Made by a program: the position numbers and the translations under genes
Shown here: one piece after another, positions 1 to 49,400 of the stretch
How the letters are laid out: the number at the start of each line of letters is the position of its first letter
Numbering within the stretch: the first letter of the stretch is position 1
Notes under the pieces: model-generated
The model's database searches: none
Told to the model about the DNA's origin: nothing
What the model saw: the letters and a program-made list of their open reading frames with translations, nothing else
Assembly (NCBI GenBank): GCA_013373545.1
Contig: JABXHQ010000057.1
Location: forward strand, 1-49,400
From: Gammaproteobacteria bacterium
GTDB taxonomy: Bacteria > Pseudomonadota > Gammaproteobacteria > Enterobacterales > Kangiellaceae
Direction of reading: 5' to 3'
Length of the DNA stretch: 49,400 nt

Positions 1-1527
1 CGCTGCACCGTGTCCGCCAGTGGCTTTTAATGGTGAAAGAATATTGCCATTGCCCATCGCCGCACCAATGATGAGTGCTGCACCATAAGTAAGTAGCACC
101 AAACTAATGCCTTTCCAAAAGGTCGGCCAGCCGGCCTCGACTTGTCGTAACGCGCCCATATAAACCGCACAGACACTAAATAGTGTGCCCCAAAGTAACA
201 GATTGATAGGGCCAGGAATTAAATGCTTAGTGATGTATAGCGCCACACCGATCATAAGCACGCCAAACGTTGCTTTTACCGCATTCATCCAATTGCCTGC
301 CCGAGGCAGTAATTGACCGCCGCCAACACCGATTAAAATCAACGGAATACCCATCCCTATAGCTAAGCCGTAGAGATAAAAAGCGCCAGTAACTGCATCG
401 CCAATCGTCGCTATCCAAGTGAGTACCGCAATGAGTGGAATTGTCACACAAGGCGAGACAACAGCGCCTGAAATAGCACCCATTATTGCCGCACCAATGT
501 AGCTGCCACTTTTCTGGCGTTGACTAATGTTGTTCAGTTTATTTTGCATGGAGCTCGGCAGTTGAATTTCGAAGAACCCAAACATCCCTAAAGACAAGAT
601 TAAAAATATTACAGCTGCGATAGTGACCGCGACTGGTGACTGTAGCCATGTTGTGATTTCCGCTCCGCCCTTGGCAACAGCATAACCGATACCGACATAT
701 GGAATAGCCATCGCTTGGGTATAGATTAGTGACAGAGTAAAAGCGCGAGTGGTGGTAATGTCTTTGCCTTCACCGGCTATAATACTGGAAATAATTGGCA
801 TCATAGGAAAGACGCAAGGTGTAAACGCGAGTCCAATTCCGAGTAAAATAAGGAAGAAAAATCCCCATAAGATAGAAGAATCATTGAGGGTGTCGATAAT
901 TCTATCTTTCTCGCTTTTAAATTCAGTTACTTGACTTGTCGAGCGTGCTGAATTCGAATTAGCTTTTTTGTCAGCCGTTTTGCTGTCTTTTGTTTCATAA
1001 ACCGATTTAAGTTCTGGTGCTGCCCAAGTACTGATTTCACTGGAATGGTTGGTGAATATTTCAGGCTCGATCGGAGTGCTGGTTTGCTGCCTTAAATCGA
1101 CGCTAAAGAAACGCTCCGTTGGTGGGTAGCAAAGTCCGGCTTCGGCACAACCTTGAAATTTAACGGCAACTAAAACTGAGTTATCCGTTGCGCTCAATTT
1201 AGCACTGAGTTGAACTTGTTTTTGATAAATTTCGACCTGGCCAAAATACTCATCGACCTTAGGCTTACCCTCGGGTAAAAACGTTTCCGTGAGCTTCGCG
1301 TTTTTTAGTTTGATCCCGAATTGATGTTGATAAAGATAATATTCAGGGGCAACTTTCCACTGCACAATCAATTGCTCGGGAAACACATCCAATGAAACTT
1401 TAAAGGCTTGATCAACTTCTAAAAATTCGTCTTGTTTATTCAGAATCTGTGACAAATCGAATTCTTCGGCAGCCGGAAGCGCACTAGAAAACGCTAGGAA
1501 AAGCAGTAGAGCTAATTTTTTTAACAT
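1..1527 (-). CDS. dsbD: Thiol:disulfide interchange protein DsbD (C-terminal part beyond window)
   Basis: Inner-membrane protein that carries electrons from cytoplasmic thioredoxin to periplasmic thiol enzymes. The visible 509 codons run from a signal peptide through the N-terminal periplasmic domain, which has the family pair of cysteines in GCAEAGLCYPPT, into the transmembrane domain. The membrane cysteines are seen in FTPCVFPMMP and SPCVTIPL. The C-terminal thioredoxin-like domain would lie left of base 1. The ATG at 1527 overlaps the end of cutA by 7 bases, so the two are probably translated together. The cutA-dsbD order is common in gammaproteobacteria. Identification is firm; the 3' part is simply not in the window. 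Confidence 0.95.
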   Translation of the reverse strand, partial: MLKKLALLLFLAFSSALPAAEEFDLSQILNKQDEFLEVDQAFKVSLDVFPEQLIVQWKVAPEYYLYQHQFGIKLKNAKLTETFLPEGKPKVDEYFGQVEIYQKQVQLSAKLSATDNSVLVAVKFQGCAEAGLCYPPTERFFSVDLRQQTSTPIEPEIFTNHSSEISTWAAPELKSVYETKDSKTADKKANSNSARSTSQVTEFKSEKDRIIDTLNDSSILWGFFFLILLGIGLAFTPCVFPMMPIISSIIAGEGKDITTTRAFTLSLIYTQAMAIPYVGIGYAVAKGGAEITTWLQSPVAVTIAAVIFLILSLGMFGFFEIQLPSSMQNKLNNISQRQKSGSYIGAAIMGAISGAVVSPCVTIPLIAVLTWIATIGDAVTGAFYLYGLAIGMGIPLILIGVGGGQLLPRAGNWMNAVKATFGVLMIGVALYITKHLIPGPINLLLWGTLFSVCAVYMGALRQVEAGWPTFWKGISLVLLTYGAALIIGAAMGNGNILSPLKATGGHGAA

Positions 1528-1853
1528 GATTTTACCGATTTAAGTAGCCAATTTTGATAGTCATCACTCATCGCCGCAATGGGTAAGGCGATAAGCTCCG
1601 GTACTTCGTAGGGGTGGACACTACGAATAAGTTGTTCGAGTTCGTCGAGTAATGCAGCCGTTGTTTTAATTACCAACTGGACTTCTTCATCGCAGGCGAT
1701 TTTACCCTGCCAGCGATAGAAAGACCGGACTTGCGGCACAAGGTTGACACAAGCGGCGAGTTGTTTATCTAACACCTGTTTTGCTATCGACTCGGCGGCC
1801 GCCACTGAAGGCGCTGTGGTTAACAAGACGTAGCAATCGGACAAATGTTTCAT
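1521..1853 (-). CDS. cutA: Divalent-cation tolerance protein CutA
   Basis: A 110-residue protein of normal CutA1 length. The family core is visible: VLLTTAPS near the start, the LAACVNLVPQVRSFYRWQGKI segment, and the HPYEVPELIALPI motif. CutA forms very stable trimers and is linked to copper tolerance, though its biochemical role is unsettled. It lies upstream of dsbD on the same strand with overlapping ends and 90 bases downstream of the degenerate-GGDEF regulator gene. The ATG at 1853 gives the expected N-terminus. Confidence 0.95.
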   Translation of the reverse strand: MKHLSDCYVLLTTAPSVAAAESIAKQVLDKQLAACVNLVPQVRSFYRWQGKIACDEEVQLVIKTTAALLDELEQLIRSVHPYEVPELIALPIAAMSDDYQNWLLKSVKSC

Positions 1854-1943
1854 AACCGCTCTTAAATAATTTAGTCGTGGTGAACTTTAGCAAAAAGGAG
1901 CCTTCGTTTGCCATTGGACATATGTTCGGTTGGGTGAAATTAA

Positions 1944-3995
1944 TTAGCGTGCTTCATCCGCCCAAATTAAGTGCCCGTGCTTGCGGTTTTGCGCTTCAAC
2001 CAAAGCGGCTTCGGCGCGGCGCACCAGTCGCTGGACGTCAAAATCACTGCCGAGGCGACTCAGTCCGACCGATAAGCTTGCACTGATGCGCTTGCCTTCA
2101 AAGGCCACTGGGTTGTTGGCAAACGATTGGGTTAAATAACTAATAATGCGCTCGGCTTCATGATCACTACAGTGACTGAGGATAACCCCAATGCGGTGAC
2201 TGTCGAAATAGCCAACACAGTCAGTCTTGCGCAGACGCTGCTGCAGTAAGCGTGCTAACTGCTGCATTGCTCGTTCACCAAAAGCATAACCATGCTGCTG
2301 ATTCAGATCGGCTAAGTCGTTCATTTCGATAAGGCCCAAGAACATGGTGTCATTTTGGCGCATGGCACGTTCGGCTTCGATAGTTATTTGCTCTTTCAAT
2401 AACGCGGGTGAATTAAGACCCGTTTGAAAGTCGCGGGCAAGATGGGGTTGCAGGTTTCGAGAGCGGCGTGCGTAAAGCTCTGCGCTGAAGAGTAACTGCT
2501 CTTTCTTGACCGGTTTTTCAATAAAAGCGGTGCCACCAGAGGTCATCGCTTCGCGCTGTTTCTCGTGGTTTTCTTCTGCGGACAAAAACACAATCGGAAC
2601 GGTTTTAAAGCGTTCTTGTTGCCGCAATACTTTGGTTAGCTCAATGCCATTGCAGCCGGGCATTTGCATATCCATGAAAATCACTTCAGGATCAAAGTTG
2701 CTCAAGGCATTAAGCAGTTCCATTGGCTCCGTCACTATGCAGGTTTCAAAGCCAGCACTGGTTAGTACTTTATCGTTAAATTTGGCCTGCGCTTTTGAGT
2801 CTTCCATTACTGCAACACGGAAAGGCTCAACTGGACCGCGGCTTTCTAAGCTGTCGAGGTATTCCATCAATTTTATATGGTCGACTGGCTCAGCGAAAAA
2901 TAAGGTGGCTCCTAGCCGGATGCCCTTGAGCCGTTGTTCCAACGTATCATGCTGTGACAGCACAATAAAATGACTGGTGTCGTTAATGGAATCGGGTTCT
3001 TCTTCGTCGAAGTCATTAAGATGCGCAACGACCACTTTGCCTGAATCACCCGCGGCTGCGGTGATGGCTTGGTTTAATTCGTACAGTTCTAGGTTGTAGC
3101 CAAAATCGGTCATTAGCTGACGAATTTCCGGAAAGGCGCTGTCATCATTCAAGCACCAATACACCGTCAGCTCGCTAACATTGTCGAGTAACTTGGTGGT
3201 AGGGGTAGAGTCATCGACTACACTGTGTTTGAACGCAAATTCAGCGGCAATGGGAGCTGATGGCGGCAAGTTCGCTTCTACTTCAGCTAGTTCGAGCGAC
3301 GGTTCAAGGGGTGATTCTTGCGCTTGGCTCGCTGCAGTACTGGTTTCTACTGCTGGCGTTGCTGCCGCTTCGGCTGCAACAGAGACTTCTTGATTGGCTA
3401 AGGGTTCCGGTGTTGGATCGAGTTCAGCGGCTAGTGGGGCTGGCTCGGTGTTGGTTTCCGGTTCCGTCGCGGTGATGGTTGGTTCGTCAGCCGAAGTATC
3501 CGTCAGCTCGCTGGCGGCCTCGGCGCTTGGTTCTGTGGTACTATCAATCGCATCAAAAGGTTCGGGATCGGCACTAACGGCTTGGCCCGGTGAGGCTGCG
3601 GTTGAGTCGAGGTCCTCATTGCGCTGACGGCTTTCTTTAACGGCTTGTGTGGTACCAGAGTTGATTTGCCCAAGTTTGAGCCGTTCGGCGTGACTCTCAA
3701 GGCGTTGCACAAAACGACTAATCAAGGGCTTTTGCGATTCAATCGTGGCGCTGTTGAGGTGTAACTGCGATTCAATTTTTGCCAATAAGTTAGCGGTAGA
3801 TTCAACACCGTATTCCAAACAGGTTTCTTTGGTTTTACGAATTTGGCTCTCCATGGCCTTGATTCTGACGCTATCGACCTCAGATTCTACTAAGTCGGAC
3901 AGTAAGCGGGCAAATTGCTGCAATTTAATCGGAACTCGGCGACAGATGATTTTTTTAAAGTCAGCCTGGGAACTTGAAGTCAGTCCGGTATTCAT
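1944..3995 (-). CDS. Multi-domain response regulator with degenerate GGDEF domain
   Basis: A 683-residue soluble protein. In order: a helical N-terminus of about 110 residues resembling an Hpt-like bundle; a Pro/Glu/Ala/Thr-rich linker (about 120-260); a receiver-like fold without a clear acidic pocket (about 275-390); a canonical receiver domain (about 395-515) with phospho-acceptor Asp442 in FMDMQMPG, acidic VMEDS and Lys in IEKP; and a GGDEF-type domain to the end. The signature GGDEF is replaced by YFDSHR at 596-601, so cyclic-di-GMP synthesis is unlikely. It could act as a binding or output platform. No sensor kinase is adjacent, so its input is unknown. It is the first gene of a probable minus-strand group with cutA and dsbD. 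Confidence 0.85.
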   Translation of the reverse strand: MNTGLTSSSQADFKKIICRRVPIKLQQFARLLSDLVESEVDSVRIKAMESQIRKTKETCLEYGVESTANLLAKIESQLHLNSATIESQKPLISRFVQRLESHAERLKLGQINSGTTQAVKESRQRNEDLDSTAASPGQAVSADPEPFDAIDSTTEPSAEAASELTDTSADEPTITATEPETNTEPAPLAAELDPTPEPLANQEVSVAAEAAATPAVETSTAASQAQESPLEPSLELAEVEANLPPSAPIAAEFAFKHSVVDDSTPTTKLLDNVSELTVYWCLNDDSAFPEIRQLMTDFGYNLELYELNQAITAAAGDSGKVVVAHLNDFDEEEPDSINDTSHFIVLSQHDTLEQRLKGIRLGATLFFAEPVDHIKLMEYLDSLESRGPVEPFRVAVMEDSKAQAKFNDKVLTSAGFETCIVTEPMELLNALSNFDPEVIFMDMQMPGCNGIELTKVLRQQERFKTVPIVFLSAEENHEKQREAMTSGGTAFIEKPVKKEQLLFSAELYARRSRNLQPHLARDFQTGLNSPALLKEQITIEAERAMRQNDTMFLGLIEMNDLADLNQQHGYAFGERAMQQLARLLQQRLRKTDCVGYFDSHRIGVILSHCSDHEAERIISYLTQSFANNPVAFEGKRISASLSVGLSRLGSDFDVQRLVRRAEAALVEAQNRKHGHLIWADEAR

Positions 3996-4172
3996 AGTTA
4001 TTTGTCGTTACCACACGGTTTAAGTTGTTGACGTTGTTAAAAAGTGGTGACCGTTTGCCGCGACAGTTTGGTTATCGTTGCCTTTAATAAGGTGAAACTT
4101 TGTCGCTGCGCATCGGTGACCCGTTAAAGTATAACAAGTCTTTGAAATTCAAATAATAAGGTTAGTGTTTCT

Positions 4173-4652
4173 ATGCCATGGTTGCCAGTCATTTTTATTG
4201 TTCTCCCTTTTTCTGAGCTCATGATATTACTAAAAGTTGGAGCTGAATGGGGCGTACTGCCCACTTTGGGCTTAATAATTGTAACCGCAACAGTGGGTTA
4301 CCAATTATTTCGCCATCAAGGATTACATACTTGGCGACGCGTTAATGAGCAATTAAACCAAGGACAAGTGCCTGAACGAGATCTAGTGGAGGGGATTGTC
4401 ATTCTGCTCGCGGGCGCTCTAATGATAACCCCTGGCTTGATAACCGATGCGATTGGTTTGTTATGTTTGTTGCCATTTACTCGACGTTGGCTTATTAAAC
4501 GTTTAGCTAAGCGCTTTATGTCGAGAGTAAACATTTACTCTCATGCGCCGCATCAAGGGCCCAACTCGGCCCCCTCTGGCCGTGTCTACGAGGGGGAAGT
4601 TGCGGCCGCAAACGAACAAAGTGTAAAAGACCAGCAAAAATTAGAACCTTAA
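4173..4652 (+). CDS. fxsA: FxsA family membrane protein
   Basis: A 159-residue protein. The first 130 residues match the FxsA family: MPWLPVIFIVLPFSELMILL at the start, then VGYQLFRHQG and a LLAGALMITPGLITDAIGL membrane segment. The C-terminal tail is polar. Named after the E. coli protein whose overproduction relieves F-plasmid exclusion of phage T7; its native role is unclear. It sits immediately upstream of groESL, as in many gammaproteobacteria, but CIRCE and the chaperonin promoter lie between them, so it is probably transcribed separately. Confidence 0.92.
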   Translation: MPWLPVIFIVLPFSELMILLKVGAEWGVLPTLGLIIVTATVGYQLFRHQGLHTWRRVNEQLNQGQVPERDLVEGIVILLAGALMITPGLITDAIGLLCLLPFTRRWLIKRLAKRFMSRVNIYSHAPHQGPNSAPSGRVYEGEVAAANEQSVKDQQKLEP

Positions 4653-4670
4653 AGGTAAAAATTTACATTT

Positions 4671-4697
4671 TTAGCACTCCAAGGGGTTGAGTGCTAA
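4671..4697. promoter_or_regulatory. CIRCE operator (HrcA binding site) of groESL
   Basis: A perfect 9-base inverted repeat, TTAGCACTC, nine spacer bases, GAGTGCTAA, identical to the CIRCE consensus. It lies 73 bases before the groES start codon. HrcA, the repressor that binds CIRCE, is encoded in this window at 34518-35552. Its right arm overlaps the -35 element of a sigma-32-like promoter. Confidence 0.97.
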
Positions 4698-4713
4698 AAA
4701 AATGCCCCCATAT
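4686..4713 (+). promoter_or_regulatory. Probable sigma-32-type promoter of groESL
   Basis: GTTGAGT (4686-4692), 13 bases, then CCCCATAT (4706-4713). The -10 fits the heat-shock consensus CCCCATnT very well; the -35 is a weaker match to CTTGAAA and is embedded in the right arm of CIRCE. HrcA bound there would block polymerase. The transcription start is not known from sequence. Confidence 0.65.
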
Positions 4714-4770
4714 TCCCGCCATCACAAACTGTGTACTTAAATTAACCAACCTAATGAGGGAGATGACTCA

Positions 4771-6748
<1,978 letters not shown>

Positions 6749-6777
6749 TTTCTGCCTTCACCTAGGTCTATTCAACT

Positions 6778-6806
6778 AAAAGCCCCGCTTCTGCGGGGCT
6801 TTTTTG
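6778..6806 (+). terminator. Intrinsic terminator of groESL
   Basis: AGCCCCGC, a TTCT loop and GCGGGGCT, followed by a run of T's. Perfect 8-base GC-rich stem, about 30 bases after the groEL stop. Confidence 0.95.
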
Positions 6807-6933
6807 TTACCGCTTTTGCGAATTGGTCTAAATCGGGTTTTTGCTAGCCTAATCTACAATGATTTGTTACATTCAAAGTCCATCAGAAGTTATATAATTA
6901 CAACGATAAAAATGAATTGGGCGTGTGGCATTT

Positions 6934-7833
6934 ATGCTTTTCTCGAGAGGTAAAAAGCGAACAATCTTATTCGCGGATGTTTCCGGGAGCTCGGCTTTAT
7001 ATAAAGCTGAAGGAAACGAAAAGGCGAAGTCCATTATTGATGAAATCATCAAAATGCTGGTGCATAACACTGGTAAATATCGTGGTCGCGTAGTCAAAAC
7101 GATTGGTGACGAGATTATGAGTTGCTTTGACAAGTGCGAAGACGCTTGTCGTGCAGCGATTGAAATGCAGCAAGCTTCAGATGCTTTTGACCACACCCAT
7201 ACCCTCGGCATTCGTATTGGTATCGGTTACGGCAAAACCCTCGAAGAAGGTAATGATCTATTCGGTGAAGCGGTTAATGATGCGGCATTTGTCACTGGAA
7301 TTGCCAAGAGCTCGCAGATTTTATTAACGGATTCGGTCATTGCTCAATTGCCTGAGCGTCTTAAGCAATCAACTCAAGTGTTTGATCAAGTAGCCATTAA
7401 AGGCGCTACCGATCGCTCGACGATTCATCGTTTATTCTGGAAGCCACAATCGGGAGGCTTCTCAGAAACGCAAGTGTTTTCTGCCGAAGATGTTTCCGCA
7501 CATCTCGATGACAACACCTTAACGCTCTGGTTTGGTGAGCAAAGCTACCAAGTTCAATCGCGTGGCCAGCCATTCATTATTGGGCGGCATCATCAACAGG
7601 TTTCGCTCTATGTTGACAGTGAGTTAGTTTCCCGAGACCACTGTCATATTGTGTTTCGTCGAGGCAAGTTTGTTTTGATTGATCACAGTACTAACGGAAC
7701 CTACATTCAGCCAGAGGACGCCCAAGAGATCTATTTGCGGCGCGAAGAGCTCCCCTTATTAGGTAATGGAAGTATCAGCTTGGGAATCGCCCATTCGGCT
7801 CCGAATGCACCCATCATTCGGTTTCAAAGCTAA
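6934..7833 (+). CDS. Class III nucleotide cyclase domain fused to FHA domain
   Basis: A 299-residue protein. Residues 8-165 form a class III adenylate/guanylate cyclase homology domain with both metal aspartates (Asp15 in FADVSGSS, Asp59 in IGDE), a substrate-recognition Lys55, and Asn115 of the catalytic VNxAAR motif. The Arg of that motif is Phe119 (VNDAAFV), so activity may be weak or lost. Residues about 195-290 form an FHA phosphothreonine-binding domain with GRH, SRDH and STNGTY. Start choice is uncertain: ATG 6934 is used, but GTG 6925 is also possible and neither has a strong ribosome site. Probably first gene of a set with the ParA-like and XRE genes. Confidence 0.85.
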   Translation: MLFSRGKKRTILFADVSGSSALYKAEGNEKAKSIIDEIIKMLVHNTGKYRGRVVKTIGDEIMSCFDKCEDACRAAIEMQQASDAFDHTHTLGIRIGIGYGKTLEEGNDLFGEAVNDAAFVTGIAKSSQILLTDSVIAQLPERLKQSTQVFDQVAIKGATDRSTIHRLFWKPQSGGFSETQVFSAEDVSAHLDDNTLTLWFGEQSYQVQSRGQPFIIGRHHQQVSLYVDSELVSRDHCHIVFRRGKFVLIDHSTNGTYIQPEDAQEIYLRREELPLLGNGSISLGIAHSAPNAPIIRFQS

Positions 7834-7868
7834 CCAATGATGCCCAAATTCATTAGATGGAACTTAAA

Positions 7869-8444
7869 ATGATTAGTTTAGGGGTTTGGTCACCGAAAGG
7901 AGGCGTAGGGAAAACCACTTTAGCGCTTAATTTGGCCGCCGCGGCCTATCAACGTGGTCGCCGAGTTTTACTTTGTGACATGGACCCGCAGCAATCAGCC
8001 GTAGACGTGTTTAATGACAAACAGTTACCATTTACGGTGTTAAAAGGCCAACCGGCTATTGTTCCTAGAGCCGACCTGATTATTTATGATTTACCGCCGA
8101 GGACTGACGTTGAGATCATTGGCGATGGTATCTTAGTGCCGATGCGAGCGAGTATTTTAGATATTCGCGCGGTAAATAAGTCGATTCGACACATTATTAA
8201 GAAGCCGATTATAAAATGTGTTAACGCTGTTGATGTTCGGCGTCAAGATGAACGTTTGCTCGCCATGCGTTTGTACAGTGAAGGGGCGCTATTAATTAAA
8301 GATCGCAGTATTTACTCGCGAGCAATATCAATGGGAAAAACAGTTTTTAACACCGATGTCTATGGCGCAAGTGAGGCGAGAACGGAAGTCAATCGTCTAT
8401 TAGACGCAATTGACAAGGTATTGGGTCGACAACCTGATGAGTGA
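7869..8444 (+). CDS. ParA/MinD-family ATPase
   Basis: A 191-residue P-loop ATPase of the deviant Walker A type (KGGVGKTT at 10-17), with DMDPQQS as the second family signature and YDLPP as the Walker B-type strand. Such proteins position plasmids, chromosomes or protein clusters. No ParB partner is adjacent, so a DNA partition role is not supported; cluster positioning is an alternative. ATG 7869 is preferred over 7857 because GGA lies 7 bases before it. It follows the cyclase-FHA gene by 35 bases and overlaps the next gene by 8 bases. Confidence 0.88.
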
Positions 8445-9168
8445 CATTCCAAAGATTATTCAATATGCCAAGCGGCAACTAAAAGCACAGCAAATAACTT
8501 ATGCTGAAGTGGCTCGTCAAATGCGGCTCAGTGAAGCCAGTGTTAAGCGCTTATTTTCTTCGCGTAATTTTACCCTCGATCGTCTGGAAGCGATTGCGGG
8601 AATATTAGGTTTGTCTCTTTCGCAATTAATTGTAGAGTCGGATCAAGTTGAGCCGCGGGTAGATCAGCTATCACGCGAACACGAGCAGCTTATTGTTAAA
8701 GATCCGCCTTTTTTGTTAGTCACCTATTTAGTGCTCAATGGGTGGACGTATGCGCAAATTATCGAACACTACACTTTTGAACCATTACAATTGGTTCAAT
8801 GGCTAGCACAGTTGGATCGGATGCGAATCATCGAATTATTGCCGGAGAACAAGATTCGGCGCTTAACTTCTCGGGATTTTCATTGGATTCAGGGAGGGCC
8901 GATTGAGCAATTCGTGTTAAAGCATGTAAAAGATGCTTTTCTTGCCGGCAGCTTTGCCAAACCAGAAGAGACTCTGAAGTTTGTGTCGGGCTTCGTATCC
9001 ACCAGCTCGATGACTAAAGTAAAGCAAAAGTTAGAACGGCTGAGTCTTGAAGTTCATCAGATGATTGAGGAAGACACCAAGTTGCCGATTGAACAAAAGC
9101 ATGGCTTCAGTGTGCTAATGGCGGGGCGATTTTGGGATTTGGATATTTTTGCGCGCTTTAAACGGTAG
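8437..9168 (+). CDS. XRE/Cro-type helix-turn-helix protein with C-terminal unknown domain
   Basis: A 243-residue protein. The first 65 residues form a Cro/C1-type DNA-binding domain: helices around [21 protein letters not shown], then [19 protein letters not shown]. The rest has no motif I recognise; it appears helical, ending in a region rich in charged residues. The ATG at 8437 lies inside the end of the ParA-like gene, which argues for coupled translation. An upstream ATG at 8410 would extend it by nine residues into ParA and is less likely. Target genes are unknown. Confidence 0.8.
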
Positions 9169-9194
9169 GTAAGCCAAGTAAAATGAACAACAAT

Positions 9195-9222
9195 AAAAAA
9201 GGGGCTGTTAAGCCCCTTTTTT
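9195..9222. terminator. Bidirectional intrinsic terminator
   Basis: AAAAAAGGGGCT, GTTA loop, AGCCCCTTTTTT. A-run and T-run flank the stem on both sides, so it can serve the XRE gene (plus strand) and the histone-like gene (minus strand), which converge here. Confidence 0.92.
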
Positions 9223-9236
9223 AATACTAATAAGGC

Positions 9237-9848
9237 TTATGCCTTTTTCGCTGCCGCTTTTTTCTTACGACGCGCTTTTTTCTTTTTCGCTGGCTTAGCT
9301 GCTGCTTTCACAAGCTTAGCTTCTAATTTAGCGAGTTGTGCGTCTTGCTTAGCACGGAACTTAGCAACGGCTGCAGCTGCTTTTGCTGCGGCTTTGTCCA
9401 TTTTGCTGGCAACGCTTTTGATTGATTTAACAGTGGCGCCACTGGTTTTGGCATTGTCTTTCGCTGATTTTGCAGCTTCGCGAGCCGCTTTTACTGCATC
9501 AGCTGCTTTTTTCTTTGCAGCGACTGCTTTTGAGACTGCTTTTTTTGCAGCGGCTGATTTGCGCTTCTTAGCAGCATCACGCTTTGCTTTTAACGCTTTC
9601 GCAGCAGAATCAGCTTTCTTTTGTGCGTCAGCTAATTTCTTTTCTGCTTTTTGCGCAGCTGCAGCAGCTTTAGCGGCTACTTTCTCTGCAGCAGATAAAG
9701 CTTTAGCTGTTGATCCGGTCGCAGCTACTTTTTTTGGTGAAGCTTTTTTTGCAGAAGCTTTGCGAGTCGCTTTTTTCTTGGTCGCTTTTTTCGCTGCTGT
9801 TTTACGAGCAGTTACTTTACCTTTTTTACGAACAGCACCTTTTGCCAT
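9237..9848 (-). CDS. Histone H1-like, lysine/alanine-rich protein (AlgP/HU-tail type)
   Basis: A 203-residue protein made almost entirely of Lys, Ala, Ser, Thr and Arg, with repeated AKK/KKA/AAKA units, an N-terminus MAKGAVRKKGK and a strongly basic C-terminus KKARRKKKAAAKKA. Composition matches bacterial histone H1-like proteins and the tail of AlgP; nonspecific DNA binding and nucleoid compaction are the likely role. The start at 9848 follows GGAGGT; the frame is open further upstream but lacks support. Low-complexity sequence makes the family assignment loose. Confidence 0.8.
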   Translation of the reverse strand: MAKGAVRKKGKVTARKTAAKKATKKKATRKASAKKASPKKVAATGSTAKALSAAEKVAAKAAAAAQKAEKKLADAQKKADSAAKALKAKRDAAKKRKSAAAKKAVSKAVAAKKKAADAVKAAREAAKSAKDNAKTSGATVKSIKSVASKMDKAAAKAAAAVAKFRAKQDAQLAKLEAKLVKAAAKPAKKKKARRKKKAAAKKA

Positions 9849-10067
9849 TGTAATTACCTCCAGATTGAATGAGTGAACGAGCTCAAAAGAAAGTTTATAG
9901 CGTAAGTATGTGAATTTCAAAAAAAATCAACAAAAAAAAGGTCGAAATCGTGAAAAAAATGAATTTTTTTTAAAAAAATTAGCAAAAGCAGACCTGAGTG
10001 AACTTTGAAAGCAAAAAAATTACCCGCACCGACATATTTTGCTAACTAAAAATAGGTTGGCCATAAA

Positions 10068-10913
10068 CTATTTTGCGAGCTGCAAAGTGAGTGTTTTCAG
10101 GTAGCCATGGAGATGCATAATCAAGGTGAGTTGATCACTCAGTTGACTCCCTAATGTTAAATCGTCACGTCGAATCAGATCGATATTTTGTTGTTTTACT
10201 ATCATCGCTAAAGTCGGTGCTGCTTGTTGCATTACTTTTTCGTTGCTGATGATCAGCCATGGCGTATTGGTGGTTATTGAAGTTAGCGACTGCAGTGTTG
10301 CTTGATGATGCTGAGGAAGATAAGGCAGATAAAATACGGTAGTTGAAATTTTTGGCGTTAGATTTGCTAACAATTGCCGTTGTTGCTCAGTGATTTTCAA
10401 CTCTTCTGCAATATTTTCATCGGTGAGCAATTTGTCGCGCTGTTCGCCATCTGCATGCCAATGAATCCAACGACTCGAAGATAGTGGCATTAAGAATAGA
10501 AAGAGCTCATCGCTGCCCTCGGCTTCAATAGTGTCTACGGATCGATTTATAGCGTTAAGCCAATTTTCGCTTGCGACGCTTGCGTTAGGATCTTGTATGA
10601 GCAAGTAGACATGCCAACCGAGAGAGTTGAGTTGCTGTGTCAATTCAGTGAAGTGATCATTCGCTATTGTCGGATCGGAGATAACCAGAATTTTTCCATA
10701 GGTGATTTTGAACTGATTGGGAAACTTTAGTAAAGCTCGACCATCATCCGCTTCAAGCCAGAGAAATTGCCCGGCTTGATAATGCCGTTGTAACTCTTCT
10801 GACCAACCATTCAATGTTGCTTGCGCTTGAGCCGGTGCAGTAACTTCATCACCCGCTTGCTGCGATTTACTTAGCAGTGGAAAAAGCAGTAACAATAACG
10901 CTAAATTTTTCAT
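10068..10913 (-). CDS. Uncharacterised exported protein (possibly DUF3530-like)
   Basis: A 281-residue protein with an N-terminal signal peptide (MKNLALLLLLFPLLSKSQQ). After it comes LQRHYQAGQFLWLEADDGRALLKF, then a strand-turn pattern GKILVISDP and LGWHVYLL. This resembles the alpha/beta-hydrolase-like DUF3530 family, in which a surface protein or enzyme role is unproven; I see no nucleophile elbow. The ATG at 10913 has GAGAG just upstream; a GTG at 10919 is the alternative. It follows the thioesterase gene by 12 bases, so the two probably form an operon. Confidence 0.65.
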   Translation of the reverse strand: MKNLALLLLLFPLLSKSQQAGDEVTAPAQAQATLNGWSEELQRHYQAGQFLWLEADDGRALLKFPNQFKITYGKILVISDPTIANDHFTELTQQLNSLGWHVYLLIQDPNASVASENWLNAINRSVDTIEAEGSDELFLFLMPLSSSRWIHWHADGEQRDKLLTDENIAEELKITEQQRQLLANLTPKISTTVFYLPYLPQHHQATLQSLTSITTNTPWLIISNEKVMQQAAPTLAMIVKQQNIDLIRRDDLTLGSQLSDQLTLIMHLHGYLKTLTLQLAK

Positions 10914-10925
10914 TATCACTCTCGC

Positions 10926-11408
10926 CTAGTTCAACTCTTCCTTCTTTATATAGAAGGTAGCAGTCATTTCTGCTGCCGTCAGTGAATCTTGCGTGCCCAG
11001 CATAATTGTTAACGGCTGCTTAGCAGCGCGATAACTCTGCCATTGTGAATGCCAGCTTGCACAGGGAGCACCATTTAATTCAGCTCGTGCCACTAAATTA
11101 CCGGATAGTGGTTGTCGATAATGAATATGTGCTTCTCCGGCAACGACTTGGCAGTTTGAGGAAATTGTTTTTGCTAGCGCTGAAATTAGCGTCCACCCGG
11201 TGACCACGCCGAGTGTATAAATGCTGCCGGCGAAACCGGTGCCGTGACCGTTGATATTTTGCGCCAGCGGAGCCCATGCGGCAGCACAATGCGGAGTTAA
11301 TTGAGTTAATCGGATCCCGAGCATTAAGGTCGCAGGGATATCTTGGTGAATAAGTTGATTCCAGGCGGCTAAATTGAAAGCCGAGTGCTGTGATAAATGA
11401 TCTGACAC
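10926..11408 (-). CDS. YiiD C-terminal-type thioesterase domain protein
   Basis: About 160 residues with the hotdog-like YiiD_C pattern: LMLGIRLTQLTPHCAAAWAP, NINGHGTGFAGSIYTLG and VTGWTLISAL. Members are putative thioesterases, here without the acetyltransferase half found in E. coli YiiD. The frame is open to 11573, but ATG 11477 would overlap the start codon of the divergent VWA gene and has no ribosome site. GTG 11408 is preceded by AAGGG at good spacing and gives the normal domain length, so it is used here. Substrate unknown. Confidence 0.75.
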   Translation of the reverse strand: MSDHLSQHSAFNLAAWNQLIHQDIPATLMLGIRLTQLTPHCAAAWAPLAQNINGHGTGFAGSIYTLGVVTGWTLISALAKTISSNCQVVAGEAHIHYRQPLSGNLVARAELNGAPCASWHSQWQSYRAAKQPLTIMLGTQDSLTAAEMTATFYIKKEELN

Positions 11409-11475
11409 GGTAAATAACCCTTTTACGAATGAATGTCCGTTGATATAGACACGGTTGCTAAACGAGTGAGAGAAC

Positions 11476-13182
11476 ATGGTTAATGGTAAACAATTGTTAA
11501 ATGTCTGGGTAGTCGCGATCGCCAGTGTTTTAATCGTTAGCTGTGCTAAGGAGCAAAGCAGCGCCGAGATCACTGCAGCGAATCAAAAAGCTCAAGATGA
11601 ACGACGCGCCGAGCAGGCCGCGCAAGCTGCGCGAGTTAAACAACAGGCTGAACAAGAACGAGTGGTGCTAACGGGGGCTCGTGTACAGAAGTCTCACGGC
11701 AATATGAGTGTGCCGCTCACTAGTCAATTTGCCCCACCTCCGGTTCAAGAACGAGAGCAATATGCCCCGGTTTCGGAAGCAAAAGTTTTGCGTACCTCCG
11801 AACAGCCGCTGTCGACATTTTCTGTGGATGTTGACACCGCATCATTTTCTAATGTGCGCCGCTATTTAGAGCGCGGACAAATGCCACCGAGTGATGCGAT
11901 CCGATTAGAGGAAATGATTAACTATTACTCATTGCCTTATGCTGACGATAAAACCACGGCCCAAAAACCTTTTCAGTGGACTTTGAATTTGACACCAACA
12001 CCATGGCGCGACGGCACACATTTATTACGCCTTGGTTTGCAGGCGTTTCCGAGCGAAGTAACCAGCCAGTCGCATAACTTGGTGTTTCTTGTGGATGTAT
12101 CGGGCTCGATGGCTGCCGAGAATAAGCTGCCCTTGGTAAAAAAGTCGATCGAGTTATTGAGTCAATCCCTAGGTGACGAGGATCGGTTAGCAATTGTTGT
12201 CTATGCGGGCGCAACCGGTGTTGTGTTACCGCCAACCAAAGCTAATGATCAAGTTGCGATCGGGCAAGCGTTGAATCAGCTCCGAGCGGGTGGACCGACC
12301 AATGGCGCAGACGGTATTCGGTTGGCCTACCAGCTAGCGCAGCAGTCGTTTATTAAAGGAGGTAATAATCGAATTATTTTAGCGACCGATGGTGACTTTA
12401 ATGTGGGTACTGTTAACCATCAGCAGCTAATTGATTTGGTGGTTCGGCAACGCGACTCTGGAGTCTACCTAACGACGCTAGGTTTTGGCTCAGGCAATTT
12501 TAATGACCATTTAATGGAGCAGTTAGCGGACAAGGGAAACGGCAATTATGCTTATATCGACTCATTCAAAGAAGCAAAGCGAGTGTTGGTTGATCGCCAA
12601 GGTAGTTCACTAATAGCTGTGGCAAACGATGTAAAAATTCAGGTTGAGTTTAATCCGAATGTGGTGGCCGAGTATCGATTGCTTGGTTATCAAAATCGTC
12701 GGTTAAATAATGAAGATTTTTATAACGAAAAAGTCGATGCGGCAGAAGTCGGCGCGGGGCATTCCATTACGGCCTTATATGAAGTTACCTTGACTTCAAG
12801 CGCGAAACCGATGCTACCTGAACTTCGCTATCAAACCGCGCAATCACCGGAGCGGCTAGCGGATGAAATTGGGCAGTTGAAATTGACCTATAAAGATGGA
12901 GCAAAGCAAAGTCACTATCAAACAACAATTATGTCGTTGAGCAAATTACTTGAGACTGAAAATGATGCTTCGATGAAGCTAGTCAGTGCTACGGCAGCGT
13001 TTGCTTTATGGCTGAGAAACAGCGCGCAAATAGAAGGTTTTTCACTCGCGCAAATTGAACAATTGGCACAACAAAGTATCGGAGTTGAGCGTTATGGCGC
13101 GGACTATGATCTGTTACAGATGATCCGTTTAGCAAAAGTACATCAGCGGGTTAGTGATAGCCGGTCCAGTCAGCAAAAATAA
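11476..13182 (+). CDS. von Willebrand factor A domain lipoprotein (YfbK-like)
   Basis: A 568-residue lipoprotein: signal peptide with lipobox LIVSC (Cys23), an Ala/Gln/Arg-rich stretch, then the N-terminal VWA-associated region (PLSTFSVDVDTASFSNVRRYL). The VWA domain has an intact MIDAS start, DVSGSM, from Asp207. The C-terminal conserved region ends SIGVERYGADYDLLQMIRLA. The family resembles E. coli YfbK. VWA domains bind protein partners through a metal ion. An ECF sigma gene and a membrane protein gene follow, as in related gammaproteobacteria, suggesting an envelope-stress or surface-signalling unit. Exact function is not known. Confidence 0.88.
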   Translation: MVNGKQLLNVWVVAIASVLIVSCAKEQSSAEITAANQKAQDERRAEQAAQAARVKQQAEQERVVLTGARVQKSHGNMSVPLTSQFAPPPVQEREQYAPVSEAKVLRTSEQPLSTFSVDVDTASFSNVRRYLERGQMPPSDAIRLEEMINYYSLPYADDKTTAQKPFQWTLNLTPTPWRDGTHLLRLGLQAFPSEVTSQSHNLVFLVDVSGSMAAENKLPLVKKSIELLSQSLGDEDRLAIVVYAGATGVVLPPTKANDQVAIGQALNQLRAGGPTNGADGIRLAYQLAQQSFIKGGNNRIILATDGDFNVGTVNHQQLIDLVVRQRDSGVYLTTLGFGSGNFNDHLMEQLADKGNGNYAYIDSFKEAKRVLVDRQGSSLIAVANDVKIQVEFNPNVVAEYRLLGYQNRRLNNEDFYNEKVDAAEVGAGHSITALYEVTLTSSAKPMLPELRYQTAQSPERLADEIGQLKLTYKDGAKQSHYQTTIMSLSKLLETENDASMKLVSATAAFALWLRNSAQIEGFSLAQIEQLAQQSIGVERYGADYDLLQMIRLAKVHQRVSDSRSSQQK

Positions 13183-13285
13183 CGAGCGACCGTTGAGTTT
13201 ATTAATTGCCGTTAAAGCGAGACAGCATCCAGTGAATTCTATATCATGGTCAGTAACAAATGGCTTACCGAATACCTATGACGTA

Positions 13286-13861
13286 ATGGATCAAAAACTC
13301 GATCAGGACAGTGACGAAAGTTTAATGCTGGCATACAGCAATGGCTCACAAGTGGCGTTTGAAAAGCTTTATCGACGCCATAAAGGTGGGCTGTTTCGTT
13401 ATTTTTTTCGTAACTGTCACAGTCGCGATATTGCTGAAGAGCTGTTTCAAGATGTGTGGATGAAAGTGGTAAATGCACGAGCCAGTTATGAGCAAAGTGC
13501 AAAGTTTACGACGTATTTGTATCGCATCGCACATAACCGACTGGTTGATCACTACCGTCACTTATCGTCGGCGCAACATGCCATGCGCAGCGAAGGTGAT
13601 AATCAAGAAATTGTTGAGAATCAAGATGACAACCTAACGGTGAATCAGATCCTTGAGCAGCAAGAAACCAACAATGCGTTAAAAGCTGCGGTTCAAGCTT
13701 TGCCTTTTGAGCAGCGCGAAGCGATTTTAATGCAGCAAGATGGTCATTTATCCTTGGCTGATATCGCTGAAGTAGTGGGTACCAGCCGAGAAACTATTAA
13801 AAGTCGGTTGCGCTATGCAATGCAAAAATTGCGTGACCAACTGGGAGAATTGAAATCATGA
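13286..13861 (+). CDS. ECF-type RNA polymerase sigma factor
   Basis: About 191 residues with region 2 (AFEKLYRRHKGGLFRYFF, DIAEELFQDVWMKV, FTTYLYRIAHNRLVDHYR) and region 4 (LPFEQREAILMQQDGHLSLADIAEVVGTSRETIKSRLRYAMQKLR), joined by an acidic linker. ATG 13286 gives the usual ECF N-terminus, but there is no clear ribosome site; the frame stays open back into the VWA gene. Its TGA overlaps the ATG of the next gene (ATGA), so the two proteins are probably made together. Confidence 0.92.
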   Translation: MDQKLDQDSDESLMLAYSNGSQVAFEKLYRRHKGGLFRYFFRNCHSRDIAEELFQDVWMKVVNARASYEQSAKFTTYLYRIAHNRLVDHYRHLSSAQHAMRSEGDNQEIVENQDDNLTVNQILEQQETNNALKAAVQALPFEQREAILMQQDGHLSLADIAEVVGTSRETIKSRLRYAMQKLRDQLGELKS

Positions 13862-14544
13862 ATCAGCAACACGATGATTCGCTATCGCCTGATGACCAAA
13901 AACTCATGGCTCAATATCAAGCGGTTTCAAATGAAATGCCGTCGGCGGATGTCGATAAGGTGATTTTTGCTGCAATGCGACGAGAACTCGATCGTAGCGA
14001 AAAAAAACCACAAAAAAATACTGTTAAATTGAGATTTTGGGAACGGCTTCGTCTTCCGGTCTCGATGATGGGGGCCTTAGTGATGACGGTGACTTTGGCG
14101 CACATAATGTGGCCAATGATTGCACCGCAAGAAGGTGCGACCGAATTCGCTGGCGCCTTGGACGAGCGTATCCAAGTGAGCGGTAGTCGGGTGCGGGGAA
14201 ACGACGAAAATAGCTTTGAGTACAGTCAAGAAGAAGAGGCTTACAGTTCGATAAGTGTTGGCGATCTTCGGGAAAAGCAAAGTAAAAGTGGTGCATCTTC
14301 GGCTAACTTGCGGGATAAAGAAGTCGAAGGTGTGTTCTATGATAGCCCTGTGCAATCACTGGCGCCGGCTGCCTCTGCGCGCTCCGAAGAAACCAAGACT
14401 TTCCATCGTGACCAGTGGGTTCAACGCATTCTTAAGCTAGCTAAAGAGCAGCAGTTTGACCAAATGAATCAAGAGCTCAAGGGGTTCAAGTTGGCTTACC
14501 CTAACTACCCGATTTCCGAACAGCTAAACCCATTGTTGAAATAA
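13858..14544 (+). CDS. Single-pass membrane protein, probable anti-sigma partner
   Basis: A 228-residue protein: a polar N-terminus of about 60 residues, one membrane segment (about 66-86, LPVSMMGALVMTVTLAHIMWP), then a periplasmic tail rich in Ser, Glu and Ala and ending in a helical part. The topology and the 4-base overlap with the ECF sigma gene are those of a membrane anti-sigma factor, but I see no zinc motif or named domain. The function is inferred from context. A terminator follows. Confidence 0.7.
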   Translation: MNQQHDDSLSPDDQKLMAQYQAVSNEMPSADVDKVIFAAMRRELDRSEKKPQKNTVKLRFWERLRLPVSMMGALVMTVTLAHIMWPMIAPQEGATEFAGALDERIQVSGSRVRGNDENSFEYSQEEEAYSSISVGDLREKQSKSGASSANLRDKEVEGVFYDSPVQSLAPAASARSEETKTFHRDQWVQRILKLAKEQQFDQMNQELKGFKLAYPNYPISEQLNPLLK

Positions 14545-14608
14545 TGTGCAATTTTGCACCTAATTGACGGTTATTTAAGCAAAAACTTCTCCAAACCATA
14601 CGATCTCT

Positions 14609-14641
14609 GACCAGCAAGGGATAGCCTTTGCTGGTCGTTTT
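14609..14641 (+). terminator. Intrinsic terminator after the VWA-sigma operon
   Basis: GACCAGCAAGG, short loop, CCTTTGCTGGTC with one bulge, then GTTTT. Placed 65 bases after the stop of the putative anti-sigma gene and before the oxidase genes. A smaller hairpin (GTGCA-ATTT-TGCAC, 14546-14559) lies just after the stop. Confidence 0.8.
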
Positions 14642-14755
14642 GAGTTATGGTTATCGCCTGCTCAAAGTCTGGGCATCATAAATAAAAGCTAATAAACCAA
14701 AAAAATAAATAACTGGTCAATCACTGACCTGGGTTGTTGATGGAGAATGCACACC

Positions 14756-15913
14756 ATGTCATTACTTAAGAGGGTAATGTCGGGCGCACTTATGGTTTCT
14801 TGTTTTTTAACAGGACATCTATGGGCGGCCGAAGCCGAGTATTCAAAACTAAACCTCCGTCCGGGGGTCACCGAAAATTCACAACGCGTCTTCGATCTTC
14901 ATATGGAAGTAGTGTGGATAATGTTCGCTGTTGCGGGCTTAGTCTTTGCTGCCATTCTGTATTCGGTCATTCGCTTTCGAAAATCAAAAAATCCAACACC
15001 GGCGAAATTCAGCCATAGCACGACGTTGGAAATCATCTGGACCGTAATTCCGATGTTAATTTTGATTTATTTAACCAAGCCAGCCATCGAGTTGCTATTG
15101 GACATGGAAGACACTTCCAAAGCTGATATGACGGTGAAGGTTAACGGGATCCGTTGGAAGTGGGAGTATACCTACCTAGATGAAGGCTTTAGCTTTGTGT
15201 CCGAGTTATCCACGCCCGAGTCGCAGTATAAAGACTATGCGCGAACGGGAACGGAAAAAGGCGAAAACTACTTGCTAGAAGTTAACAACGAAGTGGTATT
15301 GCCCGTTGGCAAGAAAATTCGTTTCTTACTGACCTCTAAAGATGTTATCCATTCTTGGTGGATGCCTGATTTTGCAGTGAAAATGGACGCTATTCCGGGT
15401 TTTATTAATGAAACTTGGACCAAAATCGAGAAACCCGGTGTCTATCGTGGTGTTTGTGCGGAACTTTGCGGCGAATTACACGGTTTCATGCCGATTGTTG
15501 TGCGTGCCGTGCCGCAAGCTGAATACGACCAGTGGGTTGCGCAAAAACTTGAAGAAAAAGCGGAAGCTGAGCGTCTTGCTGCTGAAGCCGCCGCGAAGAG
15601 CTGGTCAATGGATGATTTGATGGCGGAAGGTAAACGTGTCTATGAGCAAAAATGTCAAGTTTGTCACCAAGCAAGCGGCGAAGGTTTAGGTGCTTTCCCA
15701 GCATTGAAAGGCAGTGCAGTGGCGACTCAAGGTCCGGCCGATGATCATGCACGCTTAGTTATTTATGGGCGCGGTATGATGCAAGCATTTGGTACTGAGT
15801 TAACCGATGCAGAGATTGCTGCAGTGGTAACTTACGAGCGAAATGCCTGGGGCAATGACACTGGCGAAATGATACAGCCAGGTCGCGTATCTGAACTTAA
15901 AGCCGGAAATTAA
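14756..15913 (+). CDS. coxB: Cytochrome c oxidase subunit II with fused cytochrome c domain
   Basis: A 385-residue subunit. Signal peptide, two membrane helices, then a cupredoxin domain with the CuA ligands His199 (IHSWWMPDF), Cys234, Cys238, His242 and Met245 (CAELCGELHGFM). A C-terminal class I cytochrome c domain has heme motif CQVCH at 300-304 and a distal Met (GMMQAFG). Subunit II accepts electrons from cytochrome c; the fused domain marks a caa3-type enzyme. ATG 14756 is chosen because GGAGA is 9 bases upstream; ATG 14747 is too close to it. First gene of the oxidase operon. Confidence 0.96.
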   Translation: MSLLKRVMSGALMVSCFLTGHLWAAEAEYSKLNLRPGVTENSQRVFDLHMEVVWIMFAVAGLVFAAILYSVIRFRKSKNPTPAKFSHSTTLEIIWTVIPMLILIYLTKPAIELLLDMEDTSKADMTVKVNGIRWKWEYTYLDEGFSFVSELSTPESQYKDYARTGTEKGENYLLEVNNEVVLPVGKKIRFLLTSKDVIHSWWMPDFAVKMDAIPGFINETWTKIEKPGVYRGVCAELCGELHGFMPIVVRAVPQAEYDQWVAQKLEEKAEAERLAAEAAAKSWSMDDLMAEGKRVYEQKCQVCHQASGEGLGAFPALKGSAVATQGPADDHARLVIYGRGMMQAFGTELTDAEIAAVVTYERNAWGNDTGEMIQPGRVSELKAGN

Positions 15914-15925
15914 GGAGACTGAATC

Positions 15926-17494
15926 ATGGCACACGGTCATCATCCAACCGGCATTAAGCGCTGGTTATTCACCACTAACCATAAAGACATAGGTTCTATG
16001 TATTTGTGGTTCTCGTTCACCATGTTTTTAATTGGTGGCGCAATGGCTCTGGGTATTCGCTTAGAGTTATTCCAACCCGGATTACAGTTCTGGGAACCAA
16101 ACTTTTTTAACACTTTAACCACCATGCATGGACTCATCATGGTTTTTGGTGCGGTTATGCCAGCCTTTGTTGGTTTAGCCAACTGGTTGATTCCAATGCA
16201 AATTGGTGCGCCCGACATGGCGTTACCTCGAATGAATAACTTTAGCTTTTGGATTCTACCTTTTGCTTTCACGTTATTACTCTTGTCGCTGGTAACACCA
16301 TTGTTCCCAGATGGAGCGCCTAACTTCGGTTGGACTTTCTACGCGCCGTTGTCGACAAAATTTGGACCCGCATCAACCGACTTCTTTATCTTCGGTGTGC
16401 ATTTGATGGGTATTTCTTCCATCATGGGTGCGATTAACGTCATTGTTACGGTTATGAACATGCGTGCGCCGGGTATGTCGTTGATGAAAATGCCAATGTT
16501 CGTTTGGACTTGGGTAATCACAGCATTCCTATTAATTATGGTAATGCCGGTTTTAGCCGGTGCGGTAACCATGATGTTAACCGACCGCCACTTTGGCACT
16601 TCGTTCTTTGATGCTGCTGGCGGTGGTGATCCGGTTATGTTCCAGCATATTTTCTGGTTCTTTGGTCACCCTGAAGTTTACATTATGATCTTACCGGCGT
16701 TCGGGATTGCTTCGCATATCATTCCGACGTTTAGCCGTAAACCGTTATTCGGTTATGCTTCGATGGTATATGCCACGGCATCGATTGCCTTCCTATCCTT
16801 TGTGGTATGGGCGCATCACATGTTTACTGTGGGTATGCCAGTCGCCGGTGAACTTTACTTTATGATCGCAACCATGATCATTGCGGTTCCAACCGGGGTG
16901 AAAATCTTTAACTGGGTGGCCACGATGTGGCAGGGTTCGATTACCTTTGAAACACCTATGCTTTTCGCGTTGGCCTTTGTTGTGCTCTTTACCCTTGGCG
17001 GTGTTTCAGGCGTTATGTTAGCGATGACACCGGTGGATAAGCAATATCATGATACTTATTTCGTAGTTGCTCACTTCCATTACGTACTGTTCCCTGGCGC
17101 TATCTTTGGAACGATTGCTGCGGTCTATTATTGGCTCCCGAAATGGACCGGAAATATGTACAACGAGACGCTAGGTAAAGTGCATTTTTGGTTCTCGATC
17201 ATTGCGGTTAATTTAACCTTCTTCCCAATGCATTTCTCAGGCTTAGCCGGAATGCAGCGTCGTGTTCCAGATTACAACATGATGTTTGAAGGCTTTAACC
17301 AATTATCTTCGATCGGTGCATTTATGCTGGGCTTTAGCCAATTGTTATTCCTTTACTTAGTCATCAATTGTATTCGCGGTGGCAAAGGTAAAGCGACTGA
17401 TCGAGTTTGGGAAGGTGCGGAAGGTTTAGAGTTTACTCACTTACCTTCACCGGCGCCTTACCACTCGTTTGAGCAAGCACCAGAAGTTAAGTAA
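15926..17494 (+). CDS. coxA: Cytochrome c oxidase subunit I
   Basis: A 522-residue polytopic catalytic subunit of a heme-copper oxygen reductase. The helix VI motif GHPEVY gives the CuB ligand His248, proton-path Glu250 and cross-linked Tyr252, which is the A1-type pattern. AHHMFTVG gives the other CuB ligands, and [11 protein letters not shown] the heme a/a3 ligands. The active site reduces oxygen to water and pumps protons. ATG follows AAGGAG, 12 bases after coxB. Confidence 0.98.
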
Positions 17495-17502
17495 TTAAGC
17501 AA

Positions 17503-17522
17503 CTGCCGGTGCAAACCGGCAG
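17503..17522 (+). other. Intergenic hairpin with GNRA loop between coxA and ctaG
   Basis: CTGCCGGT, GCAA loop, ACCGGCAG: a perfect 8-base stem closed by a GNRA-type tetraloop, with no T-run. More like an mRNA-stabilising or processing element than a terminator; it could set the ratio of coxA to ctaG. Confidence 0.6.
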
Positions 17523-17544
17523 CTAATTTGGAGTAGCGGCAACC

Positions 17545-18090
17545 ATGAAACAAGCAAATAAAAAAATGGTGTTTAAGACCCTCGGTATTGTGGGTTTAAT
17601 GACAGCATTTACATTTGCCATGGTGCCCTTATACAACGTGTTTTGCGAAATAACCGGCATTAATGGCAAGGTATTGGTCAGCAAAGAGTTGTATGAAAAG
17701 GTTGAGGTCGATAAGTCGCGCGTGGTAACCGTCGAGTTAATTACCAGCATCCATCGTGGAATGCCATGGAAATTCGAAACCACGAAGCACAAGATTGACG
17801 TTCATCCTGGTGAATTAAACGAGGTAATGTTTTACGCCAAGAATCTTTCTGGCAAAACCATTACTGGACAGGCGGTTCCGAGTGTTGCGCCGAGTCAGGC
17901 ATCTTTTTATGTCAGTAAAACCGAATGTTTTTGCTTCGATCAACAAACGTTACTGGCTGGAGAAGAAATCAATATGCCGATGAAGTTTTATATTGATCCT
18001 GACTTACCTAAAAGCGTGCATACGGTAACCATGTCATATCAACTGTTTAATGCAACATCCGATGAGTCTGCGGCCGCCGCTGGTCAGTAG
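17545..18090 (+). CDS. ctaG: Cytochrome oxidase copper chaperone CtaG/Cox11
   Basis: A 181-residue protein with one N-terminal membrane anchor and a periplasmic domain. The copper-binding CFCF motif is intact (Cys128, Cys130, in ECFCFDQQ). It inserts CuB into subunit I. The motifs PLYNVFCEITG near the anchor and NLSGKTITGQAVPSV are typical. Length is normal. It lies between coxA and coxC, the usual gammaproteobacterial order. Confidence 0.97.
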   Translation: MKQANKKMVFKTLGIVGLMTAFTFAMVPLYNVFCEITGINGKVLVSKELYEKVEVDKSRVVTVELITSIHRGMPWKFETTKHKIDVHPGELNEVMFYAKNLSGKTITGQAVPSVAPSQASFYVSKTECFCFDQQTLLAGEEINMPMKFYIDPDLPKSVHTVTMSYQLFNATSDESAAAAGQ

Positions 18091-18112
18091 AGTCGTTAGG
18101 GAGATAAAAATA

Positions 18113-19042
18113 ATGAAAGAAAACACTGAAAATACAGGTAAGCCAACCAATTACTATGTGCCGGAGCAAAGTAATCTGCCCATCATTGGATCGGTAGGAT
18201 TGTTTGTGTTGGTACTGGGTGCTGGCAATTTCATTCAAGGGACGACAGATACAGTAAGCCAAAAAGAAGGCTCGTTGCCAGAGTTTATGGCCTCTATGGG
18301 ACCTTATGTTTTGACACTTGGTTTACTGATTGTCTTTTACTTAATGTACAAGTGGTGGAGCACTGCGGCACGCGAAAGCATGGCGAACATGAACAGTGCG
18401 CAATTGGACCGCTCATATCGTCAAGGCATGCTTTGGTTTATTACTTCTGAAGTCATGTTTTTCGCCGCATTCTTCGGTGCGCTTTGGTATGCGCGAGTTA
18501 TGATCGTTCCATGGTTGGGCGGCGAAGGTAACAATGCCATGACCCATGCTTTGCTTTGGCCCGATTTTAATGCCATTTGGCCAGTGACGACGACACCGGA
18601 TGGCACAACAACACAAGCGATGGGCCCATGGGGCTTGCCAGCGATTAATACCGCAATCTTATTGACTAGCTCGTGGACCTTAACCATCGCCCACCATGCA
18701 CTTATCGATAAGAATCGTCCAACATTAATTTTATTCACTTGGATTACCGCTTTCCTTGGGGTTATCTTCCTCGGGTTGCAAGCCTATGAGTACTATCATG
18801 CTTATACCGACTTAGGTTTAACGCTTGGGTCTGGAATATACGGTAATACGTTCTTTATGTTGACGGGCTTCCACGGACTTCACGTTACGATTGGTACGAT
18901 ATTTTTGATCGTCTTATCCATTCGTTGTTCGAAAGGTCACTTTACTCCGGAAAACCATTTTGCTTACGAGGCGGGTGCTTGGTATTGGCACTTTGTTGAT
19001 GTGGTTTGGTTATTCCTGTTCGTGTTTGTCTACGCTTTATAA
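18113..19042 (+). CDS. coxC: Cytochrome c oxidase subunit III
   Basis: A 309-residue polytopic subunit. Family segments seen: SEVMFFAAFFGALWYAR, TILFTWITAFLGVIFLGLQAYEY-like helices, GFHGLHVTIGTIFL and the C-terminal WYWHFVDVVWLFLFVFVY. It stabilises the catalytic core. The reading frame extends into ctaG, but ATG 18113 follows AGGGAGAT and is the sensible start. A terminator follows, ending the structural-subunit part of the cluster. Confidence 0.97.
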   Translation: MKENTENTGKPTNYYVPEQSNLPIIGSVGLFVLVLGAGNFIQGTTDTVSQKEGSLPEFMASMGPYVLTLGLLIVFYLMYKWWSTAARESMANMNSAQLDRSYRQGMLWFITSEVMFFAAFFGALWYARVMIVPWLGGEGNNAMTHALLWPDFNAIWPVTTTPDGTTTQAMGPWGLPAINTAILLTSSWTLTIAHHALIDKNRPTLILFTWITAFLGVIFLGLQAYEYYHAYTDLGLTLGSGIYGNTFFMLTGFHGLHVTIGTIFLIVLSIRCSKGHFTPENHFAYEAGAWYWHFVDVVWLFLFVFVYAL

Positions 19043-19056
19043 ACTTAAAGCGGCAG

Positions 19057-19085
19057 AAAAAAGCCGGGATTTCCCGGCTTTTTTA
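19057..19085. terminator. Bidirectional intrinsic terminator after coxC
   Basis: AAAAAGCCGGGA, TT, TCCCGGCTTTTTT. Serves coxC on the plus strand and the DUF2909 gene on the minus strand, which converge here. Confidence 0.93.
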
Positions 19086-19089
19086 TTAA

Positions 19090-19314
19090 CTATTCAGGTT
19101 TAACGCTGGGTAAAGAATGAAACTCAACCACGCCAAAATAGTTTAATACAAACAACAGTAAAAACAGTAAGATTGACAAGCCAATGCGCCAACTTAATGA
19201 GTTAACAACGCTTTTCTTATCACGATCTTTGTCTTTTACCAGAAAAAACAATCCACGAAATAAGTTAAACACAATGGCTAGTAACAGTACTACTATGATT
19301 ATTTTGCCCCACAT
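19090..19314 (-). CDS. DUF2909 family small membrane protein
   Basis: A 74-residue protein with two membrane helices (IIIVVLLLAIVFNLFRGLFFL and IGLSILLFLLLFVLNYFG) separated by a short charged loop KDKDRDKKS. It matches the DUF2909 twin-helix family, which is regularly found on the opposite strand between coxC and surf1. A role in oxidase biogenesis is suspected from this location only. Confidence 0.85.
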   Translation of the reverse strand: MWGKIIIVVLLLAIVFNLFRGLFFLVKDKDRDKKSVVNSLSWRIGLSILLFLLLFVLNYFGVVEFHSLPSVKPE

Positions 19315-19363
19315 ACGCAGCTCTTTTAGTTGCTAATAGTCCGTTGATTATACGTTTAGCGCT

Positions 19364-20137
19364 ATGATAAAGCACCTGGTTCAGTCATTACTTAAACATA
19401 AAGTTCGTTTACCTTTGTGGCGCAAAGAGCTCGTGGTTTACAGCTACTTATTGGTGCTTTATGCAGTGACACTTTACCTTTTGTTGTCACTCGGACAGTG
19501 GCAGTTGGCGCGTCAACAAGAAAAAATTACGCTGCTGCAACAAATTACCGCAAAGCGCGAACAAGCACCGGTGGCGCTACCGCAAGAAATCCTCCCGAGC
19601 GACGATTATTTGCGCGTCAACTTAGCGCAATTACGCTCTACTGGGATTCAGGTATATATCGCTAATGAGCCGTATAAAGGGCAAGATGGCTATCATATTT
19701 TAGCGCTCTATCAGTTATCGAATGAGCGTGAAGTTTGGTTAAATCGTGGCTGGATTCGGGCGTTACCGGATCGTCGCAATTTGCCTGAGGTTGATCCGCT
19801 CGAGACTGACTGGCAAGGTATCGGTGAAATCTATTTTAGCAAGGGAGCTCCGATTCTTTTTGAGCATGCATTGGTGCAATTAGATGCGCAAAATTATTTG
19901 CTACAAGGGCGCGATTTCGCTCGCTTAAAAGATATCGCTAATACTGGTCATCGCCAACGCTTACCTTATATAATCAGGCAGCTTAGCGATTCCCAAGATG
20001 GGTTGATTCGTGATTGGCAGTATATTAGTACTGAACCGGACAAGCACTTGGCGTATGCAATCCAGTGGTTTGCTATGGCCGCAGCACTGACGATTATATT
20101 TTTGTTAATTTCAATAAAAAATAAGAGACCTGACTAA
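19364..20137 (+). CDS. SURF1 family cytochrome oxidase assembly protein
   Basis: A 257-residue protein with a membrane helix at each end (YLLVLYAVTLYLLLSLGQWQL and AIQWFAMAAALTIIFLLISI). Between them is a periplasmic domain with GYHILALYQL, VWLNRGWI and HLAYAIQWF, all SURF1 hallmarks. SURF1 assists heme A insertion into subunit I. Its last base is the first base of the next start codon (TAATG), implying coupled translation with the SCO-like gene. Confidence 0.93.
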   Translation: MIKHLVQSLLKHKVRLPLWRKELVVYSYLLVLYAVTLYLLLSLGQWQLARQQEKITLLQQITAKREQAPVALPQEILPSDDYLRVNLAQLRSTGIQVYIANEPYKGQDGYHILALYQLSNEREVWLNRGWIRALPDRRNLPEVDPLETDWQGIGEIYFSKGAPILFEHALVQLDAQNYLLQGRDFARLKDIANTGHRQRLPYIIRQLSDSQDGLIRDWQYISTEPDKHLAYAIQWFAMAAALTIIFLLISIKNKRPD

Positions 20138-20790
20138 TGGATTTTAATGAAGTTTCCGATCAATCGCCTCAGGTTAATCAGAAGAAAAACCGCTTAACGC
20201 TGTTAGCGCTTGCCGCTGTTTTTATTGCACCGGTACTAATGGCGTACTTGGCTTATTTTGGCGGCTGGTTTCAAGGCGGCAGTAAAAGTAATGGTGAGAT
20301 TTTGGATCCTCCTTGGCATCTTGATGATCTTGCAGTTAGTTCCACGACTTTTGGTAGTTGGGAGTCAAGCGCGTTTATGGGCAAATGGAATTGGCTACTA
20401 ATCGTGGATGACGTTACCTGTAATGAACAGTGCCAAATCAACTGGTTTTTACTGCAACAAACGCATCTAGGCCTAGCTAAGAATACGAAAAAAAATGATT
20501 ACTTATTAGTTTTAAATCAGCAGCCGGTTGCCCTTACTGGCGATTGGCAAAAAATTAATTTTATGCAAGTGCAAATGGAACAAGGTAAGGTAGTCGTTCA
20601 AAGTAAACGCGAAGGCTTTGCGCATTCCGGCTTGGCAGCTAATCATATTTATTTAATGGATCCCTTGGGCAACATTTTTATGCGCTATCCATTAATTGAG
20701 ACAAAACAGCAAGCGCCGCTTAAAAGTAAAGAGCTGCGCAATGATTTATCACGCGTTTTACGCTATTTAGATGTAAGTACAAAAGAATGA
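20137..20790 (+). CDS. Membrane-anchored SCO/thioredoxin-like protein
   Basis: A 217-residue protein with one N-terminal membrane helix (TLLALAAVFIAPVLMAYLAYF) and a thioredoxin-like periplasmic domain. It carries a CxxxC pair, Cys95 and Cys99 in VTCNEQC, in the place where SCO proteins bind copper, and later NHIYLMDPLGNIFMRYP, like the SCO region around its His ligand. It sits between surf1 and ctaA, usually annotated only as hypothetical. A copper or thiol role in oxidase assembly is inferred. Overlaps both neighbours. Confidence 0.75.
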   Translation: MDFNEVSDQSPQVNQKKNRLTLLALAAVFIAPVLMAYLAYFGGWFQGGSKSNGEILDPPWHLDDLAVSSTTFGSWESSAFMGKWNWLLIVDDVTCNEQCQINWFLLQQTHLGLAKNTKKNDYLLVLNQQPVALTGDWQKINFMQVQMEQGKVVVQSKREGFAHSGLAANHIYLMDPLGNIFMRYPLIETKQQAPLKSKELRNDLSRVLRYLDVSTKE

Positions 20791-21806
20791 AAAGCACTCA
20801 ACAAAAGCTCGCAGTCTTAACTGTTTTCTTTATTTTAGTCGTTATTGGATTAGGCGCTTTTACTCGCCTAGCGGACGCTGGGCTTGGCTGTCCAGACTGG
20901 CCGGGTTGTTACGGCTTTGTGGGTATTCCTTTGAAAGAAGCCACCATCGCAAAGGCGAACATGGCATTTCCTGAGCAACCTTACGAACTCCATAAAGCGT
21001 GGCCAGAAATGGTACACCGTTATTTTGCTGGTACTCTTGGCTTATTAATCTTAGCGTTGTTCATTATTGCATTTAGACGTCGCAATGAGACGCATGCCAC
21101 GGTTAAGTTGTCCGCAGGCTTATTGGTAATGGTTACGTTCCAAGCAGCACTCGGTGCTTGGACGGTTACTGAGAAACTTCACCCTGCGGTAGTGATGGGA
21201 CATTTGCTTGGAGGCTTTACCACTTTTTCTTTGCTAATCATCCTAACGTTGCGGTTATTTCGTCCACAGCTTGATTTTGCCCAAGCTAAGTTGCCAGCCC
21301 CAACGGCGTGGCTAAATCTCGCAATTGGTTTAGTGGTTGCACAAATTGCCTTGGGCGGCTGGACCAGCGCACATTATGCGGCGTTGGCTTGCCGCGATCT
21401 TCCGGTATGCTTTGCAGGATGGTACGAGTATTCAGATTTTATTGAAGGGTTTAAGTTGTGGGGGCATGAGGCGGAAACCTATCAATACGGAGTTATTACC
21501 AACGAAGCGCGTGTTGCAGTCCATGCGACGCATCGAATCGGCGCCATGGTAGTGACCGGAGCACTTGGGCTACTATTCTGGCAATTATGGCTGCGTCGTG
21601 TCAGCCTTGCCTATCGAAAATTTTTAATTGGCTTAGCCGTTTTATTAATTGTTCAAATTTGTTTAGGTGTGGTGAATGTTACGATGGGACTGCCGTTATT
21701 TAATGCAGTCGCCCATAACTTGGTCGGAAGCTTATTACTGATCACTTTAATTGCCTTACGCGTGCTTATTGCAATCAATCACAACGACCAAAAGGACAAC
21801 GCGTAA
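20787..21806 (+). CDS. ctaA: Heme A synthase
   Basis: A 339-residue protein of the COX15/CtaA family with about eight membrane helices. Seen: GAFTRLADAGLGCPDWPGCYGF near the start, EMVHRYFAGTLG with a heme-ligand His, GHLLGGFTTF, ALACRDLPVCFAGW and ATHRIGAMV. It oxidises heme O to heme A for the oxidase. The ATG overlaps the previous stop (ATGA) and its TAA overlaps the next ATG. Confidence 0.96.
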   Translation: MKSTQQKLAVLTVFFILVVIGLGAFTRLADAGLGCPDWPGCYGFVGIPLKEATIAKANMAFPEQPYELHKAWPEMVHRYFAGTLGLLILALFIIAFRRRNETHATVKLSAGLLVMVTFQAALGAWTVTEKLHPAVVMGHLLGGFTTFSLLIILTLRLFRPQLDFAQAKLPAPTAWLNLAIGLVVAQIALGGWTSAHYAALACRDLPVCFAGWYEYSDFIEGFKLWGHEAETYQYGVITNEARVAVHATHRIGAMVVTGALGLLFWQLWLRRVSLAYRKFLIGLAVLLIVQICLGVVNVTMGLPLFNAVAHNLVGSLLLITLIALRVLIAINHNDQKDNA

Positions 21807-22702
21807 TGACAACCGTTACTGCTCCAAGTTGGCGTGATTATTTAGAATTGTGTAAGCCGAAAGTTGTTGCGCTTATTTTGTTGACGGCGGTTGTCGGAAT
21901 GTTTTTAGCCGTACCCGGTATGGTGCCATGGGACATATTAATTATCGGAACACTCGGTATCGGTATGGCTTCAGGAGCCGCGGCAGTGGTGAATCACGTT
22001 GTGGATGCGCAAATTGATTCGAAAATGGCTCGTACGCTTAATCGTCCCGTTGCGACGGGTGCTATTGATGCTAAACGAGCGTTAATCTTTGGTGCGGTTT
22101 TGGCGTGTCTTTCAATGGCGATGTTGTCGATTTGGGTCAACACACTTACCGCTGTGTTAACTTTTTTTGGTTTGGTCGGATACGCGTTTATTTACACCAT
22201 GTACTTAAAGCGTGCGACACCACAAAATATAGTGGTAGGTGGGCTATCAGGCGCCATTCCTCCATTATTAGGTTGGGTTGCGGTTACCGGTGATGACGGA
22301 CAAATTCCAGCTCAGGCGTTATTATTGGTTCTGATTATTTTTGTTTGGACACCACCGCACTTTTGGGCGCTGGCAATTCATCGACGCGACGATTACGCTA
22401 AAGCCGATATACCCATGTTGCCAGTGACTCATGGCATTGAATTTACTAAGACAAATATAATTTTTTATACGGTTTTATTAATACTCTCAACCTTATTGCC
22501 CTATTTGATTGGCATGTTTCAGCTAATTTATCTATTAGGCTCAACCGCGCTTGGCGTTATATTTTTAGTTTATGCGATACGCTTAAAGTTTGCCGATAAG
22601 CCCGGACTTGCAATGGAAACCTTTGGTTTTTCGGTTGTGTATTTAATGTTACTTTTTTTCATTATGCTAGTGGACCACTACTGGCCGATAACGATGAATT
22701 GA
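21806..22702 (+). CDS. ctaB: Protoheme IX farnesyltransferase (heme O synthase)
   Basis: A 298-residue UbiA-family membrane prenyltransferase. The first Asp-rich motif is NHVVDAQIDSKMARTLNRP and the second HRRDDYAKADIPMLPV. YLELCKPKVVALILLTAVVGM is the usual start. It adds a farnesyl chain to heme B, giving heme O, the substrate of the CtaA protein encoded just upstream. Also called cyoE or cox10. Confidence 0.97.
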   Translation: MTTVTAPSWRDYLELCKPKVVALILLTAVVGMFLAVPGMVPWDILIIGTLGIGMASGAAAVVNHVVDAQIDSKMARTLNRPVATGAIDAKRALIFGAVLACLSMAMLSIWVNTLTAVLTFFGLVGYAFIYTMYLKRATPQNIVVGGLSGAIPPLLGWVAVTGDDGQIPAQALLLVLIIFVWTPPHFWALAIHRRDDYAKADIPMLPVTHGIEFTKTNIIFYTVLLILSTLLPYLIGMFQLIYLLGSTALGVIFLVYAIRLKFADKPGLAMETFGFSVVYLMLLFFIMLVDHYWPITMN

Positions 22703-22747
22703 GTGTTTTGTCGTGATATTTTTTGAGAACATTTAAAGAGAACTACC

Positions 22748-23404
22748 ATGAAATACATGCAACAAATTTTACTCTATACATTGATAACGGTCGTTGTGAT
22801 TGTTGTCGGCGTTTATGTGTTTAAAGCCGATAAGTCTCAGCTTGAAAGTGACGCTGGTGACCGCGTTCAAAGCTTAAACACCACCTTGGTTTATCCTAAG
22901 TTTAAAACCGTTGCACCTTTTACACTCGGCGGCAACGGCTCAGAGTTTACCGAAGCTGACTTACAAGGAAAGTGGAGTCTAGTCTTTTTTGGTTATACTT
23001 ATTGTCCCGATATCTGTCCCACCACCATGTCTGTAATGAAACGATTTTATTTAGCACTCCCTCCGGAGATTCAAGATAAAACGCAAGTGATCTTAGTTTC
23101 GGTTGATCCGGAGCGCGACTCACCGCAGCAGTTGCAACAGTATGCTAAAGCATTTCACGATGATTTTATCGCGGTTACTGGATCACACGAAGCGTTACAT
23201 GCGCTGACGCGAGATTTCGGAGCTATTTATGCGAAAGTCGGCGAGGGAGAGGATTATTTAGTCGACCATACGGGCAAAATATTTGTGATTGACCCAAAAG
23301 GGCGCCGCTATGCGTTTATCAATAAAAGTATGACCGACCCCACTCAAGGCTATCAGTACAACCTCGATTTAATGTTAGAGGATTTTCTTTCCTTCGCCGA
23401 TTAA
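22748..23404 (+). CDS. SCO1/SenC family copper chaperone
   Basis: A 218-residue membrane-anchored thioredoxin-fold protein with all copper ligands: Cys86 and Cys90 (YCPDIC) and His174 (VDHTGK). SVDPERDSP is also typical. SCO proteins deliver copper to the CuA site of subunit II. It is the last gene of the oxidase region; its stop codon overlaps the stop codon of the convergent acyltransferase gene, and no terminator is visible. Confidence 0.95.
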   Translation: MKYMQQILLYTLITVVVIVVGVYVFKADKSQLESDAGDRVQSLNTTLVYPKFKTVAPFTLGGNGSEFTEADLQGKWSLVFFGYTYCPDICPTTMSVMKRFYLALPPEIQDKTQVILVSVDPERDSPQQLQQYAKAFHDDFIAVTGSHEALHALTRDFGAIYAKVGEGEDYLVDHTGKIFVIDPKGRRYAFINKSMTDPTQGYQYNLDLMLEDFLSFAD

Positions 23405-24600
23405 ATTTCTTCGAGATAAACTAGGTAACACTGTCGATGTTGGCAAAGTCGAACTTTGCCTTTATGCACATACTGCTTATCGTTAAACTGCTCACTTTTG
23501 TGAGTTTCGATAAAGGCTTTTAAGCGCCGTTTCTTTGCCAAGAATATGTCATCGAAATAGAAAAAATAAACCAGCTCTTCAGGTAACTGAAGTTTAACTG
23601 GCCGATTGTCAATTTCCTCAACCCACAAAGCCGCTTCCATAATGTTTTTGTAGCGCTCGGGAGTGACTGGCCGAGTTTTCTTTTTCTTTGGATAAAACGA
23701 TGAATCCGTTTCGTTGGGCCGCGTTTTAAAGCGTCGGTGTACCCATAAGTAGTCCGCTGGGTGTTGTGCCAAATATTGTTCTAGAAATTGATTGATGGTG
23801 ATCGCATCTTGACGTTCATCGGCTCCAATTCCGGTTAGCGGAGGGTGAATAGTAACTTCTATTCGCTTGCCATCGATTCGACGTTGAGTCATTGGAATTA
23901 CCGGCGCTTTGGAAAGGCGTGCGAAGCGTGTTGTGGCGGTTATCGTCGCCGTGGGTATATCGAAGAAAGGAACAAAAATACTTTGTCGCCGACCATAATC
24001 TTGATCCGCTGCATACCAAACAAAACGGTTGGATTTTAAATACTTGATCATTTCGCGAGTCGCTTCGCGCGGAATAGGCTCAACAAATCGCTTGCGGCCT
24101 TTAACCATTGCAAATTCGATGGCTGGGTTTTCATTCCGCCGATATAGGGCTCCGATTGGGTAACGAGTGCCGAGCAATGACCCGCCTATTTCTAAACTGG
24201 TTAAATGAAAGGCTAACAATAAGCCGCCCCGTCCATCTTGCTGTGCTTTTTCAAGGTGCTCTAATCCTTTAAACTCGACAATCGATTGCCAGTTACGGTT
24301 GTGACCAAACCAAAGCATGGCCGTTTCGAGCATACCGATTCCAGTTTCGATTAAGTTCTCCTTCACCAATTGCTGTTGTTCAGTGTCGCTAAGCTGTGGA
24401 AAACAACGCCGAATGTTGATGCTCGCTATTCGCGTGCGTGAACCTGCAAAGCGGTACATCAGGCGGCCAAAACCGCGTCCGAGCTTTACCAACCAGGAAT
24501 AGGGTAAGCGCCCCACCAAGCTCATCAGGGCAAAAAACAACCAAGTCGGCCAATAGCGCAGGCCAGCGGGTCTAGTTGTTTCATCGGATTGTTTCGCCAT
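23401..24600 (-). CDS. LpxL/HtrB-type lipid A acyltransferase family protein with C-terminal extension
   Basis: A 399-residue membrane-associated acyltransferase of the LpxL/LpxM family. Catalytic HX4E is present in AFHLTSLEIGG; ALYRRNENPAIE, DQDYGRRQSIFVPFF and DYLWVHRRFKTRP are family blocks. These enzymes transfer acyl chains to lipid A. About 95 residues follow the usual end (from KKKKTRPVTPERYK), rich in Lys, Phe and Tyr; I do not recognise this tail. ATG 24600 has GGGA upstream and is preferred to ATG 24612. It could be an aminolipid or other acyltransferase of the same superfamily. Confidence 0.85.
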   Translation of the reverse strand: MAKQSDETTRPAGLRYWPTWLFFALMSLVGRLPYSWLVKLGRGFGRLMYRFAGSRTRIASINIRRCFPQLSDTEQQQLVKENLIETGIGMLETAMLWFGHNRNWQSIVEFKGLEHLEKAQQDGRGGLLLAFHLTSLEIGGSLLGTRYPIGALYRRNENPAIEFAMVKGRKRFVEPIPREATREMIKYLKSNRFVWYAADQDYGRRQSIFVPFFDIPTATITATTRFARLSKAPVIPMTQRRIDGKRIEVTIHPPLTGIGADERQDAITINQFLEQYLAQHPADYLWVHRRFKTRPNETDSSFYPKKKKTRPVTPERYKNIMEAALWVEEIDNRPVKLQLPEELVYFFYFDDIFLAKKRRLKAFIETHKSEQFNDKQYVHKGKVRLCQHRQCYLVYLEEI

Positions 24601-24758
24601 GTTATGTCCCATGCTGTTTGGTGTATCAGTGAATCGGCTATGGTATTATACACGCTATTTTTACTCTACCGCTCACCCCTTTGGTTGGAATTTTGCTGGC
24701 TCACCTAATAGCGAGCCAGGCGGTGATCGGGTTATTGAATGGTTAAGGAATCATCGTC

Positions 24759-25679
24759 ATGTCGAACTATCGCGAAAACACCACTCATTGGAGTGACCCG
24801 ATTGTCGGACGGTTTTTGAGGTTTGCCGCTGGAGGCTTTATTCCGGCCGGCTGGTTTTTGCCTAACTTTAAGCAGACGGGGTGGCCAAAGAAATCCATGC
24901 CAATGAAAATTGAAGTGGTCAGTCACTGTTGGCAGTACGCTCATTTTTTAATTTACCAACTGAGTTCGTTAGTTAACTTCCCGCCACAAAAAGTTCAAGT
25001 AACCATGACAGTATTTTATGCAGAAGAAGATGCGAACACCTTAGCGGTGCTTAACTACTTCGGCAATATGTCGGTACCGAATGTGACTTGGAATTGGCAA
25101 GCACGACCAAAGGAGTATCTGTTCCGCCGTGGAATCGGTCGCAATCAAGCCGCACAAGCAACGCAGGCTGATTGGGTATGGTTTACCGATTGTGATCTAA
25201 TGTTTCGTGAGAATTGCTTAGATGCTTTGGGTGAAGCGCTGGATGGTCGCGACGACGTCTTGGTGTTTCCGCGTCAAGAGCGGATCACTTCTTTACTGAC
25301 TGAAGAAGATCCTATGTTGTCGTTTTCAGCTGACTCAATTGCGGTGAAAGATATCGATGCCGAGCAATTCACCGTTAGTGAACGCGGCCGTGCTACCGGC
25401 CCGCTTCAAATTACCCATGGTGATGTGGCGCGTACCTATGGTTATTGCGACGCCTTAAGTTATTATCAACGTCCAGCCGATAAGTGGTGTAAAGCTTATG
25501 AAGATCGCGCATTTCGCTGGTTGCTACGCTCGCAAGGTGAACCGTTAGATATCCCGGGCGTGTATCGAATACGCCATGTATTTAAAGGACGCTATACCGG
25601 GAGTAAAGCGAACACTGCACTACGCAGCTCCATTCGTAAGACCATGTCTGCGATAAAAGACGATAAGCCAGGAGAGTAA
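24759..25679 (+). CDS. Glycosyltransferase, family 2-like
   Basis: A 306-residue protein with a GT-A-like pattern: IEVVSHCWQYAHFLIYQL, ARPKEYLFRRGIGRNQAA and the probable DxD motif FTDCDLMFREN. Later YEDRAFRWLLRSQG. It probably transfers a sugar to a cell-surface glycan, but donor and acceptor are unknown. AAGGA lies upstream of the ATG. The next glycosyltransferase gene starts 1 base after its stop, so they form an operon. Confidence 0.75.
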   Translation: MSNYRENTTHWSDPIVGRFLRFAAGGFIPAGWFLPNFKQTGWPKKSMPMKIEVVSHCWQYAHFLIYQLSSLVNFPPQKVQVTMTVFYAEEDANTLAVLNYFGNMSVPNVTWNWQARPKEYLFRRGIGRNQAAQATQADWVWFTDCDLMFRENCLDALGEALDGRDDVLVFPRQERITSLLTEEDPMLSFSADSIAVKDIDAEQFTVSERGRATGPLQITHGDVARTYGYCDALSYYQRPADKWCKAYEDRAFRWLLRSQGEPLDIPGVYRIRHVFKGRYTGSKANTALRSSIRKTMSAIKDDKPGE

Positions 25680-25680
25680 A

Positions 25681-26592
25681 GTGTCATTGCACTTTTGCAT
25701 TTTCTCGTTCAATCGCGGTCGCTTTTTAAATCACTGTGTTACCAGTATTGAGCGTTTAGCACCCGGCTACCCGATTACAATTGTCGATGATAACAGTGAC
25801 GATCCTGATACCCAGCAAGTACTTTCGAGCTTAGCGGATCGCCATCAAGTAGTGCAGCCTGCTAAAGAGGAAGGCGCCAGTAAGCACGGTGGACTTTATC
25901 ATAATATGCAAGTTGCTTTTGAGCGCCTACCTGAAACCGCTTTAGCATGCTTCATTCAAGACGATATGCAATTAGTGCGCGCTTTGAATACAGCGGATAT
26001 TGCGGATATTCAAGGATATTTTTCCGCGAATCAAGACTGTGCAATTTTACATCCAGCATTTCTCAAGGCTTCGAATCGCAAGCGCGATCAACAATCAATG
26101 ACTTGGTCGGAAACCGAAAAGTGTTATCGTCGCGCTGAAACCGGAGCCAGTGCCGGCGTCTATTATTCTGACGTAAGCATTTTTCACGTAGCTCGTTTGC
26201 GTCAGCATAATTGGCGTTTTGATCAAGGCGAGAAAAATAATGAAAAACAGGCGCGGCAACTGTTTCAACCGATGGGTTTTTTAGCCAACCCTTTTGTAAT
26301 GTGGTTACCAAACGTCTCGGCCTATCGTGGTAAAACAAAAACATTAGGATTACGTATTGCTGAACAGGTGAGTAAAAGTGGTTTCTATCCGATTGCTGAA
26401 ATGACCGAGTCCCAATCAACGCTTTTGCAACAGCGCGATCGAACCGCCACGTTACCGGTAGCTGAAGATTTTTTAACCCTGGTTAATCCGGGAGAGTTGG
26501 CTAAGCCTTGGTTTTTTTATCCGCTTGAAAAGCGAAAAATTTTGCGTCAGCTCGATCGTATCGAGTTGAAACTAACGCGACTGTTTAAATAG
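25681..26592 (+). CDS. Glycosyltransferase family 2 protein
   Basis: A 303-residue protein with family 2 features: an N-terminal strand FCIFSFNRGRFLNHCVTSI, nucleotide-binding VDDNSDDPDT and the metal-binding FIQDDMQLV. No membrane helix. Start codon is GTG at 25681, with AGGAG seven bases upstream in the tail of the previous gene. The role is inferred to be in assembly of the same surface glycan as its upstream neighbour. Confidence 0.8.
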   Translation: MSLHFCIFSFNRGRFLNHCVTSIERLAPGYPITIVDDNSDDPDTQQVLSSLADRHQVVQPAKEEGASKHGGLYHNMQVAFERLPETALACFIQDDMQLVRALNTADIADIQGYFSANQDCAILHPAFLKASNRKRDQQSMTWSETEKCYRRAETGASAGVYYSDVSIFHVARLRQHNWRFDQGEKNNEKQARQLFQPMGFLANPFVMWLPNVSAYRGKTKTLGLRIAEQVSKSGFYPIAEMTESQSTLLQQRDRTATLPVAEDFLTLVNPGELAKPWFFYPLEKRKILRQLDRIELKLTRLFK

Positions 26593-26620
26593 TTTTTATC
26601 TAAATAACAAGAGAATAAAT

Positions 26621-27433
26621 ATGAAACGTCAATCGATTGATGTGAACATTATAGTGGTGTCAGCAATAGCGGTTGCTGCAGTTAGCTTTTTGGTAGGTGC
26701 CTTGGTTTCCCTAATGGCGATGATTGCTACTGCAACGGGGTTAGTTGTTGTGGTGCTGCTCGTTGCGTTGAATAAAAGTCTGAGAATTAACGCGCGCCAA
26801 CAAGACAACCTATATCATCAAGTAGAAGCCATGACTAATTTAAACCTGGCATTGCAGCCACGCACTGCATTACCTTCAATGCGTGGCTATGCGGGCTCTC
26901 CAGATTTCTTAATGTGGTTGTACCGCGAGATCCAAGCGCGCGCTCCAAAAGTAATCGTGGAAGCTTCGTCGGGCGTATCAACCTTAGTCTGTGGATATGC
27001 GTTGCAACAACTGGGCGAAGGTAAGGTGGTTTCACTAGAACACCATGAGTTTTTTGCCGGTATTAGCCAAAATAATTTGGTGCAGCATCAAGTTAACGAT
27101 GTGGCGCAAGTCATTCATGCGCCATTGATCAAACATTCAATCAATGGAGAGCAATGGCAGTGGTATGACTTTGCGGCTGCTAATTTGCCGGAAAAAATTG
27201 ATATGCTAGTCATTGACGGTCCACCGCGGCGCACCCAACCGTTGGCGCGATATCCGGCGCTGCCGTTGTTACACAGTCGTTTAGCGGATGATGCGGTTAT
27301 TCTAATTGATGACGCCGCGCGTGCCGATGAGCGAGCAATGGTCAAGCGTTGGCAGCAAGAGTATCCGAACTTGACGGTCGTTACCTTGCCTGCTGAGAAA
27401 GGCTTAACGGTTGTTCGTTTAACTAAGCCCTAA
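26621..27433 (+). CDS. Membrane-anchored SAM-dependent methyltransferase-like protein
   Basis: A 270-residue protein. Two N-terminal membrane helices (about 9-30 and 32-50, VVVLLVALNKSL) precede a Rossmann-type domain with VIVEASSGVSTLVCGYAL (motif I-like), GKVVSLEHHEFFAG (acidic end of strand 2) and DMLVIDGPPRRTQ. This looks like a class I methyltransferase, though the glycine motif is unusual (EASSGVS). Placed 28 bases after the second glycosyltransferase gene, so glycan modification is plausible. Its 3' end overlaps the convergent glycosyltransferase gene by 15 bases. Confidence 0.72.
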   Translation: MKRQSIDVNIIVVSAIAVAAVSFLVGALVSLMAMIATATGLVVVVLLVALNKSLRINARQQDNLYHQVEAMTNLNLALQPRTALPSMRGYAGSPDFLMWLYREIQARAPKVIVEASSGVSTLVCGYALQQLGEGKVVSLEHHEFFAGISQNNLVQHQVNDVAQVIHAPLIKHSINGEQWQWYDFAAANLPEKIDMLVIDGPPRRTQPLARYPALPLLHSRLADDAVILIDDAARADERAMVKRWQQEYPNLTVVTLPAEKGLTVVRLTKP

Positions 27434-28297
27434 TGCTTGGCGCCGCTGTAAGGCGTAGTCGGTTTCCGGTTGGTAGCCTTCTTCTAACAACTGTGCGATA
27501 CCATGATCGGTCCAATAGACGCCTTGCTTCGCGTTGGTTAGGCGCAACTGTTTGTTGCGTTTAACCATTTCTGGATCTTTGTAGCCGCGCGCGTGATCAA
27601 GGTGAACGCAAATCGCATTGTATCGGACATGACGAGGTGTAATGCCATGATTAATTAAGCGAACGCCAAACTCTCGGTCTAATCCACCCCATTGCATACG
27701 TTCATCAAAGCCGTTAACCGCCAATACATCATCTAACCAAACCGAAGCGTTCGAGCCCTTTAGGTTACACTTAGTGGTGGTGATTTTATTAAGAATGTTT
27801 GCCCAAAATGGCGTAGCTTTTATTTTCAATGTTTTTCGCGATCGCGGTAGCCCATTGGCGTGCAACCACTTCACATCAAAACAGCGGCCTGACTCTATAT
27901 CGCTTTGATTAATCGTCTCGCTCGTTGACATTGGCAACTTGTAGTAGCTCCCGGATAGGTAATAACCGGGCGCTGCATTTTTGACGTGTTCCGCAAGAAA
28001 ATCTTTGCGCGGAATGCAGTCGCCATCGGTTAAAACAATATAATCGGTACGCACATTAAGCAGTGCTTTGTTAAGAATGCGGCACTTTTGAAAACCATTG
28101 TCTTCGTGCCAAATATGCCGAATGGTCATTCCCGTTTGCTGTCGCATTTGCTCTATCATCGTGGCGGTTTCAGCGCCTGAGCCGTCATCGGCAATAATGA
28201 TTTCGAAGTCGCTATGCGTTTGACAAGCAAAGCCCCAGAGGACTTTCTGTAACCATACGGGCGAATTATAAGTGGTGAAAACAACAGAGAGTTTCAT
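27419..28297 (-). CDS. Glycosyltransferase family 2 with galactosyltransferase-like C-terminus
   Basis: A 292-residue enzyme with a typical GT2 domain: LSVVFTTYNSPVWLQKVL, IIIADDGSGAET, NKALLNVRTDYIVLTDGDCIPRKDF (DxD as DGD). The C-terminal half has NGFDERMQWGGLDREFGVRL, the pattern of the galactosyltransferase C-terminal region. It likely extends a surface polysaccharide or LPS core. It is oriented against the neighbouring three-gene set and overlaps the methyltransferase gene tail to tail. Confidence 0.88.
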   Translation of the reverse strand: MKLSVVFTTYNSPVWLQKVLWGFACQTHSDFEIIIADDGSGAETATMIEQMRQQTGMTIRHIWHEDNGFQKCRILNKALLNVRTDYIVLTDGDCIPRKDFLAEHVKNAAPGYYLSGSYYKLPMSTSETINQSDIESGRCFDVKWLHANGLPRSRKTLKIKATPFWANILNKITTTKCNLKGSNASVWLDDVLAVNGFDERMQWGGLDREFGVRLINHGITPRHVRYNAICVHLDHARGYKDPEMVKRNKQLRLTNAKQGVYWTDHGIAQLLEEGYQPETDYALQRRQALGLS

Positions 28298-28411
28298 AAA
28301 TAAAAACGATATAATCGAAACAGATGCCGAATCATAGCATTTTTTGTCCAGAATATTCGAACAAAAAGGTCAACGACCCGCGTCATTGGTGAATTTACCT
28401 AGAGAACTGAT

Positions 28412-28798
28412 ATGAGCCATAAATATACTGCGTACGCTGCGCTTCTTGGAGGTGCGGCAGTATTATTAGGGGCATTTGGTGCACATGCACTGAAAGCCAC
28501 GTTAGACAGTTATGCGCTGGAGATTTGGCGTACCGCCGTGTTCTACCACCTCACTCATGCAGTAGCGATTCTGGCATTGTCTATGGTGGCATTTAATGAC
28601 GCCGATCGTACTCGGCTTTGGGCATTGCGTGCGCTGTTCATTGGTACGGTTATTTTCTCGGGTAGTTTGTATCTGCTGGCCCTTACCTCCATTAAACTGC
28701 TGGGAGGAGTGACGCCAGTGGGAGGTCTGTGTTTGATGGTTGGTTGGTTGTTAGTGTTTATTGCCGCCTATCAAAATAGTAAAACGGAGCAAACATGA
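28412..28798 (+). CDS. DUF423 family membrane protein
   Basis: A 128-residue protein of four predicted membrane helices with the DUF423 pattern: GGAAVLLGAFGAHALK near the start, AVFYHLTHAVAIL, IFSGSLYLLAL and LGGVTPVGGLCLMVGWL. Function is not known for the family. Its TGA overlaps the ATG of a further small membrane protein gene. Confidence 0.92.
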   Translation: MSHKYTAYAALLGGAAVLLGAFGAHALKATLDSYALEIWRTAVFYHLTHAVAILALSMVAFNDADRTRLWALRALFIGTVIFSGSLYLLALTSIKLLGGVTPVGGLCLMVGWLLVFIAAYQNSKTEQT

Positions 28799-28971
28799 AT
28801 CTTCGTCAGCAAAAATGGTTAGCCGCGATTGTATTTGGCATAGCGGCGCTTTTAATGATTGGGATAGCAGCACCGTGGCTGCCGGGTGAGCACAGCCATG
28901 GTGCGATAGGTTTAATATTATTGGTCGTTGCGGCTGTAGTGCTGCGCCGCTCAATCAATCGTTCTTCTTAG
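28795..28971 (+). CDS. Small membrane protein, 58 residues, unknown
   Basis: An open frame starting MNLRQQKWLAAIVFGIAALL and ending LRRSINRSS. Two hydrophobic helices flank a short loop with PGEHSHG. The ATG overlaps the DUF423 stop (ATGA), the pattern of a coupled gene. The last 17 bases overlap the convergent lipoprotein gene. I do not recognise a family; coding status rests on overlap and membrane-protein composition. Confidence 0.6.
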   Translation: MNLRQQKWLAAIVFGIAALLMIGIAAPWLPGEHSHGAIGLILLVVAAVVLRRSINRSS

Positions 28972-29161
28972 TGTTCTTTCGTTTTAGCGGTGGGTTGATC
29001 CAAATGACATCGACGCGTTGGTTGGATAACCTTGCCGCAGTTTCAACCGATTTGACTTTGTCGGTGTCAACCACATAACCGCTGGTTGCCGAATGCTGGG
29101 TGCAGGCGGTCAAAGATACAGCTAATAACCCTAGGGTTAGTCGTAGTAATAAAGTTTTCAT
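28955..29161 (-). CDS. Small lipoprotein, unknown function
   Basis: A 68-residue lipoprotein: signal peptide MKTLLLRLTLGLLAVSLTAC with lipobox LTAC (Cys20), then a short polar mature part with WINPPLKRKNTKKND at the end. GGAGGT lies 7 bases before ATG 29161, which decides the start over an upstream TTG at 29176. No family recognised. Confidence 0.72.
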   Translation of the reverse strand: MKTLLLRLTLGLLAVSLTACTQHSATSGYVVDTDKVKSVETAARLSNQRVDVIWINPPLKRKNTKKND

Positions 29162-29281
29162 AGCAGTCACCTCCAACTATTAAATTAGCCTATTGCAGGC
29201 GACTGTTACAAAGAAAACAGTGGGCTGAAAACCTTTAATTTTTCTTTAATTCATCTGCGCTCTAAGTGCATTTATGGTCAT

Positions 29282-29845
29282 TCATTTGCGGTCTAAAAAA
29301 CGCTGTATGTAGTGATCAATGCTTACCCAACGGCCTGGCCCCTGTGTCAGCAGTACCCATAAAAACAGCAAGTAGATTACAGAGAATTCGACGCCATTAT
29401 TAAGTATCACCCAAGCGCCTTTTTCTGTTAACCAGTCGTAGTGGCCATAATCGGCTAATAACGCACGACCGCGTTCGAGGCGTATCGCAATTTCTGGATC
29501 GTTACCGGAAGCAATCGCAGACCAGCCGTAATCGAGATGGACGCTAAAAATGGCGACCAACATGACAATGATTAATGGCAGCGAAATTAAGCGCGTGGCA
29601 AAACCCACGAGTAGCAAAAATGCTCCGACTAATTCAGTTAGTGCGGCGGTGTACGCCATTAGTGTTGGCAATGGAATACCTAAACTGGTAAACCAGTCTG
29701 CCGTACCCTCAATGTTGGCAAATTTGGTCATACCGGCTTGATAAAAAGCACAGAAAAGCAGTACTCGTATGGCTAAATAGAGGAGCGGAGAAAAGGCTTC
29801 CACTGCGCGTAACAGGCGTTGGTAGGCAAGGAATATTTGTGTCAT
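29282..29845 (-). CDS. DoxX family membrane protein
   Basis: A 187-residue protein with four predicted helices. Family pattern: RVLLFCAFYQAGMTKFANIEGTADWFTSLGIP, then LTELVGAFLLLVGFATRL. DoxX-like proteins are varied and often sit beside sigma factor genes or redox and copper-linked genes; here an ECF sigma gene is divergent 108 bases away. None of the usual DUF692/DUF2063 partners is present. Confidence 0.88.
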   Translation of the reverse strand: MTQIFLAYQRLLRAVEAFSPLLYLAIRVLLFCAFYQAGMTKFANIEGTADWFTSLGIPLPTLMAYTAALTELVGAFLLLVGFATRLISLPLIIVMLVAIFSVHLDYGWSAIASGNDPEIAIRLERGRALLADYGHYDWLTEKGAWVILNNGVEFSVIYLLFLWVLLTQGPGRWVSIDHYIQRFLDRK

Positions 29846-29953
29846 TATGCGTGCTCATTTAGTGAATGTTTGTGTAATAGATGAATCAATCGGCAGAATG
29901 TTGCAAATTTTTTTTGCACTTAACGGATCTATCAGCAAAGTAAAGAGGCATAG

Positions 29954-30577
29954 GTGAGTAAAAAAATCGACAATACATCATTGCCTTCAGATGAAGTTAT
30001 CATTAAAGCGCTGGCTGCGTATGACTCGAAAATGTTCGAGAAATTGTCGCAAGCTTGGTATTCAACAATGTATTACGTGGCGGCATCGATTGTCGGCGAA
30101 GCTATTGCCGATGAGGTTATTCAAGAATCTTGGTTGTCCGTTATTCGTAGCTTAAGTCAGTTTCAACGACGCTCCAGTCTGAAAAGTTGGGTGATGCGAA
30201 TTGTGGCGAATGAAGCAAAAACACGATTGCGTAAAGAGTCGCGCATGATCTCGATGGATCAATATGACAATTGGCATGGAGAAGACCGGTTTGATCAAAG
30301 TGGTCATTGGCTCGACCAGCAAAGCGCATGGCACAGTGATGCACCCGACGATATTCTACAAGCTGAAGAGCTTAATAATTGCATTCAAAAGCACCTTGCA
30401 CTGTTGCCTGAAAGCCAACGCGTTGCGCTTACCCTGCGTGAAAGTAAAAGTCATTCTTTGGAGCAAATCTGTAACATTTTGGAAGTTAGCTCGTCTAACG
30501 TAAGAGTTTTAATGCATCGGGCGCGAGACAGAATTTTACAGGTTATTCAACGTTTTGAGCGAGAAGGCAAGTGTTAG
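29954..30577 (+). CDS. ECF-type RNA polymerase sigma factor
   Basis: A 207-residue protein with region 2 (MFEKLSQAWYSTMYYVAASIVGEAIADEVIQESWLSVIRSL, SLKSWVMRIVANEAKTRLRKE) and region 4 (LPESQRVALTLRESKSHSLEQICNILEVSSSNVRVLMHRARDRIL). Start is GTG at 29954, preceded by AGAGG. The gene overlaps the small zinc-motif anti-sigma gene by 7 bases. Target promoters cannot be told from this window. Confidence 0.92.
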   Translation: MSKKIDNTSLPSDEVIIKALAAYDSKMFEKLSQAWYSTMYYVAASIVGEAIADEVIQESWLSVIRSLSQFQRRSSLKSWVMRIVANEAKTRLRKESRMISMDQYDNWHGEDRFDQSGHWLDQQSAWHSDAPDDILQAEELNNCIQKHLALLPESQRVALTLRESKSHSLEQICNILEVSSSNVRVLMHRARDRILQVIQRFEREGKC

Positions 30578-30825
30578 GTATTCCCAGTTGTAAACAAGTG
30601 ACCGAATTAAGCAGCTTACAGCTAGATGAGTCGCTGCCTAGGCTGCAGCGGGTAGCACTGCGGGTGCATTTAATGATGTGCCAGTCCTGTCGCCGTTACG
30701 TGAAACAGATGGAGTTGACCAGTGATATTGTACAGCGCTGGCTAACCCGACGTGAAATGCCGGAGGCGGTTAAACAGCGCTTATTAGCGCAATGGCGCGA
30801 GCAACGCCCGCAAGACCCATCGTAA
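30571..30825 (+). CDS. Short cytoplasmic zinc-type anti-sigma factor
   Basis: An 84-residue protein with a GTG start inside the end of the sigma gene. The ZAS signature HxxxCxxC is present in HLMMCQSC, with an earlier Cys in SCKQ. There is no membrane helix, so it would be a soluble anti-sigma responding to a cytoplasmic signal such as redox state or zinc. Overlap with the sigma gene supports pairing. Very short compared with most anti-sigma factors. Confidence 0.8.
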   Translation: MLGIPSCKQVTELSSLQLDESLPRLQRVALRVHLMMCQSCRRYVKQMELTSDIVQRWLTRREMPEAVKQRLLAQWREQRPQDPS

Positions 30826-30831
30826 TTGAGA

Positions 30832-31164
30832 CTATTGCTGTAACTCCGCTGGAATTTCAAAATCACCAACGACTTTGGTTAATTTTTCCTCAACGAAATA
30901 AACCGTTAACTCCGTGCGCACTTCTTCGCCGGATTGGCCATTTTTAGTGGTGTTGAGGTAGTACCAAGTATTATCCGAGAAACTATCTTGAATGATGGGG
31001 CGGCCTAATAAGTATTGCACCTGTCCTTTGGTCATCCCTTTGCGTAACTGAGATACATGTTTTTGCTCGACGATGTTGCCTTGGCGAATGCTCATCTTAT
31101 AAATTGAACATGCCGATAACATCATGATGATGGAGATAAGGGTAACTAAGCGAAGTTTTTGCAT
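30832..31164 (-). CDS. bamE: Outer membrane protein assembly factor BamE
   Basis: A 110-residue lipoprotein (lipobox LSAC, Cys19) with the SmpA/OmlA core: VSQLRKGMTKGQVQYLLGRPIIQDSFSDNTWYYL. BamE is a helper of the BAM complex that inserts outer membrane beta-barrels. The open frame starts nine codons upstream, but ATG 31164 has GAGAGG just before it and gives a proper signal peptide. Divergent from fur, the usual gammaproteobacterial arrangement. Confidence 0.95.
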   Translation of the reverse strand: MQKLRLVTLISIIMMLSACSIYKMSIRQGNIVEQKHVSQLRKGMTKGQVQYLLGRPIIQDSFSDNTWYYLNTTKNGQSGEEVRTELTVYFVEEKLTKVVGDFEIPAELQQ

Positions 31165-31270
31165 GATCCTCTCGTATTTATGCAATTTCATTTTGGTTTC
31201 GACCGCTAAACTGCGTATTATATCCCTTATTGATGAATATGCTATGAATTAAATCGAAAAGGGGCAATCC

Positions 31271-31675
31271 TTGGACAATCAACAACTCAAAAAAGCCGGC
31301 CTAAAGATTACCTTACCTCGGGTCAAAATTTTGCAGATTTTGGAAAATAGTGACGATCCGCATATGAGCGCGGAAGATGTCTATAAAGCTCTAATGGACG
31401 CGGATGAAGAAGTGGGCTTAGCCACGGTATATCGAGTATTGACCCAATTTGAGCAAGCTGGCTTGGTCATTCGCAATAACTTTGAAGGCGGGCATTCGGT
31501 GTTTGAGTTAGATCGTGGCGAGCATCATGATCATATGGTCTGTTTGCAGTCCGGCAAAGTCATTGAGTTTCACAGCGAAGAAATTGAAAAGCTGCAAAAA
31601 GAAATTGCCGAACAGCACGGTTATCGCCTCGTTGAGCACTCGTTAGTGCTTTATGTTGAGCCTAAAGACGAGTAA
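31271..31675 (+). CDS. fur: Ferric uptake regulator Fur
   Basis: A 134-residue Fur. N-terminal winged helix (LKKAGLKITLPRVKILQIL, GLATVYRVLTQFEQAGLV) and the metal-binding HHDHMVC. Only one Cys remains in the CxxC position (CLQS), as in Pseudomonas-type Fur. It represses iron uptake genes when loaded with iron. The start is TTG at 31271: the frame is closed by TAA at 31250-31252, no ATG is available, and AAAAGGGG is well spaced. Ends 3 bases before recN. Confidence 0.96.
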   Translation: MDNQQLKKAGLKITLPRVKILQILENSDDPHMSAEDVYKALMDADEEVGLATVYRVLTQFEQAGLVIRNNFEGGHSVFELDRGEHHDHMVCLQSGKVIEFHSEEIEKLQKEIAEQHGYRLVEHSLVLYVEPKDE

Positions 31676-31678
31676 TTT

Positions 31679-33340
31679 TTAGGGCGTCTCAATTAACTCT
31701 TGAGCATGCTTAATGGTTGATGCGGTAATCGATTGGCCGCCTACCATACGCGCAATTTCTTGTACCCGTTGTTCGCCAGTTAAACTGATCATAGCGGTTT
31801 CCGTGTTGTTGTTACCACGCGATTTTTCAGCCAACAGATGTTGCTGCCCTTTAGCCGCGACCTGTGGCTGGTGGGTAACGCACAATACTTGAGCATGTTG
31901 CGCAATTTTAGCCAGCATGCGTCCGACTATATCGGCGGTTTGACCGCCGATGCCAACATCGACTTCATCAAAGATTAGCGTCGGCGTAATGCGTTGCTGA
32001 GCGGTAATCACTTGAATCGCCAAGCTAATGCGTGACAATTCACCCCCCGATGCGACTTTGTTTAATGCTTGCAAGGGCTGACCAGGATTTGCGGTGACTT
32101 GAAACTCTAATTGATCTAGGCCATGGCGGTTGATGTGTTGCCCTGGCGCGCTAAAGTCGACGGCAAACTGTCCGCCTTCCATGCCTAGTTGCTGCATTTG
32201 CGCGCTGACCTGCTTGGCAAGCTCTAGCGCAGCTTTCTGGCGCTTTTTCGACAGCGATAATGCGGCTTGTTGATAATCATCTTCAATTTGATCCAACTCA
32301 ATGAGCAGCTGCTCATTGTTGTCATTGTCAGCGGTGAGTTGTTGTAACTCATTAGCGATTGCGCGTTCGACTGCGGGTAACTCAACCAACTCACAATGGT
32401 GTTTACGACTCAAGTCAAATAAGGTGGCAAGGCGCTCATTGAGCTCTTCTAGTTGTCGTGGATCAAGTTCTAGCGAGTCTTGGTAATGGCGCAGCTCGCT
32501 ACGCATTTCCTCTAAGTTGTTACAGGCACTGGCTAGCAGATCAAAAGCGGCGGTTAGCTGAGTATCTTTACGCTGCAGACGTGATAATTCTTCGCGCCAA
32601 TGTTGCAACTGTCCCAACAGATCGCCGTCCTGATCAAATAATTCAGACATCATACCGCAAGCCGCATCGGTGAGTTCTTGTAAGTGGCTCGCGCGCGCGT
32701 GCTCTGATTCTAACTCGCTAATGCTGTTGGCGGATAATTTGAGCGCACTTAGCTCGTCGAGTTGGTAGGCGAGTAATTCGCTGCGCTCTTGGCGCTGAGT
32801 TTGCGACTGCTGCAAAGTGTCGAGCTTCTTCTTGATTTTTTGGTAGCGCGTCGCGAGTTCAGCAACCCGTTGCAATAATGCGTCATCAGATACTAATTGG
32901 TCTAATAGTTCGAGTTGGATGCTTGGTTTGAGCAATGATTGGTGGGCGTGTTGGCCGTGAATATCCACCAGTTTGTCGCCGAGTTGGGAGAGCATAGCAA
33001 GCGTGGCAGGGGTGCCATTAATAAAACATTTTGAACGTCCTTCGCGAGCTACAACGCGGCGTAATATGCATTCTCCGTCGGCGTCGAGTTCATGCTCTTC
33101 GAGCCAATCGATGGCCGGTGCATCAGCGGCGAGTTGAAAGCTGGCGGTGATCTCCGCTTTTTCTTGGCCAAAACGCACCATGGAGGACTCCGCGCGTTCG
33201 CCAAGGGCGAGGCCTAAGGCATCAATAACAATGGATTTTCCGGCACCGGTTTCACCGGTAATAACCGTCATGCCTTGTTTAAACTCTAAAGACAGCTGCT
33301 CAATGAGAGCAAAGTTCTTAATTTGAATGGTCGCCAGCAT
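31679..33340 (-). CDS. recN: DNA repair protein RecN
   Basis: A 553-residue SMC-like ATPase. Walker A GETGAGKSIVIDALGLALGERA at the start, long coiled coil in the middle (about 155-365), and the C-terminal ABC signature ASGGELSRISLAIQV with Walker B TLIFDEVDVGIGG. RecN acts in double-strand break repair by holding DNA ends or sister duplexes. GGTGG precedes the ATG. Convergent with fur. No LexA box was searched reliably. Confidence 0.97.
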   Translation of the reverse strand: MLATIQIKNFALIEQLSLEFKQGMTVITGETGAGKSIVIDALGLALGERAESSMVRFGQEKAEITASFQLAADAPAIDWLEEHELDADGECILRRVVAREGRSKCFINGTPATLAMLSQLGDKLVDIHGQHAHQSLLKPSIQLELLDQLVSDDALLQRVAELATRYQKIKKKLDTLQQSQTQRQERSELLAYQLDELSALKLSANSISELESEHARASHLQELTDAACGMMSELFDQDGDLLGQLQHWREELSRLQRKDTQLTAAFDLLASACNNLEEMRSELRHYQDSLELDPRQLEELNERLATLFDLSRKHHCELVELPAVERAIANELQQLTADNDNNEQLLIELDQIEDDYQQAALSLSKKRQKAALELAKQVSAQMQQLGMEGGQFAVDFSAPGQHINRHGLDQLEFQVTANPGQPLQALNKVASGGELSRISLAIQVITAQQRITPTLIFDEVDVGIGGQTADIVGRMLAKIAQHAQVLCVTHQPQVAAKGQQHLLAEKSRGNNNTETAMISLTGEQRVQEIARMVGGQSITASTIKHAQELIETP

Positions 33341-33437
33341 AATTTACCACCTAACGCGATTGATGCGCCTAGTGTAATGGCAATAATGGCGTTTGTCAGC
33401 GATTTTTTGCTATTTGTATGAGTAGTTGTTTCGCCAG

Positions 33438-34337
33438 CTACAATTTTGAGCCCCAACCCAATTTGGTCCGTAGTACTTCATAGTAGTCATGGTTTTTGGG
33501 GTGCAAAATACGTAGGGCTAACGGGTGTTTTTTGATGCGAATGCGATCACTGGGTGCAAGACTCATATTCTCCTGGCCGTCACAACTTACCATAGGGGAG
33601 TGCCGACTATCCTGGGCAATGACCAGCTCGACGACGCTATTTGCATCAATGACAATCGGACGACTCGACAATGTATGGGGGAACATCGGAACCAAAACCA
33701 TAGCGTCTACTTTGGGTGAAATGATTGGGCCACCGCCAGAAAGCGCATACGCGGTTGAGCCGGTAGGCGTTGAGACAATTAAACCATCTGAGCGCTGGCT
33801 ATAAACAAACTGATCATCAATAAAGAGTTCAAACTCTAGCATTTTGGAGATTTCGCCGGGATGAATGACCACCTCGTTTACCGCCGTTGAGTTTCCGATG
33901 ACACTGCCATCACGAATCACTTCAGCATTTAAAATGTAGCGTTGTTCTTCATCAAACTGTCCCTGCAAAACTTCACTGATGCGTTCAACCACTTCAGTAG
34001 GGCGAACGTCAGTGAGAAAACCTAAGTGCCCGCGGTTGATCCCGACCATGGGAACTTGATGTTGAATTTGAGTTCGTCCAGCATTGAGCATACTGCCGTC
34101 ACCGCCGACAACCACAATAAGGTCAACTTGCTTACCGAGCTCGCTGCGCGGTATGAAGGTGGCATCTTGTGAGACTAAATCGTCAGCCAAAGACTGCTGG
34201 ACCCATAATCGGCAGCCTAACGATAGCAAATGATCATGCAGAGTTTGGATGGTTTCGGCTGCTTGTGGGTTTTGGGGTTTGCCAACAATACCAATATTTT
34301 GGAACTGCAAGGCCTGCGCGCTTGACCTGAGTGTCAT
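33438..34337 (-). CDS. nadK: NAD kinase
   Basis: A 299-residue enzyme that phosphorylates NAD to NADP. GGDGSMLNAGR (the GGDG active-site motif), NRGHLGFLTD and the conserved SGGGPIISPKVDAMVLVPMFPHTLSSRPIV region are all visible. GGAGA precedes the ATG. It is upstream of recN on the same strand, 97 bases apart, and divergent from hrcA by 180 bases, the standard order in many gammaproteobacteria. Confidence 0.97.
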   Translation of the reverse strand: MTLRSSAQALQFQNIGIVGKPQNPQAAETIQTLHDHLLSLGCRLWVQQSLADDLVSQDATFIPRSELGKQVDLIVVVGGDGSMLNAGRTQIQHQVPMVGINRGHLGFLTDVRPTEVVERISEVLQGQFDEEQRYILNAEVIRDGSVIGNSTAVNEVVIHPGEISKMLEFELFIDDQFVYSQRSDGLIVSTPTGSTAYALSGGGPIISPKVDAMVLVPMFPHTLSSRPIVIDANSVVELVIAQDSRHSPMVSCDGQENMSLAPSDRIRIKKHPLALRILHPKNHDYYEVLRTKLGWGSKL

Positions 34338-34517
34338 GGTGGGCGTCTCCTACTGACGCAAACGTTTTTCCATATTATGTTTGCACTCTAACTGTTAACC
34401 CCTTGATGATTCAAGAATAATCTTTGCCCTTACCGGCTATTAACCCTAGCCGCAATCATTGCTACTATAAATAGCTAAAGTGGATCTATGGTTGTATCGA
34501 GTTTGATAAGGAGCGCC

Positions 34518-35552
34518 ATGTCACTAAGTTCGCGAGCTCACCAGTTAATGAAAGTATTGGTTGAGCAGTATCTTCATACGGGGCAACCGATAGGCTCTGG
34601 TCGTTTGGCTAAGTTGTCGCGATTGTCAGTCAGTTCTGCGACTATTCGCAATGTCATGGCTGAACTAGAGCAACAAGGATTAGTCGAGTCGCCGCATACT
34701 TCCGCCGGACGAGTGCCTACGGATCAAGGCTTTCGCTTGTTTGTCGATCATTTGTTGACCATGCGCAAACCGACACCAGCGCAAATTAATGCCATCGCTG
34801 CGCAGCTGGATCCTCGCCACACCACGCAAGATATGCTGTCACAAACATCGCGCATGCTAGCCGAGTTAACGTCGATGGCAGGGCTGGTAAAGTTACCGTC
34901 ACGCCAAATTACCAAAATTAAACATATTGAATTTATGCCGCTCACAGAGAAACGGATACTCGTGGTATTGGTGCTCGATGATCATGAAGTGCAAAACCGA
35001 GTTATTGTAAGCGAGCAGCCTTTCTCACCTGAGCAGCTGGTCGCGGCTACTAATTTTGTTAACCAACATTTAGCCGGCAAAGACTTGAGCAGCGCCCGCA
35101 GCACCCTGGTGCAGAAGATGACCGCGGAAAAAGAGCGCCTAAACGACATGATGCAGTTTGCTCTGACTTTGGCTGAGTCAAGTTTAGCGACCACTGAAGT
35201 TGACGATGATTATCACCTCTCTGGCGATGGCAAACTGATTGACATGGCCGAAAATGAGCATGATTTATCGCGTTTGAAGGCGGTGTTTGCCGCTTTTCAG
35301 CAAAAGCAGGAGGTGCTTGCGTTGTTAAACAAGGCGATTGCGGCACCTGGCGTGCAAATCTTTATCGGAGAAGAGTGCGCCAGCGAGGGGTTGGCTTCGT
35401 GCAGTGTGGTGACAGCCCCTTATCAGATTGAAGGAGAGCCGGTCGGCGTACTAGCGGTAGTGGGCCCAACACGGATGCATTATGACCAAGTGATCCCGAT
35501 AGTCGACATTACCGCGAAAATATTGTCATCAGCCTTGAATCATTCCGAGTAG
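34518..35552 (+). CDS. hrcA: Heat-inducible transcription repressor HrcA
   Basis: A 344-residue repressor with N-terminal winged helix (LSVSSATIRNVMAELEQQGLVESPHTSAGRVPTDQGFRLFVD), a GAF-like middle domain and a C-terminal part ending VDITAKILSSALNH. It binds CIRCE and depends on GroEL for folding. ATG 34518 follows AAGGAG; the frame opens ten codons earlier without a site. No full CIRCE lies upstream, only a half-like TTTGCACTC at 34380-34388. The perfect CIRCE in this window is at groES. Confidence 0.96.
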   Translation: MSLSSRAHQLMKVLVEQYLHTGQPIGSGRLAKLSRLSVSSATIRNVMAELEQQGLVESPHTSAGRVPTDQGFRLFVDHLLTMRKPTPAQINAIAAQLDPRHTTQDMLSQTSRMLAELTSMAGLVKLPSRQITKIKHIEFMPLTEKRILVVLVLDDHEVQNRVIVSEQPFSPEQLVAATNFVNQHLAGKDLSSARSTLVQKMTAEKERLNDMMQFALTLAESSLATTEVDDDYHLSGDGKLIDMAENEHDLSRLKAVFAAFQQKQEVLALLNKAIAAPGVQIFIGEECASEGLASCSVVTAPYQIEGEPVGVLAVVGPTRMHYDQVIPIVDITAKILSSALNHSE

Positions 35553-35561
35553 CCCCCATAT
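35534..35561 (+). promoter_or_regulatory. Probable sigma-32-type promoter of grpE
   Basis: CTTGAA (35534-35539), 14 bases, CCCCATAT (35554-35561): a near-perfect heat-shock promoter. It overlaps the last codons of hrcA and lies about 80 bases before the grpE start. It would allow grpE to be induced independently of hrcA. Confidence 0.8.
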
Positions 35562-35640
35562 ACCCGATCATTGAAATTTTTTGGCCGCAGCTGAGCTGCG
35601 ATATTGACCATTACGAGTAAGTGATAAACGGGGAATTGCG

Positions 35641-36216
35641 ATGTCTGAGCAAACGCAAAACGAAGCCGAAGCCGCGGCAACTGAAGAAACGGTGACGCCA
35701 GAGTCGAGTGCGAGCCAAGAGCCCAATCTAGAGTTAGCTGAGCAAGTAGCAGCATTAACCGCAGAAGTGGTTGAGTTAAAAGAACGCGCATTGCGCGCCC
35801 AAGCGGAAGCGGACAATGTTCGGCGCCGTGCTGAGCGCGATGTTCAAAGCGCACACAAGTTTGCCTTGGAAGGCTTCGTCGAGGCGCTGTTGCCGATTAT
35901 CGATAGTCTTGAGCAAGGCTTGCAGCAGCCGGCTGAGAATGATGAGTCGAAAGCTCTGAAAGAAGGCATGGACCTAACCTTAAAAATGTTTGTGGATGCA
36001 CTGGCCAAGAAAAATGTTGTGCAAATGGATCCACAGGGTGAAGTGTTTAATCCTGAGCTGCATGAAGCAATGTCGATGCAAGAAAATAGTGAGTTCGAAC
36101 CGAACACTATTATTGCGGTTTTCCAAAAAGGCTATTCTCTGAATGGCCGGGTTGTACGTCCCGCTCGAGTGGTGGTCAATAAAGCCAAGCCGGCGAATAT
36201 CGATCAAAAAGTTTAA
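35641..36216 (+). CDS. grpE: Nucleotide exchange factor GrpE
   Basis: A 191-residue protein: an acidic disordered N-terminus, long coiled coil ([33 protein letters not shown]), then a head domain with [27 protein letters not shown] and [16 protein letters not shown]. It releases ADP from DnaK. Preceded by a sigma-32-type promoter and GGGG ribosome site. Confidence 0.97.
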
Positions 36217-36238
36217 CGGACAAATTTTCTTGGGGACG

Positions 36239-36266
36239 CTTGAATTGATCAAAAAAGCCCCAAAAT
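36239..36266 (+). promoter_or_regulatory. Possible sigma-32-type promoter of dnaK
   Basis: CTTGAA (36239-36244), 13 bases, CCCCAAAAT (36258-36266). The -35 is perfect; the -10 departs from CCCCATnT after CCCCA. It lies about 90 bases before the dnaK ATG in the grpE-dnaK gap. No CIRCE is present in this gap. Confidence 0.55.
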
Positions 36267-36356
36267 AAAGAAACAAGACAATTTTTGTGGTTATTACGGC
36301 TTGCTAGGCAGCCGCGAAGAATCCAGTAACACGATTTTAGATTTTGGAGATGTAAA

Positions 36357-38291
36357 ATGGGTAAAATTATCGGAATCGACTTAGGTACAACTAACTCCTG
36401 TGTCGCAATCCTTGATGGTAAAGATACGCGAGTAATCGAAAACAGCGAAGGTGGACGCACTACCCCTTCAATCGTTGCTTTTACTGATGACGGCGAAATC
36501 TTAGTGGGACAATCGGCTAAGCGCCAAGCGGTTACCAATCCAGAAAACACTCTGTTTGCGGTTAAGCGTTTAATCGGTCGTCGTTTTGAAGATGATGTTG
36601 TGCAGAAAGACATCAAGATGGTGCCTTATAAAATTGTCAAAGCTGACAATGGTGATGCATGGGTCGAAGTTAAAGGCGAGAAGAAAGCTGCGCCGCAAAT
36701 TTCTGCTGAAGTCTTGAAAAAGATGAAGAAAACCGCGGAAGATTTTTTGGGTGAAAAAATCAGCGAAGCGGTCATCACGGTGCCTGCGTACTTTAACGAT
36801 TCACAGCGTCAAGCGACCAAAGACGCTGGTCGTATTGCCGGCCTTGATGTTAAGCGTATCATCAATGAGCCGACCGCAGCGGCCTTGGCTTATGGTATGG
36901 ACAAAGCAAAAGGCGATCGCACCATTGCGGTCTATGACTTAGGTGGCGGTACGTTTGATATTTCGATTATCGAAATTGCGGAAGTTGAAGGTGAGCATAC
37001 CTTTGAAGTGTTATCGACTAACGGTGATACTTTCTTAGGGGGTGAAGACTTTGACCTGCGTGTTATTGAATATCTAGCAGAAGAATTCAAGAAAGACAGC
37101 GGAATTGACTTACATTCAGATGCTCTGGCACTGCAACGTTTAAAAGAAGCTGCTGAAAAAGCCAAAATTGAGCTTTCTTCAAGTCAGCAAACCGATGTTA
37201 ACTTACCCTACATCACAGCGGACGCAACGGGTCCAAAACATTTAAACATTAAATTGACGCGCGCTAAGTTAGAGTCGTTAGTTGACCAGTTGGTTGAGCG
37301 TACACTTGAGCCGGTGAAACTAGCGTTAAAAGATGCCGGTTTGAATGTATCCGATATCGATGACGTTATCTTAGTGGGTGGTCAAACTCGGATGCCAAAA
37401 GTTCAATCAACAGTGAGTGAATTCTTTGGCAAAGAGCCACGCAAAGACGTAAACCCTGATGAAGCGGTAGCAATGGGTGCTGCGATTCAAGGAGCGGTTT
37501 TGTCGGGCGATGTAAAAGATGTTCTGCTATTAGACGTAACGCCTTTGTCTTTGGGTATTGAGACCATGGGCGGCGTAATGACTAACTTAATCGAGAAAAA
37601 CACCACGATTCCAACCAAGGCATCGCAAACTTTCTCGACCGCTGACGATAACCAAACTGCGGTAACGGTTCACGTGCTGCAAGGCGAACGTAAGCAAGCA
37701 TCACAGAATAAGTCGTTAGGTAAATTCGATTTACAAGATATTCCTCCTGCACCGCGTGGAGTGCCGCAAATTGAAGTGTCCTTCGATATTGATGCAAATG
37801 GTATCTTGAATGTTTCGGCAAAAGATAAAGCGACCGGCAAAGAGCAATCAATTGTAATTAAAGCCTCGTCTGGTTTGTCGGATGACGAAATCGATAAAAT
37901 GGTGAAAGATGCAGAAGCTCATGCGGATGAAGATAAAAAATTCCAAGAGCTGATTGAAACGCGAAACAAAGCCGATGGTTTGATTCACGCGACACGTAAA
38001 AGCATGAACGATGAGTCGGTTACGCTTGAAGACGGTGAAAAAGAAGCAATTGAAGCGGCAATCAAAGATCTTGAGGAAGCGCTTAAAGGCGACGACAAAG
38101 ATGCTATTGAAGCCAAAACAGAAGCGTTGTCACAAGCCTCGGCAAAAATGGCTGAGCGTTTATATGCGCAAGCACAAGCTCAAGCACAGGCCGGTGAAGC
38201 GGGTGCTGCTGGCGGTGAAGCCAATTCTGGTAGCAGCGACGATAATGTCGTCGACGCTGAGTTTGAAGAAGTTGACGACAACAAAAAGTAA
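36357..38291 (+). CDS. dnaK: Chaperone DnaK (Hsp70)
   Basis: A 644-residue Hsp70. ATPase domain with [13 protein letters not shown] and [14 protein letters not shown]; linker [20 protein letters not shown]; then the substrate-binding domain and lid, ending in the conserved [10 protein letters not shown]. It works with GrpE, encoded upstream, and DnaJ, encoded downstream. Strong GGAG site before the ATG. Length is normal. Confidence 0.98.
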
Positions 38292-38316
38292 GTACAAGCG
38301 ACGAAGTCACTTGATA

Positions 38317-38343
38317 GACGCGGGCTCTTTAGTCCGCGTCTTT
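38317..38343 (+). terminator. Weak terminator/attenuator between dnaK and dnaJ
   Basis: GACGCGGGC, loop TCTTTA, GTCCGCGTC, then TTTGTCT. The stem is strong but the T-run is short, so it probably lowers rather than stops transcription into dnaJ, giving more DnaK than DnaJ. Confidence 0.6.
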
Positions 38344-38377
38344 GTCTGAATTAAGCATAAAATATAGGCAAAGCGGT

Positions 38378-39511
38378 ATGTCAAAACGCGACTATTACGA
38401 AATACTTGGCGTCGATAAATCGGCCAATGATCAAGAGATCAAAAAGGCTTATCGTCGATTGGCGATGAAGTATCATCCTGATCGTAATCCCGATTCTAAA
38501 GAAGCAGAAGATAACTTCAAAGAAGCGAAAGAAGCGTTTGAAATACTCTCCAATGCAGAAAAGCGCCGCGCTTATGATCAATTTGGTCATGCCGGCGTGG
38601 ATCCATCGCAAGGTGGGTTTGGCGGCGGCGGTGGTGGCGCTAGTTTCAGTGATATCTTTGGTGATGTCTTTGGCGATATCTTTGGCGGTCGCGGTCAAGG
38701 TGGTTCGTCACGGGCGCGACGAGGCGCTGACTTACGCTACAACTTAGAGCTAACTCTTGAAGAAGCGGTGCATGGTACGCAAGCAAAAATCCATGTGCCA
38801 ACCTATGTCATGTGTAACACCTGTGACGGTAATGGAGCGAAAAAAGGTACTTCTCCCACCACCTGTGATATGTGTGGTGGCGCAGGTCAAGTGCGGATGC
38901 AGCAAGGATTTTTCTCAGTACAACAAACCTGTCCTAAGTGTCATGGTCAGGGCACCATGATTAAAGATCCCTGCGGGAGCTGTAGCGGACAAGGTCGGGT
39001 TCGCAAAGAGAAAACCTTATCGGTGAAAATTCCCCCTGGCGTTGATACCGGTGACCGAATTCGGCTGTCGGGTGAAGGTGAAGCGGGTGGACCGGGTACT
39101 CAACCCGGCGACCTATACGTTCAGGTGCACGTTAAAGAGCATGCGATTTTTACACGCGATGGGAATGACTTATATTGTGAAGTCCCGATTAGCTACACCA
39201 CGGCGTGCTTAGGTGGCGAACTCGAAGTTCCAACACTCGACAGTCGCGTCAACCTGAAGGTTCCTGCTGAATCTCAGTCTGGTAAACTGTTCCGGTTGCG
39301 TGGCAAAGGGGTTATGCCAATGCGCGGCAGTATGGCCGGCGATCTCTACTGCCGTGTGGTGGTCGAAACCCCGGTGAACCTGAATAAAGAGCAGAAAGAT
39401 TTACTGCGTGAATTTGAAAACTCACTGAAAAAAGGTAATAGCCGGCACAACCCGAAATCGAAGAGTTGGTTCGATGGTGTGAAAAGCTTTTGGGACGGGA
39501 TCACCAAGTAA
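38378..39511 (+). CDS. dnaJ: Chaperone DnaJ (Hsp40)
   Basis: A 377-residue type I J-protein: J domain ([14 protein letters not shown] in YHPDRNPDS), Gly/Phe-rich linker, four zinc repeats ([32 protein letters not shown]) and the C-terminal substrate domain. The open frame starts 12 codons further upstream, but ATG 38378 matches the family start. It stimulates DnaK. Followed by a strong terminator. Confidence 0.98.
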
Positions 39512-39537
39512 CTCTAATCGTTCTCCATCGAATACCA

Positions 39538-39564
39538 AATGGCGCTGTTAGCGCCATTTTTTTT
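39538..39564 (+). terminator. Intrinsic terminator after dnaJ
   Basis: AAATGGCGCT, GTT, AGCGCCATTT followed by a run of T's. Ends the dnaK-dnaJ group. Confidence 0.95.
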
Positions 39565-39626
39565 AACTGGGATATCATAGAGTTATCCGCTATGCTTAGT
39601 TGATAACGAATATTCTTGGAACGGGT

Positions 39627-42600
39627 ATGATGGTTAGCCGGTGCGTCTTGATCTTATTGGCTCTAAGCAGTTGGGTCTGTGCCCAAACGCCCGTGCGACT
39701 TCAGCTTAAATGGGAACACGAGTTTCAATTTGCTGGCTACTACGCGGCCAAATGGCAAGGTTACTACGAAGAAGCAGGATTAGACGTTGAGATTATTCCA
39801 GCGAGCGTACCGGATGGCGCAATTGTCTCGCCGACTCAAGTATTACTGGATGGACAAGCGGAGTTTGCCATCGGTGCAGTGGACATTCTGACGTCGTATC
39901 ATCCAAAAGACGAATTTGTGGTCCTCGCCCCGATTTTTCAGCATAGTCCAATTGCCTTTTATTCCCTCCCTGACAAACCTATCGACTCGATTGATGATTT
40001 AGCCAGTCTGCGTATTGCCTTGATTCGCGGTGGAAATGTTCAGACTGAGGTCGAGTCAATGTTTCGGGCACGCGGGTATGAGCTTAAGGCTATTGAGTTA
40101 GTTGAAGCGCCGGTGAATGTACAAACGTTAATCGATGGCTTGGCCGACGTTATCGTAACTTATCAGGTCTCAGCTGAGTATCAAGCACTTGAGGCAAAGT
40201 TGACACTTAACCGCTTAGTGCCCGCCGAGCATGGCATTGATTTTTACGGCGATACCTTGTTTACCCGCAAACAGTTTCTTGCCGAAAACCCACAAGTCGT
40301 GAGTGCCTTTCGCAATGCCTCCCTGCGTGGCTGGCACTACGCACTCAGTCACAAGCGCGAAATTGCTCAGCGTATCTCAGCCGAACTACCACGCCATTTG
40401 TACCAATACCGGGATCAGTTTGCATACAATTTATTTTTTGCTGACAAAATGGAGCAAATTACTGGCTTTCCTAATGTCAGTTTGGGTGACTCAAGCCGTA
40501 TCCGCTGGCAGCATATGATTGATCGATTGGACCAACAAGGACTACTTGAGCACAGTATCGATGTGAATAACTTGTTGTTTAATCCCGTGCAAGTTCAGGT
40601 GCAGAGCAATAAGCTCTTTCTGCAAATTATTTTGGCATTAACCTTATTACTATTTATCTTTTACTTTTGGTATCGGCGTAATGCTGCCTTAACGACACTG
40701 AGTATTATGGCTTTAGCGCTATTTTTAAATTACCAAATTGAAAGCCAAATTAAACGTGAAGCTGAACAACTGAATCGCGTTTCCGTGTTGCAAAAGCTAA
40801 ATAATATTAGTGCTAGTTTAAAAGGTAACTTACAAACCAGCCTATCGACTCTGCGTGGCTTTGCGGCCTATATTTCAGCCAATCCTAATATTACCGAAGC
40901 GGAGTTTTCAGCCTATGCGCGAGAGGTAATGAAAAAAGACAACCTGATTAATAATTTTGCCGCGGCTAAAGATTTGGTGGTTAACTTGGTGTATCCAGTT
41001 AAAGGCAATGAAAAAGCCCTTGGACTTAACTATCGAACGCATCCTGTGCAGCGCGATATGGCTTTGCAAGTCGCCCAAACCGGACAGGTTTTGGTCATCG
41101 GTCCGGTCAATTTAGTGCAAGGAGGACGTGCATTCATTGGGCGCGCGCCGATTTACACCGGCCGTGATCATGAGCGCGAATTATGGGGCATAATTTCGGC
41201 GCCGATCGATGCCGATAAGTTGCTGCGCAGTTCCGGAATTAATCCTGAGTTTTTGGACTTGGAGCTGGCCATCCGCTCGTTTGACTCCCTTGGCAATCTA
41301 GAGTCAGTTATTCTCGGACAACCGGAAATATTTGAACAAAGCGATGCTGAGCTGCTCACCTTAAGTGTCGGCGGCGGTAGCTGGCAGTTAGCTGCGCGCA
41401 GTAAAGGTAGTGCTGCGAGTTTCAATACCGCTTTGTGGTTTACCCGCATCATTATTTTGCTGACCACAATAATCATCTTGTATTACGTTCGTGTACGTTT
41501 CAAGCAAGAAATGGAACGTAATGAGCTTCAACGCGAATTAATTAATAGTCAAAAGTTACTCGAAAAGGTGGGGCGCACAGCGAAAGTCGGCGGTTGGCGT
41601 ATGAACGCAGCGCAAACTATTATTCAGTGGTCGCCGCAGACATCACGCATTTTAGAAATACAAGAGCGGCAGTTTGAAATAAAACATTTTGCTGAAATTC
41701 AAGACAAATTCAGTGATGAAAGCTATGAACAATTAATGGCCTCGATTGCTTATGCGTTGGATTTTCAGCAGTCATTTGATATTGATCTGAAGCTTAGTCA
41801 AAAGCACCGCTGGGTGCGCGTAATTGGCAGCCCAAGTTTCGAGAATGGCGAGTTAATTTTAATAGGTACCATGCAAGATGTATCCGATAAAATCGAAAGC
41901 TCACTGTTAATCGAACATCAAGCCAATTACGACAGTTTAACCAACCTACCGAATCGTTCGCTATTTAACGACCGCTTAACTCAAGCGGTAGAAGTAGCTG
42001 CCGGACATGATAAGAAAGTTGTTGTGCTATTTATTGATTTAGATCGCTTCAAACCGGTGAATGATAATTTTGGTCATGACGTTGGCGATCAACTATTAAT
42101 TGAAGTGGCCAATGATATTAAAAGCTGTGTCAGCCAAGCCGCGACCGTGTCGCGGATCAGCGGTGATGAGTTCGGTGTGATTTTGCCGAATGTTGAAGAT
42201 TTCAATGAGGCATTAACTTCGGTGGAAACCATTCTAGGCAAACTGGATACTTCGCACTCGATAAAAGGGACTACCATGTACACCAGCGCCAGTATTGGTA
42301 TTTCAATTTTTCCTAATGACGGACGCGATGCAAAAACGTTGTTACGAAAAGCGGATCAAGCGATGTATGAGGTAAAGCGCAGTGGACGTAATGGCTGGCA
42401 ATTCTACACTTTGGAAATGCAGCAACGCTCAGAGTTTCGTCACTCTCTTTTGACTCAGTTGATTGATGCCATTAACCAGAATCAATTAGAGACTTATTAC
42501 CAGCCGATTTTTCAGTTGTCGAATATGGCGATTGATAAGTGCGAGGCTTTAGCGCGCTGGCGCAATCACGACAATACATTTATTTCACCGGCAGATTTTA

Positions 42601-43217
42601 TTCCTTTGGCTGAGGAGTCGGGATTGGTTAATCGTATTGATTTACAAATGTTTCAAAACGCAGAAAAAGTGCTCACTGAATTGCAAACCGATAACCATGA
42701 TATTGGTTTATCGATTAATATTTCACCAAGATTATTTCAAACCAAAGATCATGCCTTGGAACAATGGCTCGAGTTGGTTGAAAAAGCCAATGAGCGCATC
42801 AAAATAACCGTTGAAATGACCGAGAGATTGTTAACCCAAGATTCCGCAAGAGCGGTGAATGTATTGCAAATGTTGAAAGAGCAGAAAGTTAATATTGCTA
42901 TCGATGATTTCGGTACTGGGTATTCATCATTAAGTTATCTAGTGAAGTTTCCCGTCGATGTGATTAAAATAGATCGTTCTTTTGTGGATAAAATAGGCTC
43001 GGATCCATCTGCTGAGACACTGGTTAAAACCATATTGGTAATGGCAAAGAAGCTTTCACTGAAAGTGATTGCCGAGGGCATTGAAACGGCTGAGCAATTG
43101 GAGTTTTTGCGTACTCATGGTTGCGAGTACGGACAAGGATTTTATTTAGCTAAACCAATGTCTCAATATGACTTTGTTGCGATGGTACATGAGCACGCTG
43201 GATCGCTCTCTTTATGA
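39627..43217 (+). CDS. NMT1-CHASE-PAS-GGDEF-EAL sensor protein
   Basis: A 1196-residue membrane sensor. In order: signal peptide; NMT1/THI5-like periplasmic ligand-binding domain (about 22-250, LQLKWEHEFQFAGYYAAKWQGYY); membrane helices near 330-350 and 354-372; periplasmic CHASE domain (about 380-590); a third helix near 603-624; PAS domain (about 645-750); GGDEF domain with variant SGDEF at 845-849; EAL domain (EALARW from Glu973, DDFGTGYSSL, EGIET). The SGDEF variant keeps the acidic residues; no RxxD inhibition site is seen. Both synthesis and breakdown of cyclic-di-GMP are possible. ATG 39627 is chosen; TTG 39600 and ATG 39630 are alternatives. Confidence 0.9.
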   Translation: MMVSRCVLILLALSSWVCAQTPVRLQLKWEHEFQFAGYYAAKWQGYYEEAGLDVEIIPASVPDGAIVSPTQVLLDGQAEFAIGAVDILTSYHPKDEFVVLAPIFQHSPIAFYSLPDKPIDSIDDLASLRIALIRGGNVQTEVESMFRARGYELKAIELVEAPVNVQTLIDGLADVIVTYQVSAEYQALEAKLTLNRLVPAEHGIDFYGDTLFTRKQFLAENPQVVSAFRNASLRGWHYALSHKREIAQRISAELPRHLYQYRDQFAYNLFFADKMEQITGFPNVSLGDSSRIRWQHMIDRLDQQGLLEHSIDVNNLLFNPVQVQVQSNKLFLQIILALTLLLFIFYFWYRRNAALTTLSIMALALFLNYQIESQIKREAEQLNRVSVLQKLNNISASLKGNLQTSLSTLRGFAAYISANPNITEAEFSAYAREVMKKDNLINNFAAAKDLVVNLVYPVKGNEKALGLNYRTHPVQRDMALQVAQTGQVLVIGPVNLVQGGRAFIGRAPIYTGRDHERELWGIISAPIDADKLLRSSGINPEFLDLELAIRSFDSLGNLESVILGQPEIFEQSDAELLTLSVGGGSWQLAARSKGSAASFNTALWFTRIIILLTTIIILYYVRVRFKQEMERNELQRELINSQKLLEKVGRTAKVGGWRMNAAQTIIQWSPQTSRILEIQERQFEIKHFAEIQDKFSDESYEQLMASIAYALDFQQSFDIDLKLSQKHRWVRVIGSPSFENGELILIGTMQDVSDKIESSLLIEHQANYDSLTNLPNRSLFNDRLTQAVEVAAGHDKKVVVLFIDLDRFKPVNDNFGHDVGDQLLIEVANDIKSCVSQAATVSRISGDEFGVILPNVEDFNEALTSVETILGKLDTSHSIKGTTMYTSASIGISIFPNDGRDAKTLLRKADQAMYEVKRSGRNGWQFYTLEMQQRSEFRHSLLTQLIDAINQNQLETYYQPIFQLSNMAIDKCEALARWRNHDNTFISPADFIPLAEESGLVNRIDLQMFQNAEKVLTELQTDNHDIGLSINISPRLFQTKDHALEQWLELVEKANERIKITVEMTERLLTQDSARAVNVLQMLKEQKVNIAIDDFGTGYSSLSYLVKFPVDVIKIDRSFVDKIGSDPSAETLVKTILVMAKKLSLKVIAEGIETAEQLEFLRTHGCEYGQGFYLAKPMSQYDFVAMVHEHAGSLSL

Positions 43218-44026
43218 ATTACAAATCGATTAATAAAAAACTATGGAATGATCGCGTCGCAAACCATATGGCGTCGGAATTTTATGATAATGCTTCATTT
43301 ATTGCTGGACGTAACTCGTTAAATGGGATTGAGTTAGAGCTACTCGGGGATGTAACGAATCAGTCGATTGCTCACCTGCAATGTCATTTTGGCCAAGACT
43401 CCATGTCGTTGGCACGAATGGGTGCCAAGGTCACAGGAATTGATTTTTCCGATCAAGCGATTTCGCAAGCAAAACAGTTGAATGCGCAATTAGGGTTATC
43501 GGCCGAGTTTTATTGTGATGACATTCTTGCGCTATTTTCCGATCCGGCAGCGGCCCATTTAGCTGGCCAATTTGATGTCGTGTTTGCCTCCTACGGAGTT
43601 TTAGGTTGGCATCCAGACGTCGCCGCGTGGATGAGCACTGCTCGGCAGCTTCTTAAACCTGGCGGACGACTGGTGTTGGTCGAGTTTCATCCGGTGCTGT
43701 GGATGTTTGATGAACGCTTCCAACAATTTAAATACAGTTATTTCAATCGCGGTCCGATTACCGAACAGGTTTCTAATAGTTATACTGACGGCAGCGCAAC
43801 GGAACAAAATTATCAAGAGGTGGGCTGGAATCACTCCTTCGCAGACATCTTTGCTGCGTTGCTCGACCAAGGGCTTCACGTGCAAAGCTTTACTGAATAC
43901 GATTATTCACCCTACCCCTGCTTTGACAATATGCAGCCATGTGAGCAAGGTTACCGTTTTACTCACCTGGGTGGGATCGTACCGATGGTTTATGGATTAG
44001 TCGCGCGTCTGACCACTGACGCTTAA
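43214..44026 (+). CDS. Class I SAM-dependent methyltransferase
   Basis: A 270-residue soluble protein. The SAM-binding segment is IAHLQCHFGQDSMSLARMGAKVTGIDFSDQAI, followed by DVVFASYGVLGWHPDVAAWM and LLKPGGRLVLVEFHPVLWMFDE. The LQCHFGQD and HPVLW patterns recur in a group of uncharacterised methyltransferases. The substrate is unknown. The ATG overlaps the stop of the GGDEF/EAL gene, so the two are co-translated. Confidence 0.88.
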   Translation: MNYKSINKKLWNDRVANHMASEFYDNASFIAGRNSLNGIELELLGDVTNQSIAHLQCHFGQDSMSLARMGAKVTGIDFSDQAISQAKQLNAQLGLSAEFYCDDILALFSDPAAAHLAGQFDVVFASYGVLGWHPDVAAWMSTARQLLKPGGRLVLVEFHPVLWMFDERFQQFKYSYFNRGPITEQVSNSYTDGSATEQNYQEVGWNHSFADIFAALLDQGLHVQSFTEYDYSPYPCFDNMQPCEQGYRFTHLGGIVPMVYGLVARLTTDA

Positions 44027-44098
44027 GCCCATTGATTCTTACGACCCTTAGCAACATTTTGCTAAACTCCTGATCCGTAAAAAAGAAATGAGATGACT

Positions 44099-44926
44099 AT
44101 GACAAAAATTGCTGTTAATGCCTGTAATGGACGCATGGGCCAAGCGTTAATGTACGCCATTGAACACACACGCGGGGTCACGCTCACTGCGCCTTTGTTA
44201 CGCAGTGGTCACCAATGGGTAGGCGAGCCTTTAAATCGACAATTTCCCCAACTCAAAAGCGCACAGCCATTAATTGATGATCTGGAGCAAGTGGCGAATG
44301 AAGTAGATGTTGTGATTGACTTTAGTTTGCCGGACTATTCGTTGGCAACCGTAAAGCGCTGTGCCAAGTTGCAGATCCCTGTAGTCATCGGAACAACCGG
44401 CTTTAGTTATCAGCAAAAGCAACAGCTGATTGAGCTGTCCGATCAAATTCCAATGGTGCTCGCGCCGAATATGAGTGTCGGAGTTAACCTCACGCTTAAA
44501 GTTTTAGAGTTAGTCGCCAAGGCCATTGGCCGTGACAGTGACATCGAAATTATTGAGTCTCATCATCGTTTTAAGAAGGATGCGCCTTCGGGTACTGCGC
44601 TGCGCATGGGTGAAGCCATCGCTGATGGCATGGGCAAAGTCTTTAGTGAAGTCGCGGCGTTTGATCGGTGTGGCAAAGACGCCATTCGCCGTGAGGGCAG
44701 TATTGGGTTTTCCGCAATTCGTGCGGGAAACATTGTCGGTGAGCATACTGCGCTGTTTGCCATGAGTGGAGAAGAAGTCGAAATCACTCATAAAGCGCGC
44801 GATCGCCAGACCTTCGCACAAGGTGCTGTACGAGCAGCCATGTGGGCGGCCGAGCAACCTGTGGGTCATTATGACATGAGCGATGTGTTGGGGCTGGATG
44901 CACTCTTTAGTAACGGTTCGTTTTAA
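44099..44926 (+). CDS. dapB: 4-hydroxy-tetrahydrodipicolinate reductase
   Basis: A 275-residue enzyme of the diaminopimelate/lysine pathway that reduces HTPA with NAD(P)H. The catalytic region ESHHRFKKDAPSGTAL is intact, as are IGTTGFS, APNMSVGVN and the C-terminal GHYDMSDVLGL. The N-terminal dinucleotide motif, normally GAxGRMG, here reads ACNGRMG, so the first glycine is alanine. ATG 44099 and ATG 44093 are both possible; GAG upstream favours 44099. No terminator is seen before the non-coding region that follows. Confidence 0.95.
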   Translation: MTKIAVNACNGRMGQALMYAIEHTRGVTLTAPLLRSGHQWVGEPLNRQFPQLKSAQPLIDDLEQVANEVDVVIDFSLPDYSLATVKRCAKLQIPVVIGTTGFSYQQKQQLIELSDQIPMVLAPNMSVGVNLTLKVLELVAKAIGRDSDIEIIESHHRFKKDAPSGTALRMGEAIADGMGKVFSEVAAFDRCGKDAIRREGSIGFSAIRAGNIVGEHTALFAMSGEEVEITHKARDRQTFAQGAVRAAMWAAEQPVGHYDMSDVLGLDALFSNGSF

Positions 44927-44960
44927 AAATGTCGCTGGTTAAGCTTTTGTGCCATCGCCT

Positions 44961-44978
44961 TGTAAGATATGTCTCAAG
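44961..44978. promoter_or_regulatory. Possible GacA/UvrY box upstream of CsrB-like RNA
   Basis: TGTAAG, six bases, CTCAAG. The left half is perfect for the GacA/UvrY consensus TGTAAG-N6-CTTACA; the right half matches at 4 of 6 positions when C is allowed for Y. Distance to the presumed RNA start is about 120-140 bases, similar to known Gac-controlled RNAs. Suggestive only. Confidence 0.4.
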
Positions 44979-45097
44979 TGTCGCGCAGAAATTCTCTAAA
45001 AGTAACCGATGAAATTTGCAGGCATGCTGGCTATAGCTCAGTAACCTATTGAATTTAATCACTAAAAAGCTTTAGGTTAAATAATATACAATATTTT

Positions 45098-45277
45098 AAT
45101 TCGATTTGGTCCCTTGTGAGATTTTTTTCAACGAGTAATCTACTCACATGCGGCAAGGAATGCACAGCTGCAAAGGATACGACCGAGGATGGTCAAGCAA
45201 CACGGATGTGTCAGGGACAATTACTTCAGGATGAAGACAAAGGGATACTAAGGCGACGTAAGTCGCCTTTTCTTTTT
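45098..45277 (+). ncRNA. Candidate CsrA/RsmA-sequestering small RNA (CsrB/RsmY/RsmZ-like)
   Basis: Within the 526-base dapB-carA gap. GGA occurs seven times between 45157 and 45245 (at 45157, 45175, 45187, 45204, 45215, 45229, 45243), mostly as AGGA or GGGA. Several sit in hairpin loops: GACC-GAGGAT-GGTC, ACAC-GGAT-GTGT, CTTC-AGGAT-GAAG, and GCGGC/GCTGC with AAGGA at the loop start. A 5' hairpin pairs TGTGAG with CTCACA (45115-45148). It ends in a strong terminator. This is the hallmark layout of RNAs that titrate CsrA/RsmA. The 5' end is estimated from the AT-rich TACAAT at 45087-45092. An open frame of 105 codons crossing the region has no support. Confidence 0.78.
45250..45277 (+). terminator. 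Intrinsic terminator of the CsrB-like RNA
   Basis: AAGGCGAC, GTAA loop, GTCGCCTT followed by TTCTTTTT. Perfect 8-base stem. It has no protein gene directly upstream, which itself points to a small transcript. Confidence 0.93.
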
Positions 45278-45311
45278 CCCTGGTTAATTTCCCCAATTCT
45301 CGTCTCTTGCA

Positions 45312-45341
45312 TGGACAAGCCAGCCATGGATCGCTTAAAAT
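45312..45341 (+). promoter_or_regulatory. Probable sigma-70-type promoter of carA
   Basis: TGGACA (45312-45317), 18 bases, TAAAAT (45336-45341); each hexamer matches its consensus at 5 of 6 positions. It lies after the terminator of the small RNA and gives a carA leader of roughly 100 bases. Confidence 0.5.
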
Positions 45342-45385
45342 ACACCGATTTTGTCCACAGCGGACAATCTCAGTTTGAATCTTTC

Positions 45386-45423
45386 AAAAAAAGCGGAATC
45401 CAGACTCTTGAATTCCGCTTTTT
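45386..45423 (+). terminator. Terminator-like hairpin in the carA leader
   Basis: AAAAAGCGGAAT, a 12-base loop, ATTCCGCTTTTT. The 12-base stem is perfect and followed by G. It lies about 30 bases before the carA start codon and after the likely promoter, so it could attenuate carAB. An upstream hairpin (TTGTCC-ACAGC-GGACAA, 45351-45367) and TTTGAA-TCT-TTCAAA (45374-45388) could form competing folds. Confidence 0.7.
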
Positions 45424-45452
45424 GTGTATCTAGAGCATTACTGGAGGTCCTT

Positions 45453-46577
45453 TTGAGTCAACCCGCCATCCTCATCCTCGAAGACGGAACCCTATTTAAA
45501 GGAAAAGCCATCGGTGCTGACGGTCTTGCCGTTGGCGAAGTGGTTTTCAACACCGCCATGACGGGTTATCAGGAAATTCTGACCGATCCATCTTACGCCC
45601 AACAAATGGTCACGTTAACTTATCCACATATTGGTAATACTGGAACCAATGAAGAAGACCAAGAGTCCAGTCAAATTTGGGCAACCGGTTTAATCATTCG
45701 TGACTTGCCGTTATTGGCCAGTAACTATCGTAATCAACAGTCATTGTCCGACTATTTAAAGCAACGTAATGTGCTGGGAATTGCAGACATCGACACCCGC
45801 AAGTTGACCCGTATTTTGCGCGAAAAAGGTGCGTTATCCGGCGCTATAATGGCGGGCGACATCGACGAAGAAAAAGCGTTAGCCGCAGCACGTGCATTTC
45901 CTGGCTTGAAAGGCATGGACTTGGCGAAGGAAGTTTCACAAAAGGCTAGCTCGCAATGGACCAGCTCTACTTGGACCATTGAGCAAGGCTATGGTGAGCT
46001 GACTGAAAAGCGTTTTAAAGTGGTGGCATATGACTTTGGCGCCAAGAGTAATATTTTACGAATGTTGGTAGAACGTGGCTGCGAACTCACTGTCGTTCCT
46101 GCGCAAACGCCTGCTGAAGAGGTACTGGCGCTGAATCCTGATGGCGTGTTTTTATCGAACGGCCCGGGTGACCCAGAGCCTTGCGATTATGCCATTGCGG
46201 CGATTCAAACTTTGCTGGAGCGAAATATCCCGACCTTTGGAATTTGTTTGGGTCATCAACTTCTGGCGCTGGCCAGCGGTGCGAAAACAATCAAGATGAA
46301 GTTTGGCCATCACGGTGCCAATCACCCGGTTAAAGACTTGGAACATGACCGAGTGATGATTACTTCGCAAAACCACGGTTTCGCTGTCGACGAAGACAGC
46401 CTTCCTGACAATTTAAAAGCGACTCATGTTTCTTTGTTTGATGGCAGCTTGCAAGGCATACATCGCACTGATAAGCCGGCGTTTGGTTTCCAAGGACATC
46501 CCGAAGCTAGCCCCGGTCCGCACGATGCCGCGCCATTGTTTGACCACTTTGTCGAACTAATGCAGGCCAATCGTTAA
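45453..46577 (+). CDS. carA: Carbamoyl-phosphate synthase small subunit
   Basis: A 374-residue glutamine amidotransferase subunit. N-terminal CPSase domain ([34 protein letters not shown]) and class I amidotransferase domain with nucleophile Cys265 (GICLGHQLL) and [11 protein letters not shown]. It hydrolyses glutamine and passes ammonia to CarB for arginine and pyrimidine synthesis. The start is TTG at 45453 after a GGAGGT site; the frame is open to 45351 but that would include the leader hairpin. Confidence 0.96.
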
Positions 46578-46635
46578 GTGCATAGTTAATGCAGGATAGA
46601 CATGAGAATTAATGAATTAAAAGGTGCAGCCAATA

Positions 46636-49400
46636 ATGCCAAAACGAAGTGATATCAACAGTATTTTAATTTTAGGCGCTGGCCCAATTATTATCGGCCA
46701 AGCGTGTGAGTTTGATTACTCCGGTGCACAAGCTTGTAAAGCGCTTCGCGAAGAAGGTTACCGAGTTATTTTGGTTAACTCGAACCCCGCGACCATTATG
46801 ACTGATCCCGAAATGGCCGATAAAACTTACATTGAACCATTGCATTGGGAAGTTGTTGCGAAAATTATTGAGAAAGAAAAACCGGATGCGTTATTGCCGA
46901 CAATGGGTGGTCAGACAGCGCTTAATTGTGCATTAGATTTAGCCTCTCGTGGTGTTTTAGAAATTCACGGTGTGTCGATGATTGGCGCAACTCGAGAAGC
47001 CATCGATAAAGCGGAAGACCGCGACCTATTTGCCAAAGCGATGCGCAAGATTGGTTTAGACATGCCGCGCTCCGGAATAGCTCACAGCATGAAAGACGCT
47101 TATGAAGTGCTCGAATATGTCGGATTTCCTTGCATCATCCGTCCTTCATTTACGATGGGTGGAACCGGTGGCGGGATTGCTTATAACCGCGAAGAGTTTG
47201 AAGAAATTTGTGGTCGCGGACTCGACTTATCGCCCACCCATGAGTTGTTAATTGATGAGTCATTGATTGGCTGGAAAGAGTATGAAATGGAAGTGGTTCG
47301 CGATAAAGCTGACAACTGCATTATTGTATGTTCCATCGAAAACTTTGACCCAATGGGGGTTCACACCGGCGACTCGATTACGGTTGCTCCAGCACAAACG
47401 CTCACCGACAAAGAATATCAGATTATGCGTAACGCTTCGCTTGAAGTTTTACGTGAAATTGGTGTTGAGACAGGTGGCTCGAATGTGCAGTTTGCGGTTA
47501 ACCCAAAAGATGGTCGGTTAGTCGTTATTGAAATGAATCCACGGGTGTCGCGTTCATCTGCTCTGGCTTCGAAAGCTACCGGTTTTCCAATTGCAAAAGT
47601 AGCGGCAAAATTAGCGGTTGGTTATACCTTAGATGAGTTGCAAAATGAAATTACCGGTGGGAAAACGCCTGCGTCGTTTGAGCCGAGCATCGATTATGTT
47701 GTGACCAAAATTCCGCGATTTAATTTTGAGAAATTCCCAAACTCGGATGCAACGTTAACCACTCAGATGAAGTCGGTTGGCGAGGTCATGGCGATCGGTC
47801 GTACCTTACAAGAGTCTATGCAAAAAGCATTGCGTGGGCTTGAACAAGGTAAGTCGGGCTTTGACCCTATTCTTGATTTAAATGATCCAGAGCTGAAGGA
47901 TATTTTACGCCAAAAACTATCGGTGCCGGGTTGTGATCGCATTTGGTACATTGCGGATGCCTTCCGTGCAGGCTACTCAATGGATGATATTTTTGAACTG
48001 ACTAATATCGATCCATGGTTTTTGGTACAAATTGAAGAGATCGTAAACTTAGAAGCGACCTTTGCTGAAATGTCGATGGCAGACGTTACCGCTGATATTT
48101 TACGCCAATATAAACGCAAAGGTTTTTCTGATGCCCGTTTAGCCGATTTAATTGGCGCTTCGGAAAAAGAAATGCGCAAATTGCGTAACAAATTAAAGGT
48201 TCACCCAGTTTACAAACGCGTTGACACTTGTGCTGCAGAGTTTGCTACTAGTACCGCTTATATGTACTCCACGTATGAAGATGAGTGTGAATCAAACCCA
48301 AGCGACCGGGAAAAAATCATGGTGCTCGGTGGCGGACCAAACCGTATTGGTCAAGGTATCGAATTCGATTATTGTTGTGTTCACGCAGCGCTTGCGATGC
48401 GAGAAGATGGTTACGAAACAATTATGGTCAACTGTAATCCGGAAACGGTTTCTACCGATTACGATACTTCTGACCGATTGTATTTTGAATCAGTAACACT
48501 AGAAGATGTTCTTGAAATCGTTCGGGTTGAAAAGCCAAAAGGCGTTATTGTTCACTATGGTGGACAAACACCGCTGAAAATTTGCCGCGCATTAGAAGCC
48601 GAAGGCGTTACGATTATTGGAACTTCTCCTGACGCAATTGACCGCGCGGAAGATCGAGAGCGCTTCCAGCGTGCTATCGACAAATTAGGATTAAAGCAGC
48701 CACCTAATCGCACTGCGCGTACTTTGGAAGAAGGTCTGCGGTTGGCCGATGAAATTGGTTACCCATTAGTGGTACGGCCGTCGTACGTACTGGGTGGTCG
48801 CGCGATGGAAATCGTCTACGGTGAAGAAGAGTTACGCCGTTACATGAATGAAGCGGTTAGCGTTTCAAATGAATCACCAGTTTTGTTGGATCGTTTTTTA
48901 GATGACGCAATTGAGGTTGATGTTGACTGTATTTATGACGGTGAGCAATGCTTAATTGGCGGCATTATGGAACATATTGAACAAGCGGGTGTTCACTCAG
49001 GCGACTCAGCTTGTGCCATTCCACCGCACTCACTTAGCGTTGAAATTCAAGATGAGCTACGCAAGCAAGTTGCCGCGATGGCGAAAGAGTTAAATGTACG
49101 TGGTTTAATGAACACACAATTCGCGATTAAAGGTCAAGATATCTATGTTCTTGAAGTTAACCCGCGTGCATCGCGAACCGTTCCGTTTGTTTCTAAAGCA
49201 ACCGGGTTGCAACTCGCTAAAATTGCCGCTCGTGTAATGGCAGGCACAACGCTCGCTGAGCAAGGCACCATTACCGAAGTGATTCCACCATTCTACTCAG
49301 TTAAAGAACCTGTTTTCCCATTTAATAAATTCCCTGGTTCCGATCCTATCTTAGGTCCGGAAATGAAATCGACCGGTGAAGCTATGGGTGTAGGGGAAAC
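46636..49400 (+). CDS. carB: Carbamoyl-phosphate synthase large subunit (3' end beyond window)
   Basis: About 921 codons are visible of a protein that is normally near 1070 residues. Starts [20 protein letters not shown], with the first ATP-grasp carboxyphosphate domain ([31 protein letters not shown]), the oligomerisation region, and most of the second ATP-grasp half ([54 protein letters not shown]). The allosteric domain lies off the right edge. It lies 58 bases after carA. Confidence 0.97.

Follow-up and report, generated by a model that had tools for sequence, protein, structure and literature searches.

What does the stretch of DNA between dapB and carA encode in this marine bacterium, and does it belong to carA or stand by itself? 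The sequence analysed, called the window here, is 49,400 nt long and covers positions 1–49,400 (forward strand) of contig JABXHQ010000057.1 from the Gammaproteobacteria bacterium (Kangiellaceae) assembly GCA_013373545.1, a genome that appears to belong to the genus Pleionea and to share a family with Kangiella. A gap of 524 nt separates dapB (44093–44926, + strand; an ORF of 277 aa with Pfam DapB_N and DapB_C above cut-off) from carA (45453–46577, + strand; Pfam CPSase_sm_chain and GATase above cut-off, with a TTG start after GGAGG, by eye). An original prediction had read positions 45098–45277 as a CsrB/RsmY/RsmZ-like RNA. Our analysis of the sequence and of related genomes makes it highly probable that the locus is a stand-alone, non-coding gene of the CsrB/RsmZ type, controlled by UvrY and sequestering CsrA. 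Comparisons within the genus use five genomes, namely the window's own, G001, P. mediterranea DSM 25350 (G002), G003, which is the closest relative, and G004 (MAG HF-Dia21); the Kangiella genomes include G012, G026, and G033.

GGA motifs, terminator, and predicted fold

The seven GGA motifs said to lie in fewer than 90 bases were all placed by script, with starts at 45157, 45175, 45187, 45204, 45215, 45229, and 45243, and span 89 nt (45157–45245). Nowhere else in the window, on either strand, are there at least seven GGA per 100 nt. Dinucleotide shuffles of the whole gap reached this density in 11 of 5000 cases, with a mean maximum of 3.2, while the weaker test of shuffling the predicted 128-nt RNA alone gave seven GGA in 150 of 5000.

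All four palindromes named in the original prediction are present at script-checked coordinates, and all lie on the + strand. Hairpin 1 (GCGGC/GCTGC, 45150–45171) carries a GGA in its loop and appears in the fold, and its stem is possible in G003, in G004 (with G-U pairs), and in P. mediterranea. Hairpin 2 (GACC-GAGGAT-GGTC, 45181–45194) and hairpin 3 (ACAC-GGAT-GTGT, 45200–45211) are read from the sequence, with counterparts CGCC-AGGAC-GGTG in G004 and ACAC-GGAC-GTGT in G003, respectively. Hairpin 4 (CTTC-AGGAT-GAAG, 45224–45236) appears in the fold and differs by at most one base change in all five Pleionea-genus RNAs. The intrinsic terminator (45250–45277, + strand) also checked out, with an eight-pair stem at 45250–45269 followed by a T run. 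Across 20 aligned sequences, both partners change in three of its six predicted pairs, and RNAalifold on the same 3′ module recovered the terminator alone.

Predicted folds are more stable than those of shuffled copies, both for the interval first proposed (z −3.24) and for the predicted RNA (z −2.99). The minimum-energy fold of the RNA (−35.4 kcal/mol) contains hairpins 1 and 4 and merges the region of hairpins 2 and 3 into one helix; the four-hairpin structure first drawn evaluates at −30.4 kcal/mol, 5 weaker than the minimum by the model. The minimum-energy fold of the G003 RNA has hairpins at all four places. Bases of the GGA motifs have a mean predicted unpaired probability of 0.65 versus 0.45 for all bases in the window RNA, individual motifs ranging from 0.30 to 0.99 with some partly paired. 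In each of the 14 RNAs folded they exceed the mean unpaired probability of all bases, a mean that the paired terminator lowers. By these models, several GGA motifs are predicted to sit in hairpin loops or unpaired linkers, as in Csr/Rsm RNAs.

Promoter, upstream repeat, and the CsrA circuit

A candidate −10 element (TAATCT, 45136–45141, + strand) is identical in G003 and has AT-rich equivalents in other relatives, and a candidate −35 (TTGTGA, 45114–45119, + strand) was picked by eye with a 16-nt spacer; a consensus scan missed both. Because the −10 probably lies at 45136, the RNA would start near 45148 and be about 128 nt long. The first ~50 nt of the interval first proposed are, given that start, promoter region, and the sRNA gene is better placed at 45148–45277 (+ strand).

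Farther upstream, the inverted repeat TGTAAGATATGTCTCAAG (44961–44978, + strand) is a predicted activator site of the UvrY/GacA type, and forms an island of conservation amid otherwise diverged sequence in all six aligned upstream regions. Its center lies 166–171 bp from the −10 in all five Pleionea-genus genomes, 146 bp in G009, and 155–158 bp in all ten Kangiella loci, counts for which the −10 elements and the Kangiella repeats were picked by eye, three of the latter scoring 7/12. Relative to the predicted start of the RNA, the repeat is centered near −178; in E. coli, according to the available text of one report, UvrY binds an 18-nt repeat centered at −183/−182 of csrB (PMC4682653).

Against the pattern TGTAAG-N6-CTTACA, TGTAAGATATGTCTCAAG scores 9/12, and eight places in the window score at least 9; the score alone is not rare, and support comes from conservation and position. 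The pattern TGTRAGNNATNTCTCAAR, itself drawn from relatives and in part from this site, occurs once in the 3.6-Mb genome with up to one mismatch, at 44961–44978. The exact repeat of Salmonella csrC, TGTGAGACATTGACCATT, is found in two of the ten Kangiella loci (L024 and L059), slightly upstream of the repeat counted there.

The genome holds the protein partners of such an RNA. A csrA gene, on which the original prediction depended, was found by profile search at 90 bits, with a model that matches 3 of 14 control genomes, and the encoded peptide keeps L4 and R44, which we take to be RNA-contacting residues. Both uvrY (345 bits, curated cut-off 280) and barA (971.6 bits, curated cut-off 890) are present; each model matches 12 of 14 control genomes but exceeds its cut-off in one. 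Judged from sequence, a UvrY/GacA-type regulator and a putative site for it upstream of the RNA thus occur together, as expected of a Csr/Rsm system.

In the circuit we propose, BarA would activate UvrY, and phosphorylated UvrY would bind the inverted repeat ~178 bp upstream and switch on the sigma-70 promoter of the RNA. The ~128-nt transcript would expose some seven GGA motifs, both in the loops of hairpins and in unpaired linkers; CsrA dimers would bind to these and so be kept off their mRNA targets. Transcription, the exact 5′ end, control by UvrY, and sequestration of CsrA are the steps that we infer.

Relation to known Csr/Rsm RNAs and distribution among relatives

No Rfam model matched the window at its gathering threshold, CsrB (RF00018) and RsmY (RF00195) included. 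The best sub-threshold match, and at the relaxed threshold the best of its clan over the RNA, was PrrB/RsmZ (RF00166), with an E-value of 0.0013 over 581 bases and model positions 1–133 matched. A search with these models, proposed as a check, singled out RsmZ, below its cut-off. The RNA resembles RsmZ in size, in its several GGA hairpins, and in its 3′ terminator, but reaches 24.4 bits against a cut-off of 44, and because of this score we do not claim membership of the Rfam family. The sequence CAGGAUG is the CsrB repeat. With CsrB and CsrC of E. coli and Salmonella (RF00018, RF00084) the system shares this loop, the UvrY-type repeat ~180 bp upstream, and the presence of csrA, uvrY, and barA in the genome. 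Unlike CsrB, whose model has 356 positions, the window RNA is shorter, has seven GGA, and has no CsrB match over it among the best-of-clan matches listed.

Over 61 genomes, the RsmZ model gave matches in 38 and none above its cut-off; at E 0.1 it also gave weak matches in 4 of 14 control genomes, so such matches prove nothing alone. Seven of the RsmZ matches that were read (L046, L051, L054, L055, L056, L062, and L066) looked like terminators after coding sequence and were dropped, among them the match on contig C24 of the window's own genome (L051). BLAST of the RNA region against the 61 genomes matched, besides its own genome, three others of the genus at the dapB-carA locus and, in G019, a piece of 28 nt. 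With so few matches, synteny and covariance models were used instead.

A covariance model of the 3′ module (R1) was built from 20 sequences of four genera, the window among them, and scores the window RNA at 66.3 bits. End-to-end alignment of the six Pleionea-genus and G009 RNAs was poor since their lengths differ, and G009 and G005 were excluded from alignment A4. Among 37 genomes of the family, R1 matches 35 with an E-value of 1.8e-8 or lower, missing G020 (0.012) and G023 (no match; 75% complete). It matches 16 of the 18 that, as far as known, played no part in building it, one of which may be K. shandongensis, a contributor through L073. Its best match among 24 genomes outside the family has an E-value of 1.8e-7 (G039); R1 E-values are rough, and weak matches (E up to 0.05) occur in most genomes. 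Of 19 R1 matches in the own genome, those on contigs C95 and C104 were terminator-like and were dropped, and one on C31 was kept.

The dapB-carA gap itself holds a GGA-rich RNA in G001–G004, in G009, and in all ten Kangiella gaps read, so that the conservation proposed as a test, with flanking genes kept, is borne out; in the five Pleionea-genus genomes and the ten Kangiella gaps the repeat lies in the same gap. The carA match has E <1e-130 in 40 of 41 genomes, G043 alone giving a weak match. Both genes were found at 62 named loci; all six gaps of Pleionea/Kangiella type among these contain at least six ANGGA versus one of 56 others (L116, with a gap of 1638 nt), although some of these six come from genomes already counted above. 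The densest 150 nt hold 4–8 ANGGA in these six gaps versus at most three in the others; raw GGA density overlaps, with 5–13 per 150 nt in the family versus 5 in L107 and L116. At a further five loci, in genera g3 and g4, there is an RNA whose 3′ module is related.

Motif number varies among the orthologous RNAs, with 7 GGA in the window, 8 in G003, 7 in G004, 14 in P. mediterranea, and 21 in G001, and beyond the genus with 7 in G009 and 5–6 in eight Kangiella RNAs. The Pleionea-genus RNAs are too variable in length to judge the conservation of motifs versus linkers.

The R1 match on C31 marks a second Csr-like RNA in the window's genome (C31, 44–268), with 12 GGA and a terminator. It is broken by the contig end, and its upstream region, with the repeat TGTGCGAGATTTCTTACA, is on the overlapping end of contig C89. 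Orthologues in G001–G004 have 12–14 GGA. The repeat center is 190–191 bp from the 5′ motif of this sibling RNA in all five genomes, and the P. mediterranea repeat matches 12/12; in G003 the sibling adjoins a tRNA-queuosine mannosyltransferase gene (Pfam). Three Kangiella genomes also have a second Csr-like RNA, unlike this sibling and with hairpins of the CUCAGGAAGAG type (L039:1498–1674, L041:1498–1674, and L058:1444–1623); in L039 it lies just after a glutaminase gene and scores 35.6 bits with Rfam CsrB, below the cut-off of 71. A model of this second Kangiella RNA (R2) found no match in 39 genomes, a set without its three source genomes and hence uninformative. Tandem GGA-rich Csr-like RNAs were seen in L180 (G005:C123) and L181 (G046:C37). 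In G039, from another family, the R1 match (L182, C26:49900–51300) falls between divergent carA and dapB (Pfam DapB_N), a gap with two GGA-rich stretches preceded by the UvrY-like repeats TGTGAGAGATCTCTCAAT and TGTGCGAGATCTCTTACA. Several sibling Csr sRNAs, Pf1–Pf3, are likewise described in the available text on another marine gammaproteobacterium, Pseudoalteromonas fuliginea (PMC9927453, PMC11882849).

Alternative readings and significance

To find an sRNA between dapB and carA is no novelty in itself, since P32 of P. syringae has already been described there, in the available text of PMC4997734, as an sRNA of ~80 nt with a Rho-independent terminator, co-transcribed with carA as its 5′ UTR and ending 45 bp short of the carA start codon. 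The window RNA could, like P32, be part of a cis-acting leader or attenuator of carA instead of a separate CsrA sponge; it is on the carA strand, upstream of carA, and has a terminator, and this precedent slightly lowers our confidence in a separate sRNA. The two are set apart by position and description: P32 adjoins carA while the window RNA ends ~175 bp before it, and the main text of PMC4997734, as available, does not contain "RsmA", "GGA", or "GacA" and does not describe P32 as a CsrA/RsmA ligand. After the terminator of the RNA comes a separate promoter-like site (TGGACA-18-TAAAAT, 45312–45341, + strand; 10/12 to consensus, with similar sequence by eye in the gaps of relatives), which is probably that of carA. 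In other genomes the association with carA is broken, as G005 has its pair of GGA-rich RNAs 4–5 kb from carA, carA points away in G039, and no dapB or carA gene was detected in the 1.5 kb on each side of the five g3/g4 loci. Together these points leave the leader reading improbable.

Just before carA, at 45386–45425, lies another strong hairpin that also carries a T run, and similar hairpins were seen by eye in G001 and in g3 genomes. Occupying the place of P32, it appears by position the likelier counterpart of that RNA, and is possibly a carA attenuator like it.

Some CsrA-binding sRNAs also base-pair with mRNAs, and the window RNA might bind CsrA yet act mainly in such a way and not by titration. 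The Kangiella alignment speaks against this, as linkers vary there while the GGA motifs and the stems of the hairpins are for the most part conserved, and we consider such a role slightly less probable still than the leader. Least credible of all is a small protein gene, the 105-aa ORF at 45116–45433, for although its frame is open across the RNA in the window and in G003, stop codons break all three frames across the RNA in four of six compared sequences (G004, P. mediterranea, G001, and G009) and the distance from −10 to terminator (142, 143, and 137 nt in the window, G003, and G004) does not change in steps of three. The RNA is thus predicted to be non-coding, with its own terminator.

The reading of the locus as a Csr/Rsm-type sRNA gene is therefore the one supported by csrA, barA, and uvrY in the genome, by the conserved GGA-rich RNAs, and by the UvrY/GacA-like repeat at a csrB-like distance. 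These features make an RsmZ- or CsrB-like function very likely. The RNA is new as an instance of a known Csr/Rsm kind to which Rfam is blind at its cut-offs, and we found no earlier report of this RNA in the open-access literature on Kangiella, Pleionea, and dapB-carA.

The kind of regulator is itself unsurprising. Its presence here would extend the BarA/UvrY-CsrA-sRNA circuit to Pleionea and Kangiella, in which the RNA escapes the Rfam models at their cut-offs, and the covariance model together with the conserved locus offers a means of finding such RNAs. More speculatively, and with less than even confidence, this may be a Csr sRNA locus with fixed wiring and neighbors that quickly tunes CsrA titration by gaining and losing GGA-hairpin modules, the dapB/carA neighborhood being an old home of Csr sRNAs that includes G005 and G039. 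The orthologous series of putative sponge RNAs, from 7 to 21 motifs, would in any case provide natural material on how motif number relates to CsrA titration.
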